Shown here: one piece after another, positions 1 to 64,000 of the stretch | How positions within the stretch are numbered: position 1 is the first letter of the stretch | Layout of the letters: the number at the start of each line of letters is the position of its first letter | Assembly (NCBI RefSeq): GCF_006459125.1 | Contig: NZ_CP041070.1 | Coordinates: forward strand, 2,108,001 to 2,172,000 | Source of the DNA: Halarcobacter anaerophilus | GTDB lineage: Bacteria > Campylobacterota > Campylobacteria > Campylobacterales > Arcobacteraceae | Direction: 5' to 3' | DNA: 64,000 bases | The notes under the pieces: generated by a model | Seen by the model: only the letters and a program-made list of their open reading frames with translations | The model's database searches: none | Told to the model about the DNA's origin: nothing | Translations under genes and position numbers: made by a program

Positions 1-540
1 AATATGTATCAGTCAAATCGTCCCGATTTGATAATTACCGATATTAAAATGCCGAATGAAACAGGAATCGATTTAATAAAAAAAATCAGAAAAAGAGACA
101 GCAAAGTAAGAGTTATAATAACTTCTGCGTACACTGATTTAGATTATATGTTAGATGCAACGGAACTGCATTTAGTAAAATATATTATAAAACCTATTAC
201 CGAAAATAAATTAAAAGAGGCCTTTGAAGCTTTTATAAAAAGTTATGATGACTCAAAAGTTTTCAATTTAAAAGAGGGATGGCTGTTTGATGCTAGTAAA
301 TCTATAATTCAGAATGAAGAGATTGAGTATAAATTAACAAAAAAAGAGAATCTGTTTTTAAAACTTCTTCTTAAGAAAAACAGAATAATCACTTACCAAG
401 AGATGGAAAACGTAATTTGGAACGAAGATAATATTATGACACCAAATGCAATGAGACTCTTTATAAAAAACTTTAGAAAAAAACTTCCTTCTAATGTACT
501 AAGAAATGTTCAAGGAACAGGATATAGATTAGTTTTATAA
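1..540 (+). CDS. Response regulator, receiver plus winged-helix output (5' end cut by window edge)
   Basis: The frame is open to the left edge, so the true start lies outside the window. What remains is the second half of a receiver domain, with the phosphoacceptor Asp in ITDIKMP (about residue 13) and the conserved Lys in IIKPIT (about residue 62). A C-terminal OmpR/PhoB-like winged helix follows (about residues 95-178, with LTKKE, the recognition-helix region NAMRLFIKNFRKKL and GTGYRLVL). It would be a cytoplasmic transcription factor phosphorylated by a histidine kinase. The partner kinase is probably further left, or may be the PAS kinase at 2771-4366. It ends 6 bp inside the convergent EI24 gene. 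Confidence 0.88.
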   Translation, partial: NMYQSNRPDLIITDIKMPNETGIDLIKKIRKRDSKVRVIITSAYTDLDYMLDATELHLVKYIIKPITENKLKEAFEAFIKSYDDSKVFNLKEGWLFDASKSIIQNEEIEYKLTKKENLFLKLLLKKNRIITYQEMENVIWNEDNIMTPNAMRLFIKNFRKKLPSNVLRNVQGTGYRLVL

Positions 541-1362
541 ATCCTGTTCGATTAACTTATTTTTATCTTCCACTTTTTTTAACTTTTCCAATTCTATAAA
601 ATATCCATGACCTAAATATATTATAAAAAATACGGCAGAAAAAAGCATTAAAGAAGGAATCATTGATAAAAAGTAGAGTAACAAAGTTCTAAATCTAAAA
701 GTATTTGCCTTTTTTGAGTGTATATATCTATACTCTTGTTCCGTTAAAAGTGTTGAAGCAACATCATAATTTAACATTTTATGAAAAAAGTAGTAAAAAG
801 GCAGATTTATTGCCAAAAGATTTATAAAAGGTATAAAATACAGAGGAATAAAAAGAATAAAAAGTAAAACCATTACTATAAAACTCTTTATTGCAATAAG
901 AACAGGACTTAAAAAAGAGCCGAATCCATTTGTTTGAATATGAGAATAGTGTCTTTTATGCAGTACATTTAAAATTGTAGGAGTTAAAAAACCTATAATA
1001 ATCACAGTCAAAAAGACAGAAAACATCATAATAAAAATTGTTCCCACAGTATATATTAAAAAGCCTACTAACCATGAGGTAATAGAGTATTTAAATAAAA
1101 ATGCCATTAAAGAGGTAATCCAGATAAAGTAAAAAGGTGCTTCTTCATCTATCATAACATTTTGCCCGTTTTGAGTCTGTTCGATATATATTTGCAAGGA
1201 ATCAAACCCGTAACCTGCTGCCGTATAAAACATTACTAACATAATAATCAAAGTAAAAACAAGAGGTAAAAGTGCAATCTTAAGCATAGGTTTCGTAAAA
1301 AAATCTTTTATACTTAAAATAATTACTTCTCCTTCTAACATTTCAGAATTCTTCTTAGTCAA
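535..1362 (-). CDS. EI24/CysZ-like multi-pass membrane protein
   Basis: This is a polytopic inner-membrane protein of 275 residues with about six hydrophobic segments and a PLYFIPFINLLAINLPFYYF stretch typical of EI24-domain proteins. That family includes the sulfate transporter CysZ, but substrate and role are unknown in this group. The start is TTG at 1362, preceded by a good AGGAG site lying inside the end of the radical SAM gene, which it overlaps by 8 bp. An ATG 21 bp further in (1341) is the alternative but has a weaker site. It is the last gene of a four-gene minus-strand run with tight overlaps, so it is probably co-transcribed with the kinase. Calling it a sulfate transporter would go beyond the evidence. 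Confidence 0.75.
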   Translation of the reverse strand: MTKKNSEMLEGEVIILSIKDFFTKPMLKIALLPLVFTLIIMLVMFYTAAGYGFDSLQIYIEQTQNGQNVMIDEEAPFYFIWITSLMAFLFKYSITSWLVGFLIYTVGTIFIMMFSVFLTVIIIGFLTPTILNVLHKRHYSHIQTNGFGSFLSPVLIAIKSFIVMVLLFILFIPLYFIPFINLLAINLPFYYFFHKMLNYDVASTLLTEQEYRYIHSKKANTFRFRTLLLYFLSMIPSLMLFSAVFFIIYLGHGYFIELEKLKKVEDKNKLIEQDL

Positions 1363-2227
1363 ATCTTCTCCTATAACTGCATTTTTGGCAAAGTTCTTCT
1401 ACTACTTCACCTTTTTTAAACCCTTTTTGTATATCTAAAACTCTTTTTGAATTTAGAATATCAAGCAGACTCTCTTTTTGTAAATTTCCTAAATCTATAA
1501 TACCATCTTTATCCAAACAACAAGGTATCACTTTTCCGCTACTTAAAATCCCAAAATGAGAGTCCAAACCGTAACAAAAACCCTTTTTTGATACAAACTC
1601 GTTTTTTAAACTAGGCCATTGAAAATAATCGTCAAAATTTAGAAATACCATTCTTGCAACTCTTATATTTTTCGGTCTGTTTTGATAAACTTCATCAATA
1701 TCAATACTGCTTTGAAATCTTTTGTTTATTCTTAAAAAAACCTCTTTATTAAACTCTTTTGCACTTTTAGAATCATCTAAATTCCAGATTCTAAGATTTA
1801 TAAAAAAGTGTTGCTTCTTTTTTACTGCATACTCTATAAAATCCAAAATTGGATTTAAATATTCATCCAAACTTTTTTTATGGGAGTTTGCATTATATGA
1901 GTTTATTGAAAAATTTATCTGCTTTATTGCCCTATTCATCAAAATATCAAAATGTTTATTTTCCAAATTATTTGCAGTTGTCGTAATATTTACTTTTAAA
2001 CCGTTGTTTAAACTTATATTCAAATATTTATCCAAGTTGCTTAAGACCAAAGGGTCTCCTACAATATGATAAGCCAATTCATTGGTTACCTCTTTTAACT
2101 CTTTGTTTATTTTTTCAAAAAAATCTAAACTCATAGTATTGTTTGGAAGTAGTTTAGGAGGACAAAAACTACATTTCAGATTACAGATATTTGTTATTTC
2201 AATATGAACTTTTCTAAACTTTTTTAT
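1355..2227 (-). CDS. Radical SAM/SPASM-like protein with an apparent ATA start
   Basis: The first ATG in frame is at 2134, but the radical SAM cluster motif CNLKCSFC (CxxxCxxC) is coded upstream of it, in frame and without stop, at about 2150-2180. No ATG, GTG or TTG exists between the upstream stop and this motif. The best start is the ATA at 2225-2227, which follows an AGGA about 5 nt earlier and gives an N-terminus of the form (M)KKFRKVHIEITNICNLKC, as in the family. The C-terminal part has clustered cysteines (GFCYG, IPCC, ELCQKC) resembling a SPASM/twitch cluster domain. It would use S-adenosylmethionine for radical chemistry on an unknown substrate. It starts 8 nt after the stop of the upstream gene. 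Confidence 0.75.
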   Translation of the reverse strand: MKKFRKVHIEITNICNLKCSFCPPKLLPNNTMSLDFFEKINKELKEVTNELAYHIVGDPLVLSNLDKYLNISLNNGLKVNITTTANNLENKHFDILMNRAIKQINFSINSYNANSHKKSLDEYLNPILDFIEYAVKKKQHFFINLRIWNLDDSKSAKEFNKEVFLRINKRFQSSIDIDEVYQNRPKNIRVARMVFLNFDDYFQWPSLKNEFVSKKGFCYGLDSHFGILSSGKVIPCCLDKDGIIDLGNLQKESLLDILNSKRVLDIQKGFKKGEVVEELCQKCSYRRRFD

Positions 2228-2235
2228 ATTTTTTC

Positions 2236-2778
2236 CTATCTTAATAAATAAGGCAAATCTCTTTTTAAAGACTCTAATAAATCTTCATTTATAAAAAACT
2301 TGGCATACTCTTGATTTTGATTTTTATAAGCATAAGCACATACATATCTGTTTCTTCTAAGCAGTTCTAAACTCTGCTCTAAAATAACTTTGGTCTCTTC
2401 ATCGCTATTTTGGTAATACTCGTAAATTGCTTTTAAAGGTTCTTCATAATTTGTATCTTTAAAAAATACTACATTATCTTCTAAAAGCTCTATTACATTC
2501 TCTTTATTTGATTTTATATTAAAAAAAGCCTCTTTAATATCATTCATTCTAAGATCAAATTTATATCCTAAAAGCAATAACTCTTTAAAATTTTCAATAC
2601 TGTTTTTTTGAAAATAGTATTGCAGAAGAAGCGTTAAATAATGCTCTTTTACATCATCTTCATACTCTTCTATATATTCTAAAATATAATCTAAATTTTC
2701 AATTTTTCCATCTTCTAAAAGAGCTTTATGTATTATTCCTACTTGGGCTAATACTTCATGCAATCTATTATCATCCAT
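2236..2778 (-). CDS. Unknown helical cytoplasmic protein between kinase and radical SAM protein
   Basis: I do not recognise a family. The 180-residue product is acidic and leucine/glutamate-rich, with no signal peptide or membrane segment, and looks almost wholly alpha-helical, possibly with repeat-like helical pairs (NLDYILEYIEEYEDDVKEHY, ENFKELLLL). Its start overlaps the end of the PAS kinase gene by 8 bp, and its stop lies 8 nt before the inferred ATA start of the radical SAM gene, so the three are almost certainly translated from one message. This position suggests an accessory or adaptor role for the kinase or the radical SAM enzyme, but nothing in the sequence proves it. Confidence 0.7.
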   Translation of the reverse strand: MDDNRLHEVLAQVGIIHKALLEDGKIENLDYILEYIEEYEDDVKEHYLTLLLQYYFQKNSIENFKELLLLGYKFDLRMNDIKEAFFNIKSNKENVIELLEDNVVFFKDTNYEEPLKAIYEYYQNSDEETKVILEQSLELLRRNRYVCAYAYKNQNQEYAKFFINEDLLESLKRDLPYLLR

Positions 2779-4366
2779 TTTTTGTTCCTCTAATAATCGA
2801 CAAAGGTAATCTTATTTTAAAACATGCCCCTTTGTAAGTTCTATTTTCATACTCTATAATATCATTGTAAGCTTCAAGTTTTCCATGAATATGTTTTATA
2901 ATATTTTTTGACATATAAAGCCCTATTCCCGTTCCGTGATATTTATGTTTTGTAGTAAAATAGGGTTCAAAAATTCTATCAAGTATTTTTTCATCTATCC
3001 CCCCTGCACTATCTTTAATTTCCAAAATTATTGAGTTTTCGTTTCTATAAGATTTTAAAGATACGATTTTTTTATTTCTTTTTCTAACCAATTCATCAAC
3101 TGCATTACTTATAATATTTAATATAACTTGCAAAAGTTCATTTTCATAGGTAAAAAGTTCAAGCTCTTCTAAATCTTTTATAAAAATTATAGAAACACTA
3201 TTAAATCTTGATCTTATAAGTTTGATGGCATTTTCAACCAAATTTTCCACTTTAAAGATATTTTTCTCTTTATCAGGTTTAAAAAAGTTCCTAAAATCAT
3301 CAATAGTTTTAGACAAATACTGTACTTGTTCGTGAATTGTATTAAGTCCTGAAGTTAAAAGCTCTTTATCTAAAATTCCCTCTTCATTTTGCAATATCAT
3401 TCCGCTTGCCAATACGGAAACTCCTGATAAAGGTTGTCTCCATTGATGGGCAATATTTTCTATCATTTCACCCATTGCTGCCATTTTTGACTGTTTTTTC
3501 ATTATAATTTCATACTCAATAAGTTCTTTTTTTACTTTGCTTATTTCATGTTGTAAAGTTCTGTTATACTCTTTTAGTTTCTGATTCAATTCCTCTTTTT
3601 TATTCTCAATTTCAATTCTGTCACTTATATTCCTTGAAATTGCCGTAACAAAACTTTTTCCCAAATAGTTTTTTAACTGTAAAGAGGTCTCCACGGGAAT
3701 TGTAGAACCGTCTTTTGCTTCATAAATACCGAAAGTTATTAAATTCTTTTTAGTTTTGATTTTAGTAAAAATATCTCGGACATCGTTGTTTTTCACATCT
3801 TCAAAAGGTTTTCTTATTTGAGAAATTTTCATCTCTTTTAACTCATCAAGAGAATATCCCAAACTTTTACACACTATTTTATTGGCAAACTCTATTTTTT
3901 CATTCTCTAAATCAACTAAAAATATCATATCCCTTGAAGAGTTTATCAATTCAAAATAGAGATTTATCTTTTCCGTTCTTTTTAATCTATGAGTAATATC
4001 TTTAGAAAAAGAGATAACAAATTCTTGATTATCGATTATTTTAAATTTGGATACAACCTCTACAGGAAAAACTTCTCCACTCTTTTTTTTATGTGTCGTC
4101 TCTACAATATTCGAATGAGCTCCCACTTCACCGTTTTTAAATCTTTCAAAAACTTCCAAGTATTTTTCTTTGCTATCTATAACAGCATCTATATCCCAGA
4201 TTTTAAGCTCCTGAAGTTCTTCTAAAGAGTATTCAAGTTTAACCAAAGCATTTTCATTTGCAAAAACAAATTTTCCGTCTTTGTTAAGCCAAATTATTCC
4301 TTGATTGGATAATTCAAAAGAGGATTCTAAAATTTCATTAAGATTTTTTTCTAAAAAATTGGTCAT
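2771..4366 (-). CDS. Cytoplasmic PAS-PAS sensor histidine kinase
   Basis: This 531-residue kinase has no transmembrane segment. Two PAS domains (about residues 10-125 and 135-252) are followed by a coiled coil (about 258-295). The HisKA phosphoacceptor box is MGEMIENIAHQWRQPL (His near 307), and the HATPase domain shows an N box (NIISNAVDEL), a G1 box (DSAGGIDE) and a G2 box (GTGIGLYMSK). It should autophosphorylate on the His in response to a signal inside the cell, such as redox or a ligand bound by PAS, and pass phosphate to a response regulator. It is first in the minus-strand run and may pair with the regulator at 1-540. The HQWRQPL form of the H box is common in Campylobacterota. Confidence 0.92.
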   Translation of the reverse strand: MTNFLEKNLNEILESSFELSNQGIIWLNKDGKFVFANENALVKLEYSLEELQELKIWDIDAVIDSKEKYLEVFERFKNGEVGAHSNIVETTHKKKSGEVFPVEVVSKFKIIDNQEFVISFSKDITHRLKRTEKINLYFELINSSRDMIFLVDLENEKIEFANKIVCKSLGYSLDELKEMKISQIRKPFEDVKNNDVRDIFTKIKTKKNLITFGIYEAKDGSTIPVETSLQLKNYLGKSFVTAISRNISDRIEIENKKEELNQKLKEYNRTLQHEISKVKKELIEYEIIMKKQSKMAAMGEMIENIAHQWRQPLSGVSVLASGMILQNEEGILDKELLTSGLNTIHEQVQYLSKTIDDFRNFFKPDKEKNIFKVENLVENAIKLIRSRFNSVSIIFIKDLEELELFTYENELLQVILNIISNAVDELVRKRNKKIVSLKSYRNENSIILEIKDSAGGIDEKILDRIFEPYFTTKHKYHGTGIGLYMSKNIIKHIHGKLEAYNDIIEYENRTYKGACFKIRLPLSIIRGTKNG

Positions 4367-4472
4367 AGTTAAGAATTTCTTTGTTTATAATTTGCATATG
4401 ATTTTATTTAACTTAAAATTAAAAATAGTTAAAAACTGATAATATAAGAAAAATAGAAAACAAGGCTTTTAT

Positions 4473-4895
4473 ATGATAAAAACTCCTTTTTTGGCAACTG
4501 ACGGAATTATAGAATTATATGATGAAAACAATAATTTTAAAGGTATAGTTTTAATACAAAGATTAAATAAACCTCACGGTTTGGCACTTCCAGGAGGTTT
4601 TGTAGATATAGGAGAAAAAGTTGAAGATGCCCTAAAAAGAGAGATGAAAGAGGAGACCTCTTTGGATGTAGAGATAAAAAGACTTCAAAACATATATTCA
4701 GATCCAAAAAGAGATCCCAGATTTCATACAGCCTCGGCAGTTTATATTTGTAAATCAAAAGGAGAACCAAAAGCGAATGATGATGCAAAAGAGGTATATA
4801 TCTACGATTTAGATAAAATTCCTTTGGATAAGTTGGTATTTGACCATAAAAAAATTATAGAAGATTATCTTCTTTCAAAAGAGCAAATTTTGTGA
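4473..4895 (+). CDS. NUDIX hydrolase
   Basis: The 140-residue protein carries a near-canonical Nudix box starting at GGFVDIGEKVEDALKR and continuing into EMKEETSLDV, with the metal-binding REMKEE. The final Gly of the box is Thr here. Nudix enzymes cleave nucleoside diphosphates linked to another group (ADP-ribose, oxidised dNTPs, NADH); the substrate cannot be read from the sequence, though the compact size and the PRDPRFHTASAVY segment resemble ADP-ribose pyrophosphatase-like members. ATG 4473 follows AAGG. It is a single gene, divergent from the PAS kinase. Confidence 0.9.
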   Translation: MIKTPFLATDGIIELYDENNNFKGIVLIQRLNKPHGLALPGGFVDIGEKVEDALKREMKEETSLDVEIKRLQNIYSDPKRDPRFHTASAVYICKSKGEPKANDDAKEVYIYDLDKIPLDKLVFDHKKIIEDYLLSKEQIL

Positions 4896-5123
4896 TTTGT
4901 TCTACTCTTACTAAAAAATAAAAAGAAGTACAAATGTATTCCCATTCTACTCACTTTAAAATAAAAAATTTTTTTTCTTATCTTTTTTTCTCAACTTAAA
5001 ATCCCCAAAAAATGGAACTGTCTAATTAGTTTATTAATATTGACTATTAATTATACAAGAAAGGTGGCAAAAATTAAGTTTCAAATAAGTTTTTATATGA
5101 AATAATTTCCTTAAGTTTAATTT

Positions 5124-5147
5124 AGTAGTACAAAAAGTAGTACAAAA
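5124..5147 (+). repeat. Exact 12-bp tandem repeat, candidate RHH operator
   Basis: AGTAGTACAAAA occurs twice head to tail (5124-5135 and 5136-5147), ending 24 bp before the TTG start of the ribbon-helix-helix gene. RHH proteins commonly bind short direct or inverted repeats in their own promoters, so this is a candidate autoregulatory site. Related boxes occur before livK. The remaining stretch between the NUDIX gene and this site (4896-5123) is AT-rich, and I see no gene in it. Confidence 0.5.
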
Positions 5148-5171
5148 AAAACTTTATAAGGATTTAAAAAA

Positions 5172-5405
5172 TTGGCTAAGCTTAAAAATAGACGATCTGT
5201 GATACAAAAGGTTATTAGTAAACATTCAAAAAGTAAGAAAAAAGAGATTTCTCAACTTACAATAAAAATCGACAGTAGATTGGATGATGCTTTAGCAATT
5301 TTAAGTAAAGATTTAAGTATCTCAAAAAACAGACTTATAGAAGACATCCTCTTTGAAAGCGGTATTTTAGAAGAGGTAGATGAAAACTATGTGGAGATTG
5401 AATAA
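5172..5405 (+). CDS. Small ribbon-helix-helix DNA-binding protein
   Basis: The product has 77 residues. Its basic N-terminus (KNRRS...KHSKSKKKE) is followed by a strand and two helices, QLTIKIDSRLDDALAILSKD then SISKNRLIEDIL, matching the Arc/CopG/MetJ ribbon-helix-helix fold. It would bind DNA as a dimer. The start is TTG, chosen because TAAGGA lies about 9 nt upstream and no ATG is available. The stop overlaps the next ATG by one base (TAATG), so the two genes are translationally coupled. The pairing of a small RHH protein with a larger unknown protein resembles a toxin-antitoxin or regulator-effector pair, but the second protein is not recognisable as a toxin. Confidence 0.75.
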   Translation: MAKLKNRRSVIQKVISKHSKSKKKEISQLTIKIDSRLDDALAILSKDLSISKNRLIEDILFESGILEEVDENYVEIE

Positions 5406-6064
5406 TGAGTAACTTTCCAAAAAAAGATGAAATTGTTAACGCAGTTTTAAAAGGCATTGAAAATGCAAAAAAAAATTATACCTTTTGGACTTGTGATGAT
5501 TTATATCTTTCATACGCTCCACCTAAATTTCTCTCAATACATGTAGCCCAGGAAATAGGCGAACTAAAAGATGCTCCCGAACTTTTCATAGATGCAACGA
5601 TTTCAGATATTCTTAGATGTTCTTTACCCAACAGATCAGATTTTAGAGAGTTTATGAGAAAAAAATATATTATGGATAGAAGCTTATGTATAACTTTAGA
5701 TGAAAGAAAAGAGCATAAAAGTGATAACGACTCTATTTCAAAAGTAGTTATGTCTTTGAAAAACGGTGTAAGAAACGTCCAACAAGAGTATTTAGACGAT
5801 GTAGAACTTATATGTAAATTAATAGAAAGAGACAATTCAAACGATACAACCTTAGATTACGGAATATTCGCTTTTTATTTAGATATTTCAAGCAGTGCAA
5901 GAAAAAAAGCACAAATCAGACTAGAAGCAATTATAGAATCTTTTGATAAAGTAGTATCGAAATTCAAAAATCTTAAATCAAATTTTAAAGGAGGAGAAAT
6001 ACACAAAATCGACAAAGTTGGAGAGTGGTGTATAGGATGTTATATCATTGAACCATCATTATAA
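5405..6064 (+). CDS. Unknown 219-residue protein coupled to an RHH regulator
   Basis: I do not recognise this protein. It has no signal peptide or membrane segments. The N-terminal half contains aromatic-rich motifs (NYTFWTCDDLYLSYAPPKFL) and a histidine/glutamate patch (SIHVAQEIGEL). The C-terminal part is helical and lysine-rich and ends with WCIGCYII. It overlaps the RHH gene by one base and precedes livK by 60 bp, so it could be a passenger of the liv transcription unit or part of a separate cassette. Possible roles are an effector regulated by the RHH protein, a nucleic-acid-associated protein, or a toxin; none is supported by a known motif. Confidence 0.7.
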   Translation: MSNFPKKDEIVNAVLKGIENAKKNYTFWTCDDLYLSYAPPKFLSIHVAQEIGELKDAPELFIDATISDILRCSLPNRSDFREFMRKKYIMDRSLCITLDERKEHKSDNDSISKVVMSLKNGVRNVQQEYLDDVELICKLIERDNSNDTTLDYGIFAFYLDISSSARKKAQIRLEAIIESFDKVVSKFKNLKSNFKGGEIHKIDKVGEWCIGCYIIEPSL

Positions 6065-6080
6065 TTTAATAGAACAAAAT

Positions 6081-6109
6081 AGTAGGACAACCAAAAAAGT
6101 AGTAAAAAA
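6081..6109 (+). promoter_or_regulatory. Two degenerate copies of the AGTAGTACAAAA box before livK
   Basis: AGTAGGACAACC (6081-6092) and AGTAGTAAAAAA (6098-6109) resemble the exact tandem repeat at 5124-5147 and lie just before the AAGGAG ribosome-binding site of livK. They could let the RHH protein at 5172 also act on the liv operon. Because the region is AT-rich, chance similarity cannot be ruled out. Confidence 0.3.
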
Positions 6110-6124
6110 TTTAAGGAGTTAAAT

Positions 6125-7243
6125 ATGAAAAAGATTGTTAAAGCATTAGCTTTAAGTGGAATTGTAGCTTGCTCATTATTTGCAAGTGATGTAGTAAAAG
6201 TCGGAGTACAAGCACCAATTACGGGAAAATATGCAAATGAAGGTCAAAGTATCGATAACTTTGTTAAACTATTAGTTGACGAGAAAAACAAAGAGGGTGG
6301 ACTTTTAGGTAAAAAAATCGAAGTTGTTACTTGTGATGATGAAGCAAAAGCTCAAAAAGCCGCTGTTTGTGCTAAAAAACTTGTAAATGCAGGTGTTTTT
6401 GCCGTAATCGGTTCATATACATCAGGAGCAACAGAAGCTGCACAAACAACATATTACAGAAATAAAGTATTACAAACAAGCGACGGAACAAGTGATTCTT
6501 TAATTAAGAAAAAATATTGGACTTTTTTTAGAAACTCATTCCCAAATGAGGCACAGAGTGATTTTACTGCTGACTATTTTGTAAATGTAAAAAAATATCA
6601 AAAAATAGTAGTTTTATCTGATTACTCTTCTTACTCAAACGGCTTGGGAGACGCAACAGAAAACTCAATTAAAAAAATCGGCGGAAATGTAATTTTCAGA
6701 GGAAAAATCAAATCCGGGACTCAAAACTTTACGGCAGTTCTTACTAAAATAAAAGCTATGAATCCCGACGTTATTTACTACTCTGGATATTATACGGACG
6801 GTGGACTACTTAGAGCACAACAACTTCAACTAGGAATAAATGCAGATTTTGTAGGCGGTGATTCAAATGATAATCCCGATTTTTATAAACTTGCAGGTAA
6901 AGCATCGGCAGGAACTATAATTATAAACTTCCCTACTCCTGAAATATTACCTTATAAAGAGGCAAAAAAATATCTATCTGCATATAAAAGAGAGTTTGGG
7001 GCAAACCCTCCTTCAATTTGGCCTGTAACAAATGCCGACGGATTAAGAGCTATTTTTGAAGCTGCTGAGAAAACAAACTCACTTGATACAAAAACAATCT
7101 CTGATTATATTAGAAATACTATGAAAGACTTCCCTGGAATTACAGGTCCCTTTAATATTAGAGAAGACGGAGAAAGAGTCGGAGCTAAATTCGTAGTATA
7201 TAAATTGAACGATAACGGAACAAAAGACGTTGTTGAGCAATAA
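6125..7243 (+). CDS. livK: Branched-chain amino-acid ABC transporter, periplasmic binding protein
   Basis: The 372-residue LivK-type solute-binding protein has a signal peptide (residues 1 to about 20, cleavage near SLFA-S). The mature type I periplasmic-binding fold starts VVKVGVQAPITGKYANEGQS, with the ligand-contact segments IGSYTSGATEAA and QTSDGTSD. It should capture leucine, isoleucine, valine or a related amino acid in the periplasm and deliver it to LivHM. ATG 6125 has AAGGAG 7 nt upstream. It is the first of five co-directional genes with spacings from a 1-bp overlap to 17 bp. Related binding proteins can bind amides or urea, so the exact ligand is inferred from context. Confidence 0.92.
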   Translation: MKKIVKALALSGIVACSLFASDVVKVGVQAPITGKYANEGQSIDNFVKLLVDEKNKEGGLLGKKIEVVTCDDEAKAQKAAVCAKKLVNAGVFAVIGSYTSGATEAAQTTYYRNKVLQTSDGTSDSLIKKKYWTFFRNSFPNEAQSDFTADYFVNVKKYQKIVVLSDYSSYSNGLGDATENSIKKIGGNVIFRGKIKSGTQNFTAVLTKIKAMNPDVIYYSGYYTDGGLLRAQQLQLGINADFVGGDSNDNPDFYKLAGKASAGTIIINFPTPEILPYKEAKKYLSAYKREFGANPPSIWPVTNADGLRAIFEAAEKTNSLDTKTISDYIRNTMKDFPGITGPFNIREDGERVGAKFVVYKLNDNGTKDVVEQ

Positions 7244-7260
7244 TAAAATAAAGAGGTAAT

Positions 7261-8163
7261 ATGGATATTTTTCTTCAACAGTTAATTAACGGTTTAACTA
7301 TAGGAAGTCTATATGCATTGGTTGCTTTAGGTTATACAATGGTCTATGGGGTAATGAAGTTAATCAACTTCGCCCATGGAGACCTTGTCGCCTTCTCAGC
7401 ATATGTAGGGCTTACTATTTTCTCACAACTATTTGGAAGCAGTGCAAGTTCTTTTGTGAATGTAATTATTATTTTCGTATTGACTTCTATTATTGTGGCT
7501 TTTGTGGGTGTTCTTCTTGAGCGTCTGGCATATAGGCCTTTAAGAACGGCACCGAGACTTAGTGCTGTAGTTTCGGCATTAGGAGCATCTTTAGTTATTC
7601 AAAACGGAATTATGCTTATTTGGGGTCCGAATATGCAAATTTTCCCGGCAGATTTACTTCCAAATACAACTTGGAACTTTGGCGGAGTAATTATTACTTT
7701 CACGCAATTATGTATTTTAATTTTATCTGCCGTTTTAATGGCTGCTTTGTTTATTTTTATTAATAAAACAAAAATGGGAACGGCAATCAGAGCAACGGCA
7801 ATAGACCAAGATGCGGCAAAACTAATGGGTATAAACGTAAATAAAGTAATTACCCTGATTTTCATAATAGGTTCAATGCTTGGAGCAATAGGCGGTTTGT
7901 TTATCGGTTTATATTATAGAGCTTTAACTTTTGATATGGGATGGCTTTATGGATTAAATGCCTTTATTGCAGCAATTATAGGAGGTATAGGTTCAATCCC
8001 GGGAGCTATGATAGGCGGTCTTTTATTAGGATTGTTTAATGCTTTAATTGCAGGATATATTTCGACGGAATGGGCGGAAACCTTTACTTTTATTTTACTG
8101 ATTATAATTTTAATTGTAAGACCTACAGGTATCTTAGGTGAAAAAACGGCGGAGAAAGTATAA
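7261..8163 (+). CDS. livH: Branched-chain amino-acid ABC transporter permease LivH
   Basis: The 300-residue inner-membrane permease has about eight hydrophobic helices. Hallmarks of LivH are ALGYTMVYGVMKLINFAHGD near the N-terminus and the EAA-like loop DQDAAKLMGINVNKVITLIF (about 180-200) that contacts the ATPases. It forms the transmembrane channel together with LivM. It lies 17 bp after livK, with an AGAGG site before the ATG, and its stop overlaps the livM start by one base. Confidence 0.93.
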   Translation: MDIFLQQLINGLTIGSLYALVALGYTMVYGVMKLINFAHGDLVAFSAYVGLTIFSQLFGSSASSFVNVIIIFVLTSIIVAFVGVLLERLAYRPLRTAPRLSAVVSALGASLVIQNGIMLIWGPNMQIFPADLLPNTTWNFGGVIITFTQLCILILSAVLMAALFIFINKTKMGTAIRATAIDQDAAKLMGINVNKVITLIFIIGSMLGAIGGLFIGLYYRALTFDMGWLYGLNAFIAAIIGGIGSIPGAMIGGLLLGLFNALIAGYISTEWAETFTFILLIIILIVRPTGILGEKTAEKV

Positions 8164-9116
8164 TGAATAAAACAACAATATTAGCAACTATTTTTATAGT
8201 AGTAATGGCAGTTTTTCCGTTTTTAGTCGATTCTACCTGGCTTACTATCGGTATTACTTTTTTAGTATTTGCAACGGTTGCTTTTTCTCAAGATATAATT
8301 TTAGGAAGAGCAGGAGTATTTAATATGGGACATGCCATTTTCTTTGGTATAGGAGCATATACAACTGCTATTTTAAATGTGCATTTTGGATTTGAGATAA
8401 TAGAAACAATCCCTTTTGCAATCATTTTCCCTATAATCATTGCCATTTTACTTGCAGGTCCTATTATACACCTAAGAGGAGATTATCTTTTAGTTGCAAC
8501 TATCGGATTTAATATTATATTTGAACAAGTCCTAAAAAATGACGTATTTGGATTAACAGGCGGTCCAAACGGAATTTTCGGAATTGATGTGGTAAGAATT
8601 TTCGGATATGAACTATTCTCGGATACGGCAATTTATTATATGGCTTTTATTCTAATGATTTTAACTCTTATAATTATCAGAAATCTTGACAATTCAAGAT
8701 ACGGAAGAGCTTTATACTATATAAACAAAGATGAAATTGCGGCAAAATCTATGGGAATAAATATTCCTTATTATAAACTTTTTGCATTTGCATTAGGTGC
8801 TGCTATTGCAGGAGCCGCAGGAAGTATTTTTGCCGTTCAGTATTCAGCCGTAAGTCCCGAATCATTTAACTTTATGCAGTCTGTTATGTTCTTTGCAATC
8901 GTACTTGTAGGAGGTTCAGCCTCACTTCCGGGAGTTATTATAGGTACTTTCGTAATGTTCGTACTGCCTGAACTTTTTACTGAATTTAAAGAATCAAGAT
9001 ATCTGATTTTCGGTGCTGCTATGGTTTTAACTATGGTTTTAAGACCGAACGGTGTCTGGCCTGCAACTTTTGGAAATATACCGAAGTTTTTAAGACCTAA
9101 CAAAGGAGCTAAATAA
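8163..9116 (+). CDS. livM: Branched-chain amino-acid ABC transporter permease LivM
   Basis: The 317-residue permease has a polytopic profile. It shows the family motif ILGRAGVFNMGHAIFFGIGA (about 44-63) and the cytoplasmic coupling loop NKDEIAAKSMGINIPYYKLF. It pairs with LivH to form the membrane channel. The gene overlaps livH and livG by one base each, which indicates strict translational coupling and a balanced heterodimer. The length is usual for shorter LivM proteins without the long N-terminal extension. Confidence 0.93.
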   Translation: MNKTTILATIFIVVMAVFPFLVDSTWLTIGITFLVFATVAFSQDIILGRAGVFNMGHAIFFGIGAYTTAILNVHFGFEIIETIPFAIIFPIIIAILLAGPIIHLRGDYLLVATIGFNIIFEQVLKNDVFGLTGGPNGIFGIDVVRIFGYELFSDTAIYYMAFILMILTLIIIRNLDNSRYGRALYYINKDEIAAKSMGINIPYYKLFAFALGAAIAGAAGSIFAVQYSAVSPESFNFMQSVMFFAIVLVGGSASLPGVIIGTFVMFVLPELFTEFKESRYLIFGAAMVLTMVLRPNGVWPATFGNIPKFLRPNKGAK

Positions 9117-9895
9117 TGGAATATGTATTAGAAATAGAAAACGTATCTAAATTTTTCCACGGTTTAGTTGCCATTGACGATCTAACAATAAAAGTAAAAC
9201 CAGGGCAAATATATGGAATCATAGGTCCAAACGGTGCGGGAAAAACTACTCTTTTTAACTGTGTAACAGGTATTTATACTCCAGAAGAAGGAACTATAAA
9301 ATACAAAGGTGAAAATATCACGGGAATGGAACCTCATAAAATTGCAGGTCGAGGTATTTTAAGAACTTTTCAAAACATAAGACTTTTTAAAGAGATGAGT
9401 GTTGCAGAAAATATTATGGCAGGATACCACACAAAATCAAAACAAAAATGGTACCACGCAATTATCCATACGCCTTTTTACAAAAAAGATGAAAAAAAAG
9501 CTTGGGAAAAAGTTGAAGAACTAATGAAATTTTTCGGTTTAAGCAAATATGCCATGACTCCTACAGGAGATCTCTCTTACGGGAATCAAAGAAAAGTCGA
9601 AATGGCAAGAGCCCTTGCAGCAGATCCCGAACTTTTAATTTTAGATGAACCGGCTGCAGGTCTTAATGAAAATGAGACAAAAGAGCTTACAGAGATTATT
9701 AGAAGTATAAGCAAAATGGATATCGGTATTATGATGATTGAACATGATATGGAAATGGTAATGAGTCTAACAGATTATATAACTGTAATTAACTTCGGAA
9801 AAGAGATCTCGCAAGGAGTTCCGAGTTTTGTTCAAGATGACCCAAGAGTTATTGAAGCCTATATAGGTTCAGACGATGATGAGGATGAGGAGTAG
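9116..9895 (+). CDS. livG: Branched-chain amino-acid ABC transporter ATPase LivG
   Basis: The 259-residue ABC ATPase has Walker A GPNGAGKTT (about 36-44), a Q loop in RTFQNIRLF, a signature region where LSYGNQRKVEMARAL replaces the usual LSGGQ (as in LivG proteins), Walker B LLILDEPAAGLNE, and the switch His in MIEHDMEMV. Together with LivF it powers transport at the cytoplasmic face. The C-terminus is acidic (SDDDEDEE). It overlaps livM by one base and is 2 bp from livF. Confidence 0.94.
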   Translation: MEYVLEIENVSKFFHGLVAIDDLTIKVKPGQIYGIIGPNGAGKTTLFNCVTGIYTPEEGTIKYKGENITGMEPHKIAGRGILRTFQNIRLFKEMSVAENIMAGYHTKSKQKWYHAIIHTPFYKKDEKKAWEKVEELMKFFGLSKYAMTPTGDLSYGNQRKVEMARALAADPELLILDEPAAGLNENETKELTEIIRSISKMDIGIMMIEHDMEMVMSLTDYITVINFGKEISQGVPSFVQDDPRVIEAYIGSDDDEDEE

Positions 9896-9897
9896 CA

Positions 9898-10620
9898 ATG
9901 GTAAACAATGAAATTCTATTAGAAGTAAAAGATTTAGAAGTTAGTTACGGTGCCATTGCCGCAATAAAAGGTATCTCTTTACATGTAAACAGAGGTGAAG
10001 TAGTAACAATTCTAGGGGCAAACGGTGCGGGAAAAACCACAACTCTTAGAACAATATCAGGTCTTTTAAAAGCAAAAGCAGGTCATATTATTTTTGATAA
10101 AAACGATATTACCAAATCCGAAGCCCATGATATTGTTGCCCTTGGAATGTCTCACTCACCTGAAGGAAGACGGGTTTTCGGAACTTTAAGTGTAGAAGAG
10201 AACCTTATGATGGGAGCATATACTTTAAAAAATCACGATAAGGAGACACTAGAGTGGATATATGATATTTTACCTAGATTAAAAGAGAGAAAAAAACAGC
10301 TTGCAGGTACTCTTTCAGGAGGAGAACAACAAATGTTGGCAATCGGAAGAGCAATCATGTCAAAACCGAAATTATTGATTTTGGACGAGCCATCTTTAGG
10401 TTTGGCACCGATTTTAATTAAAGCAATTTTCAAAGCAGTAAAACAGATTGCACAAAGCGGTGTTACGGTGTTATTAGTTGAACAAAATGCAAAAGCGGCT
10501 TTAAAATTAGCTGATAGAGCATATGTTTTAGAAGTAGGGAAAATTACCCATGAAGGTACAGCGCAAGAGTTATTAAATTCTAAAACAATACAAGAAGCCT
10601 ATTTGGGTAAAAAACATTAA
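9898..10620 (+). CDS. livF: Branched-chain amino-acid ABC transporter ATPase LivF
   Basis: The 240-residue second ATPase of the transporter has Walker A GANGAGKTT, signature LSGGEQQMLAIGRA, Walker B LLILDEPSLGLAP and the H-loop region VLLVEQNAKAAL, where Gln-Asn replaces the switch His as is usual in LivF. It is the last gene of the liv operon. A structured intergenic region of 132 bp separates it from putA, which may mark the end of the operon or a regulated read-through. Confidence 0.94.
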   Translation: MVNNEILLEVKDLEVSYGAIAAIKGISLHVNRGEVVTILGANGAGKTTTLRTISGLLKAKAGHIIFDKNDITKSEAHDIVALGMSHSPEGRRVFGTLSVEENLMMGAYTLKNHDKETLEWIYDILPRLKERKKQLAGTLSGGEQQMLAIGRAIMSKPKLLILDEPSLGLAPILIKAIFKAVKQIAQSGVTVLLVEQNAKAALKLADRAYVLEVGKITHEGTAQELLNSKTIQEAYLGKKH

Positions 10621-10640
10621 TTAAAAAGAAGAAAAATATC

Positions 10641-10713
10641 AAGTAGCAAGAGGGGCGTACTTGGCGGTTGTCCCCTCTAAAGCACATTTAAAAGCGTGCG
10701 CTTTAAGCTACTT
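10641..10713 (+). ncRNA. Candidate structured leader RNA (three-way junction) between livF and putA
   Basis: A closing stem AAGTAGC (10641-10647) with GCTACTT (10707-10713) encloses a hairpin AGAGGGG (10649-10655)/CCCCTCT (10672-10678) with a 16-nt loop, and a third arm. In the third arm GCTTT (10700-10704) can pair either with AAAGC at 10679-10683 or with AAAGC at 10691-10695, two mutually exclusive hairpins. It ends 39 nt before the putA ATG. It could be a cis-regulatory leader of putA, such as an amino-acid-responsive switch, or an RNA processing element after livF. No known riboswitch consensus was recognised. Confidence 0.45.
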
Positions 10714-10752
10714 AAACTTTTATTAAACTTTGATAAATTTTAAGGATCGCAA

Positions 10753-13700
10753 ATGAAAAATGAACAAGAAATGATTCAATCGGCTATAAAATTAGCAGAA
10801 AAATGGCAAAACAGAGCAACACAGCTTGTAAGTGACTTTGACAAAGAGTTTTACGTAAAAATGAACAAAATGTTGGAACATCCCGAAGATAAAGCTTTAT
10901 TAATTGAGCTTATGGATCAATGTTTCAGATGTAAATCAAACAAAAGAGTAGCTGACCAAATCTGCTTTTTATTAGAAAAGCACGGTATGGCACATTTTTT
11001 TACTACAAAAGATAAAACTCTATTATGGTTGTTTCAAAACTTAGGAAAATATCTTCCTGATATCTCTGTTCCGCTGTTTGTAAAACAAATTAGAGAAGAT
11101 ACTAAAACAGTTGTATTAAAAGGAGAAAAAGAGCCTTTTAATAAACATTTAGAGATGAGAAAAAAAGAGGGAACCAGAGTAAATATCAACCTAATAGGAG
11201 AGGTTGTATTAGGTGAAGAAGAGGCACAAGAGAGAATTGAAAAATATTTAGAAGCTTTAAAAAATCCTAATATAGACTATATCTCAATTAAAATTTCTAC
11301 AATCTATTCTCAAATCAATGCTTTGGATATTGAGCATACAGTTGAAGTTTTAGTAGAAAAACTAAGCAAACTCTATGCACAAGCAAAAAAATATCCATAT
11401 ATAGCTCCTGACGGAACAAAATCAAATAAATTTATAAATCTTGATATGGAAGAGTATAGAGATTTAGCAATTACTGTTGAAGTATTCAAAAGAACTTTAG
11501 AAAAAGAGGAGTTTAAAGACTTCTATGCAGGAATAGTTCTTCAAGCATATCTTCCGGATTCTCATCTTTGGCAAAAACACCTTAGAGACTGGGCAAAACA
11601 AAGAGTTGAAAACGGCGGAAGCCCTATTAAATTCAGACTTGTAAAAGGTGCAAATATGGAGATGGAAGAGACAGAATCATCTCAAAGACATTGGGAAATG
11701 GTAACATATACAGACAAAAGTGATACGGACTCAAACTATAAAAGAATGGCAAGATATGCCCTACAACCCGAAAACGCCCAATATATGAATATAGGAACAG
11801 CTTCACACAATCTTTTTGAACAAGCTTTTGCAGTAACAATGGCTGAAAACTTTAAAACAGAGCAATACCATACCGTAGAGATGCTTGAAGGTATGAGTGA
11901 AGCTGCAAGATTAGCAGTAAAAGAGATTTCAAAAAATGTAATTTTATATGCACCTACTGCGGCAATGGAACAGTTTACAAATGCTATTGCCTATCTTGTT
12001 AGAAGACTTGATGAAAATACGGGAGATGATAACTTTATTAGATATTCATTCGGACTTAAAGTAGGAAGCGCAGATTGGAATATGCAAAAAGAGCTTTTCC
12101 TAAAATCATTTGAAAATGAAAAAACTTCATTTGTAGGTTCAAAAAGAAAACAAAACAGACTTACTGAAAAATGGGAAGATTATAATAAAAGTTCATACGA
12201 TACAAAAGAGTATGCTTCAGAAGCAGATACCGATTTTGTACTTCCTGCTAACCAAGAGTGGGCAAGAGATATCGTAAAAAAATGGAAATTTTCAAAAGAT
12301 ACCCAACATGAAGTTAAACCTATAATTGTTGCAGGAGAAGAGATTAGAGATAGAATTATTGTTGAAGCTATTGATAAATCTCAACTAGAAGAAAAAGTTT
12401 TAGCAGGTAAATTTGCAACTGCAACTGCAACTGACCTTAAAAAAGCAGTTGATACGGCAAAAGCAGATGTGGACGGATGGAGAAGTTTAAGCCATGAACA
12501 AAGACATGCAGCTTTAAAACAAGTTGCTATAAAGGTAAGAGAAAGAAGAGCTGAACTACTTGGAGTTGCAGCGGCAGAAGTGGGTAAAGTGTTCACTGAA
12601 ACAGATGTTGAAGTTAGTGAAGCAATCGACTTTTTAGAATTTTATCCATACTCAACCCACTATTTTGAAAAATACGAAAACTTGGAATTTGCAGGAAAAG
12701 GTGTAGGTGTTGTTATTCCTCCTTGGAACTTCCCTGTTGCCATTCCTTTAGGCGGTATTGCGGCAACTTTAGCTTCTGGAAATACGGCAATAATCAAACC
12801 TGCATCGGCAGCTGCACTTACGGCTTATGAAATGTGCAAATGCTTCTGGGATGCCGGTATTTCTAAAAATATATTGCAATTCGTACCTTGTCCGGGAAGT
12901 TTGGCAGGAGAACATTTGATCGGAAACAAAGATGTTGATTTTGTTATTCTAACAGGTGGAGAAGATACTGCTGCAACTATGTTAAAAACAAGAGCAGATT
13001 TATACCTAACAGCTGAAACAGGCGGTAAAGATGCAACAATCGTTACTAGTATGGCAGATAGAGAACAAGCTATTAAAAATGTTTGCCACAGTGCTTTTTC
13101 AAACTCAGGTCAAAAATGTTCGGCAACTTCACTTTTAGTTTTGGAAGAAGAAGTTTACAATGACGAAGCCTTTAAAAAAGCCTTAGCTGATGCGGCAAGA
13201 TCTATGAGTGTAGGTTCTGTTTGGAACTTAAACAACAGAATAGGAACATTGGCAAATCCTGTATCAGGAAAACTGAAAAAAGCAATTGATACATTAGAAG
13301 ACGGTGAAGAGTGGCTTGTATCTCCTGAATTTGCACATAATAATGAGTATATGTTAAAACCTGCTATAAAATGGGGTGTAAAAGAGGGAAGCTTTATGCA
13401 TATGAATGAGCTTTTCGGACCCGTACTAGCTGTAATAAAAGCAAAAAATTTAAAACATGCGGTTGATATTGTAAATGCTACAGGATATGGACTTACTTCT
13501 GGTATTGAATCTTTAGATGAAAGAGAAGTTGAATACTGGAAAAATAATACAAAAGCAGGTAACCTTTATATTAACAGAGGAACCACGGGTGCTATTGTTA
13601 CAAGACAACCTTTCGGCGGTATGGGAAAATCTGCAATCGGTGCAGGAAGAAAAGTCGGTATTTTTAATTATGTAACTCAATTTATGGATTTTAAAGAGAT

Positions 13701-14322
13701 CTCTAAACCAAAAATTTCGACTAGATATAATAATGATTTAACAAGATTTATCGAAAAAGCAAAACAATCAAATAAAAACAAAGAAGATTTTGAAAAATTA
13801 GAGATTGCACTTCAATCATATCTTGATAATTTTACACATGAATTCTCTTTAGAAAAAGATTACTGCAAAGTAAGAGGTGAAGACAATTTATTTAAATATC
13901 TTCCTATTAAAAACGTTCTTATCAGAGTATCTAAAGATGATTCTATTTTTGAAGCAGTTTCAAGAATACTTGCAGCAAGAGTTGCAAAAACGCACTTTAG
14001 AGTATCTATTGATAACAATGAAGAGGTATTTAACTTCCTTGAAGAATCAAAGGCCCAATTATTTACTGCAAGAGATACTATGGCAAAAGAAGATGATTCC
14101 CAATTCTTACAGGCACTTGCTAATTATGAAAGAGTTATCTACTCGGATATTGCAAAAGTTCCGTCAAGCGTATTTGAAAAAGCGGCACAGTCTCTTACTT
14201 TTATTGTAAGAGCTAAACCTATGATGGAAGGAAGACTTGAACTTCTTAACTACTTTATAGAACAATCAATCTCTCACTCTTTCCACAGATATGGAAATAT
14301 CGGTGCAAGAGGAATTAAATAA
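10753..14322 (+). CDS. putA: Bifunctional proline dehydrogenase / glutamate-semialdehyde dehydrogenase
   Basis: The 1189-residue PutA has a proline dehydrogenase barrel in the first about 480 residues (FAD/substrate region including FRLVKGANMEMEE and YMNIGTASHN). An aldehyde dehydrogenase domain follows (about 540-1010) with PPWNFPVAIP, the general-base Glu in AETGGKD and the catalytic Cys in FSNSGQKCSATS. A C-terminal extension of about 170 residues comes after that. It oxidises proline to P5C, passing electrons to quinone, and then to glutamate with NAD. There is no N-terminal RHH DNA-binding domain, unlike E. coli PutA, so it should not repress its own gene. ATG 10753 follows AAGGA by 6 nt. 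Confidence 0.96.
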   Translation: MKNEQEMIQSAIKLAEKWQNRATQLVSDFDKEFYVKMNKMLEHPEDKALLIELMDQCFRCKSNKRVADQICFLLEKHGMAHFFTTKDKTLLWLFQNLGKYLPDISVPLFVKQIREDTKTVVLKGEKEPFNKHLEMRKKEGTRVNINLIGEVVLGEEEAQERIEKYLEALKNPNIDYISIKISTIYSQINALDIEHTVEVLVEKLSKLYAQAKKYPYIAPDGTKSNKFINLDMEEYRDLAITVEVFKRTLEKEEFKDFYAGIVLQAYLPDSHLWQKHLRDWAKQRVENGGSPIKFRLVKGANMEMEETESSQRHWEMVTYTDKSDTDSNYKRMARYALQPENAQYMNIGTASHNLFEQAFAVTMAENFKTEQYHTVEMLEGMSEAARLAVKEISKNVILYAPTAAMEQFTNAIAYLVRRLDENTGDDNFIRYSFGLKVGSADWNMQKELFLKSFENEKTSFVGSKRKQNRLTEKWEDYNKSSYDTKEYASEADTDFVLPANQEWARDIVKKWKFSKDTQHEVKPIIVAGEEIRDRIIVEAIDKSQLEEKVLAGKFATATATDLKKAVDTAKADVDGWRSLSHEQRHAALKQVAIKVRERRAELLGVAAAEVGKVFTETDVEVSEAIDFLEFYPYSTHYFEKYENLEFAGKGVGVVIPPWNFPVAIPLGGIAATLASGNTAIIKPASAAALTAYEMCKCFWDAGISKNILQFVPCPGSLAGEHLIGNKDVDFVILTGGEDTAATMLKTRADLYLTAETGGKDATIVTSMADREQAIKNVCHSAFSNSGQKCSATSLLVLEEEVYNDEAFKKALADAARSMSVGSVWNLNNRIGTLANPVSGKLKKAIDTLEDGEEWLVSPEFAHNNEYMLKPAIKWGVKEGSFMHMNELFGPVLAVIKAKNLKHAVDIVNATGYGLTSGIESLDEREVEYWKNNTKAGNLYINRGTTGAIVTRQPFGGMGKSAIGAGRKVGIFNYVTQFMDFKEISKPKISTRYNNDLTRFIEKAKQSNKNKEDFEKLEIALQSYLDNFTHEFSLEKDYCKVRGEDNLFKYLPIKNVLIRVSKDDSIFEAVSRILAARVAKTHFRVSIDNNEEVFNFLEESKAQLFTARDTMAKEDDSQFLQALANYERVIYSDIAKVPSSVFEKAAQSLTFIVRAKPMMEGRLELLNYFIEQSISHSFHRYGNIGARGIK

Positions 14323-14341
14323 GAAGGTCTCCTTCTTATTT
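14317..14341 (+). terminator. Perfect 11-bp hairpin at the putA stop
   Basis: AAATAAGAAGG (14317-14327) and CCTTCTTATTT (14331-14341) flank a TCT loop and include the putA stop codon. The stem is short on GC and the following T tract is weak (TTTAAACC), so it may terminate only partly or protect the 3' end. Confidence 0.5.
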
Positions 14342-14387
14342 AAACCTTTGATTATCTACTAACAATCATAACAAACTAGGAAAAAAA

Positions 14388-16103
14388 ATGGAAATATGGA
14401 TTATAATATTCATATGTTTCTTCATCTTTATATTTGCTTGGTATATACATGATAAATATGTACAAAGAAAACATCAAATTTTAGTAAACTACCCTATTAT
14501 AGGAAGATTACGATTTGTTTTTCAAGAGTTTAGAGAGCCCTTTAGACAATATTTCGGTGATGAAAAGTTTTATGAATCAATGGATAAATTAGAGTGGGTT
14601 TACAGTGCCGCAAGAGATAAAGTTAATTTCTCATCTTTTTCCCCCTCTCAACCTCTGCCAAAACCTAAATTTATGTTAAGACATACGAATATTGTTTTAA
14701 ACGATAATGAAGTAGAAAATGATTTTAGAGTAACTTTCGGAGAAAAAAGGGAAAAACCTTTTATCACTTCATCTATAATTGCAAGAGCCCCTATGAGTGA
14801 CGGTTCTATTTCTCCTGAGGGAACAAGAGCTTTTGTTCAGGGTTCAAAACTGGGCAGTTTTCCTATTAACACGGGAGAAGGCGGTCTAACCTCAAACTTT
14901 TTTGTAACACACAATAACTATAACGCCAAATATATTACAGAAATAAAAGGGAATAAAAAACAATCTAAAATATTTAAAATTTCAAAAATACTTTTTAATT
15001 TACCTGTTGCAGTAGATATCTACAGAAAAATCATTTTTAAAAATGATCCTCTAGCTGATACTTATGTTTTCAACAAAGAAAAAGAGTGCTTTTTCAGACC
15101 TAATTGGGATGCGCCCGTGGACTCTTTTCCAAAAGAAGTTCCCGAAGATATGCCTGATATTATTTTACAAAGAAGTTCAGGACTTTACGGAGTTAGAACA
15201 ATAAACGGAGAATTTGACAAACAAAGATATAAAAAGCAGATGAGTTTTTGTCGTATGACAGAGATAAAAATAGCCCAAGGAGCAAAACAAACGGGAGGAA
15301 AACTGATTGCAAATAAAGTAACCCCTGCTATTGCTTATTATAGAAATATTCCTGCTTATAAAGATGCTTTCTCTCCAAACAGATTTCCTTATGCAAACAG
15401 TGTTGAAGAGCTTTTTGATTTTATAGGAGAACTTCAAAAAATATCACAAAAACCAGTAGGAATAAAAATAGTAATTTCAGATTATGAAAATATTGTTCCC
15501 CTTGCAAAAGAGATAAAAAGAAGAGTCGAATTAAATCTTCCTTATCCTGATTATATCTCAATTGACGGAGGAAGAGGAGGAAGTGCAACGGCTCCACTTG
15601 ATATGATGGAAAGAATCGGTATGGATATAAGAGATGCCCTTTATCTTGTTGACAAAGTCTTAAAAGATTACGAGATAAGAGATAAAATAAAGATCTCGGC
15701 AAGCGGAAAGATCTTGACTCCTGATGATGTTATTATAATACTTTGTTTAGGTGCCGATTTCGTTCAAATAGCAAGAGGATTTATGATGAGTGCCGGCTGC
15801 ATAAGAGCAAGATATTGTTCAGGTGCTACAAAACATCAATGTCCAGTAGGTCTTGCCACGCAAAATAAAAAAAAGAGAAAACACTATTTTGTAAACAAAC
15901 ACTCAGAATATATAAAAAATTATCATAATCAGATATTAAAAAATATGAAAAGTTTACTTGCAGTAATGGGAGTAAAAAATATAAAAGAATTAGATAAAAA
16001 CAAACTTATCTTTTTGGATAAAGATTCAAAAATACATGATGATATGGATGCTTTGTTCGAAAGAAGAATATTTTTAAAAAAGGATAATAAAAAAAATGTT
16101 TAG
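14388..16103 (+). CDS. Membrane-anchored FMN-binding glutamate-synthase-like protein
   Basis: The 571-residue protein has an N-terminal membrane helix (about residues 3-19). A GltB-type FMN-binding synthase domain follows, with the phosphate/FMN segment [19 protein letters not shown] and the iron-sulfur cysteines of GAGAT-like type in [19 protein letters not shown]. The glutaminase domain of true glutamate synthase is missing, so ammonia or another electron acceptor may be used; the physiological reaction of these stand-alone proteins is not settled. It follows putA, which yields glutamate, suggesting a link to glutamate metabolism. It overlaps the chemoreceptor gene by 8 bp. Confidence 0.85.
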
Positions 16104-17982
16104 ATTAAACAATCTTAAAATTGTAAATAAAGTTAACATTTCACCCGTAGTTGTAATGTTATTTTTAATACTTATCTCACTATTTTCCATAAATACTTTA
16201 AAAAACGATAAAAAAACTTTTAAAGATATTGTAGAAGTAAAATTTGAGCTTTTAAATTTAGGAAACAAACTTTTAATAGATACAAGTTCATACAATACTT
16301 TAGTCTATAAAGTTTTTAATTATGTAACAAATGCTTATGAAGATTCTCAAATCAATGAACAAATAGAGCTTATAGGAAAGATAAAAAAAGTTGTCGCAAA
16401 AGATTTAAAAGAGTTAAAACTTTTAGCAAAAGAGAATACTCAGATAAATAAAAACGTTCTTAGTGTGGAAAAATATATTATAAGTTATAACCAAGCAGTA
16501 GACGATGCTATGAATGACGTAATGAATATAACTTTAGACAGACTTCTAGATGCAGATATATTTTTTGTAAAAATTGAAAAAGAGTTAAAAAAAATAAATA
16601 CCTATGTAAATAAAACAAATATTATCGCATATAAACAATCTCTTGAAAATATAGACTGGGCAAGCAATATAATGTACTTTTTAGTTGCGGCAGTTCTTCT
16701 TTTATCTTTATTGATTACTTTTTTAGTGGCAAAATCTATAAAAGATCCTCTAAAAGAGTTTCAGCTTGGCTTATTGGACTTTTTCAAATATCTAAATCAA
16801 GATACAAAAGAGGCAAAACTTATAAAACTTGACGGAAATGATGAATTAGGACAAATGGCTAAAATAGTAAATAACAATATAAAAAAATCTAAAGTTCAAA
16901 TTGACAAAGACAGAGAACTGGTAAACAATGCAATTAATTGTGCAAATGAAGCAAAAAAAGGTTTTTTAAATATAAAAATTGAAGGTGAAACAACAAATCC
17001 AGCTTTAAATAAATTAAAAGAGGTGATAAACGAAATGCTTGAAAAAATAGAGATTAATATTAAAAATGCAATGAATGTTCTCTCTTTTTACACCCAATAT
17101 GATTACAGACCTAGAATTGATACGACACATATTCAAGGAGATTTAAAAGACTTAAGTTTAGATATAAACTCTTTAGCAGAAGCAATTAGCTCAATGTTAA
17201 AAGAGAATCAAAGCATAGGAACAGTTTTATCTTCAAGTGCAAACAGTCTTTCAAGCGATGTTGAAAATCTTACAAAAGCCGCAAACACGCAGGCAGCTTC
17301 CCTTGAAGAGACGGCAGCTGCAATTGAAGAGATTACTTCAAATATGCAAAATAGTTCGGAAAATATAAACAAAATGAATTCTTATGCAAACGAAGTATCA
17401 AACTCTGTAACAAAAGGGCAAAATTTGGCAGCGAAAACGACCTCTTCAATGGATGAGATTAATGAAGAAGTAACAGCTATTAATGAAGCAATTACGGTAA
17501 TAGATCAAATAGCCTTCCAAACAAATATACTTTCACTAAACGCAGCAGTCGAAGCGGCAACAGCGGGAGAAGCTGGAAAAGGCTTTGCCGTAGTTGCACA
17601 AGAAGTTAGAAACTTAGCTGCAAGAAGTGCCCAGGCAGCTAAAGAGATTAAAGAGTTAGTAGGAAGAGCAACAATTAAAGCCGATGAAGGTAAAGAGATC
17701 TCTTCTGAAATGATAAACGGATATAAAGAGCTAAATGAAAATATTCATAATACTCTTCTTCTTATAGATGAAGTTTTTCAATCATCAAAAGAACAATTTA
17801 CGACAATGCAGCAGATAAACAATACTGTAAATAACTTAGACAGCGTAACACAACAAAACAGTATTGTCGCCCAAAAAACAGAAGAAGTGGCTATTGAAGT
17901 AAACAAAATAGCACAAAAGGTTGTAGAACAAACAAATAATAAAAAGTTTGAAGAAGAAAAAAAAGAAGAAATTCCGGCTTAA
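16096..17982 (+). CDS. Methyl-accepting chemotaxis protein
   Basis: The 628-residue chemoreceptor has TM1 at about 12-34, a helical periplasmic sensor with a four-helix-bundle look (about 35-188), TM2 at about 190-213, a HAMP-like linker and a cytoplasmic signalling hairpin. The hairpin tip is very conserved: [20 protein letters not shown], then [19 protein letters not shown]. It should relay an unknown attractant or repellent to CheA/CheW. The start ATG is inside the end of the glutamate-synthase-like gene (8-bp overlap), so sensing of an amino acid or redox state produced by the upstream enzymes is possible but unproven. Confidence 0.93.
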
Positions 17983-17989
17983 TCTAATA

Positions 17990-18019
17990 AAGAAGAGAGA
18001 AATAATTTTATCTCTTCTT
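17990..18019 (+). terminator. Hairpin after the chemoreceptor gene
   Basis: AAGAAGAGA (17990-17998) pairs with TCTCTTCTT (18011-18019) around a 12-nt AT-rich loop, 8 nt after the stop codon, and is followed by an AT-rich but interrupted T tract. A plausible weak intrinsic terminator. Confidence 0.45.
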
Positions 18020-18113
18020 CTTAAATTATTAATATAAATTATCCAATTTAGACTTGATTTTATGAAATAACAATATTATAATAAACAATAAAAGTTTAAA
18101 TATAGGGTTGTGC

Positions 18114-20840
18114 ATGAAATTACCTTTATCAAAATTAAATTTTCTGACTCTGTTAACAAGTGCACTACTTTTCTCTTGTGTTACAGCTTTTTTCGTATTT
18201 AAATTTTCAAACGACTTTTATGAAAATAGAGTAGAAGAGATTGAAAAAAAGTATATACAAAACAATAAAATTCTTATAAAAAATGAAGTTGACAAAGTTG
18301 TCAAAAGAACAGAAACTCTGCAAAACCTTGCTTATAAAAACAACAAAATAATCTTAAAGGATAAAATAGATTTTCTTTTAAGAGTTTTATCAAGCAATTA
18401 TTCATTGAACAAAAATATAGAAAAAACAATTAATGAATATAAACCTCACCTTGATTATTATAAATGGGATAATAATACGGGATATATCTATATTTTTGAT
18501 CAAAAAGGGAAAATCCTTTATCATGGAAATAACAAAAACTATATTTCTAAAAATATTTTTGATATTGCAAAAAACAATAAAGAGTTATTAAATCTTTTAA
18601 ATGAGGTTTTGAAAAAAGATGATTCTTACGGAAGTTATCTCTGGAAAAAACCGAATATAAAAAAAGATGAGCTTTTTAAAAAATATGTTTATATAAAAAA
18701 AGATAAACAAATGGGTATTTATATTGCAGCAGGAGTTTATAAAAGTGAAGTAGATAAAAAAATCATCTCCACTCTTTTTGATGAATTAGAAGTTGATAGA
18801 TTCGGACAAAACGATTACGGATACTTTTGGGTTCAAAATATAGAAAACAAAATGCTACTGCACCCTATTTCCAAAGAGCTTGTAAATAAGGATTTAACAA
18901 ACCTTGCAAGTAAAAAAGACAAAGACAATAAATTTATAAGTGAAATAAGTAAAAAAGCACAAAAAGAGACTTTTGGTTATATATCATATTTTTGGCAAAG
19001 ACCGGATTCTTTGAAAATAGATGAAAAAACTTCGTATTTCCATCTTATAAAAGAGTGGGATTTGATAGTATGTTCAGGATTTTACCTTACTGAATTAAAA
19101 GAGTTGTTAAAAGATGAGAAAAAAGAGTTAAAAAGACTTTTATTCAATAACTCTATAAAAATTATCGGCATCTTAATTATTTTGACACTTATCACAATCA
19201 TTATAGGACTTTATATCTCATATAAAATAAAAAGAAACGAAAAAGAGAGACTTGAAAACAACAATATGCTGCAACAATATAAGATGATTTTAGATGCAAC
19301 TTCCGTGGTATCAAAATCCGATACAAAAGGAAATATTTTATATGTAAACGATCACTTTGAAAAAATAAGCGGTTATAAAAAAGAGGTGATAAAAAATAGA
19401 AGTTACAGTATCTTAAGACATCCGGGAAATCATAAAAGCCTGTTTAAAAATTTATGGGGAACGATTAGCAAAGGAAATATCTGGAAAGGAATAATAAAAA
19501 ACAGAAGAAAAAACGGTGAAACATATTTTAGTAAAACTACCATTGTACCTATTAAAGATTCAAAAGGAGAAATAATAGAGTATATTTCCTCTTCAACAGA
19601 CGTAACGGAACTTATTGAAAACAGAAGCAAACTTAACGACCTTTTTAAAAATGATCCTCTGACTGGACTGGGAAACAGAGTTAGTTTAATAAATCATTTA
19701 GCTAAAAAAAGCAAAGGAGTCTTAGCTCTTATTAATATTGACCGATTTAAAGAGATAAACGACAGTTTTAATCATAAAACGGGAGATGAAGTAATAAAAA
19801 TCTTTGCAAACAGACTTTTTAACTATTTTGCAGAAAAAGATTGCAAACTATACAGAGTACAAGCAGATATAATTGCCATATATTCTCAAAACAAAAGTAA
19901 AGATAAAATAATAAAAGAGTTAGAGACTTTTATGGATTTAAACAGCAAAAAAGCTTATGAAGTAGAAGATACAAAATTTTTATTAACCTATACCTGCGGT
20001 GTCGCTTCAGACAGCGAAAACCTTCTTACTTTTGCAGATATTGCCCTTAGTGAAGCAAAAAACAAAAAAGTAAAAATAAAAGAGTATGACTCTTCAATGA
20101 AAAGCATAGAAAAATTTAAAAACAATCTTCAATGGGTTGAAAAACTGCATAAAGCTATTACAGAAGATAGGATAATAGCCCATTATCAACCTATTTATAA
20201 CTATAAAACAGGGAAAATTGAAAAATATGAAGCTTTGATGAGACTTGTGGAAGATGATAAAATCATATATCCAAATGAGTATTTAGGCATTGCAAAAAGA
20301 ACAAAACTATATCCTGAACTTACTTATAAGATGGTTGAAAAAGTAATAAATAAATTTTCAAATATCAATAAAGAGTTTTCTCTAAACTTGAGTGTAGAAG
20401 ATCTGATGAATGAAGAGCTTATGACTTATATTTTTGATTTTGCCCAACAAAAAAAGATTTTCCATAAAATGGTATTGGAAATAGTCGAATCAGAAGAGAT
20501 TGAAGATAGTGATTATATAACAAAACTTTTGGAGAAATTCAAAGAAAAAGGCTGCAAAATTGCAATTGATGATTTTGGAAGCGGTTATTCAAATTATGAT
20601 TATTTGATAAAACTTCAAGCTGATTATATAAAAATCGACGGTTCTATAATAAAACATATATTAGAAGATGAAAGAACACAAAATCTGGTAAAATCAATAG
20701 TCAGTTTTGCCAAAAAATCAAATATGAAAGTTATAGCCGAATTTGTCTCTTCAAAAGAGATTGATGAGTTGCTTAGAAAATTGGGAGTAGATTATGCACA
20801 AGGATTTTATTACGGTAAACCTTTAGAAGATTTAATCTAA
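18114..20840 (+). CDS. Cache-PAS-GGDEF(degenerate)-EAL cyclic-di-GMP phosphodiesterase
   Basis: The product has 908 residues from ATG 18114 (AGGG 6 nt upstream; the TTG six bases earlier is less likely). TM1 is at about 10-32, followed by two periplasmic Cache modules (the second with DYGYFWVQN and EWDLIVCSGFY), TM2 at about 345-367, PAS, GGDEF and EAL. The GGDEF signature is lost (VQADIIAIY in its place), so cyclase activity is unlikely. The EAL domain keeps EALMRL, NLSVE, DDFGSGYSN, YIKIDG and AQGFYYGKP, so it should hydrolyse c-di-GMP. It is probably a ligand-controlled switch that lowers c-di-GMP. It overlaps the convergent kinase by 4 bp. Confidence 0.92.
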   Translation: MKLPLSKLNFLTLLTSALLFSCVTAFFVFKFSNDFYENRVEEIEKKYIQNNKILIKNEVDKVVKRTETLQNLAYKNNKIILKDKIDFLLRVLSSNYSLNKNIEKTINEYKPHLDYYKWDNNTGYIYIFDQKGKILYHGNNKNYISKNIFDIAKNNKELLNLLNEVLKKDDSYGSYLWKKPNIKKDELFKKYVYIKKDKQMGIYIAAGVYKSEVDKKIISTLFDELEVDRFGQNDYGYFWVQNIENKMLLHPISKELVNKDLTNLASKKDKDNKFISEISKKAQKETFGYISYFWQRPDSLKIDEKTSYFHLIKEWDLIVCSGFYLTELKELLKDEKKELKRLLFNNSIKIIGILIILTLITIIIGLYISYKIKRNEKERLENNNMLQQYKMILDATSVVSKSDTKGNILYVNDHFEKISGYKKEVIKNRSYSILRHPGNHKSLFKNLWGTISKGNIWKGIIKNRRKNGETYFSKTTIVPIKDSKGEIIEYISSSTDVTELIENRSKLNDLFKNDPLTGLGNRVSLINHLAKKSKGVLALINIDRFKEINDSFNHKTGDEVIKIFANRLFNYFAEKDCKLYRVQADIIAIYSQNKSKDKIIKELETFMDLNSKKAYEVEDTKFLLTYTCGVASDSENLLTFADIALSEAKNKKVKIKEYDSSMKSIEKFKNNLQWVEKLHKAITEDRIIAHYQPIYNYKTGKIEKYEALMRLVEDDKIIYPNEYLGIAKRTKLYPELTYKMVEKVINKFSNINKEFSLNLSVEDLMNEELMTYIFDFAQQKKIFHKMVLEIVESEEIEDSDYITKLLEKFKEKGCKIAIDDFGSGYSNYDYLIKLQADYIKIDGSIIKHILEDERTQNLVKSIVSFAKKSNMKVIAEFVSSKEIDELLRKLGVDYAQGFYYGKPLEDLI

Positions 20841-22273
20841 TAGTTAAATATAATCTTAAAATAGGCTCCTTTGTAAGTTTTATTATTATATTCAAACTCT
20901 CTGTTTTCTACAAAAATAACTCCTTTGTGCCGTTCTCTTATTATTTTATCACACATAGACAGCCCTATTCCCGTCCCTACAGTAGGATGTTTTGTAGTAA
21001 AATAGGGCTCAAAAATTCTATCTATGATTTCTTCTTGAATTCCCCCTGCGGTATCAAGAATAGACAAAAGAAACTCTTTACTGTTTAACTTTTTCGTCTC
21101 TATAAAAATAACCCTCTCACTCTTTTTTTCATCTAATAAAACAAGAGCATCTTTTGAATTTTTTATTATATTTATTAAAGCTTGAGATAATTCGTTAATA
21201 TTACCTAAAATCAGTATATCTTCATCAATTTTTGTCTCTATTTTTATATGATTGGATTTTAAGGAAGCATCTACCAAACTAAGAGTCTTTTTTATCACCT
21301 CTGTTATTTTAATCTCTGAATAGTTTTTCTCACTTTTTATAAAATCTCTAAAATCATCTATTGTTTTTGACAAATAATCTGCTTGCTGCAAAATTTGCTT
21401 AGAAGCTTCTCTTAGTTCTTTTTCAAAGACTTTTTGCCCGTAATCAAGCTTAAGATTTATTCCGCTTACAATGGTGGTAATTACGCTTAAAGGTTGTCTC
21501 CATTGGTGAGCAATATTTCCAATCATCTCTCCCATAGAGATAAGTTTTGATTGATCTGATAGAGTTTTTTCCCTTTTTTTAACTTTTTCATGCTCTTCTA
21601 AAATAAGTTTTTTTTGTTCATCGACTTTTTTTTCTAAATTTTGATTTAACTCTTTTAATCTTTTTTCCGTTTTTATAATTCTTTTCACCGATGGAATAAC
21701 AATTAAAACAGCCTCGAAAAGAATAGTTAGAAGTGTTCCTATAAGAATAAAGAGTTCTCTTTGTTTTAAGGCATAAGTATACATTTCACTCTCTTTTTCA
21801 TATTTATTAACGGCAAAATCTAATTTGGGCAGTAAATCAAAAGAAAAACTCAAAATAGATTCTACAAGTTTTACGTTGCCGCTATCAAATAAAAAGTTAT
21901 CAAGCAAACTAAAATATTTTTCAACATCTCCATTCAAATTATATTTTTTTCCGTAATATATTTTATTGATTTCATCACTTGTTAGATTTTCTAATAAAAA
22001 ATGGTGGTCTCTTTTCATCAAAGAGATTATCTCTTTTAGATGTTTAAAAAGAAGTTTATCTTTGGATTCATTTACTCTTTTTACCATAAGAGCAGTTTTT
22101 TGAGAAAGCATTCTTTGTTTACCGCTTATATTTATAAGTTTTGCGTAAACCTCTTGAGTTTTGATTAATTGATTCATTGTAAAAAAAGCAAAAAATGCCC
22201 AGAAAATTAGAGAAGCAATCAAAATTGCATAAGTAATTTTTATATTAAATATTGTTTTCATTTTATACACCAT
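20837..22273 (-). CDS. Sensor histidine kinase with NarX/PilJ-like periplasmic domain
   Basis: The 478-residue kinase has TM1 at about 13-32, a periplasmic helical sensor and TM2 at about 170-192. Just after TM1 the sensor has the P-box-like motif INISGKQRMLSQKTAL found in NarX/NarQ and PilJ N-terminal domains. A coiled coil leads to HisKA (MGEMIGNIAHQWRQPLSV) and HATPase (NIIKNSKDAL, DTAGGIQEE, GTGIGLSM). It may sense a small anion such as nitrate/nitrite, as NarX does, but ligand residues cannot be checked here. ATG 22273 is used; a second ATG at 22261 is possible, and neither has a good ribosome-binding site. No response regulator is adjacent. Confidence 0.88.
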   Translation of the reverse strand: MVYKMKTIFNIKITYAILIASLIFWAFFAFFTMNQLIKTQEVYAKLINISGKQRMLSQKTALMVKRVNESKDKLLFKHLKEIISLMKRDHHFLLENLTSDEINKIYYGKKYNLNGDVEKYFSLLDNFLFDSGNVKLVESILSFSFDLLPKLDFAVNKYEKESEMYTYALKQRELFILIGTLLTILFEAVLIVIPSVKRIIKTEKRLKELNQNLEKKVDEQKKLILEEHEKVKKREKTLSDQSKLISMGEMIGNIAHQWRQPLSVITTIVSGINLKLDYGQKVFEKELREASKQILQQADYLSKTIDDFRDFIKSEKNYSEIKITEVIKKTLSLVDASLKSNHIKIETKIDEDILILGNINELSQALINIIKNSKDALVLLDEKKSERVIFIETKKLNSKEFLLSILDTAGGIQEEIIDRIFEPYFTTKHPTVGTGIGLSMCDKIIRERHKGVIFVENREFEYNNKTYKGAYFKIIFNY

Positions 22274-22360
22274 TGTATATTATAAAATAAAAATGCAACA
22301 AAAAAGTTACATAATTTTTTATTATACAATGATATAATAATCTATATTATAAGACAATTA

Positions 22361-23803
22361 TCAGTTTAGAATTTTTGTTCTGTTTTTACCCTCTTTTTTA
22401 GCTTCGTACATAGCTTCATCGGCTCTTTGAACAACCTTTTCGATAGTATCTTCTTGAGAAACCATTGTTAAACCGAAACTTGCAGTAATACAATAGTTGC
22501 AAATATTTTTTAATTTTAAATCCTCTTCTAAAGAACTTCTTATTTTTTCACAAACTACTAAAGTATCATCTAAAGAAGAATCTATTAAAGCTACGATAAA
22601 CTCTTCTCCTCCCCATCTTGCTATTAAATCTGTTTTTCTTACACTTTTTTTCAAAATAGAGGCAATACGTCTTAATACCATATCTCCTTTTTGATGTCCT
22701 AACTTATCGTTAATACTCTTAAAATCATCAACATCAAAGAAAATCACTCCAAGATCTGAGTCTCTTCTTCTTTTTAATAAAAGATGAGAATTAAACTTCT
22801 CTTCAAATGTTCTTCTATTTGGAATGTTTGTCAAAGTATCGTAAGAAGAGAGATACTCCAATTTTTTACTATAATTTTTAATAATAAAATATATAAGAAA
22901 CGAAATTATAAAAGTTATAACTATCGAAGTTAATAAGTTTAGATAAAATACGTTTTCTACATCTTCCGTGAAGTCGTTTAAATTTGCTTCAACCGTTAAA
23001 TACAGATCAAGTTCGGGAATATATTTTGTATTTAAAATATATTTATTCCCCTCTTTTTTATACTCTATAACATTTGTTTTTTTAGAAAGAATCAGCTCTT
23101 TATACTCTTTCAACTTCTCATAGTCATCTAAAGTTTTTTTCTTGTTTATCGTTCTTTCCGATAAAACCACTCTTCCGTTTTTATCAAAAAAAGTAACGAT
23201 AAATTTGTGTTTTAATCTAAAAGATTTAAGCAAATCATCGATATACGAAATCTTAAGTGCCACACCCGTTGCACCTAAAAAGTGAAAATTATGATCAAAA
23301 ATTTTATAATTTATAAACATAATCATATGATTTGAAAGATGCTCGTTAAAATCCAAATTTATTTCATGTTTATTTTGAATATTTTTAAATCTAAAATACC
23401 ACTGATTGTCTTTTTTATTTTTATCAATAGTCTCCGTAAAACCGTTTTGAGTATAATAATTTTTTGTTTTGTCCGAAACCAAAAAGGTATTAAACATATC
23501 ATATTTATTTTTTATAGCTTCAAGATATCTTATAATTTTTTGACTATTATCCTCATCGTTTACCAACCAATCTTGAACGAAAGTATCATTAGCCATCAAA
23601 GAAGAGACTAAATAAGGCTGAATTATACTTTTTTGAATATCCGTATAAATATTATCTAAAGAGAGAGGTAAAGCCTGATCTTTTAGTTGAGACTGTGCAT
23701 TATTTAAAGAAACAACATAATTTATAGTTGAAATTGAAAGCGATAGAATAATTAATAACGTAGTAATTAGAAAAACAACTCTATATTTTGATTTTAATAA
23801 CAT
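22361..23803 (-). CDS. Cache-domain diguanylate cyclase
   Basis: The 480-residue membrane protein has TM1 at about 10-30, a periplasmic Cache sensor, TM2 at about 285-307 and a GGDEF domain with intact active site RWGGEEF and an RxxD inhibitory site (RKTD, five residues before). It should make c-di-GMP from GTP in response to a periplasmic ligand, with product feedback inhibition. It is a stand-alone gene beside a phosphodiesterase and a kinase, so this 6-kb block holds opposing c-di-GMP enzymes. Confidence 0.92.
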   Translation of the reverse strand: MLLKSKYRVVFLITTLLIILSLSISTINYVVSLNNAQSQLKDQALPLSLDNIYTDIQKSIIQPYLVSSLMANDTFVQDWLVNDEDNSQKIIRYLEAIKNKYDMFNTFLVSDKTKNYYTQNGFTETIDKNKKDNQWYFRFKNIQNKHEINLDFNEHLSNHMIMFINYKIFDHNFHFLGATGVALKISYIDDLLKSFRLKHKFIVTFFDKNGRVVLSERTINKKKTLDDYEKLKEYKELILSKKTNVIEYKKEGNKYILNTKYIPELDLYLTVEANLNDFTEDVENVFYLNLLTSIVITFIISFLIYFIIKNYSKKLEYLSSYDTLTNIPNRRTFEEKFNSHLLLKRRRDSDLGVIFFDVDDFKSINDKLGHQKGDMVLRRIASILKKSVRKTDLIARWGGEEFIVALIDSSLDDTLVVCEKIRSSLEEDLKLKNICNYCITASFGLTMVSQEDTIEKVVQRADEAMYEAKKEGKNRTKILN

Positions 23804-23878
23804 TTTTCCTCTTTTAAAAGATATGCTGTATTGTATTTAAATAAAAATTAAATCAATATTTCAAGGGTTAAAGAGGAA

Positions 23879-23913
23879 AGAGGAGATTAGAGAAAGCGAG
23901 TAAAATCTCCTCT
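23879..23913 (-). repeat. 10-bp perfect inverted repeat in the intergenic region
   Basis: AGAGGAGATT (23879-23888) and AATCTCCTCT (23904-23913) are separated by 15 nt. On the minus strand it lies 110 nt beyond the YkgJ gene stop and is followed by a short pyrimidine-rich tract, so it could end the island operon that starts at 26275. There is no strong T run on either side. I see nothing else in 23804-24022. Confidence 0.4.
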
Positions 23914-24022
23914 GACATATTGAATTTACTTGACATGTATGCTAGTTATAATTGTAGCAATATTGTTGAATTTTAATCCATATTAATTGTATAAAAAATA
24001 TACTTTTTATGATTTATCCTTA

Positions 24023-24601
24023 TCAAAAAGAAAAAGTTTTTATATGCTTAAGAGATTTTTTGTGCATATTTATATGAGTATTTTCCAAGTCTCCATTGTA
24101 ATTATAAAGTTGAAGACCTGCTATTACTATGCTAGGAACTAGACTATTTTCTATTGTATTTAAGAAATTTTTTGTTTTATCGAGTTTTTCGATAAAGTTA
24201 TCTACTCTTGGATGAAAGAATTTTTCATTAAACATATCCTCTTTGCAAATCAGTTCGCCCTGTTTTTTTGTATTTAAAGCTTCACAATCCATATTTATAA
24301 AAAATTGATCAAAATAGGGAGAGATAGGAAACATTCTACAAGCGGGCGGTCTTTGCTCATATATTTGACATCTGTTATTTACATAATATACGCAACTGCT
24401 TGAACCGTCATTTATAACCATTAAGATTCTTAACTCTTCTCCTATATAAGCAAACTGTATAAGAAAATTTTCATATACATGTTCAAAATCTTCCAAAATC
24501 AAAGGTGCAAATATAACTTTCGGTGCACTGCAACAATCTTTTGAACATTCATCGCATGAGGTGAAATACTGTGTACCCGCTTTTTTTATGTTGATAAACA
24601 C
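24023..24601 (-). CDS. YkgJ-type cysteine-cluster protein
   Basis: The 192-residue cytoplasmic protein has the clustered cysteines typical of YkgJ/UPF0153 proteins: SCDECSKDCC near residue 15, then CVYYVNNRC and PPACRMFP. The cysteines probably bind a metal or iron-sulfur cluster; the function of the family is unknown. The start is GTG 24601, with AAGGGG a few bases upstream. It is last in the minus-strand unit cupin-cupin-CMD-YkgJ (8 nt after the CMD stop), which starts from an island-type promoter. Confidence 0.82.
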   Translation of the reverse strand: MFINIKKAGTQYFTSCDECSKDCCSAPKVIFAPLILEDFEHVYENFLIQFAYIGEELRILMVINDGSSSCVYYVNNRCQIYEQRPPACRMFPISPYFDQFFINMDCEALNTKKQGELICKEDMFNEKFFHPRVDNFIEKLDKTKNFLNTIENSLVPSIVIAGLQLYNYNGDLENTHINMHKKSLKHIKTFSF

Positions 24602-24609
24602 ACTTCCCC

Positions 24610-25317
24610 TTATTTAAGCGTTTCTAATACACTGTTTGCTTCTTGAGCTTTTTTCTCTCCTAAACAATCTTTAATAACTAAGGTAAACTCTTTTAACTCG
24701 TCTTTTGTCCAGCCGCTGTTCATTGAAGCTTTAAAATGAAAAGCTATAGGTCCTTTTACATTTCCAAGAGCGGCTAATACGGAGATAGTAGACAACTCTC
24801 TTTGTTTAGGGGTTAAAATATCTCTTACAAATATATCTGCAAACAGATGCTCTTTTAGATAAGTATCAATTATCGGTGAGAAGAGTTGATAACCGCTTGG
24901 TTCTGGAATTTTATCCTGACCTGCCAATTTTGCTCTTACCTTTGCACCGTATTCATCTTTATTAAAATTTTCAGGAAGCGGCGATGACTCTTTTCCCTCT
25001 TTATCTTCTATTCCTTTGGCTTTTCTATCTTCCATAACTTTCATAAAAGTTCCGATTCCTCCAAGACTTCTGGGAAAACCTGCATAAGCATAAGTTTGAA
25101 CCAATACCTCTTTTACTTCATTAACGCTTAAACCGTTATCTAATCCTTCATTTAAAACCTGATATAGTTTATTGGTATCTCCTACAGTTGTTAATGCGGA
25201 GATTTTTATAATACTCTGATCTTTTTTATCCAATAATTTCAAATCCAACTCCTTTGCATTTAATAAGTTAAAAAGTGTAAAACAACTACATAATATTAAA
25301 AATAGATTTTTTTTCAT
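24610..25317 (-). CDS. Exported carboxymuconolactone decarboxylase-family protein
   Basis: The 235-residue protein has a signal peptide (about 1-21, ending LLNA-KE) and two CMD-like helical repeats (about 45-110 and 150-225; ISALTTVGDTNKLYQVLNEG and STISVLAALGNVKGPIAFHF). Unlike AhpD there is no CxxC redox pair, so it is nearer to decarboxylase or cupin-associated CMD proteins than to peroxidase partners. In many bacteria such proteins are encoded next to cupins and regulated by AraC- or LysR-type regulators, as here. It follows the exported cupin by 11 nt; both should act in the periplasm. Confidence 0.85.
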   Translation of the reverse strand: MKKNLFLILCSCFTLFNLLNAKELDLKLLDKKDQSIIKISALTTVGDTNKLYQVLNEGLDNGLSVNEVKEVLVQTYAYAGFPRSLGGIGTFMKVMEDRKAKGIEDKEGKESSPLPENFNKDEYGAKVRAKLAGQDKIPEPSGYQLFSPIIDTYLKEHLFADIFVRDILTPKQRELSTISVLAALGNVKGPIAFHFKASMNSGWTKDELKEFTLVIKDCLGEKKAQEANSVLETLK

Positions 25318-25328
25318 ACTTCTGCCTT

Positions 25329-25823
25329 TTAGTTAGAATTATATTGTTCATCACTAACAGCTTCCATCCACTCTACGTTTTTACCTTTTTCATCTGCTTC
25401 CGTAATAACAAAATGTGTCATTGCAATATCTTTTGATGCCCCGTGCCAGTGTTTTACCCCGGGCGGACACCAAACTACGTCACCTGGTTTGATTATAGTT
25501 TTTTTACCGCCCCAAGTTTGAGTATATCCTACTCCTGAAGTAACAATTATATGCTGTCCTCTTGGATGAGTATGCCATTTTGATCTGGCACCCGGCTCAA
25601 AAGTTACATAAGCTCCTGAATGCATCTTAGTATCGCTTTTAGGATATACGGGATCTATTCTAACTTCACCACCTGTAAAATATTTTTTGAAGTCTGTTTT
25701 ATTTACTATAATTGATTTTCTATTCTCTAGTTTTGTTACTGTTTGTTCTTGTTTTATTTCACTTGCTTCTAATTGAGTAACTGCCAATACTACTGCCAAA
25801 CTCAGAAAACTAAATACCTTCAT
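25329..25823 (-). CDS. Exported cupin-domain protein
   Basis: The 164-residue protein has an N-terminal signal peptide (about 1-20, ending LEAS). A single cupin barrel carries metal-binding motif 1 (WHTHPRGQHIIVTSG) and motif 2 (PPGVKHWHGA). It resembles quercetinase-like cupins found with CMD proteins. The reaction is unknown. GGAGA stands 5 nt before the ATG. It is the second gene of the unit starting at 26275 and is a close relative of the cupin before it, which suggests duplication with one copy exported and one cytoplasmic. Confidence 0.87.
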   Translation of the reverse strand: MKVFSFLSLAVVLAVTQLEASEIKQEQTVTKLENRKSIIVNKTDFKKYFTGGEVRIDPVYPKSDTKMHSGAYVTFEPGARSKWHTHPRGQHIIVTSGVGYTQTWGGKKTIIKPGDVVWCPPGVKHWHGASKDIAMTHFVITEADEKGKNVEWMEAVSDEQYNSN

Positions 25824-25837
25824 TCTTTCTCCTTCTT

Positions 25838-26275
25838 TTATTTAAGTTTTTTATAATAGTCGTCAGATACGGGTTCTAACCATTCATTGCTTGTTTCAGT
25901 GCCGGGAACTTCAACGGAGATATGACTAAACCAACTATCGGCTTTTGCCCCGTGCCAATGTTTTGCTCCTGTGGGGATATATACAACAGAACCCTCTTTT
26001 AAACTTTGAGGTTCATCGCCTTCTTTTTGATACCACCCTTCACCTGCTGTACAAATAAGTATTTGCCCGCCGCCTGTTTTGGCATGATGAATATGCCAAT
26101 TATTACGACATGCAGGTTCAAAAGTTACATTAGCCAAAATAAGAGGTGCTTCACCTGGTTTTAATAAAAAGTTTAGAAAAGAATCTCCTATAAAATATTG
26201 TGCATAGTTATCATTAGGAATACCTGTTCCAAACATATTTACTTTTTCAAATTCACTTTTATCTGTATATTTCAT
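25838..26275 (-). CDS. Cytoplasmic cupin-domain protein
   Basis: The 145-residue single-domain cupin has no signal peptide. Its metal motifs are WHIHHAKTGGGQILI and PTGAKHWHGAKAD. It shares arrangement and wording (KHWHGA, WLEPVSDD versus WMEAVSDE at the C-terminus) with the exported cupin downstream. It is the first gene of the minus-strand unit. Its promoter (26333-26397) carries the island box with the -10 TATACT. Possible roles are removal of reactive carbonyl or aromatic compounds; the substrate is unknown. Confidence 0.87.
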   Translation of the reverse strand: MKYTDKSEFEKVNMFGTGIPNDNYAQYFIGDSFLNFLLKPGEAPLILANVTFEPACRNNWHIHHAKTGGGQILICTAGEGWYQKEGDEPQSLKEGSVVYIPTGAKHWHGAKADSWFSHISVEVPGTETSNEWLEPVSDDYYKKLK

Positions 26276-26332
26276 TTTATTTCCCTTTTTTAAAAGTGTT
26301 TAAATAACATTCATATAGTTATCACTATTTCA

Positions 26333-26397
26333 AGTATATAAAAATTTTTTACATTTGACTAGCATAATTTTATAAATTGATTGCCTAATACTCTAAA
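26333..26397 (-). promoter_or_regulatory. Island promoter 1: activator box plus -10, drives cupin-cupin-CMD-YkgJ
   Basis: Read on the minus strand, the box TTTAGAGTATTAGGCAA (26397-26381) ends exactly 43 nt before the first base of the -10 TATACT (26338-26333). The predicted transcript starts near 26326, about 50 nt before the cupin ATG. Box and spacing are the same as in four other island promoters. No good -35 is visible, in keeping with activator dependence. Confidence 0.7.
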
Positions 26398-26418
26398 TCA
26401 AATAAATCATTTTTATTT

Positions 26419-26483
26419 TTTGGAGTATTAGGCAATTTTTATAGAGAATTTTTATATTAAGATTAAAAAATTTCTTATATAAT
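26419..26483 (+). promoter_or_regulatory. Island promoter 2: activator box plus -10, drives the AraC gene
   Basis: The box TTTGGAGTATTAGGCAA (26419-26435) ends 43 nt before the first base of TATAAT (26478-26483). GAGTATT (26423-26429) is echoed by GAGAATT (26444-26450), 21 bp further on, about two helical turns, as in AraC-family direct-repeat sites. The box faces the divergent cupin box (26381-26397), giving a 14-bp inverted repeat at 26380-26393 and 26423-26436. The AraC gene would be autoregulated. Confidence 0.7.
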
Positions 26484-26517
26484 AAGAAAAAAATATTGAT
26501 TAAAAACAAGGGTTTTA

Positions 26518-27432
26518 ATGGAAAATTTAGTAGAAAAGCTTCAGAAAGACGCGTTGGATTTTATTGAAACAAAATATACATTAAATATAAACGGTGGATT
26601 ACAAACTGAAATATCAAATTTAGATTTCTATTTTTCCGATGAGACTACTGAATTTAATGCAATCGTATACGAACCCTCTTTATGTATTATTTTACAAGGG
26701 AGTAAAGCCGTAGGATTTGGAAATGAACTTTACAATTACGGACCCAAAGAGTATTTATTATCTTCGACACATGTTCCTGCAAAAGTAAAAGTGCTTGAAG
26801 CAAGTAAAGAAAAACCTTTTGTCTCTTTTCGTATTAAATTTGAACTTGAAGATATTTATGATGTTATAAAAAATATTGATACTCAAAAACTGGCACTGGA
26901 TTCAAAATCCGAAAAAGGTCTCTTTTTTGATGAAATAAATGAAAAACTATATGACCCTATATTAAGATTGATTAAACTTCTTGATAAAGAACAAGAGGAG
27001 ATTAATTATCTTTCTAGTTTAATAATAAAAGAGATACTTTTTATTTTAATCAATGACAAAAGCGGTTACTTTCTAAATAAATTTGCAATGGAAGGTACAG
27101 TTTCAAATAAAATTGTAAAAGCCATATCTGAAATAAAAGATAATTTTAATGAAAAATTAAATGTTAAAGAGTTGGCAAAACTTATTGATATGAGTGAATC
27201 CTCTTTATATCAAAATTTTAAAACAATAACATCAATGTCTCCTATTCAATTTCAAAAAAAGATTCGTTTAGAAGAGGCTAAATTAATGCTCTTAAATCAA
27301 AATATCGAAGCTTCGGAAGTAGCTTTTGCAGTAGGATACGAAAGTCCTTCTCAATTTAGCAGAGAGTATTCAAGAATGTTCGGTATGTCGCCTAAAGCTC
27401 ATGCCGAGTTTCTAAAAAAAGAGATTGCCTAA
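26518..27432 (+). CDS. AraC-family transcriptional regulator, likely activator of the island
   Basis: The 304-residue regulator has an AraC_N-type cupin-like effector domain (about 25-190, with VYEPSLCIILQGSKAVGFG and YLLSSTHVPAKVKV) and a C-terminal double helix-turn-helix. The latter includes LNVKELAKLIDMSESSLYQNFK and the second-helix signature VAFAVGYESPSQFSREYSRMFG followed by SPKAH. It belongs to the group containing E. coli YqhC, which activates aldehyde-reductase genes; the ligand here is unknown. It lies in the middle of the island, divergent from the cupin operon, and its promoter carries the shared box. It is the natural candidate to bind all five boxes. Confidence 0.92.
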   Translation: MENLVEKLQKDALDFIETKYTLNINGGLQTEISNLDFYFSDETTEFNAIVYEPSLCIILQGSKAVGFGNELYNYGPKEYLLSSTHVPAKVKVLEASKEKPFVSFRIKFELEDIYDVIKNIDTQKLALDSKSEKGLFFDEINEKLYDPILRLIKLLDKEQEEINYLSSLIIKEILFILINDKSGYFLNKFAMEGTVSNKIVKAISEIKDNFNEKLNVKELAKLIDMSESSLYQNFKTITSMSPIQFQKKIRLEEAKLMLLNQNIEASEVAFAVGYESPSQFSREYSRMFGMSPKAHAEFLKKEIA

Positions 27433-27435
27433 GCT

Positions 27436-27876
27436 TTAAGCTTTATTAGAAGAGAGGGTAACTTTTTGAAGTAACCTCAACAACTGCTCCGCTTCCTCTT
27501 CTTCCAAATTTTCCGTAAGCTCTTTATTTACTTTTACGGCACATAAAATAAGTTTTTCCGTTAAAGCTGCTCCGCTTTGAGTAAGTACGATTTTCTTTTT
27601 TCTTTTATCATCGGTGCATTTTTTTCTTTGAAGGTAACCTTTTTTTTCTAATCTATCAATCAATCTTGTAATACTAGTTTCATCACCGTAAGTAAATTTC
27701 AATAACTCTTTTTGAGTGGTCACGTTATTCTTATATAAATTTATAAGAATACTAAACTGTAAATGGGTTAGATTATATGATTTTAATCTAATTTCCATCA
27801 ATCTTTTCGTATTAATAAATATGATGTTAAAGTGGTATCCGAAGGACTCTTCTAATTTAAATTCTTTTTTTTCCAT
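27436..27876 (-). CDS. MarR-family transcriptional regulator
   Basis: The 146-residue winged-helix protein follows the MarR pattern: an N-terminal dimerisation helix, HTH in VTTQKELLKFTYGDETSITR, wing DDKRKKKIVLTQSGAAL and a C-terminal helix. It is probably a repressor released by a small phenolic or electrophilic compound. It is divergent from the flavoprotein gene at 27975, and the 98-bp gap holds two strong palindromes that suit MarR dimers. Its end is 3 bp from the AraC gene end. Confidence 0.9.
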   Translation of the reverse strand: MEKKEFKLEESFGYHFNIIFINTKRLMEIRLKSYNLTHLQFSILINLYKNNVTTQKELLKFTYGDETSITRLIDRLEKKGYLQRKKCTDDKRKKKIVLTQSGAALTEKLILCAVKVNKELTENLEEEEAEQLLRLLQKVTLSSNKA

Positions 27877-27900
27877 TCCTTATTATATCATAATATATTA

Positions 27901-27921
27901 ATACTTGTCTTTAACAAGTAT
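27901..27921. promoter_or_regulatory. MarR-type palindrome 1
   Basis: ATACTTGT and ACAAGTAT (8-bp perfect arms, 5-bp spacer) lie 25 bp from the MarR start codon. It shares the ACTTG/CAAGT core with palindrome 2 and is well placed for autorepression. Confidence 0.65.
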
Positions 27922-27934
27922 TTAAGTTTCAAAC

Positions 27935-27963
27935 TATTATACTTGTCAAATGCAAGTATAATA
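27935..27963. promoter_or_regulatory. MarR-type palindrome 2, overlapping the flavoprotein promoter region
   Basis: TATTATACTTG (27935-27945) and CAAGTATAATA (27953-27963) form 11-bp perfect arms around a 7-bp spacer. The site ends at the ribosome-binding site of the gene at 27975, so a bound repressor would block transcription or initiation there. Confidence 0.7.
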
Positions 27964-27974
27964 AGGAATAGAAA

Positions 27975-28577
27975 ATGGAAAGATATAGTGTTATTATCAT
28001 CGGCGGCGGTGTTTCAGGTTTATCTTGTGCTATTACATTAGGATCTGCCGAAACAAAATTAGAAACTATCTCTGAGAATAAGATATTAGTTATCGACTCA
28101 GGAGAATCACACTTAAAAAAAGCTCAGTTATATAATGTAGCAGGAGTAGAAGAAGGAACAAAAGGTTTAGAACTTTTAAACTCTCTTTCAAAAAGAGCAG
28201 AAGCTTATAAAAATGTATCTATTTTAGATGATACCGTATTATCGGTTGAGGGAGAAAAAGATAATTTTACGGTAAAAACAGAGACTCATACATTTACTGC
28301 AAATATTGTGGTTTTTGCCAACGGTATGCAAACAATAGATGTTGAAGGTATCGGTGCACCTGTAGTAGATCATATTAGAGCACCTCGTCCGAAAATGCTT
28401 ATGATTGAAAATAATTACGGCGTTATTAGTGAAGGAAAATATGTTACGGGTTGTGCAGCAGGTGCTTCATCAATGTTTTCTACGGCTGCCGGTTACGGTG
28501 CACAAACGGCTACGGATATTATCAGTTCATGGATAGGTAAATATACCGTTATTCATGATGTACCGAAAAAAGATTAA
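27975..28577 (+). CDS. Short FAD/NAD(P)-binding oxidoreductase (thioredoxin-reductase-like)
   Basis: The 200-residue protein starts with a dinucleotide-binding motif, VIIIGGGVSGLSCAI. A second FAD segment, GKYVTGCAAGASSMFSTAAGYG, near the C-terminus resembles the GDxxG region of thioredoxin-reductase-like proteins. The NAD(P)-binding insert and the CxxC redox pair of true thioredoxin reductase are missing, so it is a single-domain flavoprotein. AAGGAA 6 nt before the ATG decides the start. It is followed by an SDR gene in the same unit, and both are likely controlled by the divergent MarR protein. Confidence 0.83.
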   Translation: MERYSVIIIGGGVSGLSCAITLGSAETKLETISENKILVIDSGESHLKKAQLYNVAGVEEGTKGLELLNSLSKRAEAYKNVSILDDTVLSVEGEKDNFTVKTETHTFTANIVVFANGMQTIDVEGIGAPVVDHIRAPRPKMLMIENNYGVISEGKYVTGCAAGASSMFSTAAGYGAQTATDIISSWIGKYTVIHDVPKKD

Positions 28578-28605
28578 CAAAAAATTTATTTTACAAGGAG
28601 TTATT

Positions 28606-29349
28606 ATGGAAAAAAAGAATGTTCTTATAACAGGTGGAGCAAGAGGAATCGGAGCAGCAGTTGCAAAAGAAGTTGCCAGAAAAGGATACAGAGTATTTAT
28701 AAATTACGTAAACAGCACTCAAGTTGCAAATGAGTTGGCTTCTGATATAAATTTAAACGGTGGAGAAGCTCATACTATTCAAACAGATGTTAGAGACGAT
28801 GCTCAAATCAAACAAATGTTTGATAAAATCGAAGTTGATTACGGAGGTGTTGATATTCTTGTTTCAAATGCAAATATGAATTTCGTACCTAAATCTTTTA
28901 TTGAACAAACATGGGCAGAGTTTTCTCAAAAATTAAATGATGAAATGCATGCAGCATATGTTTGTGCCCAACATGCGGCAACATCAATGATAGAAAAAAA
29001 ATTCGGTCGTATAGTTTTTATTTCTAGTACTTTATCGGAAGATCCTTTACCTAGTTTTATTGCTCACGGTTCGGCAAAAGGAGCATTGGACTCTTTTAAT
29101 AAATATCTGGCACAAGAGTTAGGACCTCATGGAATTACTACTAATATAGTAGCACCTGGATTAGTTTTAACAGATGCAACAAGTCAGGCACCCGATGAGT
29201 TTAAAGAGTTTATCAAATCAACAACTCCTACAGGAACAATTGCCCAACCTAAAGATATTGCAAATGCAGTAGCTTTTTTTATAAAAGATTCTAGCTCTCA
29301 TATTACTGGAACTTATCTTCCTGTATGCGGTGGAGCTTACCTCTCTTAA
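28606..29349 (+). CDS. Short-chain dehydrogenase/reductase with an altered active site
   Basis: ATG 28606 is chosen because AAGGAG stands 5 nt upstream; an in-frame start at 28555 would lie inside the previous gene. The 247-residue protein shows TGGARGIG for cofactor binding, a catalytic Ser region (VFISSTLS) and PG at the usual place (APGLVLTDAT). The active-site YxxxK appears as HGSAK (FIAHGSAKGAL): the catalytic Tyr is His. It resembles FabG-like ketoreductases, but normal catalysis is doubtful unless another Tyr takes over. It forms a unit with the flavoprotein and ends before a strong terminator. Confidence 0.85.
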   Translation: MEKKNVLITGGARGIGAAVAKEVARKGYRVFINYVNSTQVANELASDINLNGGEAHTIQTDVRDDAQIKQMFDKIEVDYGGVDILVSNANMNFVPKSFIEQTWAEFSQKLNDEMHAAYVCAQHAATSMIEKKFGRIVFISSTLSEDPLPSFIAHGSAKGALDSFNKYLAQELGPHGITTNIVAPGLVLTDATSQAPDEFKEFIKSTTPTGTIAQPKDIANAVAFFIKDSSSHITGTYLPVCGGAYLS

Positions 29350-29354
29350 AAAAA

Positions 29355-29398
29355 GGTATTTCAAGTATTTAAAAATACTTGAAATATCCATATTTTTT
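29355..29398. terminator. Bidirectional intrinsic terminator
   Basis: A stem of at least 12 bp (arms about 29357-29369 and 29373-29386, including TTTCAAGTATT and its complement) has seven T on the plus side (29392-29398) and seven A on the left (T on the minus strand). It sits between the convergent SDR (ends 29349) and aminotransferase (ends 29405) genes and should stop both transcripts. Confidence 0.8.
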
Positions 29399-29404
29399 TA
29401 GTTT

Positions 29405-30577
29405 TTAATGATTTGCTTTTATCAAATCTATGGCACTATGAAGTCTTTTTACTCCCTCTTGTAAAGTTTTCATAGGACAAGCGATATTTATTCTTATAAA
29501 ATTTTCTCCGTTTTTACCGTAAGTGATTCCCGAAGCAATACGCAGTCTCCCTAATTTTTTAATTTTTTGAGCCAATACTTCTGATTTGATATTTAATTTA
29601 GAACAATCAATCCAAAGCAAATATGTTGCTTCTAGTTTGATAACGTTTAATTCAGGTATATTCTTTTTTATATATTCAATAAAAAAATCTCTGTTTTTTT
29701 CTAAGTAAACTAAAAGTTCATCCAACCAATCATCTGCAAAAGTATAAGCACTTATCAAAGCTTCAATACCGAAAACATTTGGTTCGATTGCTTCATTTAT
29801 ATTTAAAGAACGATTGATTTTTTTCTTAAACTCTTGATTTGCCACTATTATATTTGATGTTTTCAAACCTGCAAGATTGAAAGTTTTACTAGGAGCTGTA
29901 CAGACAATAAAATTTTCTAAAAATTCTTTGCTTATAGAGATAATAGGAGTATATACAAAATCGCTGTATACGATATCTCTGTGTATATCATCGCTTACGA
30001 TAATAACATTGTTTTTAATACACAAATCTCCCATTTTTTTGAGTTCTTCTTTACTCCATACTCTTCCTACTGGATTATGAGGATTACACAAAATAAACAG
30101 TTTGACCTTTTCATCTTTGACTTTTTCTTCAAAATCCGAAAAATTTATCGAGTATGACTCTCCTTCATAAACTAATTCATTGCTTACTATTTCACATCCG
30201 TTATTTTTTATTGAACTGTTAAAATAGTTATAAACAGGCGTTTGAATCAGAACTTTATCCCCTGCTTTACAAAAAGCTTGAACAATTGCACTTAAAGAGG
30301 GAATAACTCCCACCGTAGGTTCAATCCACTCTTTTTCAATTTTAAAGCAGTGTCTGTTTTTCCACCAATTAATCTCTGCATCATAATATTTTTCAGGAAT
30401 ACTGCTATAACCGAAAACTCCGTGCAGAGTTCTTAATAATATACTATCTACAATGGGAGTAGCAACTTTAAAATCCATATCCGCAACCCACATAGGCAAA
30501 ACATCTTTGGGAGTTGTATCCCATTTATAACTGTTTGTATTTCTTCTATCTATAATTTTGTCAAAATTATATTTCAT
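29405..30577 (-). CDS. MalY/PatB-type PLP-dependent aminotransferase or cystathionine beta-lyase
   Basis: This 390-residue fold-type I PLP enzyme opens with RRNTNSYKWD and LPMWVADMDF, which is characteristic of MalY/PatB. Other landmarks are NPHNPVGRVW, the cofactor Asp in VSDDIHRDIVY, the PLP Lys in TAPSKTFNLAGLK and the C-terminal Arg in FIRINIACP. It probably cleaves the C-S bond of cystathionine or cysteine conjugates, which would suit detoxification of thiol adducts, or acts as an aminotransferase. AAGGTGA stands before the ATG. It follows the DUF3737 gene by 16 nt in one unit. Confidence 0.9.
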   Translation of the reverse strand: MKYNFDKIIDRRNTNSYKWDTTPKDVLPMWVADMDFKVATPIVDSILLRTLHGVFGYSSIPEKYYDAEINWWKNRHCFKIEKEWIEPTVGVIPSLSAIVQAFCKAGDKVLIQTPVYNYFNSSIKNNGCEIVSNELVYEGESYSINFSDFEEKVKDEKVKLFILCNPHNPVGRVWSKEELKKMGDLCIKNNVIIVSDDIHRDIVYSDFVYTPIISISKEFLENFIVCTAPSKTFNLAGLKTSNIIVANQEFKKKINRSLNINEAIEPNVFGIEALISAYTFADDWLDELLVYLEKNRDFFIEYIKKNIPELNVIKLEATYLLWIDCSKLNIKSEVLAQKIKKLGRLRIASGITYGKNGENFIRINIACPMKTLQEGVKRLHSAIDLIKANH

Positions 30578-30593
30578 CTATATCACCTTGTTT

Positions 30594-31466
30594 TTACTTC
30601 TTACTTATTTGTGTGACTATTTTTAAATTTTTTAAATCTACTTTTTCATCGTCAAGTATTAAATTTTTTATCTCTTTTGCTTCTATTGTGCCGCTAATTG
30701 GATTTTTTACGCTATGAATTGAAGTTGTTACTTGAGCATTTAAAGTAGAATATTCAAACGCCAAATCCGTATTAAGCATTTCGCAATTTTCCAAAATAAG
30801 ATTTTTGGCATAACACAAAGGTTGAGTACCTGCTATTTTGCAATTTACAAATTTTAAATTTTTTGAATACCAACCTAAATATTCTCCGTTTATTACTGAA
30901 TCGTAAACCGTAACATTTTCACTATTCCAAAAAGCATCTTTTGATTTTATTTCTATATTTTTAAGCTTCATATTTTTTGTATGTTGAAAAGAGTAGTTTC
31001 CGTCAAGAGTAAAGTTTTCAATATCAATATTACTGCTGTGAAAAAGCAAATAATCTCCTTTGAACTGCACATCTTTGATTTTTATATCTTCACAATCCCA
31101 TAAAGTTTCATTTGTATTAAAAGCTGTATTTTGTATGGTAATATTTTTTGCATCTCTAAATATTTTGGGAGAATCTACTTTACAGTTTTCTAAAACGACT
31201 TTGTTCGTATACCAAATACTTGCTCTAGCACCGTCATAAAAAAAACTGTCTTTGATATTTAGATTTTTATTATGCCAAAAAAGATATTTACTGGAAAATT
31301 TACAATTTTTTGCATTTATATTATTTCCAATTTTTACGGCAGACTCTCCACTTATAAACTCACAATCATCTAAGTGTAAAAACGAAGATTTAAATAGAGG
31401 TCTTTCCCCTTCAAATTTTTGTTTTTTTATATATTCATATCTTTTGTCAATATAATGATTCTTCAT
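30594..31466 (-). CDS. DUF3737-family repeat protein (beta-helix-like)
   Basis: The chosen start is ATG 31466; a GTG seven codons earlier is possible. The 290-residue protein consists of about a dozen short repeats rich in aromatic residues and asparagine (FWHNKNLNIKDSFF, LWDCEDIKIKDVQF, FQHTKNMKLKNIEI). This is the pattern of DUF3737 proteins and suggests a right-handed beta-helix. There is no signal peptide. The function is unknown; the repeated Trp/His/Asn positions may form a ligand surface. It is the first gene of the unit with the aminotransferase, downstream of an island box. Confidence 0.82.
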   Translation of the reverse strand: MKNHYIDKRYEYIKKQKFEGERPLFKSSFLHLDDCEFISGESAVKIGNNINAKNCKFSSKYLFWHNKNLNIKDSFFYDGARASIWYTNKVVLENCKVDSPKIFRDAKNITIQNTAFNTNETLWDCEDIKIKDVQFKGDYLLFHSSNIDIENFTLDGNYSFQHTKNMKLKNIEIKSKDAFWNSENVTVYDSVINGEYLGWYSKNLKFVNCKIAGTQPLCYAKNLILENCEMLNTDLAFEYSTLNAQVTTSIHSVKNPISGTIEAKEIKNLILDDEKVDLKNLKIVTQISKK

Positions 31467-31546
31467 ATTTTTTATATTACCTTTCACAAAACGCTTAGAT
31501 AAATCAATTTTAAAACTATATAAAAATGCCTAAATAAGCTTTTATT

Positions 31547-31611
31547 AGTATATAAAAAATATGAAATATGTAATAGAATAATAATCTAAATTAATTGCCT
31601 AATATTATGAA
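31547..31611 (-). promoter_or_regulatory. Island promoter 3: activator box plus -10, drives DUF3737-aminotransferase
   Basis: On the minus strand the box TTCATAATATTAGGCAA (31611-31595) ends 43 nt before the first base of TATACT (31552-31547), the same spacing as the other four. The predicted start near 31540 gives a leader of about 70 nt. A weaker TGCCTAAA copy at 31527 lies in the leader. Confidence 0.65.
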
Positions 31612-31628
31612 ATCAGAAATTTGATATT

Positions 31629-32624
31629 TTAAAACCAAACTTCTGAAATAAGTTCATAAGATTTTATTCTCTTTTCAGGATTATGTATCCAAGAATTTAT
31701 CATAATCTCATTGGCATCTGTTCTTTTTATAAGATTTTCTAAGCTTTTTTTGACAGTTTCAGGTGTTCCCCAGATAGATTCTCTTGTCTTATGTCTAATA
31801 CTTCTTTCTTCCCAATCTTCCCATAAACTACTCATATTTTCTGTAGGTTTAGGCACTAATTTATCTTCACCTCTATATAAATAAAGAAATTTTTGAAGTT
31901 CCGTTGTCGCTAAAAACTCTGCTTCTTCCTTTGTTTTTGCGCATACTGCATTTATACAAATCATCAAATATGGCTCTTTTAACTGTTTTGAAGCTTTAAA
32001 ATTTGCACGATAAATCTTTATCGCATCTTCCATTGCATCGGGAGCAAAATGTGAAGCAAAAGCAAAAGGCAAGCCTTCTTGTGCCGCTAATTTTGCACTG
32101 AATGTACTAGAACCCAAAAGCCAAAGGGGTATATCAAGATCATATCCTGGAACGGCTTTTATTCTTTTTTCATCTGCTTGGTCGGAGAAATAATATTGCA
32201 AATCTTTGAGCATCATAGGAAAATCAGAACCGTCGTTATTTATATCTCTTCTAAGTGCCATTGCAGTTTGTCTATCTGTCCCGGGAGCTCTTCCCAAACC
32301 TAAATCAATTCTATTTGGAAAAAGAGATTCTAATGTCCCAAATTGTTCGGCAATAACCAAAGGTGAATGATTAGGAAGCATAATTCCGCCCGAACCTAAT
32401 CTGATTTTATCCGTTTTTGATCCAATATAACTTAATATAACCGAAGTAGCGGCACTTGCAATACTGCTGAAATTATGGTGTTCGGCAACCCAATAGCGCT
32501 CAAAACCGAACTCTTCCACTGCTTTAGCCAATTTCGTACTATTTTTTATAGATTCAGAGATAGTAAAACCTTCTCCTATCGGAACTAAATCTAATACAGA
32601 TAAGGGTATCTTTTTATTATTCAT
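31629..32624 (-). CDS. Luciferase-like (LLM class) flavin-dependent oxidoreductase
   Basis: This 331-residue member of the bacterial luciferase-like family has the N-terminal strand LSVLDLVPIGEG, the motif FERYWVAEHHN, the flavin-region segment IRLGSGGIMLPNHSPLVIAEQFGTL (33-80) and DLGLGRAPGTD, typical of the MsnO8/YhbW group. It likely uses reduced FMN and oxygen to oxidise a small organic compound; the substrate is unknown. AGGAGA stands before the ATG. Its own promoter carries the island box. It is divergent from the Gfo/Idh gene. Confidence 0.9.
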   Translation of the reverse strand: MNNKKIPLSVLDLVPIGEGFTISESIKNSTKLAKAVEEFGFERYWVAEHHNFSSIASAATSVILSYIGSKTDKIRLGSGGIMLPNHSPLVIAEQFGTLESLFPNRIDLGLGRAPGTDRQTAMALRRDINNDGSDFPMMLKDLQYYFSDQADEKRIKAVPGYDLDIPLWLLGSSTFSAKLAAQEGLPFAFASHFAPDAMEDAIKIYRANFKASKQLKEPYLMICINAVCAKTKEEAEFLATTELQKFLYLYRGEDKLVPKPTENMSSLWEDWEERSIRHKTRESIWGTPETVKKSLENLIKRTDANEIMINSWIHNPEKRIKSYELISEVWF

Positions 32625-32646
32625 ATTTTCTCCTGCTTAAAACTTT

Positions 32647-32711
32647 AGTATACAAAAATATTTTCTAGTATAGTAGAACAAAATTATGAAAACATTGCCT
32701 AAAAATATAAG
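32647..32711 (-). promoter_or_regulatory. Island promoter 4: activator box plus -10, drives the luciferase-like gene
   Basis: On the minus strand the box CTTATATTTTTAGGCAA (32711-32695) ends 43 nt before the first base of TATACT (32652-32647). The predicted leader is about 15 nt. This is the most divergent of the five boxes in its left half. The rest of 32712-32915 is AT-rich, and I find no gene or box for the rightward Gfo/Idh gene. Confidence 0.6.
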
Positions 32712-32915
32712 ATGTAAAATTTTAGTTACTTTTATATAAATAGATATTTTTTATTCATCCTTACAGTAAAAAACAGAAAATTGTAGAATTAGACAAGTAC
32801 AATGGATTATCCTTCTATTAAAAATCAATAATATAATTTATAATAGTTTATAGAAATTTTATAAAATTCAAAATAATTAAAATCTATTTGACTTTTAAAT
32901 AATAAGGATATAAAA

Positions 32916-34004
32916 ATGAATAAAAATATTATAAAAGTAGGATTTATCGGATTAAATCCAGATAGTCATTGGGCAGCTATGGCTCATATGCCTGCACTTA
33001 AAGCTCTTGATAAAGATTTTGAAGTAGTAGGTGTAGCAAATTCAACTCTGCAAAGCGCTCAAAAAACAGCAAAAGCTTTTAACCTTCCTTACGCATTTGA
33101 AACTCCCCAAGATTTAATAAATTCTTCCGAAGTTGATCTTGTAGTAGTAACGGTAAAAGTTCCTTATCATTATGAATTTGTTAAAGCCGCACTTAAAGCA
33201 GGCAAACATATACATTGCGAATGGCCTTTGGGAAATGGACTAAAAGAAGCAGCAGAATTAGCAGAATTAGCAAAACAAAAAGGTGTCGTAAATAGTGTAG
33301 GAACTCAAATGAGAACTGCAGTTGAAGTTAAATATCTAAAAAAACTTGTTTCAGAAGGTTATTTAGGAGAGGTTTTATCTACTACTTTAGTTGCAGACGG
33401 AGGAAATTGGGGAGCAGAAACTATTGCCGATCTTGCATATCTTAGTGATAAGACAAAAGGAGCTACGATGCTAACTATCCCTTTTGGGCATACTTTAGCA
33501 GGAGTAAGAGAAGTTCTAGGGGAGATTTCCGATATTTCTGCAAGAATGATAAAAAGACGAGAAAACGTATATATAACAGATACAAAAAAAAGTATCCCAA
33601 ATAGTGTTGAAGATCAAATTATGGTTAACGGTATATTTAAAAGCGGTGCTGCTTTTTCTGCCCATTATAGAGGAGGATTATCGAAAGGAACAAACTTCTT
33701 ATGGGAAATTAACGGAACCAAAGGTGATATAAAAGTAACAGGAGATATAGGTCACGGTCAAATGACTCAATTACATATTTTAGGAGCACAAAACAGTGAT
33801 GAAAAGATGAAAGAACTTCTAGTACCGGAAGAGATGTATCTAGAAAAACCTGAAAATGTTATTCCCCGAAATGTTTTTGGAATTTATTCTTTAATTGCAA
33901 AAGATATAAAAGAAGGGACAAGAGAAGCACCGAGTTTTCAAGATGCAGTATCATTGCACAAATTGCTTGATGAAATTGAAAAATCATCAAACAATAAAAA
34001 ATAG
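32916..34004 (+). CDS. Gfo/Idh/MocA-family NAD(P)-binding protein with EWP in place of EKP
   Basis: The 362-residue protein has an N-terminal Rossmann domain (VGFIGLNPDSHWAAMAHMPAL) and a C-terminal alpha/beta substrate domain (GTQMRTAVEVKYLKKLV, LSKGTNFLWEINGTKGDI). The family motif EKP, whose Lys takes part in catalysis, reads EWPLG (CEWPLG, about residue 104). Gal80-type members also show Trp at this place, so the protein may bind rather than oxidise a sugar-like ligand, or use a different base. It is followed 24 nt later by an MFS transporter, perhaps for the same compound. Confidence 0.85.
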   Translation: MNKNIIKVGFIGLNPDSHWAAMAHMPALKALDKDFEVVGVANSTLQSAQKTAKAFNLPYAFETPQDLINSSEVDLVVVTVKVPYHYEFVKAALKAGKHIHCEWPLGNGLKEAAELAELAKQKGVVNSVGTQMRTAVEVKYLKKLVSEGYLGEVLSTTLVADGGNWGAETIADLAYLSDKTKGATMLTIPFGHTLAGVREVLGEISDISARMIKRRENVYITDTKKSIPNSVEDQIMVNGIFKSGAAFSAHYRGGLSKGTNFLWEINGTKGDIKVTGDIGHGQMTQLHILGAQNSDEKMKELLVPEEMYLEKPENVIPRNVFGIYSLIAKDIKEGTREAPSFQDAVSLHKLLDEIEKSSNNKK

Positions 34005-34028
34005 ATTAAAAACTCAAGGAGTAATAAC

Positions 34029-35222
34029 TTGCAAAAAATTAAAGTTAATTTAGGCTTTATAGCTGCTTCTCTTGCTTTTTTAGTGATTTTTGCCGCTTCT
34101 GCCACACCTATACCTTTATATGATATATATCGTAAAGCAGATGGTTTAAACTACAACGATCTTGCTCTTACTGCCGTCGTATATTTTATAGGAGCAATTA
34201 CGGCTCTGCTTATATTCGGACGAATATCAAACCATTTAGGAAGAAAACCCGTAATTTTTCTATGTTTTGCTCTTGCCGCTGTTTCTAGTATTATATTATT
34301 AGATGTAAGCAGTGCAACACCTCTTATTTTAGGAAGATTGTTATTGGGTTTAGCTTGCGGTTTGGCTTCAAGTGCAGTTGCCTCGTATATCGTAGATAAA
34401 GGCTCTTTTCTTCCTAACTGGGTACCCGCTGCCGTTGTTAGTAATTCTCCTATGGTCGGACTTACAATAGGTGCAGTCGTGTCAGGCAGTCTTGTTGAAT
34501 ATGCTCCTTATCCAAAAGAATTATGCTATTTTGTTGTTTTGGCAGCACTTGCAATTTGTACGGTTTTAATTACATTTAGTAAAGAAAGCGTTGAACAAAA
34601 ACCCGGTGTTATATCATCTTTGAAACCGAAATTTTCGCTGCCGCACGAAGATAAACGTTTATATCCTATTGCCGCTTGTACTTTTATAGCAACATGGGCA
34701 TTAGGCGGTTTTTACCAAGCTTACGGTCCTTCTATAGCCGTAAGCCAATTAGGCACGCACAGCACATTAATGGCAGCTATAGTATTTTCATCGTATTTGC
34801 TTCCTTGTGCCCTAGGAGGTCCTCTTACGGCAGGTTTTTCTCCTGCAAATGCCCAACGTTACGGAATGGTTGTTTATACCTTAGCCGTAATAGGTATTTT
34901 AATCTCTATTAAATTTTCTTTAATTGAAAGTTTTTTAATCACAAGTGCTTTTGCAGGAGCGGCACAAGGAGCCGTATTAACAGGAAGTATACGTTCTTTA
35001 CTGGCAGATATTTCAAGCCAAGAGAGAGCCGGAGTTTTATCTTTGATATATGCAACTTCATATGCAGGTGCAGCTATTCCAAGTTTTATTGCAGGACAAC
35101 TATCTCATTTTATGAATTTATTTCAAATTGCAGTTTTCTACGGTCTTTTAGCCGTTATTGCATGTATTATTACTCTTATGTTTGCCCGTAACCCAAAACA
35201 TGTAGAGATCAAAATTGATTAA
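34029..35222 (+). CDS. MFS transporter (DHA1-like exporter)
   Basis: The 397-residue inner-membrane protein has about 12 hydrophobic helices. A motif A-like loop, GRISNHLGRKPVI, lies between helices 2 and 3, and the short second copy is degenerate. The start is TTG 34029 with AAGGAG 8 nt upstream; no ATG fits. Drug/proton antiporters of this type export small molecules; the substrate is unknown. It pairs with the Gfo/Idh protein in a two-gene unit that lacks a visible island box. Confidence 0.87.
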   Translation: MQKIKVNLGFIAASLAFLVIFAASATPIPLYDIYRKADGLNYNDLALTAVVYFIGAITALLIFGRISNHLGRKPVIFLCFALAAVSSIILLDVSSATPLILGRLLLGLACGLASSAVASYIVDKGSFLPNWVPAAVVSNSPMVGLTIGAVVSGSLVEYAPYPKELCYFVVLAALAICTVLITFSKESVEQKPGVISSLKPKFSLPHEDKRLYPIAACTFIATWALGGFYQAYGPSIAVSQLGTHSTLMAAIVFSSYLLPCALGGPLTAGFSPANAQRYGMVVYTLAVIGILISIKFSLIESFLITSAFAGAAQGAVLTGSIRSLLADISSQERAGVLSLIYATSYAGAAIPSFIAGQLSHFMNLFQIAVFYGLLAVIACIITLMFARNPKHVEIKID

Positions 35223-35257
35223 AGTGATTTAGTTATTTACTACTTGGATTTTAGATA

Positions 35258-35322
35258 TTTATAGAATTAGGCAATAATCATAGAGTATTCTTCTACCGCT
35301 TTTAAAACTATTAAATTATAAT
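35258..35322 (+). promoter_or_regulatory. Island promoter 5: activator box plus -10, drives the seven-gene operon
   Basis: The box TTTATAGAATTAGGCAA (35258-35274) ends 43 nt before the first base of TATAAT (35317-35322). A second GAGTATT at 35283-35289 lies 21 bp after the related TAGAATT of the box, as at the AraC promoter. The predicted start is near 35329, about 30 nt before the first gene. Confidence 0.7.
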
Positions 35323-35358
35323 AAAATTATAAACAATCAAAAAAAGTGGGAAGTGAAA

Positions 35359-35820
35359 ATGAAAAAAACAATTAAAAAAGTCTTTATGGTTTTATTATCT
35401 CTTCCCCTACTCTCTTGTTTGGCAAATCCAAATAAAGAGATTGATAATAAAATAGAATTTCAAAAAGGAGAAACAATGAAAATAAGTGTTCAGGCAAAAG
35501 GAGAGACTGCCGTTTTTAAATTAAACAACTCACAAGCGGCAAAAGAGCTTTATGAACAACTGCCTTTAGAAATTGAAGTTGAAAATTTTGGAAACAATGA
35601 AAAAATATTTTATCCGCCAAAAAAACTTTCAACAAACAATACCCCTCTTGCAAAGGCAAAAAACGGAACTCTTGCTTATTATGCACCTTGGGGAGACGTT
35701 GTTATGTTTTATAAAGATTTCGGAAGTGCAGGAGGTTTATATGAACTTGGAGAAATCGTATCAGGATTAGAATATATTAAAAATATGTCAGGAATAATTA
35801 AAATAAACAAAGAAGAGTAA
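35359..35820 (+). CDS. Cyclophilin-like lipoprotein with an internal start
   Basis: From ATG 35359 the 153-residue product has a lipoprotein signal (lipobox LLSC, Cys 20) followed by a linker and a cyclophilin-like barrel (about 40-150: TAVFKLNNSQAAKELYEQLP, YYAPWGDVVMFYKDFG). This small family is structurally related to cyclophilin but is not shown to be a prolyl isomerase. The barrel begins at an in-frame ATG (35476) that has its own AAAGGAG 5 nt upstream, so a cytoplasmic form of 114 residues could also be made. It is the first gene of the unit running to 42180. Confidence 0.82.
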   Translation: MKKTIKKVFMVLLSLPLLSCLANPNKEIDNKIEFQKGETMKISVQAKGETAVFKLNNSQAAKELYEQLPLEIEVENFGNNEKIFYPPKKLSTNNTPLAKAKNGTLAYYAPWGDVVMFYKDFGSAGGLYELGEIVSGLEYIKNMSGIIKINKEE

Positions 35821-35847
35821 AAATAGATAAAAAAGAAAGGAGTTATT

Positions 35848-36804
35848 ATGATGTGGGATAAAATTTTTGAAAAAAGTGATAATGTAATAATCCAAAGAGT
35901 CTCTTATAGAAATAGATACGGAATAAGCGTATCTGCGGATTTATATCTCCCAAAAGAGATAGATAGTTCAAAAAAATATCAGGCACTTGTTATAGGAACA
36001 CCTTACGGAGGAGTAAAAGAACAAGGAGCAGGATTATATGCTCAAACAATGGCAGAAAGAGGTTTTATAACTCTTGCTTTTGACGAATCTTATAACGGAA
36101 CAAGCGGTGGAGAACCAAGAAGAACATCTTCTCCCGAAATTTTTACGGAAGATTTTAGTGCAGGAGTAGACTTCTTAGGAACGAGACCTTATGTTGACAG
36201 AGAAAGAATAGGAGCTATAGGAATTTGCGGAAGCAGCGCTTTTGCATTGAAAGCTGCCCAAGTAGACCAAAGAATCAAAGCCGTGGCAACTGCTAGTATG
36301 TATGATATGAGCCGTGTTTTAAGAAACGGCTGGTTAGATAGTATGAGCAGTGAAGAGAGAAAAGAGAATCTTACAAACTTAAGTTTACAAAGATGGGAAG
36401 ATTTTGAAAATTCTCTTCCTAAAATTGCACCAGGCTTTCCCAATAAACCCCAAGAGAGTATTCCCGAAGGTTTAGATTCTATTACAAGTGAATTTTTTGA
36501 GTTTTATGCTATGAAAAGAGGCTTTCATCCAAATGCTCCTGCTGCTTTTACCTTAACCAGTCAAATGGCTTTTATGAATTTCCCTCTTTTGAATTATCTT
36601 GAAGATATTTCTCCTAGACCTATTCTTCTAATTATAGGAGAAAATGCCCATTCTAGATATTTCAGTGAAGATGCTTATAAAAAAGCAGCGCAACCAAAAG
36701 AGCTCTATATCGTACCAAATGCAAGACATATTGATTTATATGATAGAACTGATTTGATTCCTTTTGACAAACTGGAGTCTTTTTTTAATGAAAATTTGAA
36801 ATAA
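35848..36804 (+). CDS. Alpha/beta hydrolase with a Cys-type nucleophile elbow
   Basis: The 318-residue cytoplasmic hydrolase resembles the dienelactone hydrolase/X-Pro peptidase-like group (VSADLYLPKEID, GTPYGGVKEQGAG, AFDESYNGTSGGEPR). The nucleophile elbow reads GICGSSAFA, which puts Cys at the place of the usual Ser, as in dienelactone hydrolase. The acid and His lie in ISPRPILLIIGE and PNARHIDLYD. It probably hydrolyses an ester or lactone. AAAGGAG is before ATGATG at 35848. It is second in the long island operon. Confidence 0.85.
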   Translation: MMWDKIFEKSDNVIIQRVSYRNRYGISVSADLYLPKEIDSSKKYQALVIGTPYGGVKEQGAGLYAQTMAERGFITLAFDESYNGTSGGEPRRTSSPEIFTEDFSAGVDFLGTRPYVDRERIGAIGICGSSAFALKAAQVDQRIKAVATASMYDMSRVLRNGWLDSMSSEERKENLTNLSLQRWEDFENSLPKIAPGFPNKPQESIPEGLDSITSEFFEFYAMKRGFHPNAPAAFTLTSQMAFMNFPLLNYLEDISPRPILLIIGENAHSRYFSEDAYKKAAQPKELYIVPNARHIDLYDRTDLIPFDKLESFFNENLK

Positions 36805-36830
36805 ACTTTAATCTGAAAAAAGGAGAAACA

Positions 36831-37988
36831 ATGAACGGGAAAACTCAAACAAGAAGAGATTTTATAAAAAACTCGGCAATAATCGGTGCAGGTTTGGTAT
36901 TTTACAAACCTACGGATATTTTAGCAAATGATAAAGGAATTATAATGAATAAAAATTTAAAAGTAAAAGGTTATGCAGCTTTTGATGAATCAGGAGTAAT
37001 AAAACCGTGGGAATTTGAAAGAAGACCCGTGGGAGATAATGATGTTTTAATAGAGATAAAATATGCAAGTATCTGCCACTCTGATATTCACCAAGAAAAA
37101 GGAGATTGGGGTAAACAACAATATCCACAAGTTCCCGGACATGAGATTGTAGGAATCGTTACTAAAGTAGGAAAAAACGTAACTAAATTCAAAGTTGGAG
37201 ACAGAGCGGGTGTAGGATGTATGGTTGACGGTTGTACAGAGTGCGAAAATGAAGAACAATATCAACCCGATACTCTTTTTACTTACGGATATCCTGATAA
37301 AAGAGACCCGACAGGAATTACCCAAGGAGGTTATTCAACACATATCGTAGTAAGAGATCATTTTGTAGTGCATATTCCGGAAAATATCAGTTTCCAAGAG
37401 GCTGCTCCGCTTTTATGTGCGGGAATCACCACCTACTCTCCTTTAATGAAAGCAAAATTTAAAAAAGGAGATAAAGTAGGAGTTGCAGGAATCGGAGGTT
37501 TAGGACATATGGCAGTAAAACTTGCTGCATCTATGGGAGCAGAAGTTTATGCTTTTACTACAAGTGCCGATAAAAAAGATGATATTTTAGGTTTTGGGGC
37601 AAAAGAGGTAATAGTTGTCGACAGCAGTGAAAAACTTGCACCTTATGCAAAAACGCTTGATTATATGATTTCAACTATTCCTGCTCAGTTTGATGTTGCA
37701 GCTTATGCCGCTACTGTAAAACCTTATGGTTTTTTCACACAAGTAGGTATGCCTAAAGGTTTTGAACTAACATTAAGCAACATAGGTTTTGCGGCAAACA
37801 GAGTTAATTTTAACGCTTCTTTAATTGGAGGTATGAAAGAGACTCAAGAGGTAGTTGATTATTGTGCAAAAAATAAAATCTATCCGCAAATTGAGATTAT
37901 TGATGCAGAAGAGATAACTCAAGCTTGGCAAAATGTTATAGATAAAAAAGCAAGATACAGATACGTAATAGATTCGGCAACAATTTAA
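36831..37988 (+). CDS. Zinc-type alcohol dehydrogenase with Tat signal and an internal start
   Basis: This 385-residue member of the cinnamyl-alcohol-dehydrogenase-like MDR family starts with a Tat signal (TRRDFIKNSAIIGAGLVF). The enzyme proper starts near residue 39 at MNKNLKVKGYAAFDESG. Catalytic zinc ligands are C in ASICHSDIHQ, HE in PGHEIVG and C in LLCAGITTY; the NADP fold has GIGGLGHMAVKLA. The structural zinc loop is shortened (CMVDGCTECENEEQYQ), with fewer cysteines than usual. The internal ATG 36945 has AAAGGA 6 nt upstream, so periplasmic and cytoplasmic forms are both possible. It would reduce aldehydes with NADPH. Confidence 0.88.
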   Translation: MNGKTQTRRDFIKNSAIIGAGLVFYKPTDILANDKGIIMNKNLKVKGYAAFDESGVIKPWEFERRPVGDNDVLIEIKYASICHSDIHQEKGDWGKQQYPQVPGHEIVGIVTKVGKNVTKFKVGDRAGVGCMVDGCTECENEEQYQPDTLFTYGYPDKRDPTGITQGGYSTHIVVRDHFVVHIPENISFQEAAPLLCAGITTYSPLMKAKFKKGDKVGVAGIGGLGHMAVKLAASMGAEVYAFTTSADKKDDILGFGAKEVIVVDSSEKLAPYAKTLDYMISTIPAQFDVAAYAATVKPYGFFTQVGMPKGFELTLSNIGFAANRVNFNASLIGGMKETQEVVDYCAKNKIYPQIEIIDAEEITQAWQNVIDKKARYRYVIDSATI

Positions 37989-37990
37989 TT

Positions 37991-38719
37991 ATGGCAAAAA
38001 TATTTATTACAGGTTCTTCCGACGGATTAGGTTTATTTACCGCTCAAAAATTAGTAGAATCGGGGCATGAAGTAGTACTTCATGCCAAAAATGACAAAAG
38101 AGCTGAACAAACAGCTGCAAAGTTTCAAAAAAAGATGAAAATATTAACTGCCGATTTATCCGATTTAGAAGAAGTAAAACATCTTGCAAAGAAGGTTAAC
38201 AGCTTAGGAAATTTCGATGTTATTATACACAATGCAGGAGTTTATAATGAATCAAAAGAGAAAATTTTTAAAATCAACAATCTTGCCGTATATATCTTAA
38301 CAGCTTTAATCAATAAACCCAAACGTCTTATATATATCGGTTCAAATATGCACCCACAAGGTGATACAAATATAGAAAAGTTATCCCTTGAAAAAGGAGT
38401 TGATTATTCAACTTCAAAACTTCAAATCTTGATGTTAAGTTTAGCACTTGCAAGACTATGTCCAGAAATTTATACAAACACGGTAGACCCGGGATGGGTA
38501 AAAACAAAAATGGCAAACTATAATGCACCCGATAGTTTGGAAGACGGTAGTCAAACACAAATATGGCTTGCTTCAGATGATACTTTAACATTTAACGGAA
38601 AATATTTTTATCACTTGAAAGAGAGCGATTACTCTTCAAAAGCCGAAGATATAGAGATGCAAAATAAATTATTAAAGATTTATGAAAAAATTACAGGTAT
38701 ACCTTTACCGAAAGAATAA
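37991..38719 (+). CDS. Short-chain dehydrogenase/reductase
   Basis: The 242-residue SDR has TGSSDGLGLFTA for the nucleotide, IHNAG (the NNAG motif) and active site YSTSKLQ with an intact Tyr-Lys. The Ser position is in LIYIGSNMH. It reads like proteins that reduce carbonyl compounds with NADPH. It begins 2 nt after the alcohol dehydrogenase stop and has no clear ribosome-binding site, so it probably depends on coupling. The C-terminus (KITGIPLPKE) is normal in length. Confidence 0.87.
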   Translation: MAKIFITGSSDGLGLFTAQKLVESGHEVVLHAKNDKRAEQTAAKFQKKMKILTADLSDLEEVKHLAKKVNSLGNFDVIIHNAGVYNESKEKIFKINNLAVYILTALINKPKRLIYIGSNMHPQGDTNIEKLSLEKGVDYSTSKLQILMLSLALARLCPEIYTNTVDPGWVKTKMANYNAPDSLEDGSQTQIWLASDDTLTFNGKYFYHLKESDYSSKAEDIEMQNKLLKIYEKITGIPLPKE

Positions 38720-38736
38720 AAATAAAGAGGAATTTT

Positions 38737-39885
38737 ATGAGAGATTTTACATATTATAATCCAACAAGAATAGAGTTTGGAAAAGATAAAGAGAAGCAAA
38801 TAGGAAATTATATTTCAGAATATAAAATAAAAAAAGTTTTAATAACATACGGAAGTGACAGAATCAAAAAAAGTGGACTTTTCGACAAAGTTACGGCTAG
38901 TTTAACCGCTCAAGGTATAGAATATTTAGAGTTAGGAGGAATTCAAAGTAATCCTCTTTTATCAAAAGTTCATGAAGGTATCCAATTAGCAAAAAAAGAG
39001 AAAGTCGATGCACTTTTAGCTGTTGGCGGAGGTTCAGTTTTAGACAGTACAAAAGGAATCGCGGCAGGTGCTTGTTATGACGGAGATGTTTGGGATTTTT
39101 ATACATTCACTGCAACAATAGAAAAAGCTCTGCCCGTGTTTGATATTATCACCCTTGCAGCAACGGGAAGTGAGATGAACTCTTTTGCGGTTCTTACAAA
39201 TGAAAAAACAAAACAAAAATATTATATAGCATCACCTTTTGTTTTTCCAAAAGTTTCGGTTATTAATCCCGAACTTCAAAAAAGCGTATCTAAAGAGTAT
39301 TTGGTATATTCGGCAGTTGATGTTATTGCCCACTCTATAGAAGGATATTTTACTGCAACATATCAATCCGAAATTGTTTGTTCATATATTGAAACAAATA
39401 TAAAAGCTGCAATAAGAACTGCCGAAATTCTTTTAAAAGATCCTGATAACTACGATGCAAGAGGAGAGTTTGCATGGGCTGCAACACAAGCGCTCAACGG
39501 TTCCACTTATACGGGAGTTGAAGGAGCAACTTCACCAAATCATATGATAGAACACGATATCTCTGCTTTATATAACGTTCCTCACGGAGCAGGTTTGTCT
39601 GTTGTAATTCCGGCTTGGATGAAATGGTATTATAAACAAAACGAAGAGCAATTTAAAAGATTTGCAGAAGAAGTCTTTGGATTAAATAGTGCCGTTGAAG
39701 GTATTGAAGCCTTAGAAAACTGGTTTAAAAAAATAGGCTCACCTACAAGACTTTCAGAGTTTGATATAAAAGAATCAGAATTAGAAAAAATTGCCCAAAA
39801 TGTAGAAGGAAATACAAAATATTTCGGTCTAAGCGAAAAATACAATAAAGCAAAAGTTTTAGAAATATTAAAATTGGCATTATAA
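38737..39885 (+). CDS. Iron-containing alcohol dehydrogenase (YqhD/BdhA-like)
   Basis: The 382-residue group III alcohol dehydrogenase has nucleotide-binding GGGSVLDSTKG, metal ligands in DVIAHSIEGYF (Asp and His) and the two His in EHDISALYNVPHGAG, and a start like that of butanol dehydrogenase/YqhD (RDFTYYNPTRIEFGKD). It reduces aldehydes with NAD(P)H. In E. coli yqhD is controlled by the AraC-type YqhC in response to aldehydes, which matches the presence of an AraC regulator and box here. AGAGGA is before the ATG. Confidence 0.92.
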   Translation: MRDFTYYNPTRIEFGKDKEKQIGNYISEYKIKKVLITYGSDRIKKSGLFDKVTASLTAQGIEYLELGGIQSNPLLSKVHEGIQLAKKEKVDALLAVGGGSVLDSTKGIAAGACYDGDVWDFYTFTATIEKALPVFDIITLAATGSEMNSFAVLTNEKTKQKYYIASPFVFPKVSVINPELQKSVSKEYLVYSAVDVIAHSIEGYFTATYQSEIVCSYIETNIKAAIRTAEILLKDPDNYDARGEFAWAATQALNGSTYTGVEGATSPNHMIEHDISALYNVPHGAGLSVVIPAWMKWYYKQNEEQFKRFAEEVFGLNSAVEGIEALENWFKKIGSPTRLSEFDIKESELEKIAQNVEGNTKYFGLSEKYNKAKVLEILKLAL

Positions 39886-39916
39886 GATTAAAGAAGAAAG
39901 CAGTTATACGAATAAA

Positions 39917-41113
39917 ATGAATAATGTAGAAAATAAAGAGGTCATAGATCCTGTATGGGGTGCAGTTTGGGCAATGTCCTTATGTGCCTTTGTTTTAATT
40001 GCATCAGAATTTATGCCGGTAAGTTTACTTACGCCTATTGCCTCTGATTTGGGTATCACGGAAGGTCATGCAGGACAAACAATTTCAATATCAGGATTGT
40101 TTGCCGTAGCTACAAGCCTGTTTTTAACAACGATAGTAGGTCATATTGACAGAAGAACTATTCTACTGTTTTTTACTATCTTAATGGGAGTTTCAGGAGT
40201 AATCGTTGCTTTTGCTCCTAATTCCATAATGTTAATGTTAGGAAGAGCACTTTTAGGTATTTGCATAGGCGGTTTTTGGTCTATGTCTGCTGCAACGGTA
40301 ATGAGACTGGTTCCTAAAAATTCCGTGCCTAAAGCTTTGGCAATACTCAATGGAGGAAATGCCTTGGCTACTACAATCGCAGCACCTCTTGGAAGTTTTT
40401 TAGGTGGAATAATAGGTTGGAGAGGTGCATTTTTTTGTATTGTTCCTATTGCAATTATTGCTTTTGTCTGGCAGTATAAAAGACTACCCGAACTTCCGGC
40501 AAGACACGCATACGGACATAGACCCAAATTAAGCAGTGTTTTTAAACTATTAAAACGCTGGCAAGTTACTTTGGGAATGGTTTCTATAATGCTGTTTTTT
40601 ATGGCGTTGTTTTCACTTTTCACATATTTAAGACCTTTTTTGGAAGTTGAAACAAAACTCGATGTGGATATGGTTTCATTGGCTCTTTTAGTCTTAGGAG
40701 TCTCGGGACTAATAGGTACAATATTAATAGGTTATATTGTAAAAACAAAACTCTTTAGCCTGTTAACGATTATTCCTTTTCTTATGATGTTTTTAGTAAT
40801 TGGATTTATACTTTTCGGACATATAACGGCTTGGGTTTTTATACTTATAGCTCTTTGGGGATTACTTGCAACATCAGCCCCTGTTGCCCATTGGACCTGG
40901 GTAAGCAAAACCTTGCCCAATGATGCTGAAGCAGGAGGCGGTCTGATGGTTGCCGTAGTTCAGCTTGCTATTACTTTAGGTTCAGCTCTTGGAGGGCTGT
41001 TCTTTGATATATACGGATATGAAATTACATTTGTATTTAGTGCCGTAATATTTGCAATAGCAACTATGATGTCAAGTATAACGGCATTTTATACTTTAAA
41101 AAAAATAAGATGA
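39917..41113 (+). CDS. MFS transporter (sugar/nucleoside efflux-like)
   Basis: The 398-residue protein has 12 predicted helices. Its N-terminus, LIASEFMPVSLLTPIASDLGITEG, and the loop GHIDRRTILL resemble the NepI/YdhP/AraJ group of efflux proteins. It probably exports a metabolite or toxic compound. It is sixth in the island operon; the stop codon overlaps the next ATG (ATGA, 4 bp), so it is coupled to the metallohydrolase. The ribosome-binding site before 39917 is weak. Confidence 0.87.
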   Translation: MNNVENKEVIDPVWGAVWAMSLCAFVLIASEFMPVSLLTPIASDLGITEGHAGQTISISGLFAVATSLFLTTIVGHIDRRTILLFFTILMGVSGVIVAFAPNSIMLMLGRALLGICIGGFWSMSAATVMRLVPKNSVPKALAILNGGNALATTIAAPLGSFLGGIIGWRGAFFCIVPIAIIAFVWQYKRLPELPARHAYGHRPKLSSVFKLLKRWQVTLGMVSIMLFFMALFSLFTYLRPFLEVETKLDVDMVSLALLVLGVSGLIGTILIGYIVKTKLFSLLTIIPFLMMFLVIGFILFGHITAWVFILIALWGLLATSAPVAHWTWVSKTLPNDAEAGGGLMVAVVQLAITLGSALGGLFFDIYGYEITFVFSAVIFAIATMMSSITAFYTLKKIR

Positions 41114-42180
41114 GAAAAAAACTATTAAAAAGCTTAATAGTATTATCTCTGTTTACGGGAATAGTAATGGCAGGATGTAGTCAAAATAAGAAAAATATTC
41201 AATGTAATTTAAAACATTATGAAAATGGAAAGTTTAAAAATCTTGAAGCAGATTTTAAGTCGGATTTTAAAGATTTTATTTCTAATGTTTGGGCGGTATT
41301 TACGGATACAACCAAAAATAAGATACCTCCTAAAAACGCTATTCCCGTTGTAAAACTTACAAAAGAAGATATTATAAATATGCCTGATAATTCCGTAGTA
41401 AGATTAGTACATTCAACACTTTTGTTTAAACTTGATAACAAATATATTTTAACCGATCCAGTATTTTCGGAAACAATAACGCCTTTTCCTTTTGTTGCTC
41501 CAAAACGTTTTCATGATTTGCCTATCACTATTGAGCAGTTGCCCAAAATTGACGTAGTTATTATCTCCCATAATCATTATGATCATTTGGATGAACAAAG
41601 CATCCTAAAATTAAAAGACAAAGTAGAATATTTTTATACAACTTTAGGTGTAAAACAAAAGCTTTTAGATTTGGGTGTAAATACGATGAAAGTGTGCGAA
41701 TTAGATTGGTGGCAGTCATGTACGGCAAATAATCTAAAAATTACGGCAACCCCTGCCCAACACTTTTCAGGGAGAGGATTATTTGATAAAAATAAAACAT
41801 TATGGGCTTCTTGGGTTATTACCTCTACAAAAGCAAATCTCTTTTTTAGCGGTGACAGCGGATATTTTAATACTTTTAAGAAAATAGGTGAAAAGTATGG
41901 ACCTTTTGATATGACTTTTATAGAAGCAGGAGCATACAATGAAAGATGGAAAGAGATACATATGATGCCAAAACAGAGTGTTCAGGCAAATATTGATTTA
42001 AAAGGGAAAATATTATTTCCAGTGCATAACAGCAGTTTTAATCTCTCTATTCATCCTTGGAATGAACCTTTAAACAAAGTTGTAGAAGAAGCTAAAAAAC
42101 AGAATGTGACTGTAACTCATCCTAAAATGGGAGAAATAATCCCTTTATTATCAAAAAAAGAGACGCAAAAATGGTGGTAA
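41110..42180 (+). CDS. Metallo-beta-lactamase-fold lipoprotein (NAPE-PLD/UlaG-like)
   Basis: The 356-residue protein has a lipoprotein signal (lipobox VMAGC, Cys about 22) and an MBL fold with the metal motif HNHYDHLDE. Further ligands are likely in TPAQHFSGRG, FFSGDSGYF and FPVHNSSF. The pattern ALWAS...W and IEAGAYNERWKEIHM places it near N-acyl-phosphatidylethanolamine phospholipase D-like bacterial proteins. It should hydrolyse a phosphoester or lactone while anchored to a membrane facing the periplasm. It is the last gene of the island operon. Confidence 0.87.
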   Translation: MRKKLLKSLIVLSLFTGIVMAGCSQNKKNIQCNLKHYENGKFKNLEADFKSDFKDFISNVWAVFTDTTKNKIPPKNAIPVVKLTKEDIINMPDNSVVRLVHSTLLFKLDNKYILTDPVFSETITPFPFVAPKRFHDLPITIEQLPKIDVVIISHNHYDHLDEQSILKLKDKVEYFYTTLGVKQKLLDLGVNTMKVCELDWWQSCTANNLKITATPAQHFSGRGLFDKNKTLWASWVITSTKANLFFSGDSGYFNTFKKIGEKYGPFDMTFIEAGAYNERWKEIHMMPKQSVQANIDLKGKILFPVHNSSFNLSIHPWNEPLNKVVEEAKKQNVTVTHPKMGEIIPLLSKKETQKWW

Positions 42181-42250
42181 CTTTTATACATAATCAAACT
42201 AAACAATCTACAAGAGATTAATCTTGCAGATGTTAAGTTAAAGTAAAAAA

Positions 42251-42394
42251 TTATGCTTTTACTTTAATTAATTTTGCTTCTAATTTAAAAAAAGTAGATA
42301 TAGTTTTATATTGAACAAAAATCAATATTGCCAAAAGAACAAAAAACAGCGGTGAAAATAGAGTTATAATGTCATTTTTCACTAATCCAGCCAT
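42251..42394 (-). CDS. 47-residue single-pass membrane microprotein
   Basis: This small ORF starts at ATG 42394 inside the end of the TsoY-like gene (13-bp overlap, different frame) and ends at TAA 42251. The product has one hydrophobic helix (about 11-28, TLFSPLFFVLLAILIFVQYK) and a basic C-terminus (KLEAKLIKVKA). Overlap with the stop of the membrane protein gene suggests reinitiation and a fixed ratio. It looks like a small subunit or regulator of the larger protein. Without homology data it remains a prediction, but membrane-type codon content and overlap make it credible. Confidence 0.6.
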   Translation of the reverse strand: MAGLVKNDIITLFSPLFFVLLAILIFVQYKTISTFFKLEAKLIKVKA

Positions 42395-43428
42395 AATAAA
42401 AAAGAAACATAAAAAGCAACTCCCGGACAAATAATTGCAAAACTTAAATTACTCTTTTCTTCTCCATTGATAAAATCTTTAAAATAATTCAATTTTTTCA
42501 TTACGAAATATCCTACCAAACCAAATACTATTTCTAAAGAGAAAATAGAAGAAGTAATTAAAAACAGCCATGCTGTAGGAACATGATCATTGATAAGATG
42601 ATGATAAAAACCAAAAGTCAATCTTATAAATGCAATACTAAGCAGTGTCAAAATAGGAAGCATAATCCAAATACTTACGCTTGTCTCTTTTGTAATACCG
42701 TGTTCCAAAATTTCTCTCATTGCTAATATAATTTTTATAAAAGTTAAACTAACGGCAATAACAGCAAAAAATACAGCCATAAAGATTCCTATACTTGAAA
42801 CTGCCGTATTGGCACTCATAGCACCCGGTGCAGAGAATCCTACAGAAATCATTGCAAAAGCAAAAATTGCAATTAACTGACTGAAATTATTGTTTTCATT
42901 TAGATTAAAATCACCGCTTATTATCATATGTGTAAAATATCCTAAATATATTTTAAGAGCATAAAAAGCAATAATAAAAAAACAAATTAATGCAAAAGGG
43001 AAAATATACTCGATAATATCGTAAATCCCCGGTACCGTTAATGCAGCTAAAATAAAAACAGTATTCATACTCATTCCGAAAGTAAGAGGCATTGCCATCA
43101 AAGAGACTTCACTGTTTGTTCTTTTTAATTTTTCAAAACCTTTAGTGTTTTTAAACTTTCTGTACTCTTTTATATTCCAAAGCAGAAGCTCAAAATGTTT
43201 GAAAATAAAGAAAAATGTAGCAAGCATAGCCAAAACAACCAATGCTGATATAAAATCACCCTTTTTTATAAAAGGAAGAAGAAAATCTATGCTTACCATC
43301 TCAACACCCTTATGCGGTATCAAAAAATTTAGATATAAAAAAAAAGATACTGCCAAACCACCTGAACCTAAAGAGGCTAAAAAATACATCGGTGAATACT
43401 TTTCACCCAAATTACTAACTTTTGCCAT
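42382..43428 (-). CDS. TsoY-like polytopic membrane protein
   Basis: The 348-residue inner-membrane protein has about nine or ten hydrophobic helices. The N-terminus, LGEKYSPMYFLASLGSGGLA, resembles proteins annotated as TsoY family (seleno)proteins in Campylobacterota, which look distantly related to TDT-type (tellurite/dicarboxylate) transporters; this is from memory and not checked. Substrate unknown. There is no in-frame TGA here, so this copy is not a selenoprotein. AAAGGAT lies before the ATG. It is followed by an overlapping microprotein and is divergent from a winged-helix regulator. Confidence 0.65.
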   Translation of the reverse strand: MAKVSNLGEKYSPMYFLASLGSGGLAVSFFLYLNFLIPHKGVEMVSIDFLLPFIKKGDFISALVVLAMLATFFFIFKHFELLLWNIKEYRKFKNTKGFEKLKRTNSEVSLMAMPLTFGMSMNTVFILAALTVPGIYDIIEYIFPFALICFFIIAFYALKIYLGYFTHMIISGDFNLNENNNFSQLIAIFAFAMISVGFSAPGAMSANTAVSSIGIFMAVFFAVIAVSLTFIKIILAMREILEHGITKETSVSIWIMLPILTLLSIAFIRLTFGFYHHLINDHVPTAWLFLITSSIFSLEIVFGLVGYFVMKKLNYFKDFINGEEKSNLSFAIICPGVAFYVSFLLWLD

Positions 43429-43477
43429 AAATTTTTATCCTTTATCATAAACTTAATAGTAGTTATTGTAAACTAAG

Positions 43478-43506
43478 TTGACATTCTAGTCTAAAAAATA
43501 TATTTT
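43478..43506 (+). promoter_or_regulatory. Sigma-70-type promoter of the winged-helix regulator
   Basis: TTGACA (43478-43483), a 17-bp spacer and TATTTT (43501-43506) form a near-consensus promoter, unusual in this AT-rich genome where the -35 is often poor. The predicted transcript would start near 43513, inside the palindrome at 43505-43523. Confidence 0.6.
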
Positions 43507-43523
43507 GTCAAGGAGGTTGACAA
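43505..43523. promoter_or_regulatory. Palindrome centred on the ribosome-binding site
   Basis: TTGTCAA (43505-43511) and TTGACAA (43517-43523) flank GGAGG, the core of the ribosome-binding site of the gene at 43525. As DNA it is a good operator for a dimeric winged-helix regulator, and it overlaps the -10. As RNA it could fold so that the ribosome site is held in a five-base loop. Confidence 0.55.
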
Positions 43524-43524
43524 T

Positions 43525-43947
43525 ATGGAAGAAAAATATTTTGATTTAAAGTTTTTATTGTTGGAAAAACTAAATCTAATTGAAGAACTAAGTTTTATAG
43601 AGGCAAAAAAAGAGAAATTTGAGAGTAACGATATAGTTACCTCTACAAGAATACTAACACTGATACAAAATGGAACTTTTACCTCTTCAGAACTGGCCAA
43701 AAAACTTAATATAAGCAGACAAGCCATACATAAAAGTATTAATAATCTTTGCAGCAAAGGGTACTTATTGCTACATAATGAAGAAACAATTAAAAAAAAC
43801 AAACATATCTATATAACGGAAAAAGGCAAAGAATTACTAATATGCAGAAACAATGTAATGAAAAAAGTCGAAAAAACGGTTAAAGAAAAAATAGGAAAAG
43901 ATGATTTCTTAAAATTAAAAGAATTACTAAAAAAAGATTGGGATTAA
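43525..43947 (+). CDS. MarR-like winged-helix transcriptional regulator
   Basis: The 140-residue protein has a helix-turn-helix in TSSELAKKLNISRQAIHKSI followed by a recognition of wing type (NLCSKGYLLLHN then KNKHIYITEKGKELL), with helical ends for dimerisation. It resembles MarR/ArsR-type regulators. AGGAGG is 8 nt before ATG 43525. The gene is divergent from the TsoY-like operon, and the 96-bp gap holds a palindrome and promoter, so it likely controls itself and the membrane protein. Confidence 0.85.
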   Translation: MEEKYFDLKFLLLEKLNLIEELSFIEAKKEKFESNDIVTSTRILTLIQNGTFTSSELAKKLNISRQAIHKSINNLCSKGYLLLHNEETIKKNKHIYITEKGKELLICRNNVMKKVEKTVKEKIGKDDFLKLKELLKKDWD

Positions 43948-43953
43948 ATCAAG

Positions 43954-44030
<77 letters not shown>

Positions 44031-44072
44031 ATTTAAAAAAGTATAAAGAAGCCTGAAAAAGGCACTTTAAAG

Positions 44073-44149
44073 TGGTGGGTCATGAAGGACTCGAACCTTC
44101 GACCACTCGGTTATGAGCCGAGTGCTCTAACCAGCTGAGCTAATGACCC
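44073..44149 (-). tRNA. tRNA-Met (anticodon CAT)
   Basis: The 77-nt cloverleaf includes CCA. The acceptor GGGTCAT pairs with ATGACCC, the anticodon stem CTCGG/CCGAG holds loop CTCATAA, and the T arm is GGTTCGAGTCC. With a fully paired first base pair it is not an initiator. An isoleucine CAU tRNA modified to lysidine is the alternative, which sequence alone does not decide with certainty. Confidence 0.9.
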
Positions 44150-44169
44150 ACGCTGACTTAAAAAGCCAA

Positions 44170-44260
44170 TGGCGGACAAGGAGGGATTCGAACCCTCGGT
44201 ACCGTTGCCAGTACGCATCCTTAGCAGGGATGTGGTTTCAGCCAACTCACCCACTTGTCC
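44170..44260 (-). tRNA. tRNA-Ser (anticodon GCT)
   Basis: This is a 91-nt class II tRNA with a long variable arm and an encoded CCA. The acceptor GGACAAG pairs with CTTGTCC, the anticodon stem CATCC/GGATG holds loop CTGCTAA (anticodon GCT, reading AGC/AGU), and the T arm is GGGTTCGAATCCC. First of the three minus-strand tRNA genes. Confidence 0.96.
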
Positions 44261-44371
44261 TTGTTTTCAGGGATGTAATTGTACTTACTTTGTTCTTAAA
44301 TATCTCTTAATTTTTTACATCTTTTAGATATAACTACTTATGTTATCTAACTCTTTTAAGTTAGCTAGGAG

Positions 44372-44377
44372 TATAAT
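44372..44377 (+). promoter_or_regulatory. -10 element before the diguanylate cyclase gene
   Basis: TATAAT lies 20 bp before ATG 44398, with AAGG (44387-44390) as ribosome-binding site, which implies a short leader of about 14 nt. A small inverted repeat CTAACT/AGTTAG (44347-44364) stands just upstream at the -35 position and may be a regulator site. Confidence 0.5.
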
Positions 44378-44397
44378 TTTTTAAAGAAGGATCTAAT

Positions 44398-45876
44398 ATG
44401 GACGAGAAATTCAAAAAAATAGCTCCGTATTTAACTATTTTTATAGTTATATTTTTTCTTATAGGTTCTTACGTTCTTTATAAAAGTGAAGCTAGAAATA
44501 TAGAAAAAAAAGTTTATAACATTCTTTCTCACAACACTTATCATTTTAAAGAGTATTTTTCTATTTCTGAATCTTTCCTTTATGCTATGAAATACACTAT
44601 TGAGGACAAATTTGAATTAGGTTATAGTTGTGTCCACCCTTCTTATAAAGATTTAATTTATAAAAAAGATCTAAATTTTTATCAAATAAGAGACAACAGA
44701 ACTTCTTTGATGGGAATAGGAAATCCAAAAGATTTTTCAGCTGAACTGATAAATGAATTAAACAGCACATTATATTTGACACCTCTGTTTTTTTCCGCTA
44801 AAAAAATAATTCCCGATATGAGAAGAATTTATTATAAATCGGCAAATCATTTTATTTTTACCTCTGAAAACCTTCAATATAAAGATAAAAAACAATTTCT
44901 ATCTATATACAAAAAAAGTTCATGGGAAAAATTTATAAAAAATCAAAATAAATATAAAGATATGATTATCTCAAATACATATAATGGATACTTGAAAAAA
45001 GAGCATCTACTGACATTGTCCCTTCCTGTTTACAAAGAAAAAAATTTCACGGGACTTGTTTCTATTGAAAAAAATTTAAATACCTTAACTGAATATTTAA
45101 AAAGAGTCGCCTTAAGCGGCAGAACATATCTAGTAAACGGCAAAGATGATATTATAGTATCAAAAGAGAATTCTTCACTTAACACAAAATTAACCGATAA
45201 TTCGGATATTATAAAAATTCCAATCGTTGAAAATCAACTTTATCTAACCCATGTAATAGATAAATATAAATTAAGAAAAGAGGCTTTTTACAGAAGTTCG
45301 GGAAAAATTTTAATACTTCTTCTTCTAATAGTTATCTCTATAATTTTAATATATTTAAAAGTTGTTTTAACAAAAGTTCAATATTTGGCAAATACTGATG
45401 CACTAACAAAACTTTTAAATAGAAGAGCTATGAAAGAATCCATTGAAAATCAAATGAAAATAAGCAGAAGATATAATCAAGACCTCTCTTTTTTACTTAT
45501 TGATATAGACTATTTTAAAAAAGTAAACGATAAATACGGTCATCAAACAGGAGATTTGGTATTAACAAAAGTTTCTGATCTTTTTAAACATTTGATAAGA
45601 AGCTGTGATATAGCTGCTAGATACGGTGGAGAAGAGTTTTTAATTGCTTTAGCTAATACAGATATAAATGAAGCATATCTTATGGCAGAAAGAGTTAGAA
45701 AACTTGCAAATAAAATAAAAATAAAAGGGATAAATCTAAATCTAACAGTAAGTATAGGCTGCTGTAGTTTAAAAGAAGAAGATGATTATGAATCTATTTT
45801 AAGAAGAGTAGATAAACTTATGTACAAAGCAAAAAAAAGAGGAAGAGACAATAGTGTAAAAGAAGAGATAGATTAG
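44398..45876 (+). CDS. Diguanylate cyclase with periplasmic Cache-like sensor
   Basis: The 492-residue membrane protein has TM1 at about 11-30, a periplasmic sensor of about 260 residues ([20 protein letters not shown] is Cache-like) and TM2 at about 300-322. The GGDEF domain has intact RYGGEEF and the RxxD inhibitory site (RSCD). It should make c-di-GMP when its ligand binds. ATG 44398 is chosen from the RBS. It ends 4 bp inside the convergent pyrF gene. Confidence 0.92.
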
Positions 45877-46559
45877 ATACTTTTTAGTATCTTTTCTACC
45901 ACTTCTTTTGGATTTTGAGCTTTATAAATCGGTCTTCCCACAACTATAAAATCAACCAAATTCTTTTTTGCAAAAGGTATATCTGCAACTCTTTTTTGAT
46001 CTTGTGCATCTTCACCGAAAGGTCTGATTCCCGGACACAAGGTTATAAACTCTTTTGAAGTATTATCTTTTATATCTAGACTTTCAAAAGCAGAACATAC
46101 AACACCGTCAACTCCCGATTCAAAAGTATCAATCGCAAGTTTAGTGGCTTTTGTTTCAATATCTTCATTATAAACAGATCTAAACTCTTCATTATCAAAA
46201 GAAGTAAGTGCAGTAACAGCCAAAACCAAGGGTTTGTTAGGAATATCTTTTATCCTTTGCATTACTGTTTGCATAGCTCTTTTCCCTGAACTTGCATGCA
46301 CGTTAAACATATCTACAAGATTAAACAAAGCTATCTCTTCTGCCGCATCTGCCATAGTATTTGGAATATCATAAAGTTTTAAATCTAAAAATATTTTAAA
46401 ATTGGGATTTATAGCTTTTAAATCTTCTAAAAATTTTTTCCCGTCTCTAATATAACTTCTAAAACCCACTTTTAACCAAACATCAAAATCTTTGATTTGT
46501 TCAACTAAAGCTAAATTCTCTTTTGCACTAGGTAAGTCTAAAGATACGCACAACTTCAC
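45873..46559 (-). CDS. pyrF: Orotidine 5'-phosphate decarboxylase
   Basis: The 228-residue barrel enzyme makes UMP from OMP, the last step of pyrimidine synthesis. Active-site motif [10 protein letters not shown] (about 59-68) has the catalytic Lys/Asp set, phosphate binding is in [17 protein letters not shown] and the C-terminal [14 protein letters not shown] is typical. The start is GTG 46559 with AAAAAGG inside the end of nusB. It is part of the minus-strand run ribH-nusB-pyrF. Confidence 0.96.
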
Positions 46560-46561
46560 TT

Positions 46562-46957
46562 TTAAGCCTTTTTAACTTTGTCTAGAACTCCGTTTATAAA
46601 TTTAGGAGCAGAATCTGAAGCCAGCTTTTTAGCCAATTCTATTGCTTCATTTATAACGATTGCTTTATCTAAACCTTTGAAAATAATTTCATAAATAGCA
46701 AGTCTTAAAATAGATTTTTCAACACTTCCCGTGTCTTTTATTCCACCTTGATTTAAATGACTTATTATCTCTTTGTCAATCTCTTCCAGGTTTTTAATTA
46801 CACCGTTAAAAAGATCAAGGGCAAACTCTTTTTGTTTGTTTCTGATTTTTTTATCTTCCAAAATTTCATCAACAAACTTTACGATTCCCTCATTTCCTAA
46901 ATCATAGGCATAAAGCAATCCGATAACTGATTCTCTCGCTTGTGTTCTTGTTGCCAA
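46562..46957 (-). CDS. nusB: Transcription antitermination protein NusB
   Basis: This 131-residue all-helical RNA-binding protein acts with NusE (S10) on boxA during rRNA transcription. Typical segments are the arginine-rich start [18 protein letters not shown] and [12 protein letters not shown]...[30 protein letters not shown]. The start is TTG 46957, 1 nt after the ribH stop; AGGA lies in the ribH end. Length is normal. Confidence 0.96.
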
Positions 46958-46958
46958 A

Positions 46959-47429
46959 TTATTTTCCTAATTCACTATATAAATCTAGCATTTCAATAAT
47001 TGTAGTCATTGCTTCTGCACCTTTGTTCCCTACTTTGCTACCTGCTCTTTCGATTGCCTGTTCTATTGTATCTGTCGTTAAAACTCCGTTTGACACGGGT
47101 TTTCCGTATTTTAAAGTAACATTTGCAATACCTTTGGTAGCTTCTGCACTAATATAATCAAAATGAGGAGTTGCTCCTCTAATTACTGCACCTACGCAGC
47201 ATACGGCATCATATCTACCGCTTGCCAATGCTTTTTCAAGAGCAAAGGGAATTTCAAAAGCACCCGGAACTAAAATCAAATCTAAATTCTCTTCTTTTCC
47301 GCCGTGTCTTAAAAAAGAGTCTTTTGCTCCCTCAACTAATCTATCAGTAATAATATGGTTAAATCTTCCATTTACAATAGCGATTTTTTCATCGCCTTTT
47401 AAGCTTAATTTACCTTCTATAATTTTCAT
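46959..47429 (-). CDS. ribH: 6,7-dimethyl-8-ribityllumazine synthase
   Basis: The 156-residue enzyme condenses the ribityl-uracil with dihydroxybutanone phosphate, the step before riboflavin. Signature segments are [49 protein letters not shown] with the catalytic His, and [20 protein letters not shown]. It should assemble as an icosahedral or pentameric complex in the cytoplasm. It is followed within 1-2 nt by nusB, a pairing common in bacteria. Confidence 0.96.
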
Positions 47430-47490
47430 AAAAAACCTTTTGTATTTTCCTAAAGTCTATTATTATACTTAAAAATGTGTTTAATATTTA

Positions 47491-48288
47491 TTAAAGTTTC
47501 AGAGCATCTTTTATAGCAAAGATCTCATCAACTGTTTTATACAAGTCATCTATTTGAAGCATATTAGGTCCGTCACTTAAGGCAATAGAAGGATCATAAT
47601 GTGTTTCAAAAAAGAATCCGTCTACACCTACAGCAGCCGCAGCTCTTGCAAGACTTGGAACTATTGCACTGTTTCCTCCTGTTGTTTCACCCGTACTTGG
47701 AACTTGTGCAGAATGAGTTGCGTCAAAAATAACGGGAGCAAACTCTCTCATGGCAATTAAATTTTTCATATCAACAACCAAAGCGCCGTATCCAAAAGTA
47801 TTTCCTCTTTCACAAAGCCATACACCGTTATCTTTAGAATTTTGATAACTTACCTCATCAACACCTCGTGTTTTTAAAACTTTTTCAACAGGATGTTTCA
47901 TACTGTTTGCAGCTAAAAACTGCCCTTTTTTTATATTTATTTTACAAGGTGTTTTTGCAGCTGCTACAAGTAAATCCGTTTGTCTGCATAAAAACGCCGG
48001 AATTTGAAGTACGTCGACTACCTCTGAAGTAGGTTTGGCTTGATAAGATTCATGAATATCCGTAACAACTCTATAACCAAACTGTTCTTTAATCTCTTGA
48101 AACATTTTAAGACCTTCATCTAGTCCCGGTCCTCTAAATGAGTTTAAGCTTGTTCTGTTTGCTTTGTCAAAAGAGGCTTTAAAATAAAAATCGACTCTTT
48201 TATTTTCACTTAAAGGCTTTAACATTTCAGCTATTTTCATAACCTTGTCTCTATCTTCTAATACACAAGGTCCTGTTAATATAATCAT
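47491..48288 (-). CDS. kdsA: 3-deoxy-8-phosphooctulonate synthase
   Basis: The 265-residue enzyme makes KDO-8-phosphate from arabinose 5-phosphate and PEP for lipopolysaccharide inner core, showing that the organism makes LPS. Motifs: ILTGPCVLEDRD, FKASFDKANRTSLNSFRGPG, VDVLQIPAFLCRQTDLL, the IKKGQFLAANSM segment and FDATHSAQVPS. The Cys in AFLCRQ/PCKI and His/Asp/Glu around suggest a metal-dependent form. Its start overlaps the potassium-channel stop by 4 bp (ATGA). Confidence 0.96.
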   Translation of the reverse strand: MIILTGPCVLEDRDKVMKIAEMLKPLSENKRVDFYFKASFDKANRTSLNSFRGPGLDEGLKMFQEIKEQFGYRVVTDIHESYQAKPTSEVVDVLQIPAFLCRQTDLLVAAAKTPCKINIKKGQFLAANSMKHPVEKVLKTRGVDEVSYQNSKDNGVWLCERGNTFGYGALVVDMKNLIAMREFAPVIFDATHSAQVPSTGETTGGNSAIVPSLARAAAAVGVDGFFFETHYDPSIALSDGPNMLQIDDLYKTVDEIFAIKDALKL

Positions 48289-49976
48289 TTTTTGTTCCTT
48301 ACAAATATTGTTCTTTTTTCTTCACCCGTATATGCATAATAAAACTCATAAAGATTTTGTGCAATATACTCAATATCATCTTTTGCATTTTCATCACAAG
48401 CAAATAAGATTTCATCCCCCTCTTTTAAAGGAGTTTCATAAGCAGGTAGAATTTTCTCTTCCTCTTCTCTTATTAATAAAAGCGGTATTATATTGTTTTT
48501 TTGTTCTCTATTATATAAAGAACGGCTGAAAATCTTCAATAAAACCTCTTTACCCTCTTTTATCGTATCAATTATTTGAGGCGCTTGATATTTATCTACT
48601 TTAAGTTCATAAAGTTTTGGATTTTCATCTATTGTTTGAACTAAATCTCTAACTAATTTTGCACCCCAAATATCATCCTCTTTGCACATCAAAGTAATAA
48701 ATTTATCAGACAAAGGACTTATCAAAGCATTAGTCGTTTTATTTATCAAAATTCTTGAAGGCATAAAAATATGATCGATTTTTGCATTTTTAAAAATAGA
48801 AAAATCTTCCATTTCATTCTCTCTTGCTATTGTCATAATTCTTGGATTAAGTTTTTTCGCTGTTGCCAAGATTGAAAGATTTGTCGTATCATCATTAGTT
48901 GCAGAGATAATTGCAACGGCATCTTGAATTCCCACATTAGAGAGCATCTCTTTATCATCTGCATTTCCGTAAGTAATATGCAAACTCTCATTTGGAATAA
49001 AGTTTTCGACTTTTAATCTATCTAATTCAACAAATTCTGCTTCAACTTTATCTTCTCTTAGATTTTCATAAATATGCTGTCCCATTCTTCCATATCCGCA
49101 GACTATATATTTTCCTTTTGGAAATATTGGCAAATTTGCATTTAAATCATCGATTTTATATATCCACTTTTCAAGTTTCAAAAGATTCGGGGCATTTAAA
49201 GCCATCGCTATTTCACTTGAAATTATTGAAAAAGGATTTGCTATAATCTCTACGTTTAAGTCTCTTAAATTTTCACTGTGGTTTAAAGTAGTTGATTTAA
49301 CGGCAAGTCTTATATGAGAATTTAAAAGTTTGGAAGTAAGCGCAATTCTAAGATTTAAAGAATCATCTTCAAAAATAGAGACTAAACCTTTACAATTATA
49401 TTTTTTGATTCCGGCTTCCATTAAGACTTTGGGAGTATAAGCATCTGCAACCAAAACAGGTACCGTAGGAGTAAAATTTTCCAAAATCAAATCATTTGCC
49501 CTACTCTCGTTTTTTTCAATAACTACTGTTCTAATATTTTGCTCTAACGCCCTGTGTATTATCTCGCTGCTTATTTTATTGTAACCTAAAATAATAATAA
49601 ATTTTTGTTTTAAAGTTTTTACCTGTCTTTTAAATTTCGCCCTTTTTATCTCCCTTAAAAAGACTTTATCTCCTAAAAGACTAACAACAGAACCGATTCC
49701 GTAAAACCATCCAAGAACAGTTAAATAAATAGAGAAACTAACCCATAAACGCTGAGGATAAGTAAAAGTATAAGGAGTCTCCCCGAAACCTATTGTTGTT
49801 GCCGTATACGTTACAAAATAAAAAGCATCAAATATTGTCATTTGATAAGGCTGACCTTTGTCATCGACTCCTGTAATAACAAGTAATCCAACTATTGCAA
49901 TAGTATATGTAATAACAATAATTAAAAAAGGTCCTCTCATCCTTTGAAGGACGATAAATAAAGAGCTATCTTTCAC
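48285..49976 (-). CDS. Potassium channel with two RCK (TrkA-N) domains
   Basis: The 563-residue protein has two N-terminal membrane helices around a pore with selectivity filter TTIGFGE (about 62-68). Two RCK_N domains follow (about 105-230, with a degenerate GYNKISSE, and about 290-410, with canonical GYGRMGQ), then a TrkA_C domain. It conducts K+ across the inner membrane under control of nucleotides or ions bound to the RCK ring. GTG 49976 has AAAGG 7 nt upstream. It is followed by kdsA and preceded 12 nt upstream by a DUF6394 membrane protein. Confidence 0.92.
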   Translation of the reverse strand: MKDSSLFIVLQRMRGPFLIIVITYTIAIVGLLVITGVDDKGQPYQMTIFDAFYFVTYTATTIGFGETPYTFTYPQRLWVSFSIYLTVLGWFYGIGSVVSLLGDKVFLREIKRAKFKRQVKTLKQKFIIILGYNKISSEIIHRALEQNIRTVVIEKNESRANDLILENFTPTVPVLVADAYTPKVLMEAGIKKYNCKGLVSIFEDDSLNLRIALTSKLLNSHIRLAVKSTTLNHSENLRDLNVEIIANPFSIISSEIAMALNAPNLLKLEKWIYKIDDLNANLPIFPKGKYIVCGYGRMGQHIYENLREDKVEAEFVELDRLKVENFIPNESLHITYGNADDKEMLSNVGIQDAVAIISATNDDTTNLSILATAKKLNPRIMTIARENEMEDFSIFKNAKIDHIFMPSRILINKTTNALISPLSDKFITLMCKEDDIWGAKLVRDLVQTIDENPKLYELKVDKYQAPQIIDTIKEGKEVLLKIFSRSLYNREQKNNIIPLLLIREEEEKILPAYETPLKEGDEILFACDENAKDDIEYIAQNLYEFYYAYTGEEKRTIFVRNKK

Positions 49977-49988
49977 TAGAAAACCTTT

Positions 49989-50366
49989 TTATCTTTTTGA
50001 TTTCAGGGTATCTCCCACATAAAGAGTTACGGAAACGATATTTGCCAATAATGCACCGCCTGATAAAGAGATAATAATTCCTATAATCTCAGGAGTTATA
50101 CTATAAGCATAAAAAGCAATTGTCCAAATTGAAGCAGCTGCTATTAATTGGATATCAGCAACAAGAGAAGTTGCCAGAAGGACGGAACCCATTTGTGTTT
50201 TATCTCCAAGCTTCAAAGTTGTTGCAATTATATTTACGACAATAGCAGCCAAAAGTTCATATTTACTGTGGCTTTCCAAAGAGTTCATATCTCCGTAAAA
50301 AAAACCGAAGTTTAGGGTCATAGCCAATATAATAAAAAAACCTGATATAACTTTATCTAAATTCAT
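49989..50366 (-). CDS. DUF6394-like small membrane protein
   Basis: The 125-residue protein has four hydrophobic helices (about 5-23, 36-52, 60-90, 95-118) with SLESHSKYELLAAIVVNIIA, as in proteins annotated DUF6394. No function is known. It is placed 12 nt before a potassium channel gene in the same unit, a neighbourhood that suggests a part in ion transport or channel assembly. No ligand motif is visible. Confidence 0.8.
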   Translation of the reverse strand: MNLDKVISGFFIILAMTLNFGFFYGDMNSLESHSKYELLAAIVVNIIATTLKLGDKTQMGSVLLATSLVADIQLIAAASIWTIAFYAYSITPEIIGIIISLSGGALLANIVSVTLYVGDTLKSKR

Positions 50367-50439
50367 AAAAACTATCCTTCATCTCTTAAATAATAGTTAA
50401 TTTTATCAAATTGATGATTAAGATTAATAAAACTCACTT

Positions 50440-51324
50440 TTAATTCTTTTTTGAAGAGACGAAAACGCCGCTTATAACAATTAAAACAATTCCTAAAATA
50501 ACCCAAATATCAGGAAATTTATCTCCCAAAAACAATCCTACAATTATAGAAAAAGCAATATTGGCATAAGATATTGTTCCTATTATCCCTGCTTTTGCTA
50601 CAGAATAGGCTTTTGTCATAAAAATTTGAGCTAAAGTCGCAAAAATTCCTAAAAAGACAATAACAATCCAGTCTGAACTTTTAGGCATTACAAAAGTTCC
50701 GAAAATATAATCATAATTTGAATTTGTATAAAACTCCGAAATAATCATTAAAAGAAGAGGTCCTATGGTTCCTATTCCCATAAAAGACATAACAATAGTT
50801 CTTCCGTCATAATATTTTCTAAGTTCCCTAATAGAGGTATAAGCAAGCCCTGCTCCCACACCCGATAAAATTCCAAGCCAATCTGTTTTATCCAAAGAAC
50901 TTCCGTCAAATTTAGTAATAAACAAAATTCCGATAAAACCTACAAATACTCCAAGCCAACCTCTAAAAGCCAACTTCTCTTTTACAAAAATATAGGCAAA
51001 TACTGCACTGAAAATTGTAGAAGTTTTTGAAAAAGTCATAGCTTCACCCAAAGGAATATTTGCAATATTATAAAAGAAAAAAAGTAAAGCAATAAATCCT
51101 GCAAGTCCCCTAAAAATAAGTAAAAGAGGTTTTCCACCTTTTTGATTTAAAGGTGATTTATAAATTGATAAAAGTATTAAAACTACGCCGAAAACATTTC
51201 TGAAAAAAACAACTTCAAGCGAACTCATAGAACCACTTAATTGTTTTGCAAAAGCTCCCATGCAAGCAAAGCAAAAAGAGGCAAAAAGCATATATTTAAT
51301 ACCCAAAGATACATCATTGGTCAT
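50440..51324 (-). CDS. DMT-superfamily (EamA) transporter
   Basis: The 294-residue inner-membrane protein consists of two EamA repeats, about ten helices (FASFCFACMGAFAKQLSGS near the start, second repeat from GILSGVGAGLAYTSIRELRKY). It belongs to the drug/metabolite exporter superfamily; the substrate is unknown. AAGGA is 6 nt before ATG 51324. It is divergent from murA with 154 bp between them, and separate from the DUF6394 gene. Confidence 0.9.
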   Translation of the reverse strand: MTNDVSLGIKYMLFASFCFACMGAFAKQLSGSMSSLEVVFFRNVFGVVLILLSIYKSPLNQKGGKPLLLIFRGLAGFIALLFFFYNIANIPLGEAMTFSKTSTIFSAVFAYIFVKEKLAFRGWLGVFVGFIGILFITKFDGSSLDKTDWLGILSGVGAGLAYTSIRELRKYYDGRTIVMSFMGIGTIGPLLLMIISEFYTNSNYDYIFGTFVMPKSSDWIVIVFLGIFATLAQIFMTKAYSVAKAGIIGTISYANIAFSIIVGLFLGDKFPDIWVILGIVLIVISGVFVSSKKN

Positions 51325-51416
51325 TAAAAATCCTTAAAATAATGGTGGCATTTTATATCTTTTCTTTTTAAATAAAGATTATTATTAAACTTAAATTATA
51401 AAATTAATATTTTTAG

Positions 51417-51422
51417 TATAAT
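51417..51422 (+). promoter_or_regulatory. -10 element before murA
   Basis: TATAAT lies 57 bp before the murA ATG in an AT-rich upstream region with a T tract before it, as usual for promoters in this group. AGGA at 51470-51473 is the ribosome-binding site. No strong -35. Confidence 0.45.
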
Positions 51423-51478
51423 TTGGGTAAAATTCAAAGATTTTTATAAATAATGAGTCTTACTCTATTAGGAAAATA

Positions 51479-52744
51479 ATGGAATATCTAAAAATTACCG
51501 GTAAAACAAAATTAGAAGGTGAAGTAAAAATATCAGGTGCAAAAAATGCAGCTTTACCTCTTATAGCAGCAACAATCTTGGCAAAAAATGAAATTTCTAT
51601 ATGTAATCTACCCGATGTTGTTGATATTAATACACTTTTAAAACTGATTGGAAAATTAGGCGGAAAATTCAAAAAAGAAGAGGATTGTATCAAAATTGAT
51701 ACTTCAAAATTAAATAAAACAACTGCAACTTACGATATTGTAAAAACAATGAGAGCCTCAATTTTGGTTTTAGGTCCCATTTTGGCAAGATTCGGACACT
51801 GTGAAGTATCACTTCCGGGAGGTTGTGCAATCGGGCAAAGACCTGTAGATCTGCACCTTAAAGCGTTAGAAGCAATGGGAGCAAAAATCAATATAAATCA
51901 CGGATATATAGAAGCTTCTGCTCCAAACGGTCTGAAAGGAACAAAAATTGTATTCGATAAAGTTACGGTGGGTGGAACAGAAAACAGTGTTATGGCAGCA
52001 GCTCTAGCAGAAGGTGTAACAACAATCATCAATGCGGCAAAAGAGCCGGAAGTACAACAACTTTGCGAAGTAATAAGCAATGCAGGGGTTAAAATTGAAG
52101 GTATAGGAACATCTAAATTAGTAATTCACGGTTCAAACAAAGAACTTTTACATATGCAAGATTTTGATGTTATTCCCGATAGAATTGAAGCCGGAACTTA
52201 TATGTGTGCCGCAGCTATTACAAATTCGAAATTAAAAATTACAAATGTGAAACCTCTTCATTTAGAAGCTGTTATTGCTAAATTAGAAGAGATGAATTTT
52301 AAAGTTCTTCAAGATAAAGATTCCGTTACAATATTGCCGACAGAAGAGATAAAACCCGTAAATATTATTACAAGTGAATATCCGGGATTTCCTACAGATA
52401 TGCAGGCGCAATTTATGGCTTTGGCTACTCAGGCAAATGGAACAAGCACCATTGATGAAAGATTGTTTGAAAATAGATTTATGCATGTAAGTGAACTTCT
52501 TAGACTTGGAGCTGATATTCATCTAAACGGTAATATAGCAAGCATAAACGGAGCAACCGATACTTTAAACGGAACAGATGTCATGGCAACTGATTTAAGA
52601 GCATCCTCGGCGCTGGTTTTATCTGCACTTGTTGCAAAAGGAGAGACTTCAATTCACAGAATATATCATCTTGACAGAGGATATGAGGATTTAGAAGGGA
52701 AGTTAAACAAAATAGGTGCAAAAGTAGCAAGATATAAAGAATAA
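51479..52744 (+). CDS. murA: UDP-N-acetylglucosamine 1-carboxyvinyltransferase
   Basis: The 421-residue enzyme transfers enolpyruvyl from PEP to UDP-GlcNAc, the first committed step of peptidoglycan synthesis. The N-terminal [19 protein letters not shown] and the active-site loop [16 protein letters not shown] (with the Cys attacked by fosfomycin) are conserved, as are [13 protein letters not shown] and [14 protein letters not shown]. Length is normal. It is a single gene with its own -10 and ribosome-binding site. Confidence 0.97.
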
Positions 52745-52808
52745 AATATTTTATAAATTAAGAATAAATTTTATAAAATAGATTTAAAATAAGCTTAAAG
52801 GTTATTAT

Positions 52809-53909
52809 ATGAAATTAGAGATCTCACTTTTTAGATTTAATTATAAATCAGACTATTTACCTTACTATACAAAAAATTTTGTAAAAGTAAAAGATGAAAA
52901 AACATTACTTGATATTTTAAACAGTATCAATGAGGAGCAGCCTTTTGCATATGAAAATATTTTAGACTTTCCTTTAGTTGTAAACGGTGTTTATACTTAT
53001 GCTTCAATTACCTTAGAAGAACTTACAAAAGAGTTCGGTTGCGATTTAACTATTGAACCTATTTCTATAAGAAGAGCTCATACTGATTTATTGATTAATG
53101 ACGCGGATTTTCAAGAAAGATTAAAAATTTTATCTGAGTTTATCGATAATGAAGATAAAAAAGTTTATGAAAGTTATAAATTATATTTCTATGCTTCAAA
53201 TACAATGAATTACGAATATGATTATATAGGAGACTCTATCCTTCTTCTTGCAGCTGATTTAATTGAAAAAAATCCGGCAGACGAAAGTGAGATTTTAAAA
53301 GCGATTATAGAATATGATACTTCAATCGTATATCATACAAGTTTGGAAAAAAGAGTATATAATCTTGATTTAAAAGTTGAAGAAAAAATCCAAAATTTAA
53401 AAAATAAACTAAACCTCTCAAAACCTCTAAAAGAACAAAATCTGTTTTTAGATAAAAAAAACAGTATAGATTTTGGAACATTTGAAGAAAATTACGAAGT
53501 AAAATATAACTTTGAAGACTTTAACCTTGCATATTTTCAAGGAACAAAAGAGGATTCTCAAACTCTTGAACTACTTGGAAAATTAAGTGCAAAACTTATT
53601 GATACACCTTCAATGCACTCAGATTTGGCTTTGGAATCATTTCATGTAAACTCTGAATTTACGATGAAATTAGCTTCAACTGTTATGTTAGATGCTTTTG
53701 ACAATAGTGCAGATCTACTTATAGTTGATAGTGATGAACTTTTTTATCTATTTGATTCAAACAGAAAAAGTATGGAAAAAGTTTCGGGAAGAGAGATTAT
53801 AACTCCTGTAATCCATAAAAACGAACTGCAAAAATTAGTCTCAGGAAAACATGACGATACTTTAAAAAGCCAGCTAAAAAAACATATAGTAGATCCTGAA
53901 ATTATTTAG
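52809..53909 (+). CDS. DUF5644-like cytoplasmic protein
   Basis: The 366-residue soluble protein looks like a family annotated DUF5644 in Campylobacterota; I recall this from the N-terminal pattern LEISLFRFNYKSDYLPYYTK and am not certain. The first 100 residues resemble a ferredoxin-like or succinate-dehydrogenase-type iron-sulfur N-terminus in layout (VVNGVYTYASITL), but no cysteine cluster remains. The rest is mixed helix and strand. It is followed by the HNH-like gene 9 nt later, so they may act together. Function unknown. Confidence 0.7.
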   Translation: MKLEISLFRFNYKSDYLPYYTKNFVKVKDEKTLLDILNSINEEQPFAYENILDFPLVVNGVYTYASITLEELTKEFGCDLTIEPISIRRAHTDLLINDADFQERLKILSEFIDNEDKKVYESYKLYFYASNTMNYEYDYIGDSILLLAADLIEKNPADESEILKAIIEYDTSIVYHTSLEKRVYNLDLKVEEKIQNLKNKLNLSKPLKEQNLFLDKKNSIDFGTFEENYEVKYNFEDFNLAYFQGTKEDSQTLELLGKLSAKLIDTPSMHSDLALESFHVNSEFTMKLASTVMLDAFDNSADLLIVDSDELFYLFDSNRKSMEKVSGREIITPVIHKNELQKLVSGKHDDTLKSQLKKHIVDPEII

Positions 53910-53918
53910 GCTTAAAAA

Positions 53919-54539
53919 ATGGTATTAGATATAACCTTTACAGTAATAGGCTCTTTGCTTATTTTATCTCTAATACCTCTTTATATATATAGAAAAGAGA
54001 TTTACCGAAAATTTTCTAAAGCAGGAGATACAAAAACACTTATTAACGATTTAAAAAGTTATTTAAGTGCCAACTGTCCAAAAATCAAATTTGATTATAA
54101 TGTTTTAAAAAAGTTTGAAAAAGAGAGTGACATAAGAGTAAAACAGACACTTATAGTAGAAGAACTCATCAAACAATTTGCCTATTTCCAATATGAGATG
54201 AATACGCAAAAATCGGTTCCTCATAATATGCTTTGGAGTAGTTACGACCAAAACTCAAAACTTTTAAAAGATAATAAACTTCCCAAAGATTGGACTCAAA
54301 GAAAAAAAACGGCCTGGGTTAGAGATGAAGGAAAATGCGACAGATGTGGCTGTAAAACGGAACTTTCAAAAACAAATGCTCTATTAGTAAAGCAGATGAA
54401 AGACGGAGGCGGTTTTAATCTGGAAAATATAGTGATTTTGTGCAATGATTGTTCAAGAATAATAAAATCTTCAAATCTGGAAAAAACAAGAAAAGATTTG
54501 AATCTTTTAGATAAACTTATGGGCAAAATCTTTTTTTAA
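53919..54539 (+). CDS. Membrane-anchored HNH-like zinc-finger protein, nuclease motif lost
   Basis: The 206-residue protein has an N-terminal membrane helix (about 4-25), a helical stretch, then an HNH-type zinc domain with two CxxC pairs (CDRCGC and CNDCSR) near 140-185. The core expected to read HHI then N then H is VKQMKDGGGFNLENIVILC: the catalytic His pair is missing although the LENIVILC strand remains. It is therefore probably a zinc-stabilised binding domain, not a nuclease. It ends 4 bp inside the convergent secretin gene. Confidence 0.72.
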   Translation: MVLDITFTVIGSLLILSLIPLYIYRKEIYRKFSKAGDTKTLINDLKSYLSANCPKIKFDYNVLKKFEKESDIRVKQTLIVEELIKQFAYFQYEMNTQKSVPHNMLWSSYDQNSKLLKDNKLPKDWTQRKKTAWVRDEGKCDRCGCKTELSKTNALLVKQMKDGGGFNLENIVILCNDCSRIIKSSNLEKTRKDLNLLDKLMGKIFF

Positions 54540-55993
54540 ATTCCGAAATACTCTTTAATCATCTCTTTGTGCAGAGTTTTACTGCTAAGAGTCTCATTTT
54601 TATTCTCAACTTTTTTTGTTTTTCTCTTTTTTAGCTTTATTAATACTTTTTCCAAAAACTGATCTTCCAGACTTTTTAATTTTGACAACTCTTTTCTTAC
54701 ATACGTTAAATCTCTGTTTTCAGGAATTATATATGGAGTTATTACCACAACAAGATTTTTGTTTTGTGAATTTTCGCTTCTGTTTTTAAAAAGTTCGCCT
54801 ATTAAAGGAATATCTCCAGCAAAAGGAACTTTTTGTACTGTTTTTTCATTTTTCTTTTCCATTAATCCTCCTATAATAACACTCTCGCCGTTGTTTAATA
54901 TGGCTTGTGTTTTTATCTCTTTTTTTGAAGTATCAGGATTAAAATAGGTATTATCTCTGTTTTTTATATTTTCAACAAGGGTTGTAACTTCTAAATATAC
55001 TTTGTTGTTTTTAGATACTCTTGGCTTAACATTAAGGGTTAAACCCACATCTTCTCTTTCATAACTATTTGTCGTATTTCCTCCGTCAGTTACCGTTGTT
55101 CCTGTTTGAATTGAGATAGTTTCACCTACATAAATTGAACTTGCTTTATTGTTTATACACAAAATTGAAGGCTCAGAGATAATATCAAGTCCATAAGTTT
55201 TATTAAGAAGATTTAAAGAGGCTCCCAATGCCAAGGTTGAAGTAACATTGGGTATTTCTAGACCTATACTTGAAGTATTTATAGCAATAGCTTCACCTCC
55301 GTTTAGATTTGAAGAGAAAGTATATAAACCGCCTGAATAAGACTTTCCTCCTAAAATGCCGAATTTTATACCTATATCTTCAATCAAATCATTATCCAAC
55401 TCCACAATCAAAGCTTTGACATAAACCTGTTTTTTCTCAATATCCAGCTTTTTGATAAACTCTTTTAGATTTTCAATCTCTTCTAAATTTCCGTCTAAAA
55501 CAATAGAATTTAACTCTTCATTCACAGCAACAGTAGGTTTTGAAAACTTTTCATAAACTCTTTTTTCAATAATCTTATTAAGAACTTTTTCTACGTTTTT
55601 TGCATCGATATTCTCTAAAAATAGAATCTCGCAATGATTTTTTATCTTATCTGTTTTTTTCTCTTTTTTAGGAAGTTCTATATTTTCTTCTTTAGGATCA
55701 ATTTTTACTACTCTTAAGATTTCTTTGCTTTGAACTATTTTATAGCCTTTTGATTTTAGTGTATATTTTAAAATATCAAGTAAGCTCTCTTTTTTTATTG
55801 CAGAGCTTGAGAGAAAATCCAATTTACCCTCGATTTTATTAGTTACTAAAATATTTTTTTCTATCTCTTTTGAAGTAATTTTTATAAGTTCGTTTATATC
55901 CAAATCTTTAAAGTTTATATTTATTAACTGGGAGCAGAAAAGAGAAGACGGAAGATGAAAAGACAAAAAGAGAAAAGAGAACAAGAGTTTCAT
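54536..55993 (-). CDS. Secretin of MSHA/type IV pilus type (MshL-like)
   Basis: The 485-residue protein has a signal peptide (about 1-20), an N-terminal secretin/TonB short domain (NINFKDLDINELIKITSKEI), N0/N1-like modules and the secretin barrel with KKQVYVKALIVELD and VPFAGDIPLIGELFKNRS, a conserved secretin signature. It would form the outer-membrane pore of a pilus or type II-like secretion system. No other pilus genes are next to it, which is unusual, so it is probably part of a split locus. The name MshL is a best guess. Confidence 0.87.
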   Translation of the reverse strand: MKLLFSFLFLSFHLPSSLFCSQLININFKDLDINELIKITSKEIEKNILVTNKIEGKLDFLSSSAIKKESLLDILKYTLKSKGYKIVQSKEILRVVKIDPKEENIELPKKEKKTDKIKNHCEILFLENIDAKNVEKVLNKIIEKRVYEKFSKPTVAVNEELNSIVLDGNLEEIENLKEFIKKLDIEKKQVYVKALIVELDNDLIEDIGIKFGILGGKSYSGGLYTFSSNLNGGEAIAINTSSIGLEIPNVTSTLALGASLNLLNKTYGLDIISEPSILCINNKASSIYVGETISIQTGTTVTDGGNTTNSYEREDVGLTLNVKPRVSKNNKVYLEVTTLVENIKNRDNTYFNPDTSKKEIKTQAILNNGESVIIGGLMEKKNEKTVQKVPFAGDIPLIGELFKNRSENSQNKNLVVVITPYIIPENRDLTYVRKELSKLKSLEDQFLEKVLIKLKKRKTKKVENKNETLSSKTLHKEMIKEYFGI

Positions 55994-56040
55994 TTAAATC
56001 CTTAAATATTATAATTTAAAAGATTATATTTTAAAAGCTC

Positions 56041-56616
56041 TTAAAGTTTAATTTCCACCTCTCTTGGAAGTTCTGTTTTTAAACTGCTTAACTGTTCATC
56101 GCTTATTTGCAGATGAAGTTTTACCTTTGAAGTAAACTCTTTATTGCTAACAATAATATTCAAACTGTTTATAAGATATTCAACTTTTGAAAGAGTAGAA
56201 TAATCAACTTCTATAATAGCTGTTTGCAGTTTTTCATATTTTAAAAGTTCGGCACTGTTTATTACCAAATTTACAGAATCACTGTAAGCTCTGACTAAAC
56301 CTCCCGTTCCTAGCTTTGTACCGCCAAAATACCTTACGATTATAACTGCACTGTTTATAAGTTCATTTCCCGCCAATACATTTAATGCAGGTTTACCGCT
56401 GGTTCCTTTTGGCTCTCCGTCATCACTGCTGTTTTCAACAATCTGCTCAAACTCATTTAAATATCTATACGCATAAACAAAATGTCTTGCTTTAGTATGT
56501 TCTTCTCTTAATCTTTTCATTAAAGAATCAAACAGAGAATAAGGAGTTAAATAGGCTATAAATTTTGATTTTTTTTCTTCATAAGTTTGCGAAAACTCTT
56601 CTTTTATAAAATACAT
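56041..56616 (-). CDS. IMPACT-family (YigZ) protein
   Basis: The 191-residue protein has the N-terminal UPF0029 domain (SKFIAYLTPYSLFDSLMKRL, ARHFVYAYRYL, SDDGEPKGTSGKPALNVL and VRYFGGTKLGTGGLVRAYSD) and a C-terminal DUF1949-like part. The role in translation control is known for the eukaryotic homologue; bacterial function is not settled. It is a single gene, divergent from tlyA. Confidence 0.92.
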   Translation of the reverse strand: MYFIKEEFSQTYEEKKSKFIAYLTPYSLFDSLMKRLREEHTKARHFVYAYRYLNEFEQIVENSSDDGEPKGTSGKPALNVLAGNELINSAVIIVRYFGGTKLGTGGLVRAYSDSVNLVINSAELLKYEKLQTAIIEVDYSTLSKVEYLINSLNIIVSNKEFTSKVKLHLQISDEQLSSLKTELPREVEIKL

Positions 56617-56661
56617 GATGAAATTTTACTTAAAATAATCTAATTTAGAGCTTTTTTTTAT

Positions 56662-56667
56662 TATAAT
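56662..56667 (+). promoter_or_regulatory. -10 element 6 bp before the tlyA ATG (possible leaderless start)
   Basis: TATAAT is followed by only six bases and then the ATG at 56674, with no ribosome-binding site between. A transcript starting the usual 6-7 bases after the -10 would begin at or beside the A of the ATG. Confidence 0.45.
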
Positions 56668-56673
56668 CTTTTC

Positions 56674-57381
56674 ATGAGATTAGACCTTTATCTAACAAAA
56701 AATTTTGATATTCAAAGCAGAAACAAAGCCCATGAAATTATAAAGTCAAATAAAGTAAAAGTTGACGGTAAAACTGTTTCAAAACCCTCATTTTTAGTAG
56801 ATGAAACTTCAAAAATAGAACTATTGGAAGAGGATTTTTATGTAAGCAGAGCGGCATATAAACTAAAACATTTTTTAGATGAGATAAAAATTGATTTAAA
56901 AAACAAAGAGGCTTTGGATATAGGAAGCAGTACGGGTGGATTTACCCAGATTTTGCTCTTAAACAGTATCAAAAAAGTTACTTGCGTGGATGTAGGTTCA
57001 AATCAGTTACATGAAAAAATAAAAAACGATAAAAGAATTGTTTTTTTTGAAAAACAAGATATAAGAAAATTTCAAAGTGATAAAAAGTTTGATCTTGTAA
57101 CTTGTGATGTCTCTTTTATCTCTATTTTAAATATATTAAAAGAGATAGACTCTTTTGCAAAAAATGAGATTATAATTTTATTTAAACCTCAGTTTGAAGT
57201 AGGAACAAATGTTAAAAGAGATAAAAAAGGTGTGGTAAAAGATAAAAAAGCCGTTTTAAAAGCAAGAGAGAAATTTTTAGATCAAACCAAACTTTTAAAC
57301 TGGAAACTAAAATACAATTCACAAAGTAAACTTGAAGGAAAAGAGGGAAATGAAGAAGAGCTCTTCTATTTTAATAAATAA
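56674..57381 (+). CDS. tlyA: TlyA-type rRNA 2'-O-methyltransferase
   Basis: The 235-residue protein has an N-terminal S4 RNA-binding domain (MRLDLYLTKNFDIQSRNKA, about 1-60) and an FtsJ-like SAM methyltransferase domain (EALDIGSSTGGFTQILL, VTCDVSFISI, FKPQFEVG). In other bacteria TlyA methylates 16S and 23S rRNA ribose and affects capreomycin sensitivity. It lacks a ribosome-binding site. The 3' end overlaps ribF by 32 bp. Confidence 0.92.
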   Translation: MRLDLYLTKNFDIQSRNKAHEIIKSNKVKVDGKTVSKPSFLVDETSKIELLEEDFYVSRAAYKLKHFLDEIKIDLKNKEALDIGSSTGGFTQILLLNSIKKVTCVDVGSNQLHEKIKNDKRIVFFEKQDIRKFQSDKKFDLVTCDVSFISILNILKEIDSFAKNEIIILFKPQFEVGTNVKRDKKGVVKDKKAVLKAREKFLDQTKLLNWKLKYNSQSKLEGKEGNEEELFYFNK

Positions 57382-58195
57382 AAAAGATATTACGGCAATA
57401 GCCTTGGGAGGTTTTGACGGGATGCACTTAGCACATCAAAAACTCTTTAAACATTTAGGAGAAAAAGGAGCTATTGTCTCTATAGAATCCGAATATGCCA
57501 ATTTAACGCCTAAAACATACAGACAAGAGTACTCTTCTTATCCTATTTATTACTATCTTTTAGAAAATATAAAAAATTTAAGCGGTCAAGAGTTTATCTC
57601 TTTGATAAAAGAGGAATTCCCAAATCTAAAAAAGATTGTAGTAGGTTTTGATTTTTGTTTCGGGAAAAACAGAAAAAACTGTATAAATGAGTTAAAAGAG
57701 CTTTTTAAAGGAGAAGTTGTTGTCGTAGATGAAGTAAAAACACACGGCATAGCAATTCACTCAAGAGTTATTAGAGATTATATTAAAGACGGAAATATAA
57801 AAATGGCAAACTCTCTTTTGGGAAGAGAGTATAAAATATTCGGAACACAAGTAAAAGGTCAAGGATTAGGCTCTAAAAGTTTTGTTCCTACTATAAATTT
57901 AAATATTGAAGATTTTATTCTGCCTACAGAAGGTGTTTATGCAACTAAAACAATAATAAATGAAGAAGAGTACGACTCGGTAACTTTTTTAGGACACAGA
58001 GTAACAACAGACGGAAGTTTTGCCGTAGAAACACATATTTTGGGAAAAGAGATAATAAACAAATTTTCATTGGTTCAAATAAAATTTTACGACAAAATAA
58101 GAGAGAACAAAAAGTTTGACTCTTTTGAAGCTTTAAAAAAACAGATTGAAGTTGATATAAACAAAACAAAAGAGTTTTTTTCAAAAGCAGTTTGA
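57350..58195 (+). CDS. ribF: Bifunctional riboflavin kinase / FAD synthetase
   Basis: ATG 57350 is used; a TTG at 57332 is less likely, and GAGGG stands just before the ATG. The 281-residue protein has an N-terminal FAD synthetase domain (ALGGFDGMHLAHQKL with the HxxH motif, then VVGFDFCFGKNRKN) and a C-terminal riboflavin kinase domain (GTQVKGQGLGSKSFVPTINL). It makes FMN and FAD. The arrangement tlyA-ribF with overlap is usual in this group. Confidence 0.93.
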   Translation: MKKSSSILINKKDITAIALGGFDGMHLAHQKLFKHLGEKGAIVSIESEYANLTPKTYRQEYSSYPIYYYLLENIKNLSGQEFISLIKEEFPNLKKIVVGFDFCFGKNRKNCINELKELFKGEVVVVDEVKTHGIAIHSRVIRDYIKDGNIKMANSLLGREYKIFGTQVKGQGLGSKSFVPTINLNIEDFILPTEGVYATKTIINEEEYDSVTFLGHRVTTDGSFAVETHILGKEIINKFSLVQIKFYDKIRENKKFDSFEALKKQIEVDINKTKEFFSKAV

Positions 58196-58221
58196 TAAAT
58201 TGTTATTAATCTTCATTTAGA

Positions 58222-58227
58222 TAAAAT
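58222..58227 (+). promoter_or_regulatory. Possible -10 element 7 bp before the cmoA ATG
   Basis: TAAAAT is followed by seven bases and the ATG at 58235, without a ribosome-binding site, the same layout as at tlyA. It may produce a leaderless transcript, or cmoA may simply be read from ribF, 39 bp upstream. Confidence 0.3.
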
Positions 58228-58234
58228 ATCTCTT

Positions 58235-58945
58235 ATGACAGATAAGGTATTTGAAAAAACAATTACAAAACAGTTTGAATTTGATGAAGACGTAGCATCG
58301 GTATTTGACGATATGTTAAGCCGTTCTATCCCTTTTTACAAAGAGATGCAAAGACTTACCATAAATTTTGGACTTAAATTTTTAAAAGAGAGTGACAAAG
58401 TCTATGATTTGGGATGTTCTACAGCTTCAACACTTATCGAACTTAGCAAACACTCACCGTTTCCTCTTGAATTAATAGGAATAGATAACTCTGAAGCGAT
58501 GCTTCAAAGAGCAAGAAAAAAGTGTAAAGCTTTCGGAGTGGAAGTAAAACTTTTAAATGAAGATCTGCATAAAGCAAACTACGATGATGCAAAACTTATA
58601 ATTTCAAACTATACTTTACAATTTATAAGACCTCTACAAAGAGAAAAATTAGTAAAAAAAATCTATAATAGCCTACAAAAAGATGGAATATTTATTTTTT
58701 GTGAAAAAGTTATCTCATCTGATAAAGTTTTAGGCAAACAGTACATTGATGAATATTATGAATTTAAAAAAAGACAAGGCTACAGTGAATTTGAAATTTC
58801 GCAAAAAAGGGAAGCTTTGGAAAATGTACTTATACCTTATACTGAAGAAGAAAATAAAAATATGATTTTAGATGCAGGTTTTAGCCATTGTGAAACACTT
58901 TTCAAATGGGTAAATTTTGCAACATTTATAGCAATAAAAAAATAA
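58235..58945 (+). CDS. cmoA: Carboxy-S-adenosyl-L-methionine synthase
   Basis: The 236-residue SAM-domain enzyme carboxylates SAM with prephenate to make Cx-SAM, used by CmoB for wobble-uridine modification of tRNAs. Motifs: [20 protein letters not shown] at the N-terminus, [15 protein letters not shown] for SAM, and [16 protein letters not shown]. No cmoB is in the window. The next gene starts 11 nt after its stop. Confidence 0.93.
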
Positions 58946-58956
58946 AAAGGAAAAGA

Positions 58957-59463
58957 ATGTTAGAAGTTGGACAAACAGCACCGAAATTTTGCGCACAAAA
59001 CCAAGATGATATAGAGATTTGCTCAAGGGATCTTTTAGGCAAATGGATCGTTTTATATTTTTATCCTAAAGATTTGACTCCTGGATGTACAAATGAAGCT
59101 TGCGATTTTACGGCTGCTATGCCTGAATTTGAAGATTTAGATGCGGTTATTTTAGGAGTTAGCCCCGATGATACGGCAAAACACAGAAGATTTATAGAAA
59201 AAAAAGAGCTTACAATTACGCTTCTATCCGATATTGATAAGAAAATGTGTGAAGATTATCAAGTTTGGCAACTAAAACAATTTATGGGAAAAGAGTTTAT
59301 GGGAGTTGTCAGAACAACTTTTATAATAGACCCTGAAGGTAAAATTGCTGCCGTTTGGCCAAAAGTCAGTGTAAGAAAAAAGAAAACCGTAAAAGGTGAA
59401 AAAATAGAGATACTTCATGCAAATGAAGTAAAAGAAAAATTAAAAGAGCTACAAGGAAAGTAA
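58957..59463 (+). CDS. bcp: Thioredoxin-dependent peroxiredoxin (Bcp/PrxQ)
   Basis: ATG 58957 follows AAAAGG; an in-frame start at 58906 lies inside cmoA and is rejected. The 168-residue peroxiredoxin has the peroxidatic Cys and a second Cys five residues later in DLTPGCTNEACDF, typical of PrxQ-alpha, as well as VVRTTFIIDPEG. It reduces hydroperoxides in the cytoplasm using thioredoxin. Its stop overlaps the next ATG by one base. Confidence 0.94.
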   Translation: MLEVGQTAPKFCAQNQDDIEICSRDLLGKWIVLYFYPKDLTPGCTNEACDFTAAMPEFEDLDAVILGVSPDDTAKHRRFIEKKELTITLLSDIDKKMCEDYQVWQLKQFMGKEFMGVVRTTFIIDPEGKIAAVWPKVSVRKKKTVKGEKIEILHANEVKEKLKELQGK

Positions 59464-60545
59464 TGAAATTTTTAACAAAAACAGTATTTGCCCTATTTGC
59501 AACAACGATTCTCTCTCAAGGACTAAGTGCAAAAACAACAATCTGCTATAAAAAAGATTGGAAAACTCCCTCAACAATCGAAGACACAAAACTTGACGGG
59601 GGTGAATGCGACGGTGAATTATCTTACAAAGATATGCTTAAGAACGGTTGGTTTCTAAAAGATATAAAAATAGAAAAAGGTACAGTAGGATTAAACTATA
59701 TTTATGTATTAACAGACCAAAAAATGATTGACATAGATAATAGTACCTTTATGGAAAACAAAGTAGTAAAACTTGATTACAAAGCAATCGCTTCTAAAAT
59801 TACTAATATTACTGATGAAACGGCAAAAATCAGTATCGGTAACTTAAGAGTCGGACAAAGTGCAATTATTCAACATAGATATGAAAACAGTAAATCACTT
59901 ATTGTTTCAAGTGCTTATGTAACCTCTTCAAACAGCAACAGTTCAACAATCAAATTTATTCCTTTTCTTGATTTAAAACAAAATGCCCTTCCAACTTCAA
60001 ACAGAAAACCTCAAGACGGTGATATTGCTATATTAAATTATCTTTATGATGCTTCACTTATAATTGCACCTTCACAAGATGCTTTTACGGCAACAAGACA
60101 AAAATTCAAAGAGAATAACTTTTTACACTCTGATCTTTTTGCAGCTTATTTAAAAAAAGAGGGTATTCCTTTTCCTTCAAAACAGATTATTCAAGATTAT
60201 GCCCTGTCTCAAAACTTGGGAACAATATTTTTTGTAATAGGAAGTACGGTTTATGTAGTAGATACAAGAACTTTTGCAATTTTAGAAAAAGATGCGATAT
60301 CATATAACTTTGTAGAAGATGAAAAGATGCCTTTTTATACAAGAGTAGAAAAAATCGAAAAAAATCTTGTTACTTCTTTATTAGACGTTTCAAGCTGGTT
60401 CTCTTTTCTTGACGATATTTTCGGCGATGATGAAAGATCAGAAGATGAAATTCTTCTTGAAGATGAGATTGCTTCGGGAGAAATTAACGTAAAACCGGAA
60501 ATCTATAATAATTATTATAAAACTATTTTAGGTATTAAACAATGA
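59463..60545 (+). CDS. PgbA-like protein (plasminogen-binding N-terminal domain)
   Basis: The 360-residue protein has a signal peptide (about 1-22, ending LSA-KT) and an N-terminal domain resembling Helicobacter PgbA/PgbB. Part of the sequence is low in complexity (SSNSNSSTIKF). It is probably periplasmic or at the cell surface; plasminogen binding is shown only for the Helicobacter proteins, and its length and C-terminus differ. An acidic C-terminal segment (DDIFGDDERSEDEILLEDE) is notable. It overlaps bcp by 1 and glcD by 4 bp. Confidence 0.75.
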   Translation: MKFLTKTVFALFATTILSQGLSAKTTICYKKDWKTPSTIEDTKLDGGECDGELSYKDMLKNGWFLKDIKIEKGTVGLNYIYVLTDQKMIDIDNSTFMENKVVKLDYKAIASKITNITDETAKISIGNLRVGQSAIIQHRYENSKSLIVSSAYVTSSNSNSSTIKFIPFLDLKQNALPTSNRKPQDGDIAILNYLYDASLIIAPSQDAFTATRQKFKENNFLHSDLFAAYLKKEGIPFPSKQIIQDYALSQNLGTIFFVIGSTVYVVDTRTFAILEKDAISYNFVEDEKMPFYTRVEKIEKNLVTSLLDVSSWFSFLDDIFGDDERSEDEILLEDEIASGEINVKPEIYNNYYKTILGIKQ

Positions 60546-61930
60546 TGAACCAAGAACATATAGACTTTTTTATCTCTATAGTAGGTAAAGAGAATGTATA
60601 CAGTGATAAAGCCCACAAAATAGCATATTGCTATGATGCAACAAAAGAGAGATTTGAACCCGATGCGGTAGTTTTTCCAAGAGATGAACAAGATGTATCG
60701 AAAGTTTTAAAATACTGCAATGAACATAAAATAGTTATTGTTCCAAGAGGTGCGGGAAGCGGTTTTACAGGCGGAGCTCTTCCTTCAAACGGAGGAATTA
60801 TTTTAAGTTTAGAAAGACATATGAATAAACTTCTTGAAATTGATATGGAAAATATGGTGGGAGTTGTACAACCCGGACTTGTTAATATGCAGTTTCAAAA
60901 AGCAGTTGAAGAAGTAGGACTTTTTTATCCGCCTGATCCTGCTAGTGAAGAGTATTCTACTTTAGGTGGAAACGTATCTGAAAATGCAGGAGGAATGAGA
61001 GCAGCTAAATACGGTATTACCAAAGATTATGTTGTTGCTCTAAGAGCAGTTCTTCCAAACGGTGATATTATTGTTGCGGGTAAAAAAACTATTAAAGATG
61101 TAGCAGGATACAATACGGCAGGAATTTTAATTGCCAGTGAGGGAACTCTTGCAGTTATTACACAAATGACTTTAAAACTTATTCCAAAACCAAAATTCAA
61201 AAAAACATATATGGGAATTTTTCCTGACGTAAATAAAGCAATGAATGCAGTTTTTAAATCTCTTGCAGCCGGAGCAAATCCTGTTGCCATGGAATTTTTA
61301 GATGCGCTTGTAATAAAAGCCTTAAAAGAAAAATTTCCTCAAGTAGAATTACCTCAAGATGCAGGTGGAATTTTAGTAGGAGACGTTGACGGAAGTTCCT
61401 TAGCCGATGTAAATGCACAACTTGAAACCCTGAAAGAATCTTTTTCTAAAAACGGTTCTATCGGATTTATTATTGCAAAAGATGAAGAAGAGAGTAAAAA
61501 ACTTTGGTTTGCAAGAAGAAATGCTTCTCCTGCAACTGCCATTTATGGAACAAAAAAATTAAATGAAGATATCTCCGTTCCAAGATCAAAACTTCCCGAA
61601 GCTTTAGACGGAATCTATGCAATCGGTAAAAAATACGGTTTTAATGTTCCTTGTTTCGGTCATGCAGGAGACGGAAATATCCATGTTAACGTTATGGTAA
61701 AAGATAAAAATAATCCAAAAGAGATGGAAGACGGACATAAAGCTATTAAAGAGATTTTCCAATTTGTAGTTGATTTGGAAGGAACTTTAAGCGGAGAACA
61801 TGGTATTGGATTATCTAAAGCTCCTTTTATGAATATTGCTTTTACCCAAGCTGAAATCAATCTATTTAAAAACATAAAAAAAGCTTTTGATCCAAACAAT
61901 ATTCTAAATCCTCATAAAATGGGTCTCTAA
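60542..61930 (+). CDS. glcD: FAD-linked glycolate/D-lactate oxidase subunit
   Basis: The 462-residue enzyme has a PCMH-type FAD-binding domain (VPRGAGSGFTGGALPSNGGI, PGLVNMQFQKA, EYSTLGGNVSENAGGM) and a FAD-oxidase C-terminal domain (FGHAGDGNIHVNVM, GEHGIGLSK). It would oxidise glycolate or D-lactate at the inner face of the membrane. The GlcE and GlcF partners are not next to it, so D-lactate dehydrogenase is an alternative. Its start ATGATG overlaps the previous stop by 4 bp. Confidence 0.9.
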   Translation: MMNQEHIDFFISIVGKENVYSDKAHKIAYCYDATKERFEPDAVVFPRDEQDVSKVLKYCNEHKIVIVPRGAGSGFTGGALPSNGGIILSLERHMNKLLEIDMENMVGVVQPGLVNMQFQKAVEEVGLFYPPDPASEEYSTLGGNVSENAGGMRAAKYGITKDYVVALRAVLPNGDIIVAGKKTIKDVAGYNTAGILIASEGTLAVITQMTLKLIPKPKFKKTYMGIFPDVNKAMNAVFKSLAAGANPVAMEFLDALVIKALKEKFPQVELPQDAGGILVGDVDGSSLADVNAQLETLKESFSKNGSIGFIIAKDEEESKKLWFARRNASPATAIYGTKKLNEDISVPRSKLPEALDGIYAIGKKYGFNVPCFGHAGDGNIHVNVMVKDKNNPKEMEDGHKAIKEIFQFVVDLEGTLSGEHGIGLSKAPFMNIAFTQAEINLFKNIKKAFDPNNILNPHKMGL

Positions 61931-61939
61931 AATTGTAAA

Positions 61940-62740
61940 ATGGAAGATTCTGATATCGTAAAAAAACCTTTTAGGAGTCTATTAAAAGCTTTAGACTCCT
62001 TTTTCAACGATGACACGACATATTATGCCGCAAGTCTAAGTTTTTTTACAATTTTCTCTCTTTTACCTATTATCGCACTTTTGATTTCAATAATTTCAAG
62101 TTTGGAAATAGTTCAACAATATCATGATATTTTTGTTGAGTATATTTTTGATATCTTAAATCCTACTCATTCAAAAGCTTTTATCCAAACTTTCACCGAC
62201 TATATCTCAAACTCAAATAAACTGGGATTTTTGGGTCTTTTATATATGCTTTTCGTATTTATTATGTTTTTTAAAGATTATGAATATATAGTAAATAAAA
62301 TACACAATGCAAAAAGAAAACCTCTGCTTCAATCTTTCTTTTTCTATCTTGTATTTTTAATTACTCTGCCTCTTATGTTAGCAGCACTAAACATTGCGTT
62401 AAGTTTTTATGAAAACAGTTTTTTTAACTGGTTTATAACCTTCATGTTTGCATGGTTTATATTTTTCGGTCTGTTTAAATTAAGCGTTAATAAGCCGATC
62501 TCTTTTAAAGCTGCCGCAATTTCATCTTTATTTACTCTAATAGTTTTGTCTATTACAAAAAATCTGTTTGTCTATTATGTAATTTATAATAAAACTTATA
62601 CGACAATTTACGGTTCTTTGGCTATTTTATTATTTTCATTTTTTTGGATTTATATCTCTTGGGTGATTTATCTTTACGGAATAAAGATGTGTCATAGATT
62701 GAATATTCAGGAAAGAATAAAAAACAGAGCAAAAGATTAA
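61940..62740 (+). CDS. YihY/BrkB-family membrane protein
   Basis: The 266-residue protein with six or seven hydrophobic helices has the family start FNDDTTYYAASLSFFTIFSLLPII and the C-terminal YGSLAILLFSFFWIYISWVIYLYG. It was once called ribonuclease BN in error; its actual function is unknown. It follows glcD by 9 nt without a clear ribosome-binding site. It ends 4 bp inside the convergent sensor gene. Confidence 0.9.
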   Translation: MEDSDIVKKPFRSLLKALDSFFNDDTTYYAASLSFFTIFSLLPIIALLISIISSLEIVQQYHDIFVEYIFDILNPTHSKAFIQTFTDYISNSNKLGFLGLLYMLFVFIMFFKDYEYIVNKIHNAKRKPLLQSFFFYLVFLITLPLMLAALNIALSFYENSFFNWFITFMFAWFIFFGLFKLSVNKPISFKAAAISSLFTLIVLSITKNLFVYYVIYNKTYTTIYGSLAILLFSFFWIYISWVIYLYGIKMCHRLNIQERIKNRAKD

Positions 62741-63726
62741 TCTTTACTCTGCACTACTTTTAAAACATTATCTAACTGCTTTTTTAAATCATTTAATTTT
62801 TTTGTTGTTTTTATAAGATTGTCGGAAGACTCTATTGCAATATCTTCACTTCTGTCAATTCCTTTCATAATATCCGATTTATTCTCCAAATCATCAATTA
62901 TATCTTCAAACTCATCTGTTAAATCCTGAAGTTTTTCAGAAGCCAGTCTTGATTGTTCTAAAGCCACTTGGGAATAATCCATTGCAGAATTTACTTTATT
63001 GATAAAAAAGTTAATATTATCTGCCATCTCCACAAACTCTTTTTCGGATTCAACTTTTATAGGTTCGATTTTATTTATATCTGTTGCTCCCATTTTTTTA
63101 TATTTTTCTAAAAACTCGTTTGCATGAGTCTCTATTTGTTTTAATTGAATCAAAGAGTAAAGAGAAAAAATAAAAAGAAAAGAGAAAGCCAAATATTGAA
63201 AGTTTTTAATAAAAGCTGTCTTATGTTCAATATATTCCGTATATAAAGTTACAATTTCATCGACCTCATCAAGAAGTTTATTATTTGTTTGATATATATA
63301 TTTAATAAGAGAATTAAGCTCTTGAATATCATTACTTAAAAGTGCTTTTTTAAACTCATTCGTATTTTTTTCAAAAGTTGTCCAAAGAACAGTAACTTTT
63401 GCAATCTGATTTACAATTTTTTCTGTAGGAGCTTTTGATATTTTCAAAAGTTCATTTCCTTCTCCTAAAGTATTCAAACCAAATTTAAATTCATCAATCG
63501 CATTATCTATTTCGGTAAAATTATTCGTTTTTGTTTGATAAAGATAAAATATATTTTTTGTAATTCTTTGAGTAAGCATTCTTTGCTTCCCTGCAATATT
63601 TACTATCGTCGCATCTTTTATATTTTTTTGATTTAGATAAATAGTAATTGCTATTACAAAAAATATCGAACCTAGAAGCAAAGCTCCTAAAATTTTAATT
63701 TTTTGACTAACACCGATTTTTTTCAT
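62737..63726 (-). CDS. NarX/PilJ-like sensor protein without output domain
   Basis: The 329-residue protein has TM1 at about 9-27, then the P-box-like motif IAGKQRMLTQRITKNIF, a helical periplasmic domain and TM2 at about 180-197. The cytoplasmic part is a coiled coil only (about 200-329). There is no kinase, GGDEF or chemoreceptor tip. It therefore needs a partner. It begins 1 nt after the Crp/Fnr gene stop, with AGGA inside that gene, so both are made together. A nitrate/nitrite sensor role is possible from the P box. Confidence 0.82.
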   Translation of the reverse strand: MKKIGVSQKIKILGALLLGSIFFVIAITIYLNQKNIKDATIVNIAGKQRMLTQRITKNIFYLYQTKTNNFTEIDNAIDEFKFGLNTLGEGNELLKISKAPTEKIVNQIAKVTVLWTTFEKNTNEFKKALLSNDIQELNSLIKYIYQTNNKLLDEVDEIVTLYTEYIEHKTAFIKNFQYLAFSFLFIFSLYSLIQLKQIETHANEFLEKYKKMGATDINKIEPIKVESEKEFVEMADNINFFINKVNSAMDYSQVALEQSRLASEKLQDLTDEFEDIIDDLENKSDIMKGIDRSEDIAIESSDNLIKTTKKLNDLKKQLDNVLKVVQSKD

Positions 63727-63727
63727 T

Positions 63728-64000
63728 TTATATTCCTAAATAAATACTTCTTAATTCATCTTCTTTTAAAATTATAACTTCACCTTTTTCTATTGAAATA
63801 GTCTCATTTCTGACTAATCTTTTTAAAACTCTTGAAAGAGTTTCAGGTTGAATATGAAGCAGTAAAGCCACTTCATTTCTTTTTAGTTGGTTAAACATAG
63901 ATAAATCATTTGTTAACATAAAAGCAACTTTTGAAGTTGCATCAAAAACCAACTCCCTGTTTACAATACATTGAAGCTGTTGATTTTTATAAATAAGTTC
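63728..64000 (-). CDS. Crp/Fnr-family regulator, C-terminal part (cut by window edge)
   Basis: The frame is open to position 64000, so the N-terminal cNMP-binding-like domain is outside the window. The 90 visible residues contain a helical hinge (FDATSKVAFMLTND), then a winged HTH typical of Crp/Fnr (LKRNEVALLLHIQPETLSRVLKRL, wing IEKGEVIILKEDEL). It may bind promoters of respiration or nitrogen-oxide genes. Tightly coupled to the NarX-like protein downstream. Confidence 0.87.
   Translation of the reverse strand, partial: ELIYKNQQLQCIVNRELVFDATSKVAFMLTNDLSMFNQLKRNEVALLLHIQPETLSRVLKRLVRNETISIEKGEVIILKEDELRSIYLGI

Follow-up and report, generated by a model that had tools for sequence, protein, structure and literature searches.

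The mRNA leader of putA in Halarcobacter anaerophilus is very likely a conserved cis-regulatory RNA, which folds as a small three-way junction. Most likely it adjusts the amount of PutA, and proline or another related amino acid may be the signal that it senses. The reading we favor, at a probability of roughly 0.45, is that of a cis-acting leader of the liv-putA operon, restricted to one bacterial family, which would act in a riboswitch-like manner on a putative pathway metabolite and turn putA on when its substrate is present.

Fold, covariation and distribution of the leader

In the window, which is the whole 64,000-nucleotide stretch of DNA that was analyzed, the leader lies between livF (end 10620) and putA, and 39 nt separate its end at 10713 from the putA ATG at 10753 (Table 1). 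It is 73 nt long, compared with ~75 nt across the family. The minimum free energy fold is the three-way junction, at −26.8 kcal/mol (z = −2.48), and one of 200 shuffled sequences folded as well. The first-pass annotation had proposed a three-way-junction leader at this site; the closing stem, the GC-rich hairpin, the AAAGC and GCTTT pieces and the gap to putA are all where it placed them, and the comparative data take the structured leader far beyond chance.

Table 1. Features of the putA leader RNA and its operon, in window coordinates
Feature	Position	Strand	Basis or remark
Whole three-way-junction leader RNA	10641..10713	+	fold, 28 intact copies, covariation
P1 5′ strand, AAGUAGC	10641..10647	+	partner 10707-10713, 7 bp
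P1 3′ strand, GCUACUU	10707..10713	+	terminal CUU can alternatively pair with AAG of the putA Shine-Dalgarno
P2 hairpin, AGAGGGG / CCCCUCU	10649..10678	+	strands 10649-10655 / 10672-10678, 7 bp, GC-rich
P2 loop, ACUUGGCGGU	10659..10668	+	most conserved sequence of the element; possible upstream start codon, UUG-GCG-GU
P3 hairpin, AAAGC / GCUUU, A.C mismatch, CA / UG	10679..10704	+	outer strands 10679-10683 / 10700-10704
putA Shine-Dalgarno, AAGGA	10742..10746	+	sequence; position conserved in relatives
Proposed alternative helix, CUUAAA (10711-10716) / UUUAAG (10739-10744)	10711..10744	+	inferred; conserved letters
Possible upstream ORF, UUG start in P2 loop, peptide LAVVPSKAHLKACALSYLNFY	10661..10726	+	rival reading
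putA, bifunctional proline dehydrogenase / glutamate semialdehyde dehydrogenase	10753..14322	+	two domains found
livK-H-M-G-F, amino-acid ABC importer	6125..10620	+	upstream, same direction; families tested for livK and livF
Small ribbon-helix-helix-like protein	5172-5404		sequence pattern read by eye
Uncharacterized 219-aa protein	5405-6064		before livK; no Pfam match above cut-off

Covariation was scored on a covariance-model alignment instead of the raw MAFFT alignment; raw MAFFT followed by RNAalifold gave a wrong P2 because the 3′ strand of P2 was misaligned in several rows. In the alignment of 28 intact sequences, whose fitting to the covariance model favors the structure, standard pairing was found in 94.5% of pair cells (94.4% for the P1 helix), and 12 of 22 pairs showed changes on both sides, a count equaled by 0 of 500 shuffles. 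The covariation score was 0.259, compared with 0.084 for shuffles; sliding the structure by one column collapsed the signal, and no slid version scored above 0.072. Both-side changes occurred in five of the seven P2 pairs, and all four modeled outer pairs of P3 covary. On the PutA protein tree, parsimony counted 32 independent double changes that preserve pairing across P1, P2 and P3. The unpaired P2 loop ACUUGGCGGU hardly varies, making it a possible binding pocket of the kind expected of a riboswitch, and the P3 loop is partly conserved (-AAGC[GC]UG). Compensatory changes and a fixed site before functionally linked genes, both expected of a conserved cis-regulatory leader, are present. The first-pass annotation had made its proposal depend on covariation in relatives and on a conserved sequence element, and both are present. 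A likeness of CUUGG to the anticodon loop of tRNA-Pro was also considered and was dropped because the third anticodon letter changes in L015 and L028.

The first-pass annotation had further read two competing hairpins, in which GCUUU pairs with either of two AAAGC copies, as a switch. The second copy (10691-10695, inside the P3 loop) can form this pairing in the window sequence, but the pairing is not conserved: the alternative hairpin reaches 5 bp in just 2 of 30 sequences (L002 and L005), 4 bp in L003 and L004, and 3 bp or fewer in the others. The genuine strands of P3 change in concert among relatives, as GAGC/GCUC, GAC/GUC and ACAG/CUGU, which leaves the second AAAGC unable to pair with the 3′ strand of P3 in most of them.

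All 28 intact leaders, the window copy included, precede putA, and their genomes are of the Arcobacteraceae type. Searching 104 family genomes at the nucleotide level placed the leader before putA in several genera. When a covariance model built from eight sequences (R1) was run against 399 genomes of the order, convincing matches were confined to this one family, every one ahead of putA, and a second model built from the 28 intact copies (R2) agreed with this distribution when run on the 104 family genomes and 397 genomes of the phylum. A strict sequence pattern matched eight loci in 84,980 species genomes, belonging to Poseidonibacter, Malaciobacter, Arcobacter sp. and, for the remainder, uncultured Campylobacterales or Campylobacteraceae; the same pattern had no match in viral contigs. 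Matches of R1 away from putA (L049-L059) had E > 0.02 and were attributed to chance; the conserved loop is absent from them except in L057, where it falls within an apparent CRISPR array and was likewise judged a chance match. Weak R2 matches in G023, G036, G058 and G077 also appear to be chance.

Three side observations concern related sequences. In G005 (L094:1860-1930), a hairpin with a ACUUGGCGGUU loop precedes a replication-like gene near an integrase-like gene and is possibly a chance occurrence. In G091 (L140:949-1013 = G091:C1:482948-483012), the loop sequence AACUUGGCGGUUG occurs ahead of a different gene, in a leader that lies ~9 kb upstream of the one before putA, as either a degenerate third copy or a chance match. 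A conserved short ORF (MRHKRR..SKVQDLHKGQ) stands directly before putA or its leader at L074, L041, L044 and L048 (G033, G034, G032 and G059), and in G098 and G051.

The gene putA is present in 48 of the 104 family genomes: the leader is intact in 28, is without its P2 loop in five (G032, G033, G034, G059 and G064) and is absent from the others. As a rival reading, the leader may be an element between cistrons that acts on mRNA stability or processing and so fixes the liv:putA ratio, sensing nothing. Such an element would account for the site between livF and putA, for the lack of any conserved promoter seen ahead of the leader, and for the mostly leaderless state of putA genes that stand away from livF (e.g. 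G054, G055, G061-G063, G086 and G087), an exception being G098 (L015), which has the leader and no close livF match just upstream. We nonetheless find it quite improbable: the invariant loop and the second copy before another pathway operon, described below, exceed the needs of a generic stabilizing hairpin, and in G088 and G089 putA follows livF with an ordinary terminator-like hairpin in place of the leader.

Second copies, candidate ligands and a protein-binding alternative

Searches with R2 found additional leader copies in G090 and G094 (27.2 and 25.8 bits), each before a (ctlX-)ocd-arginase operon. Both preserve the loop ACUUGGCGGU on a P2 that has been replaced by a different 11-bp stem, which in G090 is AAGGGAAAGGA...UCCUUUCCCUU as against GAGGGG..CCCCUC before putA. 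Both are also followed by a AAUUAAUUU-type platform with a Shine-Dalgarno. In G094 the operon comprises ctlX, the ornithine cyclodeaminase and arginase genes, and a gene for a membrane protein that carries a Gate (nucleoside recognition) domain; its counterpart in G090 is without ctlX. In each case the first real gene lies some distance past the platform and is preceded by a short ORF, which is not conserved between the two genomes. No leader stands at the remaining ocd loci that were inspected in the family. CtlX-Ocd is a proposed route from citrulline through ornithine to proline (PMC9007349). The two targets, putA and the (ctlX-)ocd-arginase operon, which leads from citrulline, ornithine and arginine to proline, thus meet at proline, which reinforces the proline-pathway context from which the first-pass annotation had guessed at control by proline, glutamate or a related ligand.

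Judged from sequence, a small-molecule riboswitch is the leading reading, plausible but unproven, with amino acids of the proline pathway as candidate ligands. A stronger claim would make the leader the first known riboswitch to sense proline, or else ornithine or citrulline, which coordinates the route from arginine and citrulline through ornithine and proline to glutamate in Arcobacteraceae; we regard this version as rather doubtful. Proline inducing ocd, itself a proline-making gene, is not an obvious logic. Several findings also weigh against the riboswitch-like reading: the RNA is found in a narrow family and nearly always before one gene, the P2 loop also resembles an upstream start site, and the five genomes without the P2 loop still hold P1, P3 and the Shine-Dalgarno platform.

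A protein-bound leader fits the narrow, single-gene distribution equally well. Leaders that bind proteins are typically confined to few lineages and have one hairpin loop that does not vary, as here. A put-linked protein, such as the ~219-aa product of 5405-6064, might control putA translation by binding either the junction or the loop ACUUGGCGG. This protein occurs in 43 of the 104 family genomes, nearly always together with putA (48 of 104) and beside put or ocd genes. In G090 and G094 its gene stands immediately before the second leader copy, in G094 as a two-gene module with the ribbon-helix-helix-like gene, and the protein could be a candidate binder of the leader RNA. However, it adjoins putA in leaderless genomes too (G054, G055, G061-G063, G086 and G087). 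Its AF2 model is confident (pLDDT 93.3), and a fold search with this model against solved structures found no clear relative; RNA binding is therefore not indicated, and we consider control by such a protein unlikely.

Possible control of putA translation

Under the riboswitch-like reading, the junction and loops would bind a small metabolite, with proline as the first candidate and ornithine, arginine or citrulline next. Binding would steady P1, the steadied helix would keep the end of its 3′ strand off the Shine-Dalgarno, and putA translation would be on in the presence of its substrate. The livF-putA interval of the window contains no terminator-like site (a GC-rich hairpin with a U run behind it), and translational control is therefore the simpler option. 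The proposed alternative helix covers part of the Shine-Dalgarno and cannot form together with the outermost P1 pairs. P1 against this helix would be a better-placed switch than the AAAGC/GCUUU hairpin.

Across the 28 leaders, the mean unpaired probability of the Shine-Dalgarno was 0.71 with the junction forced and 0.39 with P1 blocked; for the window's own leader the two values hardly differ (0.35 and 0.39, respectively), and there the energy model lends the helix no support. The anti-Shine-Dalgarno helix showed no covariation, being paired in 87.9% of cases, with 348 of 500 shuffles at least as high. When the AU-rich spacer was shuffled, sequestration was 0.46 compared with 0.41 observed, giving no excess over controls. 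In view of the lack of both covariation and excess over shuffled spacers, we consider the platform plausible and only putative.

The resemblance of the P2 loop to a start site raises the alternative that translation of a short, proline-containing peptide, and not a ligand, alters the leader fold. In this layout GAGGG serves as the Shine-Dalgarno, UUG as the start and Ala-Val follows, the loop reading UUG-GCG-GUU. In all 30 elements the loop contains a UUG or CUG that follows a run of purines, with L021 failing to match the Shine-Dalgarno consensus used, and both second copies read AAGGAG-UUAC-UUG. Some of the changes in the loop are synonymous (GCG to GCC or GCA, GUU to GUA or GUG), and 28 of 30 elements have a proline codon as their fourth or fifth. 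That codon is almost forced, however, because the C run must pair with GAGGG. The frame is not kept past codon 3, the distance from UUG to CCCUC being 11, 12 or 13 nt; the ORF ranges from 6 to 28 codons with unaligned stops and no conserved peptide. Non-synonymous loop changes exist as well (CCG-GAA/GAG, GCA), one element has CUG, and attenuation of the starvation type would regulate a catabolic gene in the wrong direction. We regard the upstream ORF, too, as an unlikely basis for regulation, but as a serious rival.

Operon context and comparison with known systems

In E. coli and Salmonella, a DNA-binding PutA autoregulates proline degradation. By contrast, a domain search of PutA found the proline dehydrogenase and aldehyde dehydrogenase domains only, with no N-terminal DNA-binding domain, and a ribbon-helix-helix-like protein and an inverted repeat stand at the start of the operon. 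The repeat, AGTAGTACAAAAAGTAGTACA at 5124-5144, lies ahead of the gene for this protein, in which Pfam found no family above cut-off. The arrangement points to regulation of transcription where the operon begins, together with RNA-level control before putA. Where putA does not follow livF and has no leader, a GTAGTAC-type repeat lies ahead of putA; a repeat similar to AGTAGTACAAAAAGTAGTACA precedes putA in genomes where the gene has moved from livF. Downstream of putA is a protein with a glutamate-synthase domain (14388-16103), in the same order in G090 and G094, which may be part of the proline to glutamate route.

The putA leader RNA is undescribed in the sources searched, and Rfam holds no family that covers it. 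No Rfam 15 family reached the gathering threshold over the leader, and a permissive search (E up to 10) returned one chance snoRNA hit at the site (E = 8.6), in agreement with the earlier view that no known class fits. The phrase 'proline riboswitch' was not found in the literature searched. In a survey of intergenic regions by Stav et al. (2019), 38 regions from Arcobacter sp. L were examined, and most of those found in Arcobacter only were left unnamed (PMC6429828). The orphan riboswitch candidates it describes are likewise rare, lineage-restricted structured leaders. Its main text names neither putA nor proline; an earlier, unnamed sighting of the putA leader region in its supplement is possible. 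Later surveys of 26 and 50 genomes do not mention putA (PMC8632094, PMC11109978).

Two known systems invite comparison. The glycine riboswitch (gcvT motif) is an ON switch for amino-acid degradation genes (PMC7266159), and the putA leader is likewise an mRNA leader before an amino-acid catabolic gene, for which we propose activation by substrate. It differs in having no covariance-model match; it consists of just one small three-way junction, occurs in one family and has a putative ligand. The Salmonella mgtCBR leader is regulated through a leader peptide with proline codons (PMC3641672). The putA leader also has a possible short ORF with a proline codon, but it lacks a conserved peptide or a run of proline codons, and the gene it controls is catabolic.

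Few riboswitches have been described in Campylobacterota; for C. jejuni, one study reports the thiamine-pyrophosphate riboswitch alone (PMC3847290). The putA leader offers a directly testable case of RNA amino-acid sensing in this phylum, and its two target operons, which have one metabolite in common, give a short list of ligands.
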